From the NCBI GenBank assembly GCA_027364735.1, contig DAHXOT010000048.1, positions 1 to 47,462 on the forward strand: a DNA stretch of 47,462 nt, read 5' to 3'. The notes beneath the pieces were generated by a model. The model did no database searches. It was not told where the DNA came from and saw nothing but the letters and a program-made list of their open reading frames with translations. Positions 1 through 47,462 of the stretch are shown piece by piece. This DNA comes from Hydrotalea sp. Its GTDB lineage: Bacteria; Bacteroidota; Bacteroidia; Chitinophagales; Chitinophagaceae. Both the position numbers and the translations under genes were made by a program. Position 1 is the stretch's first letter. Every line of letters starts with the position of its first letter.

Positions 1-822
1 GCGGAAAGGGCGTTTAGCAATTAATGATGCATTCTCGGGTAATTTACCTGCTACGCTATGAATTTTAGTTGTTTCTAATGCTTCGAATAAACTTAATGGA
101 GGAAGTATGGTTGGCAAACGTTTTGCCAGCATGGTTTTGCCGGCTCCGGGCGGACCAATCAATATGGCATTATGTCCACCTGCTGCTGCAATTTCTAAAG
201 CACGTTTAATATTTTCTTGTCCTTTAACATCATTAAAATCAAATTCAAATTCGTATTGCGTATTAAAAAATTCTTCTCTAGTATTTACATGAATTGGCTG
301 CAAAGAATTTTCATCTCTAAAAAAATTTACTACATCATTTAAATGTTCAACACCATACACGTTTAAATTATTAACCATTGCAGCTTCTCGGGCATTTAAT
401 TTTGGAACAATTAATCCTTTAAAACCTTCTTTGCGAGCTTGAATGGCAATAGGTAAAGATCCTTTAATTGGTTGAATTGTTCCATCTAAACTTAATTCCC
501 CCATCATTACATAGTTTTTTAATGCTTCATAATTTTCAATTTGTTCACTGGCACCCAATACGCCAATAGCAATTGGCAAATCGAAGGCAGAACCACTTTT
601 TTTAATATCGGCAGGAGCTAAGTTTACCACAATTTTTGTTCGTGGCATGTGGTAATTATTTGTTTTAATAGCAGCTTCAATGCGTTGCATACTTTCTTTA
701 ACGGCATTATCGGGCAAGCCAACAATATAATATTTCAAATCGCCGTTACTAATATTTACTTCAATAGTAATAGAAATAGCTTCTACTCCATAAACAGCAC
801 TACCAAAGGTTTTTATGAGCAT
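1..822 (-). CDS. YifB/ComM-family Mg-chelatase-like AAA+ ATPase (5' part, truncated by window edge)
   Basis: Reading the minus strand from the ATG at 822 gives 274 open codons running off the left edge, so only the N-terminal half is present. Residues 1-170 (MLIKTFGSAVYGVEA..., with VGLPDNAVKES and LAPADIKKSGSAFDLPIA) are the S5/Lon-like N-terminal domain of the YifB/ComM family. A Walker A motif GPPGAGKT lies at residues 223-230, and the visible end (AKRPFR) matches the start of the family's conserved RPFR segment. In naturally transformable bacteria ComM is a helicase that promotes branch migration during integration of donor DNA; in other bacteria the role is less clear. The downstream part with Walker B and the Mg-chelatase C-domain lies outside the window. 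The family call is firm; a competence role here is inference. Confidence 0.9.
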   Translation of the reverse strand, partial: MLIKTFGSAVYGVEAISITIEVNISNGDLKYYIVGLPDNAVKESMQRIEAAIKTNNYHMPRTKIVVNLAPADIKKSGSAFDLPIAIGVLGASEQIENYEALKNYVMMGELSLDGTIQPIKGSLPIAIQARKEGFKGLIVPKLNAREAAMVNNLNVYGVEHLNDVVNFFRDENSLQPIHVNTREEFFNTQYEFEFDFNDVKGQENIKRALEIAAAGGHNAILIGPPGAGKTMLAKRLPTILPPLSLFEALETTKIHSVAGKLPENASLIAKRPFR

Positions 823-940
823 AATGTAATTATTGATGCATCAATTTTATTGCAAAATTGAGTTAATAATAAAATGAAAAATTGCTGAGGTGGTATTGCT
901 GAAGGCGAAATAAAAATAGTAAAATATAATTATGTGGCAA

Positions 941-2254
941 CTATAATTTCTGTAACATATCTACTACACCTTCTCGTTTTAAAATTAAATAACCTAAACG
1001 ATCTTGGCTAATTCCTTCTTTCAATAAATAACTAAATTGAAGCTGATCATCTTTAATATTTGTTTCAAAATATCTGAACAGAATATTTTCATATTTTTTT
1101 AATGCATCGCCAATTTCGTATAAATGGGTAGATAAAACAAAAATGCCATTATTCATTTTTTTTAAACCTTCTATTACGGTTATGCTGCATTTGATAGCAT
1201 CTTGCTGATTGGTGCCTTTAAATAATTCATCAATTAATATCAACCATTTTTTGCCATCACTAATTTTCTCAACAGTATTTTTTATGCGTTGTACTTCGTT
1301 AAAGAAAAAACTTTCTCCTTTGGTAATATTATCTACCACTTGAATATTACTTAATATACCATCGAATAAACATAACTGCATTTTTTTTGCCGGAACTCCC
1401 ATGCCTAAATGTGCTAAATAAACACTTAATCCCAATGCTTTAATGAATGTGCTTTTTCCACCCATATTGGCACCGGTTAAAAATAAAAAATTTTTTTCTT
1501 TATTTAAGTGAATAGAATAAGCAACAGGCTGTTGTAATTGCAAGTGAAATAAATCATCCACATAAATAAACGGAGCGTTGGTTTCTTGAAATTCAGGAAA
1601 AGTAAATTCAAATTTTTTACTGGCAATTGCACAGCTTACGTAGGCATCTAATTTATTATAAATTTCTACAAGTTCTAAAGCTTTTTGACTGAATTTATGA
1701 CGAATATATTTGCCAAATAAAACAACATTGGAAGGAGATAATTTTTTTTCTTTATGCCAGTGTAGCATTTCTTTAATGTAATCATTGTTTAATATCATCT
1801 CAATTCTCGATACAAATGTTTGCAATAAAATGCTTTTTGGTTTTGCTATTAATTGTGTTATATCTTTTAGTCCTTTAAAAAAACTTATAAAATGTTCTAA
1901 CGAATATTTTGTTAACGAATAATCGGAGTTGTTTAATAGTTTAAAATACCAGCTTTCAAGAAAAGAATTAGATAACGGAAATGCATCTAATGGGGTATCG
2001 TAAAATTTTTCAATAACCATAATGGTTCCGTTGGTAATTGTTATTGGCCATAAATGTTTTATTGTTTCAAGCTGCTTGATGGTATTCTGAACATCGTTAA
2101 TAGCGTGAATAGAATCTAATGGATGGCGAAGTAAGAATCTTAAATATTCACGCCCGCCATTGGTTTTTGTGAAATTGAGGTAATGAAAAACAGATTGCTC
2201 TTCATCCTGATGAAAAACAGAAATATCGTACAGTGTTGTTTTATCTATTAGCAT
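941..2254 (-). CDS. MutS-like DNA-repair ATPase, compact form without the mismatch-recognition domain
   Basis: This 437-residue protein has the core and ATPase parts of the MutS family. It opens with LIDKTTLYDISVF, which resembles the start of MutS domain III, then carries helical core and clamp sequence to about residue 220. The ABC-type ATPase follows, with Walker A GANMGGKST at 261-269, Walker B LILIDE around 338-343 and an H-loop STHLYE at 375-380. Canonical MutS is about 850 residues. Here the N-terminal mismatch-binding domain with its Phe-x-Glu motif and the connector domain are absent, and there is no C-terminal Smr nuclease as in MutS2. It therefore probably does not recognise mismatches as MutS does; its true substrate is unknown. 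It lies 62 bp downstream of pyrC on the same strand, possibly in one transcript. Confidence 0.85.
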   Translation of the reverse strand: MLIDKTTLYDISVFHQDEEQSVFHYLNFTKTNGGREYLRFLLRHPLDSIHAINDVQNTIKQLETIKHLWPITITNGTIMVIEKFYDTPLDAFPLSNSFLESWYFKLLNNSDYSLTKYSLEHFISFFKGLKDITQLIAKPKSILLQTFVSRIEMILNNDYIKEMLHWHKEKKLSPSNVVLFGKYIRHKFSQKALELVEIYNKLDAYVSCAIASKKFEFTFPEFQETNAPFIYVDDLFHLQLQQPVAYSIHLNKEKNFLFLTGANMGGKSTFIKALGLSVYLAHLGMGVPAKKMQLCLFDGILSNIQVVDNITKGESFFFNEVQRIKNTVEKISDGKKWLILIDELFKGTNQQDAIKCSITVIEGLKKMNNGIFVLSTHLYEIGDALKKYENILFRYFETNIKDDQLQFSYLLKEGISQDRLGYLILKREGVVDMLQKL

Positions 2255-2316
2255 GTTGGTTGCGAGTTTCCGAGTTTACGTTTCAATTTTTTTTGATGCA
2301 TTAACCTGTAATAAAA

Positions 2317-3657
2317 TTATCTATTAAACTGTAATCTTTCTCCCAGCATAGATTCATCAAATACATTATTTCCATACACTAAATGTCCATTTATAAAAGT
2401 ATTTTTTATGCTGGCAGGAAATGTGAAATTTTCTAATGGACTCCATCCGCATTTGTATAAGATATTTTTTTGGGTAACGGTGGTAGATTGATGCATATTT
2501 ATTAAAACCAAATCGGCAAAATATCCTTCCCGAATAAAGCCACGCTCTTTTATTTGAAAACATGTTGCAACAGAATGACTCATTTTTTCTACTACTTTTT
2601 CTAAACTTATTTTTCCTTCGTTTACATAATGTAACATTAAGAATAATGAATGTTGTACCAAGGGTAATCCTGCATGAGCTTTTTCGTAAGGCATATTTTT
2701 TTCTTCCCAAGTATGTGGGGCATGGTCTGTAGCAATAACATCTAACCTATCGTCTAATAAGGCATTCCAAAGAGCAGTTTTATTGTTAGCCGCTTTAATA
2801 GCAGGGTTGCATTTTATTTTATTTCCCAAAGTTGTATAGTCATCACTTGTAAAATGCAAATGATGCACACATACTTCGGCAGTAATTCTTTTATTTTCCA
2901 ACGGAATCATATTGGTAAATAATTGCAATTCTTTTTCTGTGCTGATATGCAAAATGTGTAAACGGCTATTATGTTTTTTTGCGAACTGAATGGCTTTAAA
3001 AGAAGATGCAAAACAAACTTCTTCGTTGCGAATTATAGGATGATCGGAAGGCTCTAAAAATTTTTTTTCATTCTTTAATTTTTCAAAATTACTTTTTATT
3101 AAGCTTTCTTCTTCGCAATGGGTAGCAATTAATAATTCACTTTCTGCAAAAATTTTATCTAATGCCAGAGCATTATCTACCAGCATATTTCCGGTAGAGG
3201 AACCCATAAATATTTTTATACCGCAAACTTCATTTTTTTTACTATTGGTTTTCATTACTTCCTCGTAATTGGTATTCGATGCCCCCATAAAAAAAGAATA
3301 ATTGGCTAACGATGTTTGATTGGCAATGGCATATTTTTCTTCTAATAATTCTTGTGTTAATGTGGGTGGTTGTGTGTTGGGCATTTCCATAAAACTGGTT
3401 ACACCGCCTGCTACTGCTGCTTTCGATTCGGTATAGATACTTGCTTTATGTGTAAAACCAGGCTCTCGAAAATGTACCTGATCGTCAATTACACCGGGTA
3501 AAAGAAATTCATTTTCGGCATCTATTTCAATGCACAATTCTTTAGTGGTAATAGAGGAAGCTATTTTTTCAATTCTTTTGTTTTTTAATAATACATCTGC
3601 ATAAATTCTTCGCCCTTCATTTATAATACAGGCGTTTTTTATTAGGTAGGTATTCAT
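2317..3657 (-). CDS. pyrC: Dihydroorotase (class I-like)
   Basis: This enzyme closes carbamoyl-aspartate to dihydroorotate, the third step of de novo pyrimidine synthesis. The 446-residue sequence shows the amidohydrolase layout: GVIDDQVHFREPG around residues 55-67, the metal-bridging carbamylated lysine expected in GIKIFMGSSTGN (K148), metal histidines at H180 (ATH) and H237 (LHILH), and the catalytic aspartate in ATDHAPH (D311). The usual HxH pair near the N-terminus is QVH here, so the first histidine is glutamine; I recall this variant in other Bacteroidota dihydroorotases. The ATG at 3657 lies only 29 bp from the divergent barrel-protein gene at 3687. An allantoinase or dihydropyrimidinase is less likely given the overall motif set. 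Confidence 0.88.
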   Translation of the reverse strand: MNTYLIKNACIINEGRRIYADVLLKNKRIEKIASSITTKELCIEIDAENEFLLPGVIDDQVHFREPGFTHKASIYTESKAAVAGGVTSFMEMPNTQPPTLTQELLEEKYAIANQTSLANYSFFMGASNTNYEEVMKTNSKKNEVCGIKIFMGSSTGNMLVDNALALDKIFAESELLIATHCEEESLIKSNFEKLKNEKKFLEPSDHPIIRNEEVCFASSFKAIQFAKKHNSRLHILHISTEKELQLFTNMIPLENKRITAEVCVHHLHFTSDDYTTLGNKIKCNPAIKAANNKTALWNALLDDRLDVIATDHAPHTWEEKNMPYEKAHAGLPLVQHSLFLMLHYVNEGKISLEKVVEKMSHSVATCFQIKERGFIREGYFADLVLINMHQSTTVTQKNILYKCGWSPLENFTFPASIKNTFINGHLVYGNNVFDESMLGERLQFNR

Positions 3658-3664
3658 CTTATCT

Positions 3665-3672
3665 TATTTTTG
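3665..3672 (+). promoter_or_regulatory. Candidate -7 promoter box upstream of the RemB/Wzi-like gene
   Basis: TATTTTTG matches the Bacteroidota -7 consensus TAnnTTTG and ends 14 nt before the ATG at 3687, in the 29-bp gap between divergent genes. I see no good TTTG at -33, and AT-rich DNA makes chance matches common. Confidence 0.3.
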
Positions 3673-3686
3673 GAAAAATATTTGCA

Positions 3687-5369
3687 ATGCAATTTATTAA
3701 ATATGTTGCCGCCTTTGTTTTTTTTATGTTGCCCTTTTTATCTAAAGCACAATCTGATTATATTGGATTGGGCGATAAACAATATATTTTATTAAATAGG
3801 TTAGATGTAAAACTTAAGAACGATTCGATTCTGGGTTTTTCTACAGTTAAGCCATTTAATAGGCAAAGAGTGGTACAACAAATGGAGTGGATAGACTCGT
3901 TGTATAAAACAGGTAATGCTGCATTTTATTTATCGAAAGTTGATAAAGAAAATTTGCAATGTTTTCTGGAAAATAATGCAGAGTTTGCCAAAAATTATTC
4001 TTTTAATATTCGAAAAAATAAAGGAATATTTACTACACCTCAACATTTATATGCTGTAAAAGATAAGGCATTTTCAATAGTGATTGATCCGGTTTTAAAT
4101 AGCCAGTACGGTAAAACAACAGAAGCTACCAGAACCTTTATAAATACAAGAGGAATATTAATACGTGGGCAAATTGATAATAAACTTGGATTCTATACTT
4201 ATATATCCGATAATCAGGAGGAAGATCCATTGTACGTTCAAAGCTATGTTAGCAAATGGAATGCTTTGCCCGGACAAGGATTTTTTAAACAATTTCAAAA
4301 TACAGGCTATGATTATTTTAATGCAAAAGGAGGTATAACTTTTAATACCGGAAAATATTTCGACCTTCAGTTTGCATACGATAAATTGTTTGTTGGTAAT
4401 GGATACAGAAGTTTGTTTTTAAGCGATTTTAGCAGTAACTATTTGTTTTTACGTTTTACAACACATATTGGTAAAATTAATTACGAAACAATTTTGGCAC
4501 AAACCGCAGCACCGTTTAGTTGGCCAGTACAAAATCAGCATAGGGCATTACCTGCCAACTATTTGGCAATTCATCATTTAAGTTGGCAAATGACCAAAAG
4601 ATTTAATTTGGGATTGTATGAAAATGTGATGGAAAGCGGGCAAAATGGATTTAGACCCGGATATTTAAATCCTATTATTTTTTATAAAGCCATTGAACAA
4701 GATTATGGAATTGCAGGAAAAACAAATATTGGATTTGATTTTAAGTGGAATGCTTTAAATAATGTTCAGTTTTACGGACAATTATTGTTTAATGAATTTT
4801 TGATGAGTGAAATAGTACATTATAAACGTGGCAGTTGGGAAAATAAACAAGCACTACAATTAGGTATGAAATACATTGATGCCTTTAGTATTAAAAATTT
4901 CAATCTGCAGTTAGAAACAAATTTAATTAGGCCATATACGTATACCAATACCGATTCTTCTACAGCGTTTACCAATTTTAATCAGCCATTAGCACATCCA
5001 TTAGGAGCTAATGTAAGAGAGTTTATTGCTATTGCACAATTACAACCTTTGCATAAATTATATATTACTGCAAAAGCATTTTATTTTGAACAAGGAACAG
5101 ATTCGGCAGGGTTAAATATGGGTTCTAACATTTTAAAAAGTTACGATACAAGAGCAAGAGATTATTGGTTAAAAATTGGATCAGGCAATTTGGCTAAAAC
5201 TTTATTTACTTCTTTTACGGTTTCGGTAGAAACATTGCCTAATTTGTTTGTTGATGGAAATATTAGCTATAGAACTTATTCTGTGGCCGGAAATAGTAAT
5301 AGTAGTAATAATTTATTTTATTCTTTTGGTATTAGATGGAATATTGCAAGAAGAGATTTTGAATTTTAA
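3687..5369 (+). CDS. Outer-membrane beta-barrel protein, gliding motility RemB / capsule-assembly Wzi-like
   Basis: The 560-residue protein has a signal peptide (residues 1-21, ending LSKA before QS) and then a long sequence of alternating aromatic and polar residues typical of an outer-membrane barrel. The segment FVGNGYRSLFLSDFSSNY (about residues 234-251) resembles the conserved heart of the RemB/Wzi-like family: a barrel lining followed by GxGYRSLFLSD. RemB in Flavobacterium is associated with gliding and cell-surface polysaccharide; Wzi anchors capsule in proteobacteria. The protein ends in an aromatic Phe (RRDFEF), as barrel proteins often do. It is a single gene, divergent from pyrC and convergent with porT. 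The barrel call is firm, the RemB-like call moderate, and gliding is not shown by the sequence. Confidence 0.68.
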   Translation: MQFIKYVAAFVFFMLPFLSKAQSDYIGLGDKQYILLNRLDVKLKNDSILGFSTVKPFNRQRVVQQMEWIDSLYKTGNAAFYLSKVDKENLQCFLENNAEFAKNYSFNIRKNKGIFTTPQHLYAVKDKAFSIVIDPVLNSQYGKTTEATRTFINTRGILIRGQIDNKLGFYTYISDNQEEDPLYVQSYVSKWNALPGQGFFKQFQNTGYDYFNAKGGITFNTGKYFDLQFAYDKLFVGNGYRSLFLSDFSSNYLFLRFTTHIGKINYETILAQTAAPFSWPVQNQHRALPANYLAIHHLSWQMTKRFNLGLYENVMESGQNGFRPGYLNPIIFYKAIEQDYGIAGKTNIGFDFKWNALNNVQFYGQLLFNEFLMSEIVHYKRGSWENKQALQLGMKYIDAFSIKNFNLQLETNLIRPYTYTNTDSSTAFTNFNQPLAHPLGANVREFIAIAQLQPLHKLYITAKAFYFEQGTDSAGLNMGSNILKSYDTRARDYWLKIGSGNLAKTLFTSFTVSVETLPNLFVDGNISYRTYSVAGNSNSSNNLFYSFGIRWNIARRDFEF

Positions 5370-5467
5370 TGAAGCTTCTTGAAAAATAAATTTATTGCCG
5401 ATATACTTGATGCAGTAAAGTGTGCGACACAAGAAATGATGCCAATAGTACGATAGTTTGCTACCAA

Positions 5468-6187
5468 CTAATCTTCAAAATGTAATGAAAAAGCAATCAT
5501 ACGGGTTTGTAATTTATCGAAAACGCTGGAGTATTTATTGGCGGCATCGGGAATGAGAATATTCGATAAACCATTACTAATTTTTAATTCGGGCGATAAA
5601 ACAAAACTTGGGAAATAAATATTACAACCAATTCCGCCTTCAATACCAAAATCGGATGATTTAAATTTTACTTCTTTGGCACTTTCAACGGTGGTATTGC
5701 TCGAAAAATAGATATCGTATTTTATTCCTCCAAACACATACACCCGAAAATTATCTATTCTGTCCGAATTAAATTTTACGTGAATGGGTAAACTTGCAAT
5801 ATTAGCCGGAAGGGTTTTCTTTTGATAAATGGGTTCGCCTGGTAATGGATATTTTAATGTATAAGTAAAGTATCGGGCACTGCCAATAATAAATTGCGGA
5901 TTAGCACGTATTTGAAAATGATCGCTTAATCGGCCTGTGGCTAATAGCCCAATAGTAATACCGCCACTGCCACCGGGTAAAGCCACTAAAATACTATCGC
6001 TTTGTAAAAATTTACTCGATTTTGATGCATGAAGATAGGAGTTGTTATAACCCAATGTTAAGCCAAAAAAATAAGGTAAGTCGTCATGTTCCAAACGATT
6101 TAATTCTTTTTGGGCAAATAAAGAATTTGCAGCAACAAGGCAGATAAATACCTGCAAAATTATTTGCTTCCGCAATAAATGGTGCAT
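5468..6187 (-). CDS. porT: PorT/SprT-family type IX secretion system protein
   Basis: This is a 239-residue barrel protein with a signal peptide (residues 1-25, ending NSLFA before Q). The opening of the mature part, PYFFGLTLGYNNSYLH, and the later segments SDSILVALPGGSGGITIG and LSDHFQIRANPQFIIGSARYF, fit the PorT (SprT) family needed for type IX secretion across the outer membrane. Its ATG at 6187 lies inside the last codons of ubiE, a 28-base overlap in another frame, so the two are very likely cotranscribed and perhaps translationally coupled. General outer-membrane beta-barrel (PorT-family/DUF) proteins look similar; I prefer true PorT because of these segments and the ubiE linkage. Confidence 0.78.
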   Translation of the reverse strand: MHHLLRKQIILQVFICLVAANSLFAQKELNRLEHDDLPYFFGLTLGYNNSYLHASKSSKFLQSDSILVALPGGSGGITIGLLATGRLSDHFQIRANPQFIIGSARYFTYTLKYPLPGEPIYQKKTLPANIASLPIHVKFNSDRIDNFRVYVFGGIKYDIYFSSNTTVESAKEVKFKSSDFGIEGGIGCNIYFPSFVLSPELKISNGLSNILIPDAANKYSSVFDKLQTRMIAFSLHFED

Positions 6188-6900
6188 ATACCTAAACTAA
6201 GTGGTTTTAAATATGTTTGGGTAAATCCTGCTTCATGCATTACGTTTAAAAATGTTTGTCTTTCCGGAAAAGCTTGTACACTATTATTTAAATATTGATA
6301 GGCTTTTTTATTTTTTGAGAAAAGCTGAACAATGGTTGGTGCTATAAATTTCATGTACAAATTATAGAATAATTTGAATATTCCTTTAGGTTTCGAAAAT
6401 TCGAGTATTACCGCTTTACCTCCGGGCTTTAATACTCTATGCATTTCTTTTAATCCTTGTTCTAAATTTTCAAAATTTCGAACACCAAAAGCAACAGTTA
6501 TTGCATCGAAAGTATTGTTATTAAATAAAATTTTTTCGCTATCGCCTAATTGTAATTCTATGGTATTGTTTAAGTTGGCTTGATCAATTTTTTTTTGAGC
6601 TAAATCGAGCATTCCTTTACTAATATCAATTCCAATAATTTTATTAGGATGCAGCATTTTATGCGTCATTAAAGCAACATCGGCTGTGCCGGTAGCTACA
6701 TCTAAAATTATTTTCGGGTTATTTTTTTTTAGTTGATTGATGGCTTTTTTTCTCCAACTCACATCAATTCCTGCACTTAAGAAACGGTTAAAAAAATCGT
6801 ATTGGGTAGAAATATTATTAAACATTTCTGCCACTTGTTGTTTTTTGTTTAAATCGCTGTTACTGTTTGGAACAATTATATCATGGTCAAACTTTGTCAT
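6160..6900 (-). CDS. ubiE: Demethylmenaquinone methyltransferase
   Basis: This SAM-dependent C-methyltransferase converts demethylmenaquinone to menaquinone, the quinone expected to serve the complex I encoded at the right of the window. The 246 residues carry the family signature YDFFNRFLSAGIDVSWR at 34-50, SAM motif I LDVATGTAD at 66-74, VAFGVRNFEN at 137-146 and LKPGGKAVILEFSKP at 157-171. An organism of this type makes menaquinone rather than ubiquinone, so the MenG function is expected. The gene is divergent from rsgA across a 102-bp gap that holds an inverted repeat, and its 3' end overlaps porT by 28 bases. Confidence 0.93.
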   Translation of the reverse strand: MTKFDHDIIVPNSNSDLNKKQQVAEMFNNISTQYDFFNRFLSAGIDVSWRKKAINQLKKNNPKIILDVATGTADVALMTHKMLHPNKIIGIDISKGMLDLAQKKIDQANLNNTIELQLGDSEKILFNNNTFDAITVAFGVRNFENLEQGLKEMHRVLKPGGKAVILEFSKPKGIFKLFYNLYMKFIAPTIVQLFSKNKKAYQYLNNSVQAFPERQTFLNVMHEAGFTQTYLKPLSLGICTIYCGSK

Positions 6901-6929
6901 GCCTGCGAATATATTAAATTCTAAGTGTA

Positions 6930-6955
6930 CTTATAACTTATCGGGTTGTTATAAG
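6930..6955. repeat. 8-bp perfect inverted repeat between divergent ubiE and rsgA
   Basis: CTTATAAC (6930-6937) and GTTATAAG (6948-6955) are exact reverse complements separated by 10 bases. The element sits in the middle of the 102-bp divergent promoter region. It could be an operator for a dimeric regulator or a leader hairpin. No T-run follows, so a terminator is unlikely. Confidence 0.5.
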
Positions 6956-7002
6956 CCTCCTTTAACAAAACATAGTAAATCCTATTATCTTCGTATCATA
7001 AA

Positions 7003-7932
7003 ATGAAAGCAATTATTTATAAATCAACCGGAAGTTGGTATGTAGCTAAAACCTTTGAGGGAAAATTTTTAAATGCACGAATAAAAGGCGTTTTAAAAAT
7101 TGATGAAATAACATCAACAAATCCTGTTGCGGTTGGCGATGAAGTAGAAATAGCTTGGGAAGATGAAACAGAAACCAATGCAATAATCAGTTCCATTTGT
7201 GATAGAAAAAATTATGTAGTTAGAGTTAGTCCGCATAATAAACATCAACAACATATTGTAGCTTCTAATATCGATCAAAGTATTTTATTTGTAACGCTTA
7301 AAGATCCAAAAACATCGCAAGGGTTTATTGACAGGTTTTTAATTGCTTGCGAAATGTATCATGTACCTGCTGTAATTGTTTTTAATAAGGCCGATATTTA
7401 TAAAGAAAAAGAAATACAACGGTATAAAAATCTTCAGCAGATATACGAGTCAATTGGTTACAAAACATTATTAGCAAGTATATCTAATGGCGAGGGTGTT
7501 GAAGCAATAAAATTAGTAATGGTTAATAAAGTTAGTTTACTAAGTGGGCATAGTGGGGTAGGAAAATCTACTTTTATTAATGTTGTTTTACCTCAGCTCT
7601 CATTAAAAACTCAGGATGTAAGCGGATGGAGTGGTAAGGGAATGCACACAACCACTTTTGCAGAAATGTTCGATGTATCTTTTGGTGGAAAAATTATTGA
7701 TACACCGGGTATTCGAGAGTTTGGATTAATTCATGTAAATAAACAAGAACTTGCTCATTATTTTCCCGAAATGCGAGCAATTATGCAGCATTGCCAGTTT
7801 AATAATTGTTTACATATTAACGAGCCCGGTTGTGCTGTTAAACAAGCCGTTATTAATGGCAATATTTATGAAGAAAGATATAATAGTTATGCTACTATTC
7901 TATTATCTATTAAAGAAAAAGAGTGGAGTTAG
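7003..7932 (+). CDS. rsgA: Small ribosomal subunit biogenesis GTPase RsgA
   Basis: This is a circularly permuted GTPase that acts in late maturation of the 30S subunit. The 309 residues show an N-terminal OB fold (about 1-75), then the permuted GTPase order: G4 NKAD at 128-131, G1 GHSGVGKST at 182-190, and G3 DTPG at 233-236 followed by IREFG. The C-terminal zinc finger has C264, C269, H271 and C277. All key residues are intact and the length is normal. The ATG at 7003 follows an A-rich leader. The gene ends in TAG at 7932, overlapping by 3 bases the stop codon of the convergent small lipoprotein. Confidence 0.95.
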   Translation: MKAIIYKSTGSWYVAKTFEGKFLNARIKGVLKIDEITSTNPVAVGDEVEIAWEDETETNAIISSICDRKNYVVRVSPHNKHQQHIVASNIDQSILFVTLKDPKTSQGFIDRFLIACEMYHVPAVIVFNKADIYKEKEIQRYKNLQQIYESIGYKTLLASISNGEGVEAIKLVMVNKVSLLSGHSGVGKSTFINVVLPQLSLKTQDVSGWSGKGMHTTTFAEMFDVSFGGKIIDTPGIREFGLIHVNKQELAHYFPEMRAIMQHCQFNNCLHINEPGCAVKQAVINGNIYEERYNSYATILLSIKEKEWS

Positions 7933-8117
7933 TACTTGTTAAGTTTAAACTTTGGTGCCTTTTGAGCATCTTTAATTGCTTTAGGATCTCCGGCTGCTAA
8001 TCTGCCCGCATCAACATTTTTACCATTAGTTGGACAACCATTTTTTGGTGTGCGATGAAAGATACTGCAAGCATTCATCAACATAAGTACGATACATAAA
8101 ATTATTATTCTGTTCAT
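7929..8117 (-). CDS. Small putative lipoprotein, function unknown
   Basis: I do not recognise this gene. From the ATG at 8117 it encodes 62 residues: a hydrophobic signal segment MNRIIILCIVLMLMNAC with a lipobox-like LMNAC (Cys17), then a short hydrophilic tail with NGCPTNGKNVDAGRLAAGD and a basic end. A longer reading up to 8177 would extend into the upstream gene and spoil the signal peptide, so I reject it. It follows the carbonic-anhydrase-like gene by 37 bp on the same strand and probably shares its transcript. Its stop overlaps the rsgA stop by 3 bases. I recall similar short lipoproteins in Chitinophagaceae, without an assigned role. Confidence 0.65.
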   Translation of the reverse strand: MNRIIILCIVLMLMNACSIFHRTPKNGCPTNGKNVDAGRLAAGDPKAIKDAQKAPKFKLNKY

Positions 8118-8154
8118 CGTTAAAAATGCTTTAATCTTACAACGAAAATAGGGG

Positions 8155-8694
8155 TTATTTATTTTTAGGGGCATCATTATAATCGTTAAACCACGATGCG
8201 TATTGTATATAATTATTCGCTATTCTGTTAATTTCTCCATGTACTAGCTCTTTTGTAATGTCTTTTAATTTTTTTGCAGGAACACCGGCATAAATAGTTC
8301 CGGTTTCTACAATAGTTCCTTCTGTTACAACCGATCCGGCAGCTATAATAGAATTGCTGTGTATAATACATCTATCCATTACAATAGCACCCATGCCAAT
8401 TAGTACATCATCTTCAATTGTACAACCATGCACAATGGCATTATGGCCAATAGAAACATTATTGCCAATAGTGGTTGCATGTTTTTCAAACGTGCAATGG
8501 ATAACTGCTCCATCTTGTATGTTTACCTTATTACCTATTTTAATGTAATTCACATCGCCACGTACAACTGTATTAAACCAAAAACTACAATTATCGCCTG
8601 TAAATACTTCTCCAATAATAGTTGCAGTGGGTGCCACAAAACAATTATTACCCAATTGCGGATGTTTATTTAAAACCGGTAGTATTAGTGCCAT
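8155..8694 (-). CDS. Gamma-carbonic anhydrase-like hexapeptide-repeat protein
   Basis: The 179-residue protein is a left-handed beta-helix of hexapeptide repeats (for example IIGEVFTGDNCSFWFNTVVRGD) in the gamma-class carbonic anhydrase family that includes YrdA/PaaY. The three zinc histidines fall at H66 (AVIH), H84 (SIGHN) and H89 (IVHGC), with the expected spacing, and a C-terminal helix packs at about 150-175. Family members are trimers; some hydrate CO2, others act as thioesterases or have no proven activity. The gene is divergent from the aminotransferase at 8763 and is probably cotranscribed with the small lipoprotein gene downstream. Confidence 0.87.
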   Translation of the reverse strand: MALILPVLNKHPQLGNNCFVAPTATIIGEVFTGDNCSFWFNTVVRGDVNYIKIGNKVNIQDGAVIHCTFEKHATTIGNNVSIGHNAIVHGCTIEDDVLIGMGAIVMDRCIIHSNSIIAAGSVVTEGTIVETGTIYAGVPAKKLKDITKELVHGEINRIANNYIQYASWFNDYNDAPKNK

Positions 8695-8762
8695 AATTTT
8701 TTAAAAATTGATAGAAAGCTTAATAAGCAAATATCTCAATTTCTTTTAAGAGATTTGTATTT

Positions 8763-9968
8763 ATGATACTAAACGAGAAAAATAATAATATTGGATTAAA
8801 TAGACACTTATTTCTGCAACATGTAGCACAAACTTCTGATTCTCCAATTGGTATTGAAATGGTTAAGGCAGAAGGTATTTACTTGTATGATGTTTCGGGA
8901 AAAAAGTATATAGATGGTATTTCGGGATTTAGTGTGGCTAATATTGGGCATAGTAATTTGTTGGTAGTTGAGGAAGTAAAAAAACAGGTTGAGCAATACA
9001 TGCACTTAATTGTGTATGGCGAATTTATTGAGCAGCCGCAAGTAGCTTATGCTAAAATGCTAACCGATAATTTGCCTTCATCGTTGAACTCGGTATATTT
9101 TACCAATAGTGGAACAGAAGCAACCGAAGGTGCTATGAAATTAGCAAAGCGAGTTACCAATCGTTCTAAAATAATATCATTTAAAAAATCATATCACGGA
9201 AGTACGCAAGGGGCATTAAGTGTAATGGGAGATGAGTATTGGCGTAATGCATTTCGTCCGCTTTTACCCAATATTTATTATGCCGAATTTGGAAGCGAAA
9301 ATGTGTTTGAGCTAATTGATGATACAACTGCTTGTGTTATTATGGAAATGATACAAGCTGAAGCAGGAATAATTGCACCATCGAAAGAGTGGATACAAGC
9401 TGTTAGAGAAAAATGCAATGAGCATCAGGTATTGATGATTGTTGACGAAATTCAAACTGGCTTTGGCAGAACAGGCTCTCTGTGGGCTTTTCAGCAATTT
9501 GATATAGTACCCGATATACTATTGTTAGGCAAAGCTTTAGGTGGCGGAATGCCTTTAGGTGCTTTTATTGCCGATAGAAAATTGATGAATACTTTAACGT
9601 ATAATCCGGTATTGGGTCATATTACTACTTTTGGTGGGCATCCGGTTTCTTGTACAGCTGGAAAAGCAGCATTCACCTTTTTATTGAATGGAAATTTAAT
9701 TAATACAGTTAAGCAAAAAGAACAATTTTTACTGCAGCATTTACAACATCCTGCAATAAAAGCTATACGAAGTGTTGGTTTGTTTATGGCTATAGAGTTT
9801 GATAGTTTTGAAACCAATCATTCTATTATTCAGCGTTGTATTAAAAATGGATTTATAACCGATTGGTTTTTATTTGCACCGAATTGTATGCGAATTGCTT
9901 TACCGTTAATTGTAACATTTGAACAATTGCAAGATGTAGTTGAAATTATTTTAAAAAGTTTAGAGTAA
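8763..9968 (+). CDS. Class III PLP-dependent aminotransferase (acetylornithine/ornithine aminotransferase-like)
   Basis: The 401 residues show the class III fold: a cofactor phosphate loop NSGTEATEGAMKLA at 115-128, SYHGSTQG at 143-150, the pyridine-binding aspartate in IVDEIQTGFGRTG (D228), and the Schiff-base lysine K257 in LLLGKALGGGMPLGAF. Relatives include acetylornithine, ornithine, 4-aminobutyrate and lysine epsilon-aminotransferases; the sequence alone does not settle the substrate. There are no arginine-biosynthesis neighbours here, which argues against calling it argD. It is a stand-alone gene between divergent and convergent neighbours. Confidence 0.85.
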   Translation: MILNEKNNNIGLNRHLFLQHVAQTSDSPIGIEMVKAEGIYLYDVSGKKYIDGISGFSVANIGHSNLLVVEEVKKQVEQYMHLIVYGEFIEQPQVAYAKMLTDNLPSSLNSVYFTNSGTEATEGAMKLAKRVTNRSKIISFKKSYHGSTQGALSVMGDEYWRNAFRPLLPNIYYAEFGSENVFELIDDTTACVIMEMIQAEAGIIAPSKEWIQAVREKCNEHQVLMIVDEIQTGFGRTGSLWAFQQFDIVPDILLLGKALGGGMPLGAFIADRKLMNTLTYNPVLGHITTFGGHPVSCTAGKAAFTFLLNGNLINTVKQKEQFLLQHLQHPAIKAIRSVGLFMAIEFDSFETNHSIIQRCIKNGFITDWFLFAPNCMRIALPLIVTFEQLQDVVEIILKSLE

Positions 9969-9997
9969 TTAACTATTAGCGGCAGCTTAATAAGGTG

Positions 9998-11143
9998 CTA
10001 CAAGTAAGTACAATGTTCTTGTCTGCAAAATTTTTTATAAATTTCTTCGTATTGCGGAATAATATTTTTAATATCAAAATGCAATGAATGATTATAGGCA
10101 GCCTCTTTCATTTCGGCTAAAGCTTCCTTGTTGCCTAAAATTTTAATAGCAAAATTGCTCATGCTTTTTACATCGCCAATATTAGCCATAAACCCTGTTT
10201 TATTTTGAAGGATAATTTCGGGTAAACCACCTGCATTGGTTGCAATAACAATAGATTTTGCAGCCATTGCTTCTAAAGCGGCTAAACCAAAACTTTCATA
10301 TTCACTGGTTAATAAAAACGCATCGCAAACGGCTAAAATTTCTTCAATTTGTTCTTGTTTTCCCACAAATCTAACATGATCTGTAACTTGTAGATCTCGT
10401 GTTAGTTCTTCCATAGCATGCCTTTCCGGTCCATCGCCTACCATTAAAAGTTTAGCGGGAATATGTTTTGATACTTCTACAAAAACTTTTATCACATCAT
10501 CTACACGTTTTATTTTTCTAAAGTTTGATGCGTGTACTAAAATTTTTTCGCCATTAGGTGCAATTACTTTTTTAAAAGCGTCGAAAGGTTTTTTATTAAA
10601 TCTGCTAACATCAACAAAGTTGGTAATTACTTCAATATCTTTTTTAATGGCAAAATTTTTGTACGTTTCTTCTTTTAAATTTTGCGATACGGCAGTAATG
10701 GCATCACTTTCATTAATAGAAAAAGTTACTACCGGTTCATATGTTTTATCTCTTCCTACTAAAGTAATATCAGTTCCGTGCAAAGTGGTTATAACAGGTA
10801 CATTACGACCGGTTTTATTTTTTATAATTTGCTTTGCCATATAAGCAGCACTGGCATGTGGTATGGCATAATGAACATGTAATAAATCTAAATCGTAATT
10901 GGTAATTACATCAACCATAGTACTGGCCAATGCAATTTCGTAAGGTGGATAATCGAATAGTGGGTAGGTGGGAACACTCACTTCATGATAAAAAATATTG
11001 GCGTTATATACGTTTAATCTTACGGGTTGCTGATAAGTAATAAAGTGCACTTGATGCCCTTCGTCGGCTAATGCTTTTCCTAATTCAGTTGCCAAAACAC
11101 CGCTACCGCCAAATGTTGGGTAACAAACAATTCCAATACGCAT
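9998..11143 (-). CDS. bshA: N-acetyl-alpha-D-glucosaminyl L-malate synthase BshA
   Basis: This GT-B glycosyltransferase (family 4) joins L-malate to GlcNAc from UDP-GlcNAc, the first step in making bacillithiol, the low-molecular-weight thiol of Firmicutes and many Bacteroidota. The 381 residues begin MRIGIVCYPTFGGSGVLATELG, the family's N-terminal signature, and contain LHVHYAIPHASAAYMAKQ, TTLHGTDITLVG, HASNFRKIKRVDDV and the nucleotide-sugar E-x7-E segment in SEYESFGLAALEAMAAK. Other bsh genes are not in this window. The gene is divergent from the M28 peptidase with a 159-bp gap. Confidence 0.92.
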   Translation of the reverse strand: MRIGIVCYPTFGGSGVLATELGKALADEGHQVHFITYQQPVRLNVYNANIFYHEVSVPTYPLFDYPPYEIALASTMVDVITNYDLDLLHVHYAIPHASAAYMAKQIIKNKTGRNVPVITTLHGTDITLVGRDKTYEPVVTFSINESDAITAVSQNLKEETYKNFAIKKDIEVITNFVDVSRFNKKPFDAFKKVIAPNGEKILVHASNFRKIKRVDDVIKVFVEVSKHIPAKLLMVGDGPERHAMEELTRDLQVTDHVRFVGKQEQIEEILAVCDAFLLTSEYESFGLAALEAMAAKSIVIATNAGGLPEIILQNKTGFMANIGDVKSMSNFAIKILGNKEALAEMKEAAYNHSLHFDIKNIIPQYEEIYKKFCRQEHCTYL

Positions 11144-11302
11144 AAAAAGTAATTATTGTTAAAGCTGTTAGTATTAATTATTCAATGCCAAAAGCTATGT
11201 CCTTAATATTTTCGTACAACGAAGTAACAATTAATTTTTCAATAGGTTTATCCATTCATCATAACTAGTTATTTCTTTCAACAAATAAAATATCTTTATC
11301 CT

Positions 11303-12670
11303 ATGAAGAAAATATTTTTTTGGATACTGATATTACCCTCAGTAGTACACGCACAAGTAAATGCGGATTCTCTTTTTATCAAGAAAATATCTGATGAGGT
11401 TTTAAGTAATGGTAAAGCATATAATTTATTGTACCAGTTAACCAAACAAGTTGGTGGCCGATTGGCTGGTTCTCCGCAATTTGCCAAAGCAGTAGATTGG
11501 GGTAAAACTTCCATGCAATTAATGGGTGCAGATACTGTGTATTTACAGCAATGTATGCTACCACATTGGGTGCGTGGTAAAGGAGATAAAGTGCAGATAG
11601 TTGCACTGAATGATAAGAAAGTAAATAGGCCATTAGATGCATTGGCTTTGGGTAACTCTTTTGGAGATGGCAAAACCATTACCGCCGAAGTGATTGCAAT
11701 TAGCAATTTTGCCGAGTTAGAGAAAAGAAAAAATGAAGTTAAAGGCAAAGTTGTTTTTTTTAATTATCCTTTTAATCACACTTATATAATTCCCGGAAGA
11801 GCTTATGGAGAAAGTGGTATTTATCGTTATTCCGGTCCAAGTCGTGCTGCAAAATATGGGGCTGTAGCAGTAGTTATTCGATCATTAACCGAGGCTACCG
11901 ATAATAATCCTCATACAGGTTCTTTGCATTATGATAGTGCGTATCCAAAAATTCCTGCAGCAGCAGTGGGTTTACAAGATGCAGATGCATTATGGAATTA
12001 TTGCCAATCGAACAAAGTAACAATAGCCATTACCATGCATGGCAGGCAATTGCCGGATACTATTGGATATAATGTAATTGGAGAATTAAAAGGCAGTGAA
12101 TTTCCGGATGAATTTATTACTGTTGGCGGTCATTTAGATAGTTGGGATGTTAATGAAGGTGCACATGATGATGGAGCCGGTGTAGTACATACCCTTGAAA
12201 TATTGCGTACGTTAAAAACATTAGGATATCATCCAAAGCATACTATACGATTTGTGCTATTTGCCAATGAAGAAAATGGTTTGCGTGGTGGAGAAAAATA
12301 TGCAGAAATGGCAAAAGCTAAAAATGAAAAACATGTTTTTGCATTAGAAAGTGATGAAGGTGGGTTTACGCCACGTGGTTTTGGATTTAATGTTACTGCA
12401 GCTCAATATCAAAAAATTGTACAATGGCAGCCGTTATTGAAACCGTATGGGGCTTGTGATTTTGAACGTGGTGGAGGTGGGGCTGATATTGGACCGCTGG
12501 CAAGTTTTTTTAAAATACCAATGGCGGGACTAAACCCCGATAATCAACGATACTTTGATATTCATCATGCAAGATCGGATGTGTTTGAAAGTGTAAATAA
12601 AAGAGAACTATTGCTTGGTGCAATAAATATGGCAGCACTAATTTATTTAATAGATAAAAATGGGATGTGA
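11303..12670 (+). CDS. Secreted M28-family zinc metallopeptidase
   Basis: The 455-residue protein has a signal peptide (residues 1-18, ending VVHA before Q). A PA-like insert domain spans about 115-250. The M28 catalytic core follows, with zinc ligands H277 and D279 in GGHLDSWD, D290 in AHDDGAG, catalytic/ligand glutamates in NEENG (323-324), D351 in SDEGG and a C-terminal histidine in FDIHHARSD (421-422). This layout is that of plasma glutamate carboxypeptidase-like peptidases, which release terminal amino acids from peptides. It lies just upstream of a TonB receptor but is separated from it by a terminator-like hairpin, so joint transcription is doubtful. Confidence 0.9.
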   Translation: MKKIFFWILILPSVVHAQVNADSLFIKKISDEVLSNGKAYNLLYQLTKQVGGRLAGSPQFAKAVDWGKTSMQLMGADTVYLQQCMLPHWVRGKGDKVQIVALNDKKVNRPLDALALGNSFGDGKTITAEVIAISNFAELEKRKNEVKGKVVFFNYPFNHTYIIPGRAYGESGIYRYSGPSRAAKYGAVAVVIRSLTEATDNNPHTGSLHYDSAYPKIPAAAVGLQDADALWNYCQSNKVTIAITMHGRQLPDTIGYNVIGELKGSEFPDEFITVGGHLDSWDVNEGAHDDGAGVVHTLEILRTLKTLGYHPKHTIRFVLFANEENGLRGGEKYAEMAKAKNEKHVFALESDEGGFTPRGFGFNVTAAQYQKIVQWQPLLKPYGACDFERGGGGADIGPLASFFKIPMAGLNPDNQRYFDIHHARSDVFESVNKRELLLGAINMAALIYLIDKNGM

Positions 12671-12703
12671 TTTTCTTACCAAAATCTATCTGTTGGTTAA
12701 ACT

Positions 12704-12728
12704 ATTAAAAAGGTTAAACCTTTTTAAT
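12704..12728 (+). terminator. Probable rho-independent terminator after the M28 peptidase
   Basis: ATTAAAAAGG and CCTTTTTAAT form a perfect 10-bp stem around the loop TTAAA, 34 bp after the stop. A broken T-rich run (GTTTCTTTGTTTT) follows. The stem has only two G-C pairs, so it may be weak; the A/T arms make it symmetrical in principle. Confidence 0.5.
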
Positions 12729-12778
12729 GTTTCTTTGTTTTAGGTTTTTTATTAATTTTTATATCAGCGAAATTGGTT

Positions 12779-15130
12779 ATGAAGTTTAAGTTTAATTTCT
12801 TTTTTAGCAATAAGCTAATTGTATTGTATTTTTTCGTTTTAATAGTGGTTCATGGTATTGCCCAAAACAAATTTACTGTAAGCGGTACTGTAAAAGACGA
12901 GCAAAGTGGCGAAATATTAATAGGTGCAACAGTAAAAATTCAGGAACTAAATATTAATGTAGTAACAAATGGATATGGTTTTTATTCTATCACAATTCCT
13001 AAAGGTAATTTTACGGTAGTAAGTAATTTTACCGGCTATCTATCTACTTCCCAAAAACTTAATATCAATACAAATATTCAATTACCAATTGAGTTACAAC
13101 CATTCTCCGATACGCTAAATGAAGTACTGGTTTATTCTAAAAAGAATAATGATAACATTACAAAACCAATTATGGGTGTTGAGAAGATTAATATGAAAGA
13201 AATTAATAAACTACCTGTTTTATTAGGCGAAAGAGATGTATTAAAAAGTATTCAATTATTGCCCGGAATAAAATCTGCCGGCGAAGGCAATAGCGGATTT
13301 TATGTTAGAGGTGGTGCTGCAGATCAAAATTTAATTTTATTAGATGAAGCACCAGTGTATAATGCTTCTCATTTATTAGGCTTTTTTTCAACCTTTAATT
13401 CCGATGCCATAAAAGATGTTACTTTATACAAAGGCGGGATGCCGGCTCAATATGGCGGACGTTTATCTTCGGTGGTAGATATTAAAATGAAAGATGGAAA
13501 TGCAAAAGATAATGTAGTAAGTGGCGGATTGGGTTTAATTTCTTCCAGATTAAATATTGAAGGCCCAATTGTAAAAGATAAAGGATCGTTTATTATTAGT
13601 GGCAGGCGAACTTATGCCGATGCATTTTTGCGATTATCGCCCGATTCTAACTTAAATAAAAATACACTCTATTTTTACGATTTGAATGTTAAAGCAAATT
13701 ATAGAGTAAGTAAAAAAGATCGATTATTTTTATCGGGGTATTTTGGAAGAGATGTATTGGGCTTTGGGCAAAGTTTTGGTACAGACTGGGGAAATGCAAC
13801 TGCCACTCTGCGATGGAATCATATTATAAGCAATAAAATATTTTCAAATACATCTTTCATATACAGCAATTACAGTTATAATATAAAAATTAAATCGGGT
13901 ACCGATAATTTTAAAATTACCTCTCAAATTCGAGATTTTAATGTAAAACAAGATTTTGATTATTTTATAAACAGTAACAATAAAATTAAGTTTGGTGCAA
14001 ATGTTATTCATCATACAGTAACTCCAGGGACTATTGCAGCAACTACAGGATCTAATATTAAAAGCAGCGAAATTCAAAATAAATTTTCAATAGAATCGGC
14101 TTTTTATGCATCGGATGAACTTTCTTTAAACAAGGGGATCAATATTGTATATGGATTAAGAGTATCTAATTTATCTGCTATTGGTCCGGGTAATTATTAT
14201 CGTTATGATTCAACCGGATACATTACCGATACATTACGTTATGCAAAAGGAAAAGTTGCTGCATCTTACTGGAATATTGAGCCAAGAGCTGCAGTAAGCT
14301 TTACATTAAATTCATTGAGCTCTATAAAAGTATCGTACAATAGAAATGTTCAAAATTTGCATCTTTTAAGTAATTCATCTACCGCAACACCTACCGATTT
14401 GTGGTTGCCAAGTACCAATAATATTAAACCCGAAATTGCCGATCAATTTTCAATAGGTTATTATAAAAACTCTGCAAATAATGTGTACGAGTTTAGTGTA
14501 GAAACGTATTATAAATGGCTGCAAAACCAAATAGATTATAAGCCGGGTGCCGATTTGCAAGCGAATGATAATATTGAGAGCGAATTGTTATTTGGCGATG
14601 GTAGAGCTTATGGTATTGAGTTTTTTGTAAAAAAGAAAGTAGGAAGATTGAATGGATGGATAAGTTATACTTTATCTAGAGCAGAAGAAAGATTTTCTAA
14701 AATTAATAATGGCAATTATTTCCCTGCAAGGCAAGATCAAACTCATAATATTTCTATTGTTGGCATATATCAACTAAGTAAATATTGGTCGTTGTCGGGT
14801 ACTTGGGTATATAATACCGGAAATGCAGTTACTTTTCCCAGTGGTAAATATCATGTAAATAATCAAACCGTTTTTTTATATACCGAAAGAAATGGTTACA
14901 GAATGCCCGCATATCATAGATTAGATATTGCCGCTACTTGGGAAAGTAAAAAAAATAAATTGAGAAAATATCAAAGCAGTTGGACAATAGGTTTGTACAA
15001 TGTATACGGTAGAGAAAATGCGTATTTAATTCAGTTTAAGGATGATCCTAAGAATCCTAACAAAACAGTTGCGGAGCAAACATCTCTATTTCGGTTTGTA
15101 CCAAGTATTACCTGGAATTTTAAATTTTAA
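12779..15130 (+). CDS. TonB-dependent receptor with N-terminal carboxypeptidase-regulatory-like domain
   Basis: I place the start at the ATG at 12779, not the TTG two codons upstream. The 783-residue protein has a signal peptide (about 1-28, ending GIAQ), a CarboxypepD_reg-like domain (30-108, FTVSGTVKDEQSGEILIGATV), a possible TonB box (LNEVLVY, 113-119), a plug domain (about 140-240, with LPGIKSAGEGNSGFYVRGG and MPAQYGGRLSSVVDIKMKDG) and a barrel ending in WNFKF. Such receptors bring nutrients across the outer membrane using TonB energy. The DUF4249-type lipoprotein gene begins 22 bp downstream, a pairing I recall as common in Bacteroidota and distinct from SusC/SusD. The substrate cannot be read from the sequence. 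Confidence 0.9.
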   Translation: MKFKFNFFFSNKLIVLYFFVLIVVHGIAQNKFTVSGTVKDEQSGEILIGATVKIQELNINVVTNGYGFYSITIPKGNFTVVSNFTGYLSTSQKLNINTNIQLPIELQPFSDTLNEVLVYSKKNNDNITKPIMGVEKINMKEINKLPVLLGERDVLKSIQLLPGIKSAGEGNSGFYVRGGAADQNLILLDEAPVYNASHLLGFFSTFNSDAIKDVTLYKGGMPAQYGGRLSSVVDIKMKDGNAKDNVVSGGLGLISSRLNIEGPIVKDKGSFIISGRRTYADAFLRLSPDSNLNKNTLYFYDLNVKANYRVSKKDRLFLSGYFGRDVLGFGQSFGTDWGNATATLRWNHIISNKIFSNTSFIYSNYSYNIKIKSGTDNFKITSQIRDFNVKQDFDYFINSNNKIKFGANVIHHTVTPGTIAATTGSNIKSSEIQNKFSIESAFYASDELSLNKGINIVYGLRVSNLSAIGPGNYYRYDSTGYITDTLRYAKGKVAASYWNIEPRAAVSFTLNSLSSIKVSYNRNVQNLHLLSNSSTATPTDLWLPSTNNIKPEIADQFSIGYYKNSANNVYEFSVETYYKWLQNQIDYKPGADLQANDNIESELLFGDGRAYGIEFFVKKKVGRLNGWISYTLSRAEERFSKINNGNYFPARQDQTHNISIVGIYQLSKYWSLSGTWVYNTGNAVTFPSGKYHVNNQTVFLYTERNGYRMPAYHRLDIAATWESKKNKLRKYQSSWTIGLYNVYGRENAYLIQFKDDPKNPNKTVAEQTSLFRFVPSITWNFKF

Positions 15131-15152
15131 ACGTATAAACGACAGTGTGAAA

Positions 15153-15929
15153 ATGAAAATGAATATCTATTTTTTTATAGGAGCTATATTTTTATGGCAA
15201 CTTACCTCGTGTAAAAAAATTATTAATGTAGATTTAAATAATGCTCCTTCGCAAATTGTTATAGAAGGTATGGTTACTAATGCCGATATAGCAAAAGTTA
15301 CCATTACACAATCTGTAAAATTTAGCAGCAATAATGTTTTTCCGCCTATTTCAGGTGCCAATGTATCTATAACAGATAATGCAGGTACTATTTTTCAGTT
15401 ATCCGAAAGCAACGCAGGAGTTTATACTGCTGCATTCATGGGTGTGCCAGGAAAGACTTATAATTTATTGGTTTCTATTCAAGGCAAAAATTATACTGCC
15501 ACATCTACAATGCCCTTACAAGTTAATTTACATACTTTATTAACCGATAAAATTCCATTTGGCAGCAAGTCTGTTAATATTGTTCAACCCAAATATACCG
15601 ACCCTAAAGGATTTGGTAATTATTATCAGTTTGTAGAAACTATTAACCATACCTTAAATCCTAAAATTTTTGTTTGGGATGATAGATATAACGATGGTGG
15701 TGTTAGTACAAGACCACTTATAGAGCCCGATAGTACAATTGTTAGTGGCGATACAATACAAGTTGAAATGCGATGTTTAGATAAAAATGTTTATCAATAT
15801 TTTACTGCACTATCCGACTTGCAAAATAATTCAACTACACCAGCCAATCCGGTGAGTAATATTTCCGGCGGATGTTTGGGCTATTTTAGTGCTCATACCA
15901 GTCAAAAAAAGAAAGTAGTAATTCCATAA
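15153..15929 (+). CDS. DUF4249-type lipoprotein, partner of the TonB receptor
   Basis: I choose the ATG at 15153 because the protein then opens with a lipoprotein signal MKMNIYFFIGAIFLWQLTSC (Cys20 at the lipobox LTSC). A longer reading from 15042 would run in another frame through the receptor gene. The 258 residues have KKIINVDLNNAPSQIVIEGMVTN, then an immunoglobulin-like stretch (ISGANVSITDNAGT, GVPGKTYNLLVSIQGKNYTATSTMP), and end GGCLGYFSAHTSQKKKVVIP, as I recall for DUF4249. The family has no proven biochemical role; by position it is probably a surface-exposed or periplasmic accessory of the receptor. Confidence 0.82.
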   Translation: MKMNIYFFIGAIFLWQLTSCKKIINVDLNNAPSQIVIEGMVTNADIAKVTITQSVKFSSNNVFPPISGANVSITDNAGTIFQLSESNAGVYTAAFMGVPGKTYNLLVSIQGKNYTATSTMPLQVNLHTLLTDKIPFGSKSVNIVQPKYTDPKGFGNYYQFVETINHTLNPKIFVWDDRYNDGGVSTRPLIEPDSTIVSGDTIQVEMRCLDKNVYQYFTALSDLQNNSTTPANPVSNISGGCLGYFSAHTSQKKKVVIP

Positions 15930-15953
15930 TTTAATAAGGTAACCATAAAATGG

Positions 15954-16658
15954 TTAAGCCGAGTAAAGTAAAAATATGGCTAATCGCTTATGAATATTGG
16001 GAACAAGCAGTTTCCAATGTTTAATAGATTTGGTTTGAATAGTTTCTTCGTTGCTTGTTATATCTACAGCAATACAAAATTTAGTTTCTTGTTTGCAAGT
16101 TTCTATAACATCTTTTATTAACTGATTATTTCTATAAGGTGTTTCAATAAATATTTGTGTACAATTGCGTTTATAAGAATCAATTTCTAATTCTTTTATC
16201 TTTTTCTTTCGTTCTTGCGAGTCAATTGGCAAATAACCGTGAAACTGAAAACATTGTCCATTCATACCACTGGCCATTAAAGCAAGTAAAATAGAGCTTG
16301 GTCCAACTAAAGGATGTATAATGGCATTTAGTTGCTGAGCAGTTTGCACTAAAATTGCTCCGGGGTCGGCTATTGCAGGGCAGCCGGCTTCGCTAAGAAT
16401 ACCAATATTTTTTCCTGCATTAAGCTGATCGATAAATTGCTGTTTTACTTCTTCTTCAGCTTTATGAATAGTAAACCATTTATAATCATCAATTATTATT
16501 TCTTTCCATAATTTCTTTAAAAACCTTCGGGCAGTTTTTTCATTTTCCACAAAAAAAACAGAACAGTCTTTTATAGCATTTGTAACATAAATAGGTATAG
16601 TTGCAATAGCCTCTTCATGTAAGGTAGTTGGTATAAGATAAACTTTTCCTGCAGGCAT
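15954..16658 (-). CDS. RsmI-like tetrapyrrole-methylase-fold SAM methyltransferase
   Basis: The 234-residue protein belongs to the tetrapyrrole-methylase fold group that includes RsmI, which 2'-O-methylates C1402 of 16S rRNA. Supporting segments are GILSEAGCPAIADPG (86-100), VGPSSILLALMASG (118-131), FHGYLP (139-144) and IFIETPYRNN. Canonical RsmI is about 280 residues; this protein is shorter and its N-terminus (KVYLIPTTLHEE) lacks the usual LYVVPTPIGNLxD form. Similar short paralogues occur in Bacteroidota, so whether it performs the C1402 reaction is uncertain. The gene converges with the DUF4249 gene, 24 bp apart. Confidence 0.75.
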   Translation of the reverse strand: MPAGKVYLIPTTLHEEAIATIPIYVTNAIKDCSVFFVENEKTARRFLKKLWKEIIIDDYKWFTIHKAEEEVKQQFIDQLNAGKNIGILSEAGCPAIADPGAILVQTAQQLNAIIHPLVGPSSILLALMASGMNGQCFQFHGYLPIDSQERKKKIKELEIDSYKRNCTQIFIETPYRNNQLIKDVIETCKQETKFCIAVDITSNEETIQTKSIKHWKLLVPNIHKRLAIFLLYSA

Positions 16659-16741
16659 TTTTTATTTTATATGGTGTAAAGATACTATTGTGCAGAAGCT
16701 AACACAAATAGTACAAATGCTTCAATTGTTATTGTGCAAAA

Positions 16742-17503
16742 TTATTCCGATTCTTTTAAAGGATAAATACTAAATGTTGCTGCAACTATTGCATAAGCAG
16801 GTGCTAAAACCCAACCTAATATAGGAATCCAATGCATAGTATAAAACAACATGCCATTACCAATAGCATATCCTTGGTGATTGGTAATAAAAAAAATACT
16901 TTCTCCTCTCGGTTTGCTATGTCTGTTCATGCAATAATCGAGCATTGAAAAACCATAATAATAGCTTTCTACAAAAAGTGCAATAATGGGAACTATTAAG
17001 CCAATAACAGGAATAATGCTGGCGAAAAGAAGTGCAATAACGTAAATGGACTGACGTATTATATTTCGGGTAACAATGCTACTGCTTCTTTTAATATCTT
17101 TTAATAATTGTGATGAATTGAATTGAAAATCTTTTTCTTCAATGATTGCTTCTATTTTTTGACTGAGATAGGCAAAAATGGGTGAGCCAACAAGTAAAAA
17201 AACATACTTAAAAAGCGAAAAATAAAATAACATCATTACTAACCATAATGCAAAACTGCTGATAGTGAAAAAGAAACCCATCCAGCCACTATCTAACTTA
17301 TCTAACCAATTTTTTAATCCTGTTTTTAGGGTAAGCCACTCAATAAAATTATTCGATGTGTGAGCAAAATAATACATGCTTATCATAAATAATATGCAGT
17401 ACAATATACCCGGAATTAATATCCATTTCCAAAGTTTATGTGTTTTAATAAATAAATGTGCTTTCCAATAGGCCTGCACTGCTATAATGATTTCTTTTAA
17501 CAC
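16742..17503 (-). CDS. EI24-like integral membrane protein
   Basis: The open frame extends to a TTG at 17542, but I prefer the GTG at 17503, which gives MLKEIIIAVQAYWKAHLF, a natural start for this family (253 residues), and leaves 44 bp to the divergent glycosylase gene. There are about four hydrophobic segments: WILIPGILYCILFMISMYYF, FFTISSFALWLVMMLFYFSL, VIALLFASIIPVIGLIVPII and a C-terminal stretch around IPILGWVLAPAYAIVAA. The pattern, with GYAIGNGMLFYTMHWIPILG near the end, resembles the EI24/CysZ-like domain family. CysZ transports sulfate, but no sulfur genes are near, so no substrate is proposed. Confidence 0.65.
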   Translation of the reverse strand: MLKEIIIAVQAYWKAHLFIKTHKLWKWILIPGILYCILFMISMYYFAHTSNNFIEWLTLKTGLKNWLDKLDSGWMGFFFTISSFALWLVMMLFYFSLFKYVFLLVGSPIFAYLSQKIEAIIEEKDFQFNSSQLLKDIKRSSSIVTRNIIRQSIYVIALLFASIIPVIGLIVPIIALFVESYYYGFSMLDYCMNRHSKPRGESIFFITNHQGYAIGNGMLFYTMHWIPILGWVLAPAYAIVAATFSIYPLKESE

Positions 17504-17547
17504 AATGGGGGTATTTTTACAACACGAATGTAACTTATTCAATACAA

Positions 17548-18189
17548 ATGAACAATGTTATGGATTTAAATGATTGCTGGAAAAAATTGCCTCAAAGCTT
17601 TTATGAACAGGCCGATGTAGTGAACATTGCTAAAGAATTAATAGGAAAAGTTTTAGTAACAAGGTTTAATAATAAATTAACTGCCGGCCGAATTGTTGAA
17701 ACCGAAGCATACAATGGCATCATAGATAAAGCTTCGCATGCTTACGGTGAAAAAAGAACTGCCAGAACAGAAATTATGTATGCCAATGGCGGGAAAGCGT
17801 ATGTATATTTATGTTATGGAATTCATCATTTATTTAATGTGGTAACTAATAATAAAAATGTGCCACATGCAGTTTTAATAAGAGCAATAGAACCTTTAGT
17901 TGGAATTGATGAAATGCTTAAACGAACTCAAAAAAAACAATTGGATAATACATTAACAAAAGGTCCGGGAAACGTATCAAGAGCTTTAGGAATTACAACA
18001 AATTATAATGGAGTAGCTTTAACCGATAACACTATTTTTATTGCTAAAGATGATTATGTGTTGAATGAAAAAGATATTATTGCAACTGCCCGAATTGGGG
18101 TTAACTACGCCGAAGAGGACGCTTTATTGCCCTACAGATTTATACTAACTACAAGTAAATATGTTAGCGGTAAAAAAATTAAAACTTAA
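17548..18189 (+). CDS. DNA-3-methyladenine glycosylase, AAG/MPG family
   Basis: This base-excision enzyme removes alkylated purines such as 3-methyladenine from DNA. The 213 residues carry the family core GRIVETEAYNG at 47-57. By alignment in my head with human AAG, the general base is E53, with Y55 and H64 (KASHAYG) as stacking residues, followed by YVYLCYGIHHLFNVVT at 86-100 and LTKGPGNVSRALGI at 136-149. Length and motifs are normal for a bacterial member. The SnoaL-like gene begins 3 bp after the stop, so the two probably share a transcript. Confidence 0.92.
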   Translation: MNNVMDLNDCWKKLPQSFYEQADVVNIAKELIGKVLVTRFNNKLTAGRIVETEAYNGIIDKASHAYGEKRTARTEIMYANGGKAYVYLCYGIHHLFNVVTNNKNVPHAVLIRAIEPLVGIDEMLKRTQKKQLDNTLTKGPGNVSRALGITTNYNGVALTDNTIFIAKDDYVLNEKDIIATARIGVNYAEEDALLPYRFILTTSKYVSGKKIKT

Positions 18190-18192
18190 AAA

Positions 18193-18678
18193 ATGAACAT
18201 GAGAAAAATAATCGTTTTTATTGCAATACTAATAGTTAATAGCAGTTTTGCTCAAACCAGAATTGAAATGCATCAATTGGTGAATTATCTTTTTGATGCA
18301 ATGAACCAGCACAATGCGGCGGCTATTGCTCAGTTATATGCTGAAAATGCAGAAATAGAATCACCTAATTGGGAAGGTGTTAAAAAAGGTGCTGCAAGTG
18401 CTCAGGAAATTTATTCCAGATATTTTACATCTTCTCCCGATTTAAAATATATTATTACCGGTATTTATATAGATTCTGCAACTGTTATAGTAGAATATAC
18501 TTCCGACGGAACAATGCTGCAACTTGAAGCCAACACGCCTAAATATATGCTGGGTAAGCATTATACGCTTAAAAATATTACTCGGTTACAAATTGTCAAT
18601 GAAAAAATTATACGATCTGTTACTTATTTCGATCAGGTTGCTTTTTTACGGCAAGTAGGTTTTTTTGATCAGAAATAA
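18193..18678 (+). CDS. Secreted SnoaL/NTF2-like protein
   Basis: The 161-residue protein has a signal peptide (about residues 1-21, ending NSSFA before Q). The mature part has an NTF2-like fold pattern: HQLVNYLFDAMNQHNAAAIAQLYAENAEIESPNWEGVKKG, then SAQEIYSRYFTSSPDLKYIITGIYI. That is a helix followed by a cone-shaped sheet, as in polyketide cyclase SnoaL and limonene epoxide hydrolase-like proteins. The function is unknown; such proteins often bind small ligands. An alternative ATG two codons in (18199) would also leave the signal peptide intact. It is adjacent to the AAG-type glycosylase gene without an obvious functional link. Confidence 0.72.
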   Translation: MNMRKIIVFIAILIVNSSFAQTRIEMHQLVNYLFDAMNQHNAAAIAQLYAENAEIESPNWEGVKKGAASAQEIYSRYFTSSPDLKYIITGIYIDSATVIVEYTSDGTMLQLEANTPKYMLGKHYTLKNITRLQIVNEKIIRSVTYFDQVAFLRQVGFFDQK

Positions 18679-18690
18679 TAAAATTTTTTT

Positions 18691-19698
18691 CTAAAACTTG
18701 GGGCAATTAATCGGTTTGTCTGAAGATGGCTTAAATATATAAACCAACGATATTTCAGTTCCGCCAATACCTTGCGATGCAGTTTTTAGGGAAGAAGTAT
18801 TTATATCGTATGTGGCACCTAATCTAAACCCATTGTATTCTATACCAATATACGGGATAATGGCATCGTTTAAGCGAATCCAACTACCGGCATAAAAACT
18901 CGCAGGCACATCTGTATTATTGGTTAAATCAAATTGTAAAGTGCCACCCAAAACAGTTTCTGCAGCTCCGCCTTGAAAACTTTGTAGTGCACTTAAATGA
19001 AGTGTAATATTGTTAGCAGCTATAGGAAAATATGTTCCCGCATGTATGGTAGCGCGTGGGTTTAAATTAAATAATCCTCCGGTAAATTGTTGTTTTGGTC
19101 TGGTAATATGATAAAGACTCACTCCAAAATAAAAATTATTTTTATCTGTAGTACTGCCACTATATAAAAATCCTGCATTAACATCAATATACTTCGATTT
19201 AAGTGTACTGCCATTAAAAATTTCGCTGGTAACTCCGGTAAATCCGTTAGCAGTTAATTGATCTTCGAATTTCAAATTAGATGTATTAATAAGCATATTG
19301 GCATACGTAAGTTGAAATCCTACACCAATTTGATGATGTCCCTCTTCATCTAAACCCTTATGGTAGGCTGTAGAAATAGTGGCATAATTAAAATTAACTG
19401 CACCTGCTGCGCTATTATCGTTAAAAGCCATAAAACCTAACCCCCATGTATCGTTTGATGCTATTTTATTTTGCATTACAGGAAAATCTATGGCTGCCGT
19501 ACTGGTAATAAAAGCATTATTAATTGTTGGCCATTGGTTGCGATAATTGCCAGTTACTCTTAAAGTTCCATCAAATTTGCCAGTAAATGCCGGATTTAAA
19601 GTTAATGGAGATGAGAAAAACTGACTGAAATGCGGATCCTGTGCAGAGAGATTGCCCAGCAAGAATAAACAAACAATAAGTAGATAAATATTTCTCAT
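18691..19698 (-). CDS. PorP/SprF-family type IX secretion membrane protein
   Basis: The frame reaches a TTG at 19704, but the ATG at 19698 gives a clean signal peptide MRNIYLLIVCLFLLGNLSA before QDPHFSQFF (335 residues). QDPHFSQFFSSPLTLNPAFTG is the characteristic N-terminus of the PorP/SprF family: outer-membrane barrels linked to type IX secretion and to the surface attachment or secretion of large adhesins in gliding bacteria. The rest is barrel-like (LGFMAFNDNSAG, FRLGATYDINTSSL). Bacteroidota often carry many paralogues, usually beside a large secreted adhesin gene. Here there is none, and the neighbours are upp and a SnoaL-like gene. Confidence 0.88.
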   Translation of the reverse strand: MRNIYLLIVCLFLLGNLSAQDPHFSQFFSSPLTLNPAFTGKFDGTLRVTGNYRNQWPTINNAFITSTAAIDFPVMQNKIASNDTWGLGFMAFNDNSAAGAVNFNYATISTAYHKGLDEEGHHQIGVGFQLTYANMLINTSNLKFEDQLTANGFTGVTSEIFNGSTLKSKYIDVNAGFLYSGSTTDKNNFYFGVSLYHITRPKQQFTGGLFNLNPRATIHAGTYFPIAANNITLHLSALQSFQGGAAETVLGGTLQFDLTNNTDVPASFYAGSWIRLNDAIIPYIGIEYNGFRLGATYDINTSSLKTASQGIGGTEISLVYIFKPSSDKPINCPKF

Positions 19699-19788
19699 TT
19701 TCAATGAAAGCTGCTCAATCTATACAAAATGCTGTAAAGAATAATTGCAACTTTTAGATTTAACAAATTTCAATCGAAAATAAAACAA

Positions 19789-20442
19789 TTACGATTGCAT
19801 TTTGTTTCCAAATGCTAAATCACCGGCATCACCTAATCCGGGTACAATATATCCTTTAGCAGTAAGTTCTTCATCAATATCGCCACACCAAATAGAAATA
19901 TCGTTGCCGCATTCTTTTTTAATAAATTCTATACCCATTGTACAGGCAATTGCAGCAACAATATGAATAGATGCTGGTTTGCTTTCTGCAATAATATGCT
20001 GAATGGTTTTAACTAATGAAGCTCCAGTTGCCAACATAGGATCGCTAATAATTACCAATCGGTTATCTAACGATGGGCAACTCATATATTCTAAACTAAT
20101 TTCAAAACTGCCATCTCTATGGTGTTTGCGATAAGCCGAGATAAAAGCATTATCGGCTTTGTCAAAATAATTTAACATGCCTTGGTGCATAGGCAAACCG
20201 GCCCGTAAAATAGTTGCTAAAACAGGTTGCTGTTCTAATACTTTACTGTTGTGTATGCCAAGTGGGGTTTGCGTTTCAACCTCTTTCCATGGCAAATGTT
20301 TGCTTATTTCGTAGGCAGCCACTTCTCCTATTCGCTCTAAATTTCGGCGAAAACGTAAACGATCGTTCTGAATAGTTATATCTCTTAACTCTGCAACCCA
20401 GTTGCTTACTAAACTATGTTGCTCACTTAAATTAATCACCAT
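19789..20442 (-). CDS. upp: Uracil phosphoribosyltransferase
   Basis: This salvage enzyme makes UMP from uracil and PRPP. The 217 residues show RAGLPMHQGM (80-89), the PRPP loop DPMLATGASL (134-143) and a C-terminal uracil-binding region with YIVPGLGDAGDLAFGNK. Together with pyrC it gives the cell both synthesis and salvage of pyrimidines. The gene is divergent from anmK with an 81-bp gap and no obvious operator. Confidence 0.93.
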   Translation of the reverse strand: MVINLSEQHSLVSNWVAELRDITIQNDRLRFRRNLERIGEVAAYEISKHLPWKEVETQTPLGIHNSKVLEQQPVLATILRAGLPMHQGMLNYFDKADNAFISAYRKHHRDGSFEISLEYMSCPSLDNRLVIISDPMLATGASLVKTIQHIIAESKPASIHIVAAIACTMGIEFIKKECGNDISIWCGDIDEELTAKGYIVPGLGDAGDLAFGNKMQS

Positions 20443-20523
20443 AATGGAAATAAAGTTTTTTGATGGTAGATTGCGGTGGAAAAATAATTCCTAATTCTCA
20501 ATTAATCTTCAAAAGTATAAATA

Positions 20524-21618
20524 ATGTTTTATAAAGTAATTGGTGTTATGAGCGGAAGCAGTTTAGACGGGCTTGATTTGGTGTTTTGCGAATTGAATGA
20601 AGCGGGTGGAAAATGGAACTATACAATAATTGCAGCAGCCTGTTATGAGTATGAACCGGAATGGGTTGATAAACTAAAAAATGCCATCAATTTAAATGCA
20701 TATCATTATTTGTTATTGCATACTGAATTTGGGAAATATATTGGCGAAAAAATTAATTATTTTATTGAAAAAAATAACCTGCAATTTCAGGTTCAATTAA
20801 TTGTATCGCATGGTCATACCACTTTTCATGCACCACAGTTAAGGATGACGGCACAATTAGGTGATGGTGCTACAATTGCAGCAACAACGGGCATTAATGT
20901 GGTAAGTGATTTGAGAGCAATGGATATTGCTTTGGGCGGACAAGCTGCTCCTATTATTCCCATGGGAGAAAAATTATTGTGGGGCGAGTTTAATTTCTTA
21001 TTAAACATTGGCGGCATTGCTAATATTTCTATCCAACAAAACAATGAATATATTGCTTTCGATGTTTGTCCTGCTAATAGGGTATTAAACATGTTGGCAA
21101 ATACTGTTGAGCAGAAATACGATATTGGGGGAAAACTTGCATCATCGGGAAATGTTAATACTGCATTACTTACACAACTCAATTCACTCAATTATTATCA
21201 ACAATCGTATCCAAAATCGTTGGCCAACAATTTTGGAACAAACACTATTTATCCTTTAATAACTTCTTTTTCATTAGCAGTTGAAGACGCATTAAGAACT
21301 TATGTAGAACATATTGCCATGCAAATAGGATATGCACTTACCAACTATTTACCATTTCCGGTTTCGAATAAAAAACTTTTTATTACAGGTGGTGGTGCTC
21401 ATAATTATTTTTTAGTTGAACGAATAAAAGCAGCAATAGCAGGTTTACAAATTGAAGTAGTTATTCCATCGAAAGAAGTGGTAGATTACAAAGAGGCATT
21501 GGTAATGGCATTATTAGGTGTGTTAAGGTGGCGAGAAGAAAATACAGTAATGAATAGCGTAACAGGTGCCATTAGAAATAGTATTGGTGGTGCTGTTTGG
21601 ATAGGACAGCAAGCATAA
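20524..21618 (+). CDS. anmK: Anhydro-N-acetylmuramic acid kinase
   Basis: This enzyme hydrolyses the 1,6-anhydro ring and phosphorylates the product to MurNAc-6-P during peptidoglycan recycling. The 364-residue ASKHA-fold protein has the phosphate loop MSGSSLDGLD (9-18), SHGHTTFHAP, GDGATIAATTGINVVSDLRAMDIALGGQ, the conserved NIGGIANIS and the second phosphate/adenosine segment ITGGGAHNYFLVERI. Length and order are normal. It converges with the adenine deaminase gene, leaving 5 bp between stops. No murQ is visible in the window. Confidence 0.93.
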   Translation: MFYKVIGVMSGSSLDGLDLVFCELNEAGGKWNYTIIAAACYEYEPEWVDKLKNAINLNAYHYLLLHTEFGKYIGEKINYFIEKNNLQFQVQLIVSHGHTTFHAPQLRMTAQLGDGATIAATTGINVVSDLRAMDIALGGQAAPIIPMGEKLLWGEFNFLLNIGGIANISIQQNNEYIAFDVCPANRVLNMLANTVEQKYDIGGKLASSGNVNTALLTQLNSLNYYQQSYPKSLANNFGTNTIYPLITSFSLAVEDALRTYVEHIAMQIGYALTNYLPFPVSNKKLFITGGGAHNYFLVERIKAAIAGLQIEVVIPSKEVVDYKEALVMALLGVLRWREENTVMNSVTGAIRNSIGGAVWIGQQA

Positions 21619-21623
21619 ATAGG

Positions 21624-23285
21624 TTACACAAAGTCAAACTTATCTCCATCAAACAAACCTTTGTCGCTAAGCTTTAAATGAGGTATTACCAATAAAGCCA
21701 TAAAACTTAGCGTCATAAATGGAGAGGTTAAAGTACTTTTTAGTTCTTGTTTGGCCATAGTGTCAATAGCTGTATAATCATTGGCTACCGAATAGGCTTC
21801 CTTGTTACTCATTAAGCCGGCAACGGGTAAACTTATAAGTTTTTCGTTGCTGTTACTTACGCAACTAATACCTCCTTTTTCTTGTATAATTAAATTAATG
21901 GCTCTTGCCAAGCTATAATCATCTACACCTACTGCAACAATATTGTGGCTATCATGTGCAACCGAAGAGGCAATAGCACCTTGTTTTAATCCAAAATTTT
22001 TAATAAATGTTTTAGCAATTGGAGCATTGAAGTATCGGTTTACAACTATCATTTTCAATAAATCTTTCTCTATATTCGGTGTTATGTATTCACCTTCAAT
22101 ATTAAAATCAATTAGCGGATAAATTAATTTATTGGTAATCAGTTGACCATCTAAAGCTTCTATTGCATAAACCTGTTCTATATTTTCTTCATCTGCATGT
22201 CCGTAACGTTTTAAAGAAAATTTCATTTGATCTATATCTACTTCTTTACAATTAAAATGATTAATGGGTGTTGATGGTACTGATGGAATATATGTTTGTT
22301 GGTTAGCCGCAACTAATTCGCCGTTAATGTAGGTTTGTAAATTATTAAAATGGATGATATCCTTAGCTACAATAAAGTCTGCAGAATCTCCTTCTCTAAG
22401 TAAACCTACTTCTAAATTATAATGCAATACCGGATTAACACATGCGGCCTGAATAATTTTAAAAATATCAATTCCTTTGGCAATGGCTCTTGCACATAAT
22501 TGGTTAATATGACCAATGGCTAAACTATCAGGATGTTTGTCATCGCTACAGAACATTATATCGTTAGGATAATCGTTCAGTAAATCAATTAATGCATCAA
22601 AATTTTTGGCAGCACTTCCTTCTCTAATTAAAATTTTCATGCCATACTGTAATTTGTTTAATGCTTCATCGGCGGTAAAACATTCATGGTCGGTAGATAT
22701 GCCGGCACTAATATATTGTTTAGCTTGTTCTCCTTTTAGTCCGGGGGCATGCCCATCAACAGGTTTATTGATGGCATGGGCATAACTAATTTTTTTCAAT
22801 ACTTCACTATCTCCATTTAATACACCCGGAAAATTCATCATTTCGCTTAAATATTTTATTTCATCTCGCTGCAATAATTTTTTTACATCATCGCTATTTA
22901 ATGCAGCACCGGCAGTTTCATAAATGGTAGCCGGTACACAACTGGGTGCTCCAAAGTTAAATTTGAAGTTTACTTGTTTGCCATTTTCTATCATAAATTC
23001 TATACCTTCTATTCCACAAACATTGGCTATTTCGTGCGGATCGCTAACGGTAGCAACTGTGCCATGCAGCACTGCTAAACGTGCAAATTCGCTGGGTATA
23101 AGCATGCTACTTTCAATATGAACATGGCTATCAATAAATCCGGGAAGAATATAGTTTTCTAATAGTTTGTTGTTTATTTTGGTAATAGATTTTATTTTAC
23201 TGTTTTCTATTTTAATTTCTGCCGGATAGATTGCTTTCTTCCATACATCAACCAAATTTCCTTGTACACAAAATGATGCAGACAT
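21624..23285 (-). CDS. ade: Adenine deaminase
   Basis: This amidohydrolase converts adenine to hypoxanthine plus ammonia in purine salvage. The 553 residues have the metal motif [10 protein letters not shown] (H54, H56, with E58), [30 protein letters not shown], the GHAPGLKG segment, [12 protein letters not shown] and a C-terminal domain with [12 protein letters not shown] and a late AGLMSNKEA. This is the Ade/YicP type, not the adenosine-deaminase-like type. The ATG at 23285 is 59 bp from the divergent GH31 gene, whose predicted promoter lies in that gap. Confidence 0.92.
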
Positions 23286-23293
23286 ATTATTTA

Positions 23294-23325
23294 TTTCAGG
23301 TGAGTAATTTGTTATACTAACTTTG
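23294..23325 (+). promoter_or_regulatory. Candidate promoter for the GH31 gene
   Basis: TAACTTTG (23318-23325) matches the Bacteroidota -7 consensus TAnnTTTG exactly. TTTC at 23294-23297 lies 20 bases upstream, one mismatch from the TTTG -33 box. The ATG at 23345 is 19 bases beyond the -7 box, implying a short leader. Confidence 0.5.
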
Positions 23326-23344
23326 AGTTCATTAATTTTTATTT

Positions 23345-25732
23345 ATGAAACTACAGCTTATGTTGGTATTTGCTTTTTTTATTTTGATAGCAAATGCTCA
23401 AAAAAACCTTTCACAAATAAACAGTAATTTTTCCGATGGAACCATAAGTATTACACAATATGCTGCTAATATTTTTAAACTCAGTTTTCACTCTCCCCGA
23501 AAGACTAACAACCAAAATATTGATGATGCTGTGGTATTACAACCTTTACAAAAAATTAATACAGCATTGATAAACGATGAAGATGCTTATCTATCGTTCG
23601 GGAAGGAAGAAAAGGCTAAATTATTAAATGCTTCGTTTAGGGAGGAATATTGCATGTTTCAGTTTGATTTAGATGATGATGAAAAAATTTATGGTGGTGG
23701 CGAGCGAGCATTACCACTAAATAGGCGAGGCTATCGGTTTAATTTATACAATAATCCTTGGTATGGTTATGGTGAAGGTGCAGATAATTTAAATTTTTCT
23801 TTACCATTTTTTACTTCATCAAAAGGGTATGGATTATTTTTTGATAATGGATCGAAAGGCTATGCCGATATTGGTAAAACCAAATCTAATATTTTGGAAG
23901 TTGGCTTTGTAAGTGGCGAAATGAATGTATATGTTATTTTAGGAAAAAGCTATAAAGAAATTCTTACCTCGTACATGAAACTTACGGGTACACAGCCCTT
24001 GCCTCCTTTATGGGCAATGGGAAATTTTATGAGTAGGTTTGGATATGAAAGTGAAAAACAAGTTACTTCAATTGCTGCGGCAATGCAACTACATAAAATT
24101 CCAGTCGATGCTATTATTTTCGATCTGTTTTGGTTTGGTGATAGTATTAAAGGAACCTTAGGAAATTTAGATTGGATAAATACCCATCAATGGCCTAACC
24201 CCCAAAAAATGATACACAATTTTAAAAGCAACAACATCAATACTATTTTAATAACAGAACCTTTTATGCTGCAAGGCACCAAGCAATACAATGCTTCATT
24301 ACCTTATTTAGCAAAAGACAGTTTAGGAAAGCCGTTTATTATTCCCGATTTTTATTTTGGTAAAGGTGGATTGCTGGATATTTTTAGAAAAGATGTAGGC
24401 GATTGGATTTGGAATATACATTATAAAAAGCAAATTGCTAATGGTGTAAAAGGTTGGTGGACAGATTTGGGTGAACCCGAAAAACATCCATCGGCTATGA
24501 TGCATAATGCTAAAGATGAAGGTGTAATGCGTATGCTGTATGCCGATGAAATACATAATTTGTATGGGCATTATTGGAATAAAAATTTGTTTGAACATTA
24601 TGCAAAAGATTTTCCAAATGAACGATTATTTCATCTTAACCGTTCGGGTTTTGCGGGTAGCCAGCGATATAGCATTTTTCCTTGGACTGGTGATGTTAGT
24701 CGTTCTTGGACCGGACTAAATGCTCAGTTGCCTAATTTATTAGGAATGAGTATGTGCGGTATTCCTTACATTCATAGCGATGCAGGTGGTTTTGCAGGAG
24801 GCAATGGCGATAATGAATTATATGTTCGATGGTTACAATTTGCTGCATTTACTCCTATATTTCGCCCTCACGGAACAGCATTATATGCAATAGATAAAAA
24901 TGCATTTAGTTTTCCGAGCGAGCCGGCCTTAATAGATTCACCGTATTGTACTATTGCCAAATCTGTTGTTGATTTGCGTTATAAAATGTTACCCTATAAT
25001 TATACCTTGGCTTATAGGCAAGCAAAATATGGAGAACCTTTAATAAGGCCATTGTATTATGAATATTCACACGATACTATTGCCCTAAATAAAGCAGATG
25101 AATTTATGTGGGGAGACGAAATATTAGTAGCACCTGTATTGCAAAAAGCTATGCAGCAAAGACAACTATATTTACCCGAAGGCAAGTGGTTTGATTGGAA
25201 TAACAATATCATGTTAAGTGGAAAGCAAAACTTAAATTATTCGGTTACACTTTCTACTATTCCATTATTTATTAAAGAAGGTAGTTTTTTACCTATGTAT
25301 TTGTTGGCAGCGGCCAATGTATCGGCTACTGCAAAAAATATGCTTTCTGTAGTATACATTCCTTCTACCAAAAAATCAGCGTATGTTTTTTATGAAGATG
25401 ATGGAGAAAATAAAAAAGCTATTGAACAACATCAATACCAACTAACTACATTTACTTCTTCGGGAATACAACACAATAAAATAATAGTAAACATTAAAAG
25501 CAACGGTAGCGAATATGCCAACAAACCAAATCAAAGGCAATGTAAATTCATTATTCCATTACCTAATAGGCCTAAGCAGGTTATACTAAATAAAAAACTA
25601 ATAGCAATTGATGCCAATTTAACCAATAATAATGCAAACAGCATTGCCGAATTTAACGATGCTAAACAACAGTTAATTATTTCAGTTGTATTTACACCTT
25701 ATCAATTAAATACAATAGAGGTTGATTTATAA
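23345..25732 (+). CDS. Glycoside hydrolase family 31 (alpha-glucosidase-like), secreted
   Basis: The 795-residue protein has a signal peptide (1-18, ending IANA before Q), a GH31 N-terminal beta-sandwich (about 25-215, with YGGGERALPLNRRGYRFNLYN), the TIM barrel (about 218-570) and C-terminal beta domains. The nucleophile is D374 in GWWTDLGEPE and the acid/base D450 in WTGDVSRSW; FDLFWFGD (259-266) is the usual substrate-binding strand. GH31 covers alpha-glucosidases, alpha-xylosidases and transglycosidases, and the exact specificity is not evident. No sus-like transporter is adjacent. It converges with the DUF5916 gene, 23 bp apart. Confidence 0.9.
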   Translation: MKLQLMLVFAFFILIANAQKNLSQINSNFSDGTISITQYAANIFKLSFHSPRKTNNQNIDDAVVLQPLQKINTALINDEDAYLSFGKEEKAKLLNASFREEYCMFQFDLDDDEKIYGGGERALPLNRRGYRFNLYNNPWYGYGEGADNLNFSLPFFTSSKGYGLFFDNGSKGYADIGKTKSNILEVGFVSGEMNVYVILGKSYKEILTSYMKLTGTQPLPPLWAMGNFMSRFGYESEKQVTSIAAAMQLHKIPVDAIIFDLFWFGDSIKGTLGNLDWINTHQWPNPQKMIHNFKSNNINTILITEPFMLQGTKQYNASLPYLAKDSLGKPFIIPDFYFGKGGLLDIFRKDVGDWIWNIHYKKQIANGVKGWWTDLGEPEKHPSAMMHNAKDEGVMRMLYADEIHNLYGHYWNKNLFEHYAKDFPNERLFHLNRSGFAGSQRYSIFPWTGDVSRSWTGLNAQLPNLLGMSMCGIPYIHSDAGGFAGGNGDNELYVRWLQFAAFTPIFRPHGTALYAIDKNAFSFPSEPALIDSPYCTIAKSVVDLRYKMLPYNYTLAYRQAKYGEPLIRPLYYEYSHDTIALNKADEFMWGDEILVAPVLQKAMQQRQLYLPEGKWFDWNNNIMLSGKQNLNYSVTLSTIPLFIKEGSFLPMYLLAAANVSATAKNMLSVVYIPSTKKSAYVFYEDDGENKKAIEQHQYQLTTFTSSGIQHNKIIVNIKSNGSEYANKPNQRQCKFIIPLPNRPKQVILNKKLIAIDANLTNNNANSIAEFNDAKQQLIISVVFTPYQLNTIEVDL

Positions 25733-25755
25733 AATGCAATTGGCTATAAAAATTA

Positions 25756-27987
25756 TTACATATTAAACCAATAATTCATTTTAAATACCAATGCCCTGTT
25801 TTTATTTTGTAACAATGGTGTGGTATAGTAATTATCGGTATACACTAAAAACAAATCGCTCATAGGTTTAAAGCGATATTGGAATCGGCTGTTGATATTA
25901 AAATTATTATTTTGAGTATTGTACTGAATGAAAGTTGTCCAAAACATTTTAGTGCTAAAATCGTATTCAATTTTTGGTGCAATTAAAAATAGTTTAGTAT
26001 TGCCATAAGGGTTTGCAAATTGTAAATTATCGTATTCAAAGTTTACCGAAACATTCATGTGGGCAGATTGTCTGTATGTTCCTCCTAAAACAATTGTTGC
26101 TTTTGTGCCATTATAAAAACCACCACCTGCTAATTGCGTATAATAGCTAAAAGGTTTTCTAAAATCGGAAGAGAAGGCAGCAAATGCTTGTGTAAAATTA
26201 TATTGCCCAACAGGCAATGGAGGATAGGCCGAATTGGTAAAAGAAATCGGATATAATAAGTTTAATAAAGTATTGGTTACAGCAAAATTTAAGTTGCTTG
26301 TATTAGTAAACAACAAATTATATTGTAGCCTTGTATCGTGTTCGTTTAAACTATTATTTGGGTTAAAGAAAAAGTCGTTAAAAAAATTAATTCTTCGAGT
26401 ATGTATTGCCGATGTTTTAGAATAAAATGCATACGATACATTATTATAGATTTCTTTATATCCCATTCTAATAGTAGTATCTCGTAGCGCATCGTAATTT
26501 TTTATTCGCAAAACATAACCCATATCGGTATAATAATTAGTGCCAACCGATGCAAAACCGGTATTAAAACCTAAATGCCTTCCACTATACCCAATACCTC
26601 CATTAATAAAATTATTATCGGAATGGATACCCGATTTATAGGAATGATTAAAACTTGCATACGCTTTCCATGAACCCGATAAATTTGAATAATCAAATTC
26701 AGTTCCTGCATTTCTGCCAAAAGCAGTTAATGGATTTTTATTTTTTTGATCCTGTGAAATAAAATTTTCTCTATTAAGTAAATAGGCTTTTATAACCGAC
26801 CGTTTTAATAAATTATGCTGAATTGTGGCAGCCGAATAATTTTCGGCAGTATAACTTCCCTGATTACCGGTTTGAATATTCAAAAAACCTATGCGAGTAG
26901 ATTTATTAATATTTCCTGTTAATCTCAACCCCATTAATATAGGGATAGGATTATTATTAGAGTCTAAACCTATTGTTCTTGAGTAAAAAGGCCTAACATC
27001 ATTTTGCCCCAGTCTTGCAAACAAATCAGAATTTTCTAAAAAAAAACCTCTTTTTTCCGGATAATAAATATTAAATCTTGTGAGATTGGTAACTTGTTTA
27101 TCTACATCAACTTGAGAAAAATTGGGATTAATTGTAAGATCAAGATTTAAGGATGAGGATAATGTAAATTTTCCATCAATACCTGCATTCATTTTTGTGC
27201 TGGTAGGAATATTATTTTCTTTATTTTGGTTGGTATTAGCGATAATATAGGGAATAGCAACTATATTTTTACCGGGTGTTGGTGGTGGTTCATTCCATAG
27301 TAACGAACCGGTAAATCCCAAATCCCAAGATTGAAAATTCACAGGTACATGTGTCCATGTAGAGTACTCATTTGTTTTAGGATCTATTCGAATAAAATTA
27401 ATTCCCCAAACCATTTTATCGGCGGTGTACCTCAATGTTTTAAATGGTATGGCTATTTCTACCGTCCATTTATTTTTATACAATTTTGTAGCTGAATACC
27501 ATTTATTATCCCAACTCCAAGCACCATCGCTGGTTAAAGGAAGTTGGTCTTCGCTTTGGCCGTTAAAAGCGCTTACTACAAAAAAAAATCCATTTATATG
27601 TTGATTGTTGGGGTCAAGAACAATACCAATTCCATCATTGCCATCATGTCCAAAATCTCTTTTTAGTGTTTGGGCAAAAACATTTCCCGAATCGTAAGCA
27701 GTAATTCCAATATATAAATATTTATTATCGTAAGTAACTTTTACTTCTGTGTTTCTGGTAGGTCTTCCTTCATCGTTAGGAAATTTTTTCCAGAAAGGCG
27801 AAGTAGGTTGTGCATTTTTCCAGGCAGCATCGTTTAATATGCCATCCACTTTTACAGGAGAGTTTGTTTTAGAAATAAGCAGTTGATAGTTTTTTTGAAA
27901 AGCCAAATATTGATCATCTTGTTGTGCATATATAAAAGATGATTGAAAACAAATAATTAGCAAAATATAGTGAACAGATTTTATCAA
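25756..27987 (-). CDS. CBM9-like domain/DUF5916 outer-membrane protein
   Basis: The 743-residue protein starts at a TTG (27987); no in-frame ATG lies nearby and the TTG gives a good signal peptide (MIKSVHYILLIICFQSSFIYA before Q). Residues about 40-230 form a carbohydrate-binding family 9-like domain (SPVKVDGILNDAAWKNAQP, VTYDNKYLYIGITAYDS, WTVEIAIPFKTLRY). The remainder is a large beta-rich DUF5916 region (FSQVDVDKQVTNLTRFNIYYPEKRGFFLENSDLF), probably an outer-membrane barrel ending in an aromatic-rich strand. The family's function is unknown. The position next to a GH31 enzyme hints at glycan use, but the two are convergent, so no operon. Confidence 0.85.
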   Translation of the reverse strand: MIKSVHYILLIICFQSSFIYAQQDDQYLAFQKNYQLLISKTNSPVKVDGILNDAAWKNAQPTSPFWKKFPNDEGRPTRNTEVKVTYDNKYLYIGITAYDSGNVFAQTLKRDFGHDGNDGIGIVLDPNNQHINGFFFVVSAFNGQSEDQLPLTSDGAWSWDNKWYSATKLYKNKWTVEIAIPFKTLRYTADKMVWGINFIRIDPKTNEYSTWTHVPVNFQSWDLGFTGSLLWNEPPPTPGKNIVAIPYIIANTNQNKENNIPTSTKMNAGIDGKFTLSSSLNLDLTINPNFSQVDVDKQVTNLTRFNIYYPEKRGFFLENSDLFARLGQNDVRPFYSRTIGLDSNNNPIPILMGLRLTGNINKSTRIGFLNIQTGNQGSYTAENYSAATIQHNLLKRSVIKAYLLNRENFISQDQKNKNPLTAFGRNAGTEFDYSNLSGSWKAYASFNHSYKSGIHSDNNFINGGIGYSGRHLGFNTGFASVGTNYYTDMGYVLRIKNYDALRDTTIRMGYKEIYNNVSYAFYSKTSAIHTRRINFFNDFFFNPNNSLNEHDTRLQYNLLFTNTSNLNFAVTNTLLNLLYPISFTNSAYPPLPVGQYNFTQAFAAFSSDFRKPFSYYTQLAGGGFYNGTKATIVLGGTYRQSAHMNVSVNFEYDNLQFANPYGNTKLFLIAPKIEYDFSTKMFWTTFIQYNTQNNNFNINSRFQYRFKPMSDLFLVYTDNYYTTPLLQNKNRALVFKMNYWFNM

Positions 27988-28075
27988 AGTAGTTTTAGCG
28001 GCAAAATAATAAAAAATATATGAGGCATTTGTAAAAATAATTGGCAGTCATTCAGCTTAAAGGATAAGCGGCAGT

Positions 28076-28756
28076 TTATATATCTTTTAGTAAATCGGGT
28101 CTTTTTTGTTGCGTATATTCTACAGCTTGTTCGTATCGCCATTCTTCTACTTTTTTTAAATCGCCTTGCAGCAATATTTCCGGCACTTTTAGTCCTCTAA
28201 AATCTGCAGGGCGTGTATAAACCGGTGGCGCTAATAAATTATCCTGAAAAGAATCGGTTAAGGCAGATGTTTCATCATTCAATACACCGGGAATTAATCG
28301 GCCAACTGCATCTACAATAATTGCAGCAGCCAATTCGCCACCACTTAATACAAAATCTCCAACCGAAATTTCTTTCGTAACATATAAAGTTCTTATTCGT
28401 TGATCTATTCCTTTATAGTGCCCACAAATAATTAATATATTTTCTTTTAGGGAAAGTTGATTGGCAGTTTTTTGATTAAAGGTGTTACCGTCGGGGGTTA
28501 CATAAATTATTTCATCAAATTTTTTTTCTTTTTGTAATTCATCAATCGCATTGGCTAATGGTTGGCATAGTAATACCATGCCTGCTCCGCCGCCATACTG
28601 ATAATCATCTACTTGTCCGTGTTTATTAATTGCCCATTTTCTTAAATTATGAACCTGTATTTGTAATATGCCTTTTTCTTTAGCCCTTTTTAGAATGCTA
28701 TGGTTAAATGGACTTTCTAACAGTTCGGGTACAACTGTAATGATGTGAATATTCAT
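28076..28756 (-). CDS. trmD: tRNA (guanine-37-N1)-methyltransferase
   Basis: This SPOUT methyltransferase modifies G37 next to the anticodon to prevent frameshifting. The 226 residues contain DYQYGGGAGMVL, the trefoil-knot region ICGHYKGIDQRI and ISVGDFVLSGGELA, and the catalytic DSFQDNLLAPPVYTRP. All expected motifs are present and the length is normal. In many bacteria trmD sits behind rpsP and rimM in one operon. Here rimM is about 0.55 kb away on the opposite strand, with an S4 protein gene between them, 27 bp upstream of trmD on the same strand. Confidence 0.95.
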   Translation of the reverse strand: MNIHIITVVPELLESPFNHSILKRAKEKGILQIQVHNLRKWAINKHGQVDDYQYGGGAGMVLLCQPLANAIDELQKEKKFDEIIYVTPDGNTFNQKTANQLSLKENILIICGHYKGIDQRIRTLYVTKEISVGDFVLSGGELAAAIIVDAVGRLIPGVLNDETSALTDSFQDNLLAPPVYTRPADFRGLKVPEILLQGDLKKVEEWRYEQAVEYTQQKRPDLLKDI

Positions 28757-28783
28757 ACTGCAAACTTAGTTGCTTTTTAGGTG

Positions 28784-29176
28784 TTAAGAAATTTCCATAA
28801 AATCGTCTAAATCTCTTCTTTCCTTTTTGGTGGGTCTGCCAATTTTACTTAAACGTTTTCCGGTATTAAATGTTGCAGCCTGAAATTGTATTCTTTCTAT
28901 TTCATCGGTGGGTGTAATATCGGTGTAGTATTGTATGGCTTCGGTATGCTTTACACGTTTTTCTAACAAATCTTTTACTTGTATTTTCCAACGTTTAACT
29001 TCTGTTTTTACTTCATATTCATCTCCAACATTTACATTTTTCGATGCTTTAATATTTTCTCCATTCAATTTCACTTTACCTTTACTAATTGCATCGGCAG
29101 CTTGGCTACGTGTTTTAAATAGCCTAATAGCCCAAAGATAGGTATCAATACGAAGTTTTTTCTTAGCATCGCTCAT
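28784..29176 (-). CDS. S4-domain RNA-binding protein, Hsp15-like
   Basis: The 130-residue basic protein consists of an S4 RNA-binding domain (about residues 8-70: LRIDTYLWAIRLFKTRSQAA, ISKGKVKLNGENIKAS) and a charged tail with RLSKIGRPTKKERRDLDDF. This is the Hsp15 (HslR) layout; Hsp15 in E. coli binds stalled 50S subunits that carry nascent chain-tRNA. The role here is by analogy only. It lies 27 bp upstream of trmD, same strand, and is divergent from rimM with a 133-bp gap. Confidence 0.87.
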   Translation of the reverse strand: MSDAKKKLRIDTYLWAIRLFKTRSQAADAISKGKVKLNGENIKASKNVNVGDEYEVKTEVKRWKIQVKDLLEKRVKHTEAIQYYTDITPTDEIERIQFQAATFNTGKRLSKIGRPTKKERRDLDDFMEIS

Positions 29177-29248
29177 GTATCAAAAGTAAGAAAAAGCCAA
29201 AGCATCTAACATAAAATGCTTGTATAAAAACATGTATGGATAGCTACA

Positions 29249-29279
29249 ATTGTTTAGTTAATGCAATAATTTATCTTGC
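29249..29279 (+). promoter_or_regulatory. Candidate promoter for rimM
   Basis: ATTG (29249-29252) and TATCTTGC (29272-29279) are 19 bases apart, resembling the Bacteroidota TTG / TAnnTTTG pair; the -7 box has one mismatch in its TTTG part. The ATG at 29310 follows after a 30-base leader. Confidence 0.4.
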
Positions 29280-29309
29280 TAATTTTTTATGTAACTGAAA
29301 TATTAAATA

Positions 29310-29828
29310 ATGAGTACTTACATACATATTGGTCGGTTTGTTGCAACATTTGGCATTCAGGGAGAATTAATTTTAAAACATGTTTTGGCAAAAAAAATAC
29401 ATTTTAAAAAGGTAGAAGCCATTTTTGTAGAAGAAGTAAAAAATACATATTTGCCTTATTTTATTGAAACAGCCAAACCCAAAAATGAGGAAGAAGTGCT
29501 TATACAACTGGAAGGAATTAAAAGTAAAGAAGCAGCGCATTTATTGGTTTATAAAAATGTTTGGTTACAAGAAACCGACTTTAGGCAACTGGCCGGAAAA
29601 ATGGCGCCTATTTCTTTATTGGGATTTACCATTATAAACAAGGGTGTTACACTGGCAACTATTGAAGAAGTAATAGAACAGCCGCACCAAATATTAACCA
29701 GAATTACTTTAAATAATAAAGAAGTTCTTATTCCTTTACACCAAGACTCGTTGCTTAAAATAGATTATAAAACCCAACAAGTAATAGTAAATTTACCCGA
29801 TGGTTTATTGGATGTGTATCTTGAATAG
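29310..29828 (+). CDS. rimM: 16S rRNA-processing protein RimM
   Basis: RimM binds ribosomal protein S19 and helps mature the head of the 30S subunit. The 172 residues begin IHIGRFVATFGIQGELILKHV (reductase/tRNA-binding-like N-domain, to about 90) and continue with a PRC-barrel domain (GFTIINKGVTLATIEEVIEQPHQIL, VLIPLHQDSLLKIDYKTQQVIVNLPDGLLDVY). The protein is full length. It ends in TAG and is followed 31 bp later by dinB on the same strand. The usual neighbour rpsP is not present in the window. Confidence 0.93.
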   Translation: MSTYIHIGRFVATFGIQGELILKHVLAKKIHFKKVEAIFVEEVKNTYLPYFIETAKPKNEEEVLIQLEGIKSKEAAHLLVYKNVWLQETDFRQLAGKMAPISLLGFTIINKGVTLATIEEVIEQPHQILTRITLNNKEVLIPLHQDSLLKIDYKTQQVIVNLPDGLLDVYLE

Positions 29829-29859
29829 TAATTAACTACTTTCATTTATTACAATAAAA

Positions 29860-31032
29860 ATGAGTTCTCCTCAAACATATATTGCTCATCTCGATTTAGA
29901 TTCTTTTTTTGTAAGTGTAGAAATTATTAATAATCCTTCCTTAAAAGGAAAACCGGTTATTGTAGGTGGGCATAATGAAAGAGGTGTTGTAGCTACTTGC
30001 AGTTATGAAGCCCGAAAGTATGGCGTGCATAGTGCTATGTCTATGAAAAAAGCTTTACAACTTTGTCCCAATGCTATTATTATAAGTGGAACACGAAGCG
30101 AATACACTCAATTTTCTCGAAAAGTAACCAATATTATTGCAGCAAAAGCACCTTTATTCGAAAAGGCAAGTATTGATGAATTTTATGTTGATTTAACAGG
30201 AATGGATAAATATTTTGATCCATTTCAATGGACAATTAATTTGCGTAACGAAATTATTCAACAAACACAATTGCCCATTTCATTCGGACTTGCATCTAAT
30301 AAAATGGTTGCCAAAATTGTCACCGATGAAGCAAAACCTAATGGATATTTATGGGTGTATCCGGGAATGGAAAAAGATTTTTTAGCTCCTTTGGCAGTTA
30401 ATAAAATTCCGGGAGTTGGTAAGCAAACTTTTTTGCTATTGCAAAATATGGGTATTGCTTTCATTGGCGATATTTTAAAATTTACTTCACAAGAATTAGA
30501 ACAACAATTAGGAAATTTTGGATTAGAATTATATCAAAAAGCACAAGGTATTCATTGGGGAAAAGTATATCCTTATCACGAAGTGAAATCTGTATCAACC
30601 GAAAATACCTTTGAAGAAAATACCAGCAACATCAACTTTTTATTAAGTGAGCTGGTACGAATGACCGAAAAAATTGCACATGAATTACGGAAAGAAAATA
30701 AACTCTGCAAATGTGTTGCCGTAAAAATTCGCTATCCCAATTTCGAAACCACTTCTCGCCAAATTACTATTAATGATACCTGCAGAGATGATGAATTAAT
30801 TGCTGTAGCAAAAAATTTATTTCATCAGCTTTATCGAAAAAATATGCCGGTACGCTTATTAGGCATACGTTTAAGCGAGCTAACTTATTCTGCCATTCAG
30901 GCAAACTTATTTGATGATGGAACAAAAAAAGCTAATTTATATAAAGCTATTGATGCAGTAAAAAATCAATACGGTAAAAAATCGCTTCAAACGGCCAGAT
31001 CAGTTTATCAAAAAAATAATAAAGCCAATTAA
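29860..31032 (+). CDS. dinB: DNA polymerase IV (Y family)
   Basis: This is a translesion polymerase. The 390 residues have the first catalytic aspartate in AHLDLDSFF (D12, with a steric-gate Phe at about 16-17), the second acidic pair D106-E107 in SIDEFYVDLTG, palm/thumb helix-hairpin-helix sequence NKIPGVGKQT (181-190) and a little-finger domain from about 240. A beta-clamp-binding motif QANLF is at 347-351, near the end as expected. All catalytic residues are intact. No lexA-type box was recognised upstream. Confidence 0.93.
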   Translation: MSSPQTYIAHLDLDSFFVSVEIINNPSLKGKPVIVGGHNERGVVATCSYEARKYGVHSAMSMKKALQLCPNAIIISGTRSEYTQFSRKVTNIIAAKAPLFEKASIDEFYVDLTGMDKYFDPFQWTINLRNEIIQQTQLPISFGLASNKMVAKIVTDEAKPNGYLWVYPGMEKDFLAPLAVNKIPGVGKQTFLLLQNMGIAFIGDILKFTSQELEQQLGNFGLELYQKAQGIHWGKVYPYHEVKSVSTENTFEENTSNINFLLSELVRMTEKIAHELRKENKLCKCVAVKIRYPNFETTSRQITINDTCRDDELIAVAKNLFHQLYRKNMPVRLLGIRLSELTYSAIQANLFDDGTKKANLYKAIDAVKNQYGKKSLQTARSVYQKNNKAN

Positions 31033-31064
31033 TATTCTTTATCTTTCAAAAAACATCATCGTTT

Positions 31065-32339
31065 ATGAGAAATATTTTACTACTGTTTGTATTTGCTACA
31101 CAAATTGCTTTTGCACAAAAAACCATTTTGCATTGTGGTCAGTTAATAGATGTGCAGCAATTAAAAATAAATAAAGAAGTTTCTGTTATCATTGAAAATG
31201 GCAAAGTAATTGGTATTGAAAATGGGTACATTACCGCTAATGCAGGCGATAAAGTGGTTAATTTAAAAAGCCAAACGGTAATGCCCGGATTAATAGATTG
31301 TCATACGCATTTAGAAGATCAAATTGGGGCTAACAGAATTGTAAAAGAGTTTACCGAAAACTCGGCCGATATTGCTTTTGCTTCTACCGTATATGCCAAA
31401 ACAACACTATTGGCTGGTTTTACCACTGTTAGAGATTTGGGCGGCTCGGGCGTAAATATTGCATTGCGAAATGCAATTAATAAAGGCATTGTGATTGGCC
31501 CACGAGTATTTACTGCCGGGCGAATTATTTCAAGTACTGGTGGGCACGGAGATCCCACTAACGGTTTACGTAATGATTTAATGCACGATAAAAATTTAAA
31601 CAGCAATGTCGCAAATGGTACCGATGAATGCAGAGCTGCTGTAAGATTGCGTTATAAAGAAGGAAGTGATTTTATTAAAATAACAGCAACCGGTGGCGTA
31701 TTAAGTATGGAAAAAGATGGTGCCGGTGCTCAATTTACCGAAGAAGAAATTAGAACAATTGTTGAAACAGCTAAAGATTATGGAATGAAAGTAGCCTCTC
31801 ATTGCCATGGAGCAGAAGGAATGAAACGTTCGGTTAGGGCAGGTGTTAATTCTATTGAACATGGAACTTATATGGATGAAGAAACGATGGAACTAATGAA
31901 AAAAAATGGTACTTATTTAGTTCCTACTATTATTGCAGGAAAATCTGTTGCAGATTCTGCTACCAAAAAACAGGGTTTCTTCCCCGAAGTAATTGCTCGT
32001 AAAGCAATGGAAGTAGGTCCGGTTATTCAAAACACTTTTGCCAAAGCATACAAAGCAGGCGTTAAAATTGCATTTGGTACAGATGCCGGTGTATATGCAC
32101 ATGGAAAAAATTGGATGGAATTTGTGTATATGCATGAAGCCGGAATGCCTGCTTTAGAATGTATTAAAGCTGCTACACTAAGTGCCGCCGATTTAATTGG
32201 CAATGATAATATTGGTGTTATTGAAAAAGGTAAGTGGGCCGATGTTATTGCTGTTGATGGAGATCCTTCGAAAGATATTTCTGTAATAGGAAAAGTAAAA
32301 TTTGTAATGAAAGCAGGTGTTGTATATAAAAATGAATAG
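31065..32339 (+). CDS. Secreted metal-dependent amidohydrolase (imidazolonepropionase/prolidase-like)
   Basis: The 424 residues start with a signal peptide (1-18, ending IAFA before Q). The amidohydrolase barrel shows DCHTHLED (HxH metal pair), a lysine in SDFIKITATGGV as the likely bridging carbamylated residue, ASHCHGAEG, SIEHGTYMD and the catalytic aspartate in FGTDAGVYAHG. The order matches the Xaa-Pro dipeptidase/imidazolonepropionase-related group that acts on dipeptides or cyclic amides. The substrate is not evident. It ends in TAG and converges with a pseudouridine synthase gene, with a hairpin between them. Confidence 0.87.
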   Translation: MRNILLLFVFATQIAFAQKTILHCGQLIDVQQLKINKEVSVIIENGKVIGIENGYITANAGDKVVNLKSQTVMPGLIDCHTHLEDQIGANRIVKEFTENSADIAFASTVYAKTTLLAGFTTVRDLGGSGVNIALRNAINKGIVIGPRVFTAGRIISSTGGHGDPTNGLRNDLMHDKNLNSNVANGTDECRAAVRLRYKEGSDFIKITATGGVLSMEKDGAGAQFTEEEIRTIVETAKDYGMKVASHCHGAEGMKRSVRAGVNSIEHGTYMDEETMELMKKNGTYLVPTIIAGKSVADSATKKQGFFPEVIARKAMEVGPVIQNTFAKAYKAGVKIAFGTDAGVYAHGKNWMEFVYMHEAGMPALECIKAATLSAADLIGNDNIGVIEKGKWADVIAVDGDPSKDISVIGKVKFVMKAGVVYKNE

Positions 32340-32354
32340 CATTTAAAAACAATA

Positions 32355-32370
32355 CCACATAAAAATGTGG
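32355..32370 (-). terminator. Hairpin between convergent amidohydrolase and pseudouridine synthase genes
   Basis: CCACAT and ATGTGG form a 6-bp stem with an AAAA loop. Read on the minus strand it is followed by TATTGTTTTTAAAT, a T-rich tail, and lies 11 bases beyond the stop of the minus-strand gene. On the plus strand no T-run follows. Confidence 0.5.
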
Positions 32371-32380
32371 CATCGAAATA

Positions 32381-33091
32381 TTATCCTTTCCATTTTCTTA
32401 GCTGTTGAATTACAGCTCTTAAATCTTTTGGTATTGCTGCTTCTAATTCAAAAACTTCATTATTTAAGGTAAATTTTAATTTCCAAGAATGTAATGCAAG
32501 TCTTGATAATATTGGTTTTTCTTCTTCGGCATATTTCGATAATTTAAAATTTCTTTTAATAGCAGATAATAAAATAGGTTTTCCATCGCCATAAACTTCA
32601 TCGCAAGCAATACTATGACCAATATGTTTGGTATGAACTCGAATTTGATGCGTACGTCCGGTATGAATTTGAAACTGCACCCATGAAAACGTACGAAAAG
32701 GTTCTAATACTGTATAATCGGTAATAGAAGGTTTTCCTTTTTGGTGTGTAATCATAGAACCTTTTCTCATACTATTTTCCATAATAGCTACATCAATAGT
32801 TCCTTCACTTTCTAATAAAGTGCCATGTACTAAACCTACATAATATTTTTCCACTTCTCTTCCTTCAAATAATTGCGATAATTGTTTATGTGTAGTTTCA
32901 TTTTTTGCAAAAACAATTACACCGCTGGTATCTTTATCCAATCGGTGTACCGTAAAAATTTTACCTAACTTTTGTTCTAATAATAGTTTTAGCGAAATTT
33001 CTTTCCCTTCTCGGTCGGGTATTGATAATAATCCGGAAGGTTTATTAATAGCAATAAAAGAATCAGTCTCCCAAATTATTTCCGGCTTCAT
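32381..33091 (-). CDS. RluA-family pseudouridine synthase
   Basis: The 236-residue protein isomerises uridine in RNA. It shows IAINKPSGLLSIPDREG (14-29), the catalytic aspartate D52 in VHRLDKDTSGVIVFAKN, and IHTGRTHQIRVHTKHIGHSIACDEVYG. There is no N-terminal S4 domain, so it is of the short RluA type rather than RluC/D; the target nucleotide cannot be told. Its ATG lies 29 bases inside the 3' end of the upstream RsuA/RluB-type gene in another frame, so two pseudouridine synthases appear to be coexpressed. Confidence 0.9.
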   Translation of the reverse strand: MKPEIIWETDSFIAINKPSGLLSIPDREGKEISLKLLLEQKLGKIFTVHRLDKDTSGVIVFAKNETTHKQLSQLFEGREVEKYYVGLVHGTLLESEGTIDVAIMENSMRKGSMITHQKGKPSITDYTVLEPFRTFSWVQFQIHTGRTHQIRVHTKHIGHSIACDEVYGDGKPILLSAIKRNFKLSKYAEEEKPILSRLALHSWKLKFTLNNEVFELEAAIPKDLRAVIQQLRKWKG

Positions 33092-34088
33092 ATTTATTTT
33101 TTCTGGTGAAAGATTGATTCATGTATTTTAGTAAGCGTACTTCTTTTTCATTCAGCATACGCCATTTTCCCCTTTCTACATTTTTTTTGGTAAGGTTGGC
33201 AAACATCACTCTATCAAGGTTTCTAACATCATATCCCAATTGTTCAAATATTCGGCGAACAATTCTGTTTCTTCCGCTATGAATTTCAATGCCTACTATA
33301 CTTTTATCTTTTGCATCAATAAAAGCCAGTGCATCGGCTTTAACAAAACCATCTTCTAACGTTATGCCATTGGCGATAGTATCAAAATCTCTTTTTGTTA
33401 AAGGTTTATCTAATTTAACCTCATAAATTTTCTTAATTTCAAATGAGGGGTGTGTAAGTTTTTGGGCTAATTCTCCATCGTTGGTTAATAACAAAACGCC
33501 TGTAGTATTTCTATCTAATCTTCCAACAGAATATACTCTTTCTTTAGTGGCACCTTTTACTAAATCGTAAACAGTTTTTCTTCCTTCGGGGTCTTTAGCT
33601 GTGGTTAAATAATCTTTAGGTTTATTTAATAAAATGTAAACCAAGTTTCGTTGTAAAAAAATTTTCTTTCCTTTTACCTTCACATCTTCGTTGCCACGAA
33701 CTTTACAACCCGGTTCGTAAACTACATCGCCATTAACGGTAACTAAACCTTGTTTTACCATTTCAGCAGCTTCTCTTCTTCCGCAAATACCACAATAGGC
33801 GATAAATTTATTTAAAGGCATTTGTTCTATTACAGGTTCTTGATTGCGGGTTGAAAGTTGGTTTTTGGGGTGGGTATTATTTTTTTCTATAGCCTGCGAT
33901 TTAAAGCCGGTAGTTGGTTGTTTAACATCAATTCCACGTTGTTGTTCCCATTTTTTTCTGCGAGCTTCGTCTCCGGCTGCTTTGGCTTCGGCTTTTATTT
34001 TTCTTTTTTCTTGGCGAATGGCTTCTTTCTTTTTAGCACCTTTAAATTCGGGCTTAATAAATTTTTCAAATCCTTTATTTGTTGTCAT
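33063..34088 (-). CDS. RsuA/RluB-family pseudouridine synthase with basic N-terminal extension
   Basis: I start at the ATG at 34088 (MTTNKGFEKF), not the TTG 12 codons upstream, giving 341 residues. Residues 1-90 are a Lys/Ala/Glu-rich extension (AKKKEAIRQEKRKIKAEAKA) likely to be disordered or coiled and RNA-contacting. An S4 domain follows at about 91-140 (PLNKFIAYCGICGRREAAEM), then the synthase domain with catalytic D192 in SVGRLDRNTTGVLLLTNDG and IHSGRNRIVRRIFEQLGYDV. RluB targets U2605 of 23S rRNA and RluF U2604; the exact target here is uncertain. Its 3' end overlaps the RluA-family gene by 29 bases. Confidence 0.88.
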   Translation of the reverse strand: MTTNKGFEKFIKPEFKGAKKKEAIRQEKRKIKAEAKAAGDEARRKKWEQQRGIDVKQPTTGFKSQAIEKNNTHPKNQLSTRNQEPVIEQMPLNKFIAYCGICGRREAAEMVKQGLVTVNGDVVYEPGCKVRGNEDVKVKGKKIFLQRNLVYILLNKPKDYLTTAKDPEGRKTVYDLVKGATKERVYSVGRLDRNTTGVLLLTNDGELAQKLTHPSFEIKKIYEVKLDKPLTKRDFDTIANGITLEDGFVKADALAFIDAKDKSIVGIEIHSGRNRIVRRIFEQLGYDVRNLDRVMFANLTKKNVERGKWRMLNEKEVRLLKYMNQSFTRKNKYEAGNNLGD

Positions 34089-34256
34089 ATTATGTGGTTT
34101 GCTGTTTTTCAACAGGTGATGCAAAAGTAATTAAATTAAAATAAGTTGGTTCTATTGAAAAGAACTTCTTTTAAAATACAATATAGTGTTATGCCTATTT
34201 TGTATTAGTTTTTTGGGAGCATAAAGGAGTAACTATTTAATAGGCTGTTTATTTTT

Positions 34257-36647
34257 TTAATCATTTTGTAATCGTTCTTTTTCTTCTGTATTACTGGGCG
34301 AATTTGCATGATTTGTTTTAATAAACCAATTGCCTAATTTGTACACTATCACTAATCTAACACCTCTTGTATCAAAATAGTTCTGGTATACTTGCTTTAT
34401 ATTGTTACTTAAATAGAAGTATTGTGGATTAGCAGTTTTAAAAATATCTGTAGCATAAAATCGGAACTCTAATCTCTGTTTTGGAATTAAATAATTAAAC
34501 CCTATATCTAATTGAAAAAAATTTTTCTTATTTCTATAATTGTATATTCCGGGAATATCATCTTCTATATTTAAAATACCAATCAATGTTTTTTTTGTAT
34601 CAAAAGGAATAGTATTATTTAGTGTAAGTATACTTCCATACCCTTGTGCATTCGCAAATTCTTGTTTGTTTGATAAATACCTCAAATAGCTAAAATTAGC
34701 TTGTATCTCAGACTCTAACCATTTAAATTGGTTGAAAGATTTATAAATACTAATACCATAAGATTGTAAATTCAAAAAATTGTCCGTTTCTTGAATTTGA
34801 TTGGTTATGTTAGAAGGGTCTAACACTACATATTGTCCAAATTGATTAATTTGATTGGAATAATATAATTTGGCATTGAAAGAATTGTTGTGAGTATATG
34901 ATAATTCTATATTACTGATAAATGAAGGTTGTAAAAAAGGATTGCCAATAGCATAATTATATTTACTGATATACCATTTAAAGGGGTCTAAATAGTTATA
35001 AGGTGGTCTGTTTATCCGTTTGGTATAATTGATAGATATATTACTTTTATTAGTTAAATCATGAGAAATATAAATTGATGGAAATAGATTAATGTAATTA
35101 TTAGTATTGGATTGATTAGTTACAAATGAATTGCCGTTAGTTTGAGTAAGTTCTGCTCTTAATCCTCCTTTAAATGACCAATTGCTTATATTTTTCTCCA
35201 TACTATAATAGGCCGCTTGTATATTTTCTTTATAAGTATATTGATTGGATAATGAGGGTACAAGAATATTACTGCCATTTATAACATCGAAAAACATGCT
35301 ATTAGATGTGGAGTTGATAAATGAAAATTTAGAACCGGTATTAACTGTACAATGAAATAGCGGAAATACAAAGTCTATTTGAGAAGTATAGATATTATAG
35401 TTTTGACTTCCATTAGTATTGAAATTTTCGTTTATATAGTTAATGTTATTTATTTGGGTAATAGAAATAAAAGGTCTGCTATTGTATATGTTATTATTTA
35501 AATAAGCAGCATCAACTGTAAAATAGGATAGTTTATTTGGAAGCAAGTGTTTAAAAAATATATCTGCATTATAGGTATAATCTTTAGTGGTAGTTACACC
35601 GTTTGATAGTATGGTAGAATCTGTTACATTGCTTTTAGCGTTAATAAAATCTGTTTGATTTTTAATATCGCTTATTGTTTGTTTATTAAATATTGGTGTT
35701 TGAATATTGACAATAATATTTGAATTGGCATTAAAATTATACCCCAATGTTACCTGTGCATCAGAACTTAGATATTGCCATTTTTTAGGATTAAACGTTG
35801 TATTAATTTCACTGGGGAAATAACTATAGTATTGGTTTTGATTGAGATAAGTATTATTTCCGCCTTGAATTTTTCCTTCAAAGAAAAATTTTTTATCAAC
35901 ATAATTGATATATGCAGCACCCATATACGACGAATATGTTCTTTGTTTATATCCGGCTTGTAAATATTCTTTCCAGCCGGGATGTATGTTTTTTTTCATA
36001 ACAATTTTAATAATCCCTACGTTGCCTTCTGCATCATACTGAGCAGGGGGAGAAGAAATTATTTCTATACTTTTTATAGCGTCTGTGGGTAATGTATTAA
36101 GATAACTCAAAAGCGAGTAGCCATTTAGCCTTATAATATAATCATTGATATAAACCAATACAGATGCTTTACCAGCCATACTTATAGATTTATCGGAAAC
36201 ATGAATAGTAGGTAATAGTTTTAAAATATCTATAGTTGCTTTACCTCTTGTTTCTATATTGCTTCCAATATTTATTATTAGCCTATCTGATTTCGCTTGT
36301 ATTAATGGATTTTTTGCTTGTACTGTAACTCCTTGTAAATTTTTTATCTCGGAGTTAAGGATAAAATTGATGGTAGTATCTTGGCTTATATAGGTTTGTA
36401 ATTTTATTGGGGTATATCCAATCATGGATATTGATATGTTGCAATTTCCTTTTGTAACATTTTTAAAATAATAATTACCTAACGAGTTGCTTAGTGTTAC
36501 TGAATTATTTATCGAATCAACAGATGTTTTGACTGTAGCAAACTCAATTGGAGTTCCGGTTATATTTTTTATGTTTCCTTTTAGGGTATATTGCGATAAG
36601 GAATACGAGCTATACAATAACAGCAAAACAATAAATACTAATTTCAT
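34257..36647 (-). CDS. TonB-receptor-like outer-membrane barrel protein (OMP_b-brl_3 type)
   Basis: The 796-residue protein has a signal peptide (1-18, ending SYSLS before Q), a CarboxypepD_reg-like domain (20-105, YTLKGNIKNITGTPIEFATV), a plug-like domain (about 110-220, with GKATIDILKLLPTIHVS and SIEIISSPPAQYDAEGNVGI) and a barrel rich in Asn, Tyr and Ser. The tail runs on past the last strand with a hydrophilic end (NHANSPSNTEEKERLQND), unlike the aromatic end of typical barrels. I recall this layout in a Bacteroidota family of outer-membrane proteins of unknown substrate. It is set apart by 168- and 148-bp flanks, and its strong Asn bias differs from neighbouring genes. Confidence 0.85.
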   Translation of the reverse strand: MKLVFIVLLLLYSSYSLSQYTLKGNIKNITGTPIEFATVKTSVDSINNSVTLSNSLGNYYFKNVTKGNCNISISMIGYTPIKLQTYISQDTTINFILNSEIKNLQGVTVQAKNPLIQAKSDRLIINIGSNIETRGKATIDILKLLPTIHVSDKSISMAGKASVLVYINDYIIRLNGYSLLSYLNTLPTDAIKSIEIISSPPAQYDAEGNVGIIKIVMKKNIHPGWKEYLQAGYKQRTYSSYMGAAYINYVDKKFFFEGKIQGGNNTYLNQNQYYSYFPSEINTTFNPKKWQYLSSDAQVTLGYNFNANSNIIVNIQTPIFNKQTISDIKNQTDFINAKSNVTDSTILSNGVTTTKDYTYNADIFFKHLLPNKLSYFTVDAAYLNNNIYNSRPFISITQINNINYINENFNTNGSQNYNIYTSQIDFVFPLFHCTVNTGSKFSFINSTSNSMFFDVINGSNILVPSLSNQYTYKENIQAAYYSMEKNISNWSFKGGLRAELTQTNGNSFVTNQSNTNNYINLFPSIYISHDLTNKSNISINYTKRINRPPYNYLDPFKWYISKYNYAIGNPFLQPSFISNIELSYTHNNSFNAKLYYSNQINQFGQYVVLDPSNITNQIQETDNFLNLQSYGISIYKSFNQFKWLESEIQANFSYLRYLSNKQEFANAQGYGSILTLNNTIPFDTKKTLIGILNIEDDIPGIYNYRNKKNFFQLDIGFNYLIPKQRLEFRFYATDIFKTANPQYFYLSNNIKQVYQNYFDTRGVRLVIVYKLGNWFIKTNHANSPSNTEEKERLQND

Positions 36648-36669
36648 ACAATTGCCTGTTAATAGAAAA

Positions 36670-36677
36670 CAAATGTA
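36670..36677 (-). promoter_or_regulatory. Candidate -7 promoter box for the OMP_b-brl_3-type gene
   Basis: On the minus strand TACATTTG matches TAnnTTTG exactly and lies 22 bases before the ATG at 36647. I see no clear TTTG 17-23 bases further upstream, so support is partial. Confidence 0.35.
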
Positions 36678-36795
36678 TTTTTTTTTACATATATTAATAT
36701 TTTATTACGAATTGTTTTTTATAACAGTAGGTTAAAAATACTTAAAACACGTTTTATTTATAAGGGCAAATATTTTTATTGTGTGTGAGTATCAT

Positions 36796-37833
36796 TTAAA
36801 ATCTGTCTTTATTGGCAAGCTGGCCACAAGCTGCATCAATATCTTTACCACGGCTACGGCGTAATCTGGTATTTACTCGGTGTTTCTCTAAATAACTCAT
36901 AAACTGTTCGGTGGTGGCTTCATCGGGTTTGGTAAACCTAAAATTATCAATGGGGTTATACTCAATAATATTTATTAAATCGGCTGGTACTTGTCTGTAT
37001 ATTTTTACCAATTCTTCTGCATCTTTTTGCGAGTCGTTAAAGTTTTTAAAGAGAATATATTCGAAGGTTATTTCGTTTTCTGTTTTTTTATAAAAATAAT
37101 TTAAAGCATCAATTAATGCTTTAATATTATTGGCCTCGTTAATGGGCATTATTTCATTGCGTTTATAATCGTTGGCAGCATGTAACGATAGTGCTAATTT
37201 AAACCGAACATTATCATCGCCTAATTTAATAATTTGTTTTGCAATACCTGCCGTAGAAACGGTAATGCGGCGAGGGCTCATACCTAATCCGTCTTCGGCA
37301 CTTATTTTTTCTATTGCTTTTAAAACGTTGTTATAATTTAATAAAGGCTCGCCCATACCCATAAATACAATGTTGCTTAATTTTTTTTCATACATTTTTT
37401 CGCTTTGCTTATTAATTAATACCACTTCATCATAAATCTCATCGAAATTTAAATTGCGTTTGCGTTCAATATAGCCGGTTGCACAAAACTTGCAACTTAG
37501 GCTGCAGCCTATTTGCGAAGAAACACAAGCTGTTTTTCTATCTTCCGTAGGAATTAATACACCTTCTACTTTAAAACCTTCTACAGTAGCAAACCTGCTT
37601 TTAATGGTGCCATCGGTACTGTATTGTGTAGTATCTATTTTTAAGGCAGGTAAAGAAAATGCTTCAGATAATTTGCTGCGCAGTTCTTTACTTAAATTAG
37701 TCATATCATCAAAACTATGGGCATGCTTTTGCCATAGCCATTCGTAAACTTGTTTGGCTCTAAAACTTTTTTCGTTAATGGCGGAAAAGTAGTTTTCTAT
37801 TTGAGTAAAGCTGAGGTGACGAATATTTTGCAT
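36796..37833 (-). CDS. rlmN: Dual-specificity 23S rRNA A2503 / tRNA A37 C2-methyltransferase
   Basis: This radical-SAM enzyme methylates C2 of A2503 in 23S rRNA and of A37 in some tRNAs. The frame reaches a TTG at 37842, but the ATG at 37833 (MQNIRHLSFTQIENYF) is the natural start, giving 345 residues. The 4Fe-4S motif is C110-x3-C114-x2-C117 (GCSLSCKFCATG), followed by MGMGEPLLNYNNV, SLHAANDYKRNEIMP and the C-terminal catalytic cysteine in DIDAACGQLA. FFTK-type substrate residues are replaced by the ordinary RlmN set; nothing suggests the Cfr resistance paralogue. It is a monocistron with 115 bp to the divergent secreted-protein gene. Confidence 0.94.
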   Translation of the reverse strand: MQNIRHLSFTQIENYFSAINEKSFRAKQVYEWLWQKHAHSFDDMTNLSKELRSKLSEAFSLPALKIDTTQYSTDGTIKSRFATVEGFKVEGVLIPTEDRKTACVSSQIGCSLSCKFCATGYIERKRNLNFDEIYDEVVLINKQSEKMYEKKLSNIVFMGMGEPLLNYNNVLKAIEKISAEDGLGMSPRRITVSTAGIAKQIIKLGDDNVRFKLALSLHAANDYKRNEIMPINEANNIKALIDALNYFYKKTENEITFEYILFKNFNDSQKDAEELVKIYRQVPADLINIIEYNPIDNFRFTKPDEATTEQFMSYLEKHRVNTRLRRSRGKDIDAACGQLANKDRF

Positions 37834-37948
37834 AGTCTGCAAAGATAAGGTTCATTATGTTGATGGAGGTAGAAGTTTCAAAGGGGGTAATTAAAAATTG
37901 ATACTGCCAATTTTAAAAAATATTTTATCTTGAAAAAAATTTAACTGT

Positions 37949-38425
37949 ATGAAAAAATTGTTTGCTGTAAGTTTCTCTGTTATTTGTTTATCGGTTGTAT
38001 CCTTTGCACAAACCGATTCAACCGGAAAAGATATCTTAGGAAAATATCTTTTTCCCGATGGCAGCGTAGTAGCCGATGTTACTGTTTCGTTTGTAGATAG
38101 TACATTATCAATGACCTCTTCTGCAGGTACTTCGGAATTGCTAAAACAAGGGGTAGATGTGTATACTATTATTGCTTTTCAAGGAACTGCACAATTTAAA
38201 CGCGATAGTATAAGTAAAAAAGTAACCGGCGTTATTATAGATGCAATGGGCTATCATTTAGAAGGGATAAGAGATACAGCCACAACTACAGCTACTTCAA
38301 CCACAACTACATTTGCGCCAATTTGGTTAAGAAAAATGAACGAACAAACCGAAAAAGCAATAGTGATAATGCAACATAGCCATGCCATATTAGAAGGCAA
38401 ACAAGAGCAATTCTTTTTGTTGTAA
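37949..38425 (+). CDS. Small secreted protein of unknown function with Thr-rich linker
   Basis: I do not recognise this gene firmly. The 158 residues have a signal peptide (1-20, ending VVSFA before Q) and a mature domain of beta strands (DILGKYLFPDGSVVADVTVSFVDS, LKQGVDVYTIIAFQGTAQFKRDS, KVTGVIIDAMGYHLEGIRD) that recalls a DUF3471/lipocalin-like sheet found behind some beta-lactamase-fold proteins. A run of threonines (TATTTATSTTTTF-like, about residues 111-124) leads to an amphipathic C-terminus. Its last 36 bases overlap the 3' end of hisS on the opposite strand. The DUF3471 suggestion is only inference. Confidence 0.7.
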   Translation: MKKLFAVSFSVICLSVVSFAQTDSTGKDILGKYLFPDGSVVADVTVSFVDSTLSMTSSAGTSELLKQGVDVYTIIAFQGTAQFKRDSISKKVTGVIIDAMGYHLEGIRDTATTTATSTTTTFAPIWLRKMNEQTEKAIVIMQHSHAILEGKQEQFFLL

Positions 38426-39739
38426 AGTTTGTTGTTCGCCGGTTTGTAAATTTTTTATTACTGCAATATTTTCTTCTAATTCCTTACTGCCAATAATAAT
38501 AGCGTAAGGAATTTGTTTTTTATCGGCATATTTAAATTGCTTATCAAATTTTGTTTGTTCATGAAATAATTCGCAAGCAATATTTTTATTGCGTAGTTGT
38601 TGCATTAGTTCAAAAGCTTTTTTGCTTTCAGCTTCGCCGAGGTTAAAAAATAAAACTTTGGTACCAATTTGTACTTCGGTAGGAAATAATTGTAGTTCCT
38701 CCATTACATCATAAATTCTATCAACTCCAAACGAAATGCCCACACCCGGAATATTGGGCACGCCAAACAATCCGGTTAAATCGTCGTAACGCCCGCCGCC
38801 GCCAATACTGCCCATTTGTACGTTCTTGGCTTTTACTTCGAAAATGATACCTGTATAATAGTTTAAGCCACGAGCAAGTGTAAAATCAATAACAATATTT
38901 AGTTGATAGTTCAATAAAAATTCAATTTCTTCAATACCGGTTTTTCCTTTTTCGTTTTGTGCCAACAATGTTGTTAGTTGCTTAATTTTTTCTTCATTAC
39001 TTCCGTTGATGGTTAAATATTTTTCAATAATATCAATTTGATTTTCTGTTAAACCTTTTTGCAGTAATTCTTCTCTTACTTTACCAATTCCAATTTTATC
39101 TAATTTATCAATGGCAACAGTTATATCGGTTAGTTTAGCTTCATCACCAACCACCTCGGCCAATGCGGCTAATATTTTTCGGTTGTTTATTCTTATTTCA
39201 ACATCAATTCCTAATTTTTCAAAAGCAGTGGAATAAATAGTAGCCAATTCTACTTCGTTAACTAAAGATTTACTGCCTACTACATCTGCATCGCATTGAT
39301 AAAATTCTCGATAACGGCCTTTTTGTGGCCTATCGGCACGCCATACAGGCTGTATTTGATACCGTTTAAAAGGAAATGTAAGTTGGTTATGGTTGATAGC
39401 AATATAACGTGCAAATGGAATGGTAAGATCGTAACGCAAAGCCCTTTCGGTTATAAAAGATGTGTTTTTGCCCAATAAAATTTTTGTAAACTCTTCGGTA
39501 GCTTTTTCGTTTTTGGCGGCATTATCTAAACCATTATTTAAAATTTTAAAAATCAATTTATCGCCTTCTTCTCCATATTTACCCATTAATGTTTCTAAAT
39601 TTTCCATTGCAGGTGTTTCTAAAGGTTGGTAACCATATACTTCAAATACCGAGCGAATGGTATTAAAAATATATTGGCGTTTGCGAACAGTGGCTGCATT
39701 AAAATCTCTGGTGCCTTGTGGTAATGATGGTTTAGCCAT
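38390..39739 (-). CDS. hisS: Histidine--tRNA ligase
   Basis: This class II aminoacyl-tRNA synthetase charges tRNA-His. The 449 residues carry motif 2 with LRYDLTIPFARYIA (101-114) and RADRPQKGRYREFYQCDAD (134-152), the histidine-binding ARGLNYYTG segment, motif 3 GGGGRYDDLTGLFG and a C-terminal anticodon-binding domain (about 355-445, LFFNLGEAESKKAFELMQQL). All motifs are intact. The 3' end overlaps the convergent secreted-protein gene by 36 bases, encoding the last residues KELLLFAF. The low-molecular-weight phosphatase gene lies 35 bp upstream on the same strand, so cotranscription is likely. Confidence 0.95.
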   Translation of the reverse strand: MAKPSLPQGTRDFNAATVRKRQYIFNTIRSVFEVYGYQPLETPAMENLETLMGKYGEEGDKLIFKILNNGLDNAAKNEKATEEFTKILLGKNTSFITERALRYDLTIPFARYIAINHNQLTFPFKRYQIQPVWRADRPQKGRYREFYQCDADVVGSKSLVNEVELATIYSTAFEKLGIDVEIRINNRKILAALAEVVGDEAKLTDITVAIDKLDKIGIGKVREELLQKGLTENQIDIIEKYLTINGSNEEKIKQLTTLLAQNEKGKTGIEEIEFLLNYQLNIVIDFTLARGLNYYTGIIFEVKAKNVQMGSIGGGGRYDDLTGLFGVPNIPGVGISFGVDRIYDVMEELQLFPTEVQIGTKVLFFNLGEAESKKAFELMQQLRNKNIACELFHEQTKFDKQFKYADKKQIPYAIIIGSKELEENIAVIKNLQTGEQQTLQQKELLLFAF

Positions 39740-39774
39740 GTAGGGTAGTATTAGTTGTAGTATTAAAGTATAAT

Positions 39775-40245
39775 TTATTTTATTTTAGTGCCTGCATATT
39801 TGCTAATTACTTTTTCGCATGCATCGTTAAGTAAAGCAAATACTGTATGATAACCTTCTTCTGTTCCATACCATAGATCGGGCACATTTAAATTTTTTCC
39901 GGGATATAATTCGTTTAGCAATAAATCTACTTTATTTTCATCAAAAGCATCTTTGCTTATGCGTTTAATTTCGGCATAATTGGTAGTATCCATTGCATAA
40001 ATTTTATCAAACTCAAGCATATCTTCTTTGCAAAATTGTCTTCCTCTTTGATAAGAAATATCTATACCATTTATGAGTGCTACTTTTTGCGATAAGTGAT
40101 GCGGCATTTCTCCTACATGATAGTTTGCCGTTCCGGCACTATCTATTTTCCATTTTAGTCCGGCTACATTTGCTTTGTGTTGTAAAATACCTTCAGCCAA
40201 TGGACTTCTGCAAATATTTCCTAAACAAACCATTAAAATCTTCAT
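39775..40245 (-). CDS. Low-molecular-weight protein-tyrosine phosphatase
   Basis: The 156-residue enzyme has the phosphate loop C7-x5-R13 (VCLGNICRSP, with S14) at the N-terminus and the general acid loop near the C-terminus. The usual DPWYG is DLWYG here, but the aspartate (D123) is kept. In bacteria such enzymes often counter BY-kinases that control capsule or exopolysaccharide export; a few act as arsenate reductases, but those need additional cysteines not seen in that arrangement. No kinase gene is near. It lies 35 bp upstream of hisS on the same strand and is divergent from the 40489 gene. Confidence 0.9.
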   Translation of the reverse strand: MKILMVCLGNICRSPLAEGILQHKANVAGLKWKIDSAGTANYHVGEMPHHLSQKVALINGIDISYQRGRQFCKEDMLEFDKIYAMDTTNYAEIKRISKDAFDENKVDLLLNELYPGKNLNVPDLWYGTEEGYHTVFALLNDACEKVISKYAGTKIK

Positions 40246-40364
40246 GCGGCAAATATAATATTGTTGAGTAGTATCTGTAAAAGTTCAAAATAGCGTGTTA
40301 TTGCTGTTTGTGGATTATTGTACTATAAGCATCTTATTGGTAACTAAAAGAAATAGAAAGGCAA

Positions 40365-40376
40365 TGCTTGCAAGCA
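40365..40376. repeat. 12-bp perfect palindrome in the longest intergenic gap
   Basis: TGCTTGCAAGCA is self-complementary with no spacer. It lies in the 243-bp gap 40246-40488, about 20 bases upstream of the predicted -33 box, where an operator could act. A chance palindrome remains possible. Confidence 0.35.
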
Positions 40377-40395
40377 ATATATATAAATAAGAGCA

Positions 40396-40426
40396 TTTGT
40401 TATGCAAACGTTAACGGTTATTTTTA
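40396..40426 (+). promoter_or_regulatory. Candidate promoter for the 40489-43382 gene set
   Basis: TTTG (40396-40399) is an exact -33 box, and TATTTTTA (40419-40426) lies 19 bases downstream with one mismatch to TAnnTTTG. This is the best-spaced promoter pair I see in the window. It predicts a leader of roughly 55 bases before the ATG at 40489. Confidence 0.5.
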
Positions 40427-40458
40427 TTTCGGGTGAATAAAATTATTTTCTAAATTGC

Positions 40459-40472
40459 CCACCTTCTGGTGG
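40459..40472 (+). other. Short GC-rich hairpin in the leader of the 40489 gene
   Basis: CCACC and GGTGG pair around a TTCT loop, ending 16 bases before the ATG in an otherwise AT-rich leader. It has no T-run and so is not a terminator; it may stabilise the mRNA or affect initiation. Confidence 0.4.
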
Positions 40473-40488
40473 AAATAATTGATTGTAA

Positions 40489-40722
40489 ATGGAAAAATCT
40501 TTTAGAGAAAGACAAAGGAAAAATTATACCTTAATGCGTAGCATTTACGATGTTACCATGGTAATTTTATTACTTGGAATGGCTGTAGTAATGTTTTTTG
40601 GAGAACATTTAAAAATTGAAATAGTAGCCGATATGGATAAAACATTTCGCTACTTTTTTGGTGCTATATGCTTATTATACGGGGGATTTAGATTGTATTT
40701 GGTAACTAAGCAGGATTATTAG
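40489..40722 (+). CDS. Small two-helix membrane protein, function unknown
   Basis: The 77-residue protein has a basic N-terminus (MEKSFRERQRKNYTLMRSIYD), a first membrane helix (VTMVILLLGMAVVMFF), a short loop with EIVADMDKTFRY and a second helix (FFGAICLLYGGFRLYLV). I do not know its function. It ends one base before the ATG of the PstS-like gene, a sure sign of joint transcription. I recall small proteins of this type beside ExbB/ExbD, PstS-like and TPR genes in Bacteroidota, but no ExbB or ExbD is present here. Confidence 0.75.
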   Translation: MEKSFRERQRKNYTLMRSIYDVTMVILLLGMAVVMFFGEHLKIEIVADMDKTFRYFFGAICLLYGGFRLYLVTKQDY

Positions 40723-40723
40723 T

Positions 40724-41644
40724 ATGAATAGAATTAGCGTTATTGCCTTATGGAGTTGTTTATTTTTTGTAAGCTGTACCGGTAACAAAAAAAATAAAAT
40801 AAATACTTACGACACTCCTGCTCAGGGAACCATTTATATAAGTGTGGATGAAAGTTTTAAACCCGTAATTGAACAACAAATTAAAGTATATCATTCTTCT
40901 TTCCCCGATACAAAAATTATAGCATCATATAAATCAGAAATAGATTGTTTTAAAGATTTAATGAAAGATAGTACAAGAATGATTATTGTGGCCAAAGGAT
41001 TATCGAAAGATGAATTGAATTTTTTTGAAAATAAACTATCTTTTAAACCACAATATGCTGAATTGGCTTACGATGCAGTTTCGGTAATAATCAACCAACA
41101 ATCGAAAGATAGCGTGTTTACAATGGCCAATTTAAAAAACATATTAAGTGGTAAAAAAAACACTATTGCCGTAATGGATGGAAAAAATGCCACAAGTACG
41201 GTAAGATTTTTGCAGGATAGTGTTTTAAAAGGTACAGCATTTGGTAAAAATGTAGTAGCCGTAAATGGAAGCCAAGCAGTAATTGAAGCTATTAAGCAAA
41301 ATTTAAATGCAATTGGTTTTATTGGCTCTAGTTGGGTAGGAAATATAGAAGAGCCTAAACAAAAAGAAGATCTTAAAACTATTAAGTTGGCATTAGTTGA
41401 ATGTGTTAAGTGTATCGAAAAAGATCTTTTTGCAAAACCTTCGCAAGCAACCATTACTTTTGGGCAATATCCGTTAGCAAGGCCATTATTTTATATTTTA
41501 AAAGAAAATTGGATGGGTTTGGGAACAGGGTTTATGAACTTTTTGAGTATGGAAAGAGGGCAGTTAATTTTTAGACGAAGCGGATTGGCTCCGGCAAAAA
41601 TGAGTTTTTTAAAACGAATCAGTAAAATAAAAGAGCAAGAGTAA
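40724..41644 (+). CDS. PstS-like substrate-binding lipoprotein
   Basis: The 306-residue protein has a lipoprotein signal (MNRISVIALWSCLFFVSC, Cys18) followed by TGNKKNK. The mature part resembles the PstS/PBP-like domain of phosphate-binding proteins: TIYISVDESFKPVIEQQIKVYHSSFPD, YDAVSVIINQQSKDSVFTMANLKNILSGK, and a late GFMNFLSMERGQLIFRRSGLAPA, as in PstS where the final helix reads similarly. No PstABC transporter genes are adjacent, so phosphate uptake by the usual ABC route is unlikely from this locus. It starts one base after the two-helix gene and is followed by the TPR gene. Confidence 0.85.
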   Translation: MNRISVIALWSCLFFVSCTGNKKNKINTYDTPAQGTIYISVDESFKPVIEQQIKVYHSSFPDTKIIASYKSEIDCFKDLMKDSTRMIIVAKGLSKDELNFFENKLSFKPQYAELAYDAVSVIINQQSKDSVFTMANLKNILSGKKNTIAVMDGKNATSTVRFLQDSVLKGTAFGKNVVAVNGSQAVIEAIKQNLNAIGFIGSSWVGNIEEPKQKEDLKTIKLALVECVKCIEKDLFAKPSQATITFGQYPLARPLFYILKENWMGLGTGFMNFLSMERGQLIFRRSGLAPAKMSFLKRISKIKEQE

Positions 41645-41666
41645 TACTAACTATAAAAAAAGCAAA

Positions 41667-43382
41667 ATGAAGTAGCTATCTTTTTTTCTTGTAGCAGCAT
41701 TGCTAACGTTTCAATTTAGTAAAGCACAAACCTTAGCCGATGCAATTAAAATGGTATGTGTAGATAATAAACATCATGCTGCCGATGAATTATTTCAAAA
41801 ATTATATACTGCCAGTCCTAAAGATCCGGAAGTAGTATATTGGTATGTTCAATCTTTAATAGATGGTAATCCAACTAAAGAAGAATTAAACAAAGCAAAT
41901 CAGGTAATTCAAAAAGCATTGAATGAAGGAGTTAATGCACCCTTACTTTGGGTAGCATCGGGACATATAGAATTATTAAATGGCGGAGATATTAATAGTG
42001 CCAAACAAAAATTTGAACAAGCAATTACGGCAACAAAAACAAGAAAAGGAGAAAATCCGGTAATACTTGCCGCAATTGGACGAGCCAATGCCGATGGAGG
42101 CTCTACCATTGGTGACCCTAATTATGGAATAGAAAAGTTAAGGCGAGCAGTCGAATTAAACAAAACAGATCCTGATATTTATGTTAGTATGGGTTTGTGT
42201 TATCGTAAATTGGGCAGCGATTTTGGTGGTCAGGCCGTACAAGCTTTTACCGAAGCAATTAATCGCGATCCTAAATGCGCCAAAGCATATTATCAAATCG
42301 GAAAAATATATCTAAGCCAAAGTAATAAAGATGCTTTAGAAGAAAATTTCAATAAAGCACTAAATGCCGATCCTACTTTTGCACCAGCTTATCTTTCACT
42401 ATTTACCTATTATGCTGATAAAGATGTAAACAAAGCAAAAGGATACTTGGATAGTTTTTTAAAATATGCCGATAAAGATCCGGAAAATGATTTCTTCTAT
42501 GCCGATTATTTATTTCGTGCAGGAAAGTATAATGAATCTATTGCAAAAGCAAAAGAAATTGAAGCCAATACCGTTGCAAAACCTTTGCCTAAATTAAATG
42601 GGTTATATGCATTTGATTACGATAGATTAGGCGATTCTGTTAAAGCAAGATATTATATACAAAAACTTTTTGAAACGGCTCAACCGAAAGATATTTTAAT
42701 AGAACATTACAATCTTGCCATTAAAATATTTTCTCGTTTTCCGGGAATAGAAGATTCGGCTATTGTATACATACAAAAAGCAATGGATGCAGATACATTA
42801 AAAACCGATAAAATTAATTATGCCAATCAAGCCGCAGATATTTGGGAAAAGGCAAAAAATTATCCCGAACAACTAAAATGGTTACAAAAAGTGGTTGCAT
42901 TAAAAGGTTCTGCCGGTGAATATGAATACTATAAATTAGCTACAGCTGCTTTTAATGCAAAAGATTATGTGCAAACCATGTCTATTGCAAAAGATTATAT
43001 CAATTCTTTTCCCGATAAACCTCAAGGATATTTTTTCAATGTGCGAGCAGCAAAACTTATAGATACAGCTACAGCAATAGAACCCCTTATTCAGCAAAAT
43101 GATTTTTTGATGAAGGATACCACCAAAAATAAAAAAATCATTTTCAATAATGATTATTTTCTGTTGGTATATTATGCCGAAAAATTAAAAGATAATACCA
43201 AAGCATTAGAAATTTGTGATAAAATGTTAGAGTTATATCCAACGCCCGGAGAAGAAAATGAATTTGTATTAAAAACCAAAGAAGTATTAGAAAAGGCCTT
43301 ATCAGCACCAAACAATAAACAGCCTGTTCAAAAAAACGACAATGCTTCCAAAAAATCATCCAATAAGCAATCACCCAAATAA
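41667..43382 (+). pseudogene. TPR-repeat protein with in-frame amber codon at codon 3 of its signal peptide
   Basis: The frame starts with an ATG at 41667, 22 bases after the PstS-like gene, but codon 3 is TAG (41673-41675). After it the frame is open for 569 codons. Ignoring the TAG, the protein opens MK-x-LSFFLVAALLTFQFSKA before Q, an ideal signal peptide. The body has tandem TPR units (for example PEVVYWYVQSLIDG, PDIYVSMGLCYRKLG, AKAYYQIGKIYLSQSNKDALEENFNKAL, PAYLSLFTYYADKD) and a Ser/Lys/Asn-rich tail. TAG ends other genes here (rsgA, rimM), so it is not reassigned. A TTG at 41700 could restart translation but would keep only half of the signal peptide. Either a sequencing or assembly error at 41673 or a true nonsense change fits. 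Confidence 0.8.
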
Positions 43383-43387
43383 TTCTT

Positions 43388-43420
43388 AAACTCCTCTTAT
43401 TAAGAGGAGTTTTTTCTTTT
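43388..43420 (+). terminator. Strong rho-independent terminator after the TPR gene
   Basis: AAACTCCTCT and AGAGGAGTTT form a perfect 10-bp stem with a TATTA loop, followed by TTTCTTTT. It begins 6 bases after the TPR stop and separates this gene set from the nuo operon. Confidence 0.85.
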
Positions 43421-43445
43421 ATTTAATTTGTGTCGCTTATTTTTG
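43413..43445 (+). promoter_or_regulatory. Candidate promoter for the nuo operon
   Basis: TATTTTTG (43438-43445) matches TAnnTTTG, with TTTC (43413-43416) 21 bases upstream as a one-mismatch -33 box. The -33 element overlaps the T-run of the preceding terminator. The nuoA ATG at 43471 lies 25 bases downstream. Confidence 0.45.
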
Positions 43446-43470
43446 CAATTCAATTTTCAAAATATAGATT

Positions 43471-43869
43471 ATGCATTGGCTTTTGTTGGCTTCAGATGCT
43501 ACTAATAATTCAGCTTACAGTTATTTTCCTATTGGCATTCAACTGATTTTTGCAGCAGGCTTTGTGGCATTTATGATTGCATTATCTCAATGGGTAGGGC
43601 CAAAGAGAAAAACAAACGATAAGTTGCAAAATTTTACCAGTGGTATTGCCAGTCATGGCGATGCCCGACAGCCAATGGCCATTAAATATTTTTTAGTGGC
43701 TATTTTATTTGTATTATTCGATGTAGAAGTTATTTTCTTTTACCCGTATGCCGTAAATTTTAGAGAATTGGGCTGGGCTGGTTTTGGTGCTGTTGTAATG
43801 TTTGTATCCTTCTTTTTATTGGGTTTTATATACATTATTAAGAAAGGAGCACTAAAATGGGAAGACTAA
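43471..43869 (+). CDS. nuoA: NADH-quinone oxidoreductase subunit A
   Basis: This is a membrane-arm subunit of complex I, near the quinone site. The 132 residues hold three hydrophobic helices (IGIQLIFAAGFVAFMIAL, YFLVAILFVLFDVEVIFFYPYAV, FGAVVMFVSFFLLGFIYII). The conserved loop motif is PKRKTNDKLQNFTSGI, in place of the usual ExYECG sequence: no Cys is present, consistent with Bacteroidota-type NuoA. FDVEVIFFYPYA is the family signature. It is the first gene of the nuo operon, 50 bp after the upstream terminator's stem. Confidence 0.93.
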   Translation: MHWLLLASDATNNSAYSYFPIGIQLIFAAGFVAFMIALSQWVGPKRKTNDKLQNFTSGIASHGDARQPMAIKYFLVAILFVLFDVEVIFFYPYAVNFRELGWAGFGAVVMFVSFFLLGFIYIIKKGALKWED

Positions 43870-43962
43870 AAAAATATTTAGTAATTAAAATTAAAAATTA
43901 ATAAAGTAAACAAAAGGCATTTTAGCCTGTAATTATTAATTATTAATTGTAAATTCTTAGTT

Positions 43963-44550
43963 ATGCGTCCGGTACGTTTTAATATTCATCCTAAAACTGC
44001 AGAAATTTCAACTGCAGTTAGCTTTGTTCCTGCCCCAAATGGTTATTCGGGAGAAGGATTTTTTACCGCGAAAATGAGTGATGTTGTAGGATTAGCCCGA
44101 AAAAACTCAATATGGCCATTGCCTTTTGCTACTTCTTGTTGTGGTATTGAGTTTATGGCAACTGCTGCTGCACATTACGATTTAGCTAGGTTTGGTGCCG
44201 AGCGTATGGCATTTACACCACGGCAATGCGATTTAATGATGGTAATGGGAACTATTTCTAAAAAAATGGCACCGGTGGTTAAACAAGTATATTTACAAAT
44301 GGCCGAACCACGTTGGGTAATAGCTGTTGGTGCTTGTGCAAGTAGCGGGGGTATTTTTGATACATACAGTGTATTACAAGGAATAGATCAGGTTGTGCCG
44401 GTAGATGTATATGTGCCGGGTTGCCCACCAAGACCCGAAGCTATTTTAGATGGATTTATGCGTATTCAGGATTTAGTAGGGCAAGAGAGTATTCGCCGAA
44501 GAAATAGCCCACAATATCAGGAATTATTAAATAGTTATGGTATTGAATAA
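43963..44550 (+). CDS. nuoB: NADH-quinone oxidoreductase subunit B
   Basis: This subunit carries cluster N2, the last iron-sulfur centre before quinone. The 195 residues have the tandem cysteines C59-C60 in TSCCGIEF, C125 in VGACASSGG and C154 in PGCPPRPEA, the four expected ligands. The ATG at 43963 lies 93 bp after the nuoA stop in AT-rich sequence with no clear signal. The first 30 residues form a short extension before the conserved core. Confidence 0.95.
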   Translation: MRPVRFNIHPKTAEISTAVSFVPAPNGYSGEGFFTAKMSDVVGLARKNSIWPLPFATSCCGIEFMATAAAHYDLARFGAERMAFTPRQCDLMMVMGTISKKMAPVVKQVYLQMAEPRWVIAVGACASSGGIFDTYSVLQGIDQVVPVDVYVPGCPPRPEAILDGFMRIQDLVGQESIRRRNSPQYQELLNSYGIE

Positions 44551-44597
44551 ATTATAAAAAGAAGGCTAAAGATTGTAGTGTTATCAAATATTAAATT

Positions 44598-45116
44598 ATG
44601 ATTTTGACCAACGAAATAATTCAACAAAAACTAATTGAAAAATTTGGAAATCAAGTGTCGGGTTTTGATGAACCTTATGGATTATTGAGTTTTGAAGCAC
44701 CAAAAGAATTGAATTTAAAAGTATTACAGTTTTTATATGATGATGCAGATTTGCAATTTCAATTCCTAACCGATTTAACGGGAGTTCATTATCCGCATCA
44801 AATAGAACGTGAATTAGCAGTAGTGTATCATCTTCATAATTTAAAACAAAATATTCGTTTACGGTTTAAAATATATACTGCTATTGAAGCTCCCGAGGTT
44901 TTTACAGCAACGCAATTATTTTCTACCGCCAATTGGATGGAAAGAGAAACCTTTGATTTTTTTGGAATTAAATTTATTGGCCATCCTAATTTGAAAAGAA
45001 TTTTGAACGTGGATGAGATGGATTATTTTCCGTTAAGAAAAGAATATCCTTTAGAAGATCAAACAAGAATTGATAAAGATGATGAAATGTTTGGAAGAGG
45101 AGGAACAAATAGTTAA
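44598..45116 (+). CDS. nuoC: NADH-quinone oxidoreductase subunit C
   Basis: This is the 30-kDa peripheral-arm subunit. The 172 residues contain FLTDLTGVHYPHQIERELAVVYHLHNL and the signature ANWMERETFDFFGIKFIGHPNLKRIL, then YFPLRKEYPLEDQTR. It is a separate gene, not the nuoCD fusion found in enterobacteria. A small membrane ORF lies between it and nuoD. Confidence 0.94.
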   Translation: MILTNEIIQQKLIEKFGNQVSGFDEPYGLLSFEAPKELNLKVLQFLYDDADLQFQFLTDLTGVHYPHQIERELAVVYHLHNLKQNIRLRFKIYTAIEAPEVFTATQLFSTANWMERETFDFFGIKFIGHPNLKRILNVDEMDYFPLRKEYPLEDQTRIDKDDEMFGRGGTNS

Positions 45117-45158
45117 TAAGGCAATTTGATAAAATATTTTTCGATAAACATACATTTT

Positions 45159-45347
45159 ATGAATAAAATTAATTACTGGATTCAGGCCAACAAAGCAAAA
45201 TGGTACGGCAGTATCAGTATGGTGGCTTTGTTAATTTTTTTATTTGTGAAGAATGGTTTTTGGAATGGTGTTGCAGTGGGAATGTTTACTGTATCTTTTT
45301 TTTATTTTCTTGGAATTTTAATTAAGCGAATAAAAAATAATAAATAG
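45159..45347 (+). CDS. Small membrane protein within the nuo operon, function unknown
   Basis: From the ATG at 45159 the frame encodes 62 residues (a TTG start at 45126 would add 11 poorly coding residues). It has a short hydrophilic N-terminus (MNKINYWIQANKAKWYG), a hydrophobic helix (SISMVALLIFLFVKNGF), a second (VAVGMFTVSFFYFLGILI) and a basic end KRIKNNK. It has no resemblance to a complex I subunit that I know. It lies 42 bp after nuoC and 89 bp before nuoD, same strand. Confidence 0.6.
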   Translation: MNKINYWIQANKAKWYGSISMVALLIFLFVKNGFWNGVAVGMFTVSFFYFLGILIKRIKNNK

Positions 45348-45436
45348 TTACATTGTTGAATAGATATATGAACGTACAAGTGAGTAACACAACTAAGTTT
45401 AATTGATAAATAAAAGCCGGAAGCATCAATAATATC

Positions 45437-46669
45437 ATGTTAGAAAAAGTCCATAATCATATTAGCTTACCCGAGGGTTCAATAGAAAAGCAAACCACTA
45501 CTATTAATTTGGGTCCAACGCATCCTGCAACGCATGGCGTAATGCAAAATATTTTGGAGTTGGATGGAGAAAGAGTGGTTAGTTCTGAGCAAACCATAGG
45601 ATATATACATCGGGCATTTGAAAAATTGGCCGAGCGTAGACCATTATATCAAATTACACCCATTACCGATAGGCTAAATTATTGTAGTAGCCCTTTAAAT
45701 AATATGGGTTGGCATTTAACCTGCGAGAAATTATTGAAAATAGAAACACCTAAGCGAGTAGATTATTTGCGAATTATTATTATGGAATTGGCAAGAATTG
45801 CCGATCATTTAATTTGTAATTCAATTGTAGCAGTAGATGCAGGTGCTTTTACAGGCTTTGTATATGTAATGCAATACCGCGAATTAATTTATGAAATATA
45901 TGAAGAAGTATGCGGCTCCCGCCTTACTACTAATATTGGGCGTATTGGCGGTTTTGAAAGGAATTTCTCAAATACGGCATTTGAAAAAATAGAAAAATTT
46001 TTAAGAGAATATCCTAAAGTTTTAAAAGAATTTGAAACATTAATGACACGCAATCGCATATTTATGGATCGGTTACAAGGTACCGGTGGCATCAGTGCAG
46101 AGCGTGCTTTGAATTATGGATTTACCGGCCCTAATTTACGAGCTGCCGGTGTAGATTATGATGTACGTGTACAAAATCCCTATAGTAGTTACCAAGATTT
46201 CGATTTTAAAATTCCTATTGGTAATACCGGAGATAATTACGATCGCTTTCAAGTAAGAGAAGAAGAAATGTGGCAAAGCTTAAGTATCATTAATCAAGCA
46301 TATCAAAAAGTTCAAGCATTTAAAGGGGCAGATGCAGAAATATTTCATGCCGATGTTCCTGAATATTATTTGCCTACAAAAGAAGATGTATACACCAAAA
46401 TGGAAGCATTAATCTGGCACTTCAAAATTATTATGGGCGAAACAGATATTCCAAAAGGCGAAGTATATCATTCAATTGAAGCAGCAAATGGCGAATTAGG
46501 ATATTATCTAATTAGTGATGGTGGGCGTACACCTTTTAGGCTGCATTTTCGCAGACCTTGTTTTATTTATTATCAGGCATATTCCGAATTAACAAAAGGT
46601 GCTATGCTAAGTGATGCTATTATAACAATGAGTAGTTTAAATTTAATTGCAGGAGAATTGGATGCATAA
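45437..46669 (+). CDS. nuoD: NADH-quinone oxidoreductase subunit D
   Basis: This is the 49-kDa quinone-site subunit. The 410 residues have LGPTHPATHGVMQNILELDGE, the family start, then GYIHRAFEKLAERRPLYQ, RLNYCSSPLNNMGW, GRIGGFERNFS and a C-terminal GELGYYLISDGGRTPFRLHFR and ITMSSLNLIAGELDA. The histidines in the HPATHG segment line the quinone pocket. Protein length is normal. Its stop lies in the left arm of an inverted repeat. Confidence 0.96.
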   Translation: MLEKVHNHISLPEGSIEKQTTTINLGPTHPATHGVMQNILELDGERVVSSEQTIGYIHRAFEKLAERRPLYQITPITDRLNYCSSPLNNMGWHLTCEKLLKIETPKRVDYLRIIIMELARIADHLICNSIVAVDAGAFTGFVYVMQYRELIYEIYEEVCGSRLTTNIGRIGGFERNFSNTAFEKIEKFLREYPKVLKEFETLMTRNRIFMDRLQGTGGISAERALNYGFTGPNLRAAGVDYDVRVQNPYSSYQDFDFKIPIGNTGDNYDRFQVREEEMWQSLSIINQAYQKVQAFKGADAEIFHADVPEYYLPTKEDVYTKMEALIWHFKIIMGETDIPKGEVYHSIEAANGELGYYLISDGGRTPFRLHFRRPCFIYYQAYSELTKGAMLSDAIITMSSLNLIAGELDA

Positions 46670-46701
46670 ACATACGTCTTAATGGGCTTGTGCTTATGCA
46701 T
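46662..46701 (+). repeat. Inverted repeat spanning the nuoD stop
   Basis: ATGCATAA (46662-46669) and TTATGCAT (46694-46701) are exact reverse complements with 24 bases between. The left arm includes the nuoD stop codon. A T-rich stretch (TTTATTAATG) follows, so a weak intercistronic hairpin or partial terminator before nuoE is possible. Confidence 0.45.
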
Positions 46702-46748
46702 TTTATTAATGTTATAAAAATAAAATTTCCCTTTTAGGGATGGGATTT

Positions 46749-47246
46749 ATGAAGTTTAACGAACAACAATTAGCAGAGTTTAACAGATTAGTAGCTCGCT
46801 ATCCTGAAGGAAAGCAGAAAAGTGCTTTATTACCGGTATTGCATTTAGCACAAGAAAGTTTTGGCGGATGGCTAAGCGAAGAAGCCTTAAACTATGTTGC
46901 CGAATTATTGCAAATAAAACCTATTGAAGTATACGAAGTAGCTACGTTTTATAGTATGTATCATTTAAAACCTGTTGGCAAATATGTATTCGAAGTATGC
47001 CAAACAGGGCCATGTATGTTACGTGGCAGCGATAATATTATTCAATACATCGAAAACACATTAGGCATTAAACCCGGCGAAACCACAGCCGATGGATTAT
47101 TTACTTTAAAAACAGTTGAATGTTTAGGAGCATGTGGCTATGCACCAATGATGCAATTGGGTAAACATTATAGAGAACATTTAACTAAAGAAAAAGTAGA
47201 TGCTATTATTGAAGAATGTAGAAAAAATGCAGCGGTTAATAATTGA
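46749..47246 (+). CDS. nuoE: NADH-quinone oxidoreductase subunit E
   Basis: This thioredoxin-like 24-kDa subunit holds the 2Fe-2S cluster N1a. I prefer the ATG at 46749 (MKFNEQQLAEFNRLVARYP); an ATG three codons earlier (46740) is also open. In 165 residues the cluster ligands are C84 and C89 in CQTGPCMLRG and C125 and C129 in ECLGACGYAP. All are intact. It is 72 bp ahead of nuoF in the same direction. Confidence 0.94.
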   Translation: MKFNEQQLAEFNRLVARYPEGKQKSALLPVLHLAQESFGGWLSEEALNYVAELLQIKPIEVYEVATFYSMYHLKPVGKYVFEVCQTGPCMLRGSDNIIQYIENTLGIKPGETTADGLFTLKTVECLGACGYAPMMQLGKHYREHLTKEKVDAIIEECRKNAAVNN

Positions 47247-47318
47247 TAGATATTGAAATAGGAATACAGGTAAAAACTATATAAGTTAGAATATAAAAAT
47301 ATTGAAAGCTTAATATAA

Positions 47319-47462
47319 ATGGCAGTAAAATTATTATTAGAAAAAGCACACATTGAAGGTATTCGTTCGTACGAAGTATATCGGCGAGAAGGCGGCTACC
47401 GCAGTGTAGAGAAGGCTTTAAAAACAATGAGCACCGAAAATATTGTGGACGAAGTGAAAAAA
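47319..47462 (+). CDS. nuoF: NADH-quinone oxidoreductase subunit F (5' end, truncated by window edge)
   Basis: The ATG at 47319 opens a frame of 48 codons that runs off the right edge. It reads MAVKLLLEKAHIEGIRSYEV, then YRREGGYRSVEKALKTMSTENIVDEVKK. The GGY-S-EKAL segment matches the N-terminus of the 51-kDa FMN- and NADH-binding subunit. The position after nuoE agrees. The NADH site and iron-sulfur cysteines lie beyond the window. Confidence 0.88.
   Translation, partial: MAVKLLLEKAHIEGIRSYEVYRREGGYRSVEKALKTMSTENIVDEVKK

Follow-up and report, generated by a model that had tools for sequence, protein, structure and literature searches.

Is the conserved TPR gene that precedes the nuo genes in this Hydrotalea genome truly interrupted at its third codon, does the interruption reflect a wrong base in the assembly, or is the protein still made by another route? 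The window (the whole stretch of DNA analysed, 47,462 nucleotides of contig DAHXOT010000048.1) reads ATG at 41667-41669, AAG at 41670-41672 and TAG at 41673-41675 on the + strand, and the TAG is followed by 568 sense codons and then TAA at 43380-43382. The original prediction had described ATG AAG TAG at 41667-41675 in frame with a 569-codon frame, which agrees with 568 sense codons plus the stop. It had also described a signal peptide followed by Q once the TAG is skipped, and the first residues encoded past the TAG were LSFFLVAALLTFQFSKA-Q, comprising a hydrophobic run and then a plausible cleavage site. Judged by its appearance and by the N-termini of orthologues, LSFFLVAALLTFQFSKA is plausibly signal-peptide-like. 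A start further upstream in the same frame was rejected, since any such frame still runs into the TAG. The features of the locus are as follows.

40724-41644, + strand: intact upstream neighbour encoding a PstS-like binding protein (PBP; PF12849), directly before the TPR gene in 13/13 loci tested
41637-41666, + strand: A-rich leader for translation from the ancestral ATG, 65% A in its last 20 nt, with A at -3 and -6
41667-41669, + strand: ancestral ATG start codon; an ATG stands in frame at the equivalent position in 79 of the 80 best-matching loci (124 confirmed)
41673-41675, + strand: TAG at codon 3, the lesion; ATG-codon-stop at the start in 0/79 orthologues
41676-41726, + strand: remaining signal-peptide-like coding part (LSFFLVAALLTFQFSKA), cut off from the ATG, placed by by-eye alignment with orthologue N-termini
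41700-41702, + strand: TTG, the first in-frame ATG/GTG/TTG past the stop, with 15% A in the 20 nt upstream and G at -3 and -6
41727-43382, + strand: coding part for the mature TPR protein, open to the TAA (Pfam TPR families above cut-off; AlphaFold mean pLDDT 89.5)
43471-43869, + strand: intact downstream neighbour nuoA (PF00507), directly after the TPR gene in 13/13 loci tested

To place the stop in its family context, we compared the N-termini of orthologues. Relatives of the TPR gene were confirmed at 124 loci, of which the best 80 (43-64% identity to the window gene) were kept. At the matching place, 79 of these 80 have an in-frame ATG from which a signal-peptide-like N-terminus begins. 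The start was picked as the most upstream ATG whose next codon begins with AA, or else the most upstream ATG, and the open frame from the picked ATG is given by construction of this rule. The residue at codon 3 was lysine in 75 of the 79 orthologues (codons AAG 48, AAA 27, CAA 2, AGG 1, ACA 1; residues 2-3 KK 72, NK 3, KQ 2, KR 1, KT 1), consistent with the Lys codon originally proposed to have been lost. None of the 79 carried an in-frame ATG-codon-stop at its start. Orthologues beginning at the TTG position had been named in advance as evidence against the proposal; these were looked for and were likewise absent from the 79. In the 80th locus (L118, Sediminibacterium salmoneum) the MKK start is intact, but a one-base frameshift at an A-run just past the signal peptide (L118:3850-4060) puts it out of frame with the rest of the gene. 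In one further locus (L011), a stop was located only after 567 codons, close to where the match ends. All 29 loci fetched from relatives in a separate search had an ATG in open frame ahead of the match; these represent best matches only, and some of their genomes may recur among the 80.

The surroundings of the gene were also conserved. The order of genes for a small protein (77 aa in the window), PBP, TPR, nuoA, nuoB and nuoC was recovered by tblastn in all 13 loci tested among the 80 best matches (124 confirmed). In the window, nuoA is followed by what we take to be nuoB, nuoC, nuoD and nuoE (PF01257), the nuo names being assigned from Pfam domain and gene order. A small hydrophobic 73-aa open frame with no Pfam match lies between nuoC and nuoD (45126-45347, + strand). 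Orthologue leaders averaged 60% A, and TATAA occurred within 30 nt upstream of the start in 52 of the 79. With the ancestral start, the A-rich leader and the gene order all kept, the TAG looks private to the window genome.

The window protein scored above the Pfam cut-off for TPR_11, TPR_19, TPR_16, TPR_14 and others, and all of its NCBIfam matches were below cut-off. An AlphaFold model of the 560 residues counted from the TTG, built on 33 aligned rows, was nearly all-helical, and pLDDT fell below 50 only at residues 1-9, ahead of the cleavage site, and in the tail (539-560). Foldseek retrieved generic TPR solenoids (query TM-scores 0.18-0.45 among the top 50 matches), giving no functional lead among those matches. 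Three matches were counted in the gene's own genome, and among the matches listed were the gene itself and a 270-aa frame on contig 11. A scan of viral contigs found no relatives of the protein.

Three outcomes had originally been offered for this locus: an assembly error, a very recent mutation, or restart at the TTG. The last of these, in which initiation at TTG 41700 yields a working protein, we consider improbable. This codon is in frame and only 24 nt past the stop, and TTG starts can function in bacteria, as in Staphylococcus aureus selw (PMC7593966). The window gene resembles selw in having no usable ATG and an in-frame TTG, and differs from it in that the window TTG sits inside the signal peptide region. 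Only 9 residues (mean hydropathy 0.47) would remain ahead of the cleavage site, which could hardly form a signal peptide, and no orthologue among the 79 begins there. The context is also poor, with 15% A upstream of the TTG versus 65% at the ATG. In Flavobacterium johnsoniae, also a member of the Bacteroidetes, adenine at -3 favours initiation (PMC6847099). Restart is therefore disfavoured as a means of keeping an exported product.

A variant of restart would make the stop adaptive: the two-codon mini-ORF ending 24 nt before the TTG might permit reinitiation and a lowered yield of non-exported TPR protein, amounting to attenuation rather than loss. We rate this as highly unlikely. It recalls the two-codon minigene of axe-txe (PMC8708949), in which an ATG-codon-stop also stands ahead of a possible restart, at a distance of 15 nt compared with 24 nt in the window. 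The window locus differs from that system in that the unit stands at the start of 0/79 orthologues and in that the TTG context is unsuitable. None of the 79 orthologues has a two-codon mini-ORF at its start or in the preceding 60 nt; three of them (L047, L053, L059) carried an out-of-frame ATG-codon-stop 46 nt inside the gene.

The full protein could also still be made if a suppressor tRNA or leaky termination allowed the TAG to be read through, as the intact frame behind it would permit. This too appears very improbable. A CUA anticodon was found in none of the 30 tRNA loci scanned and none of 18 pattern places held a tRNA gene, so no amber-suppressor tRNA was seen, with 150 of the 185 candidates scored. 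The list obtained in this way is incomplete, as it lacks tRNAs for Ala, Asp, Ile and Tyr, and this leaves some room for read-through. Against it, release factor 1 (RF1) is present in the genome and TAG serves as an ordinary stop. Among 43 main reading frames selected from the window, 42 terminate within it, using TAA (31), TAG (8) and TGA (3). The TAG-ended frames include the four cited originally, namely rsgA and rimM (both by Pfam), an amidohydrolase and the 40489 frame. The original statement that TAG is not recoded genome-wide fits these counts and the presence of RF1, and the TAG at codon 3 has no bearing on the genetic code. In a separate observation on the window's reading frames, the DUF5916/CBM9 gene (25756-27987, - strand) has no ATG ahead of its signal-peptide-like N-terminus, and its first in-frame ATG/GTG/TTG is a TTG.

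The string itself is ordinary, as ATGAARTAG occurs at 166 places genome-wide and a reversed-pattern control at 229. What distinguishes the present instance is the frame behind it. Among 35 distinct places, made up of those in the 30 loci fetched from the 166 and the one in the window, a long open frame followed at one only, with 568 codons here and 47 and 46 at the next longest.

We then asked how old the lesion could be. The relative rate of the TPR gene, defined as the distance of the window gene to six outgroup loci relative to that of its four nearest loci, was 1.09, close to that of PBP (1.08; nuoA 1.02, nuoB 0.99, nuoC 0.97). This suggests, with some reservation, that the lesion is recent or not real. 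In the TPR frame, 5.8% of random single substitutions create a stop. At 2% neutral divergence, roughly half of what separates the window from the same-genus genome described below, approximately two new stops would be expected and none was seen behind the TAG, which bounds the age only loosely. The reservation comes from the protein alignment. At near-invariant columns the window protein departed at 5 of 74, the most of the 33 rows (0-4 in the other 32, and 0 in the four nearest kin), and its end branch was 0.48 versus 0.08-0.28 for its nearest kin. Together, these departures and the longer end branch could hint at an older relaxation of constraint. In TTG-based numbering, the five departures are G50V (41847), Y70I (41907), G86A (41955), K317R (42648) and K346R (42735). 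The original claim of no decay fits the open frame and the rate like that of PBP, and needs qualifying for the conserved columns and the end branch.

This leaves a real mutation or a wrong base. If the mutation is real, a nonsense substitution would have hit codon 3 of the TPR gene in the sequenced strain or population, with the T at 41673 truly in the organism's DNA. Ribosomes starting at the ancestral ATG would make Met-Lys only and then stop at the TAG, little or no exported TPR product would be made, and decay would not yet have had time to reach the mature frame, leaving it intact. A wrong base would predict an undecayed frame equally well. Furthermore, of the 35 other members of the family that were searched, 21 contained strong relatives (E <= 1e-40), and a true null allele of a gene this widespread should therefore be rare.

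Alternatively, the T at 41673 may be a consensus error (from sequencing, assembly or strain mixture) in an intact gene. Besides the otherwise undecayed and conserved state of the gene, a T7 run lies nearby (41681-41687), the draft genome comprises 54 contigs, and the one-base shift beside an A-run in the L118 copy may itself be such an error. Comparison with a same-genus genome (95-97% nucleotide identity to the window around the locus) bore on the quality of the assembly. Its contigs end at window-equivalent positions 41082 and 43764, with the TPR gene falling in the gap between them. The absence of the gene from that genome therefore results from an assembly gap and says nothing about the stop. 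Across 34 window frames compared in whole or in part (30.1 kb summed, overlaps counted twice), divergence was 4.2%, and no other broken gene body was found. The 29 gap-free frames contained 751 synonymous and 255 non-synonymous codon differences and no internal stop in either genome. The stop count excluded the five gapped frames (29860, 43471, 16742, 18193, 23345), all of which are open in the window. Their gaps were confined to a few bases at either end of the gene, with the exception of one compensated pair at 18264 and 18267. The lack of internal stops and the position of the gaps at gene ends argue against a generally error-ridden assembly. Single substitution errors are also rare in a good short-read consensus.

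Taking these points together, we put the chance that codon 3 truly and recently acquired a nonsense substitution, inactivating this conserved, predicted exported TPR protein, at about even, and regard a consensus error as a serious contender of somewhat lower probability; both weights were judged, not measured. The original prediction of a codon-3 nonsense change in a healthy, predicted exported TPR gene is supported, in that it is compatible with the tests made. Either way, the locus most likely reflects an ordinary one-letter loss or a sequencing error, and not a new mechanism. If the base is real, the strain has very recently lost a conserved, predicted envelope protein. For annotation, a gene caller may choose the TTG and so report a cytoplasmic protein that, in contrast to other family members, lacks a signal peptide. 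Our literature search found no paper joining pseudogenes, metagenome-assembled genomes, sequencing errors and premature stop codons.

Among the closest known counterparts is the TPR protein encoded between the PstS-like gene and nuoA in Chitinophagaceae and their kin. The window gene shares with it 43-64% identity (best 80 of 124 loci), identical neighbours in 13/13 loci tested and an identical N-terminal layout, and differs in its interrupted start. In a recent nonsense pseudogene, one stop codon interrupts a bacterial gene that is intact in all other respects. The window gene departs from such pseudogenes in that its stop falls as early as codon 3 and in that its T is a base we infer to be present in the DNA. 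It resembles them in that its frame carries one stop and is free of further lesions, and in that relatives have intact orthologues. We regard the window case as ordinary: one changed base, from mutation or consensus error, in a conserved TPR gene.
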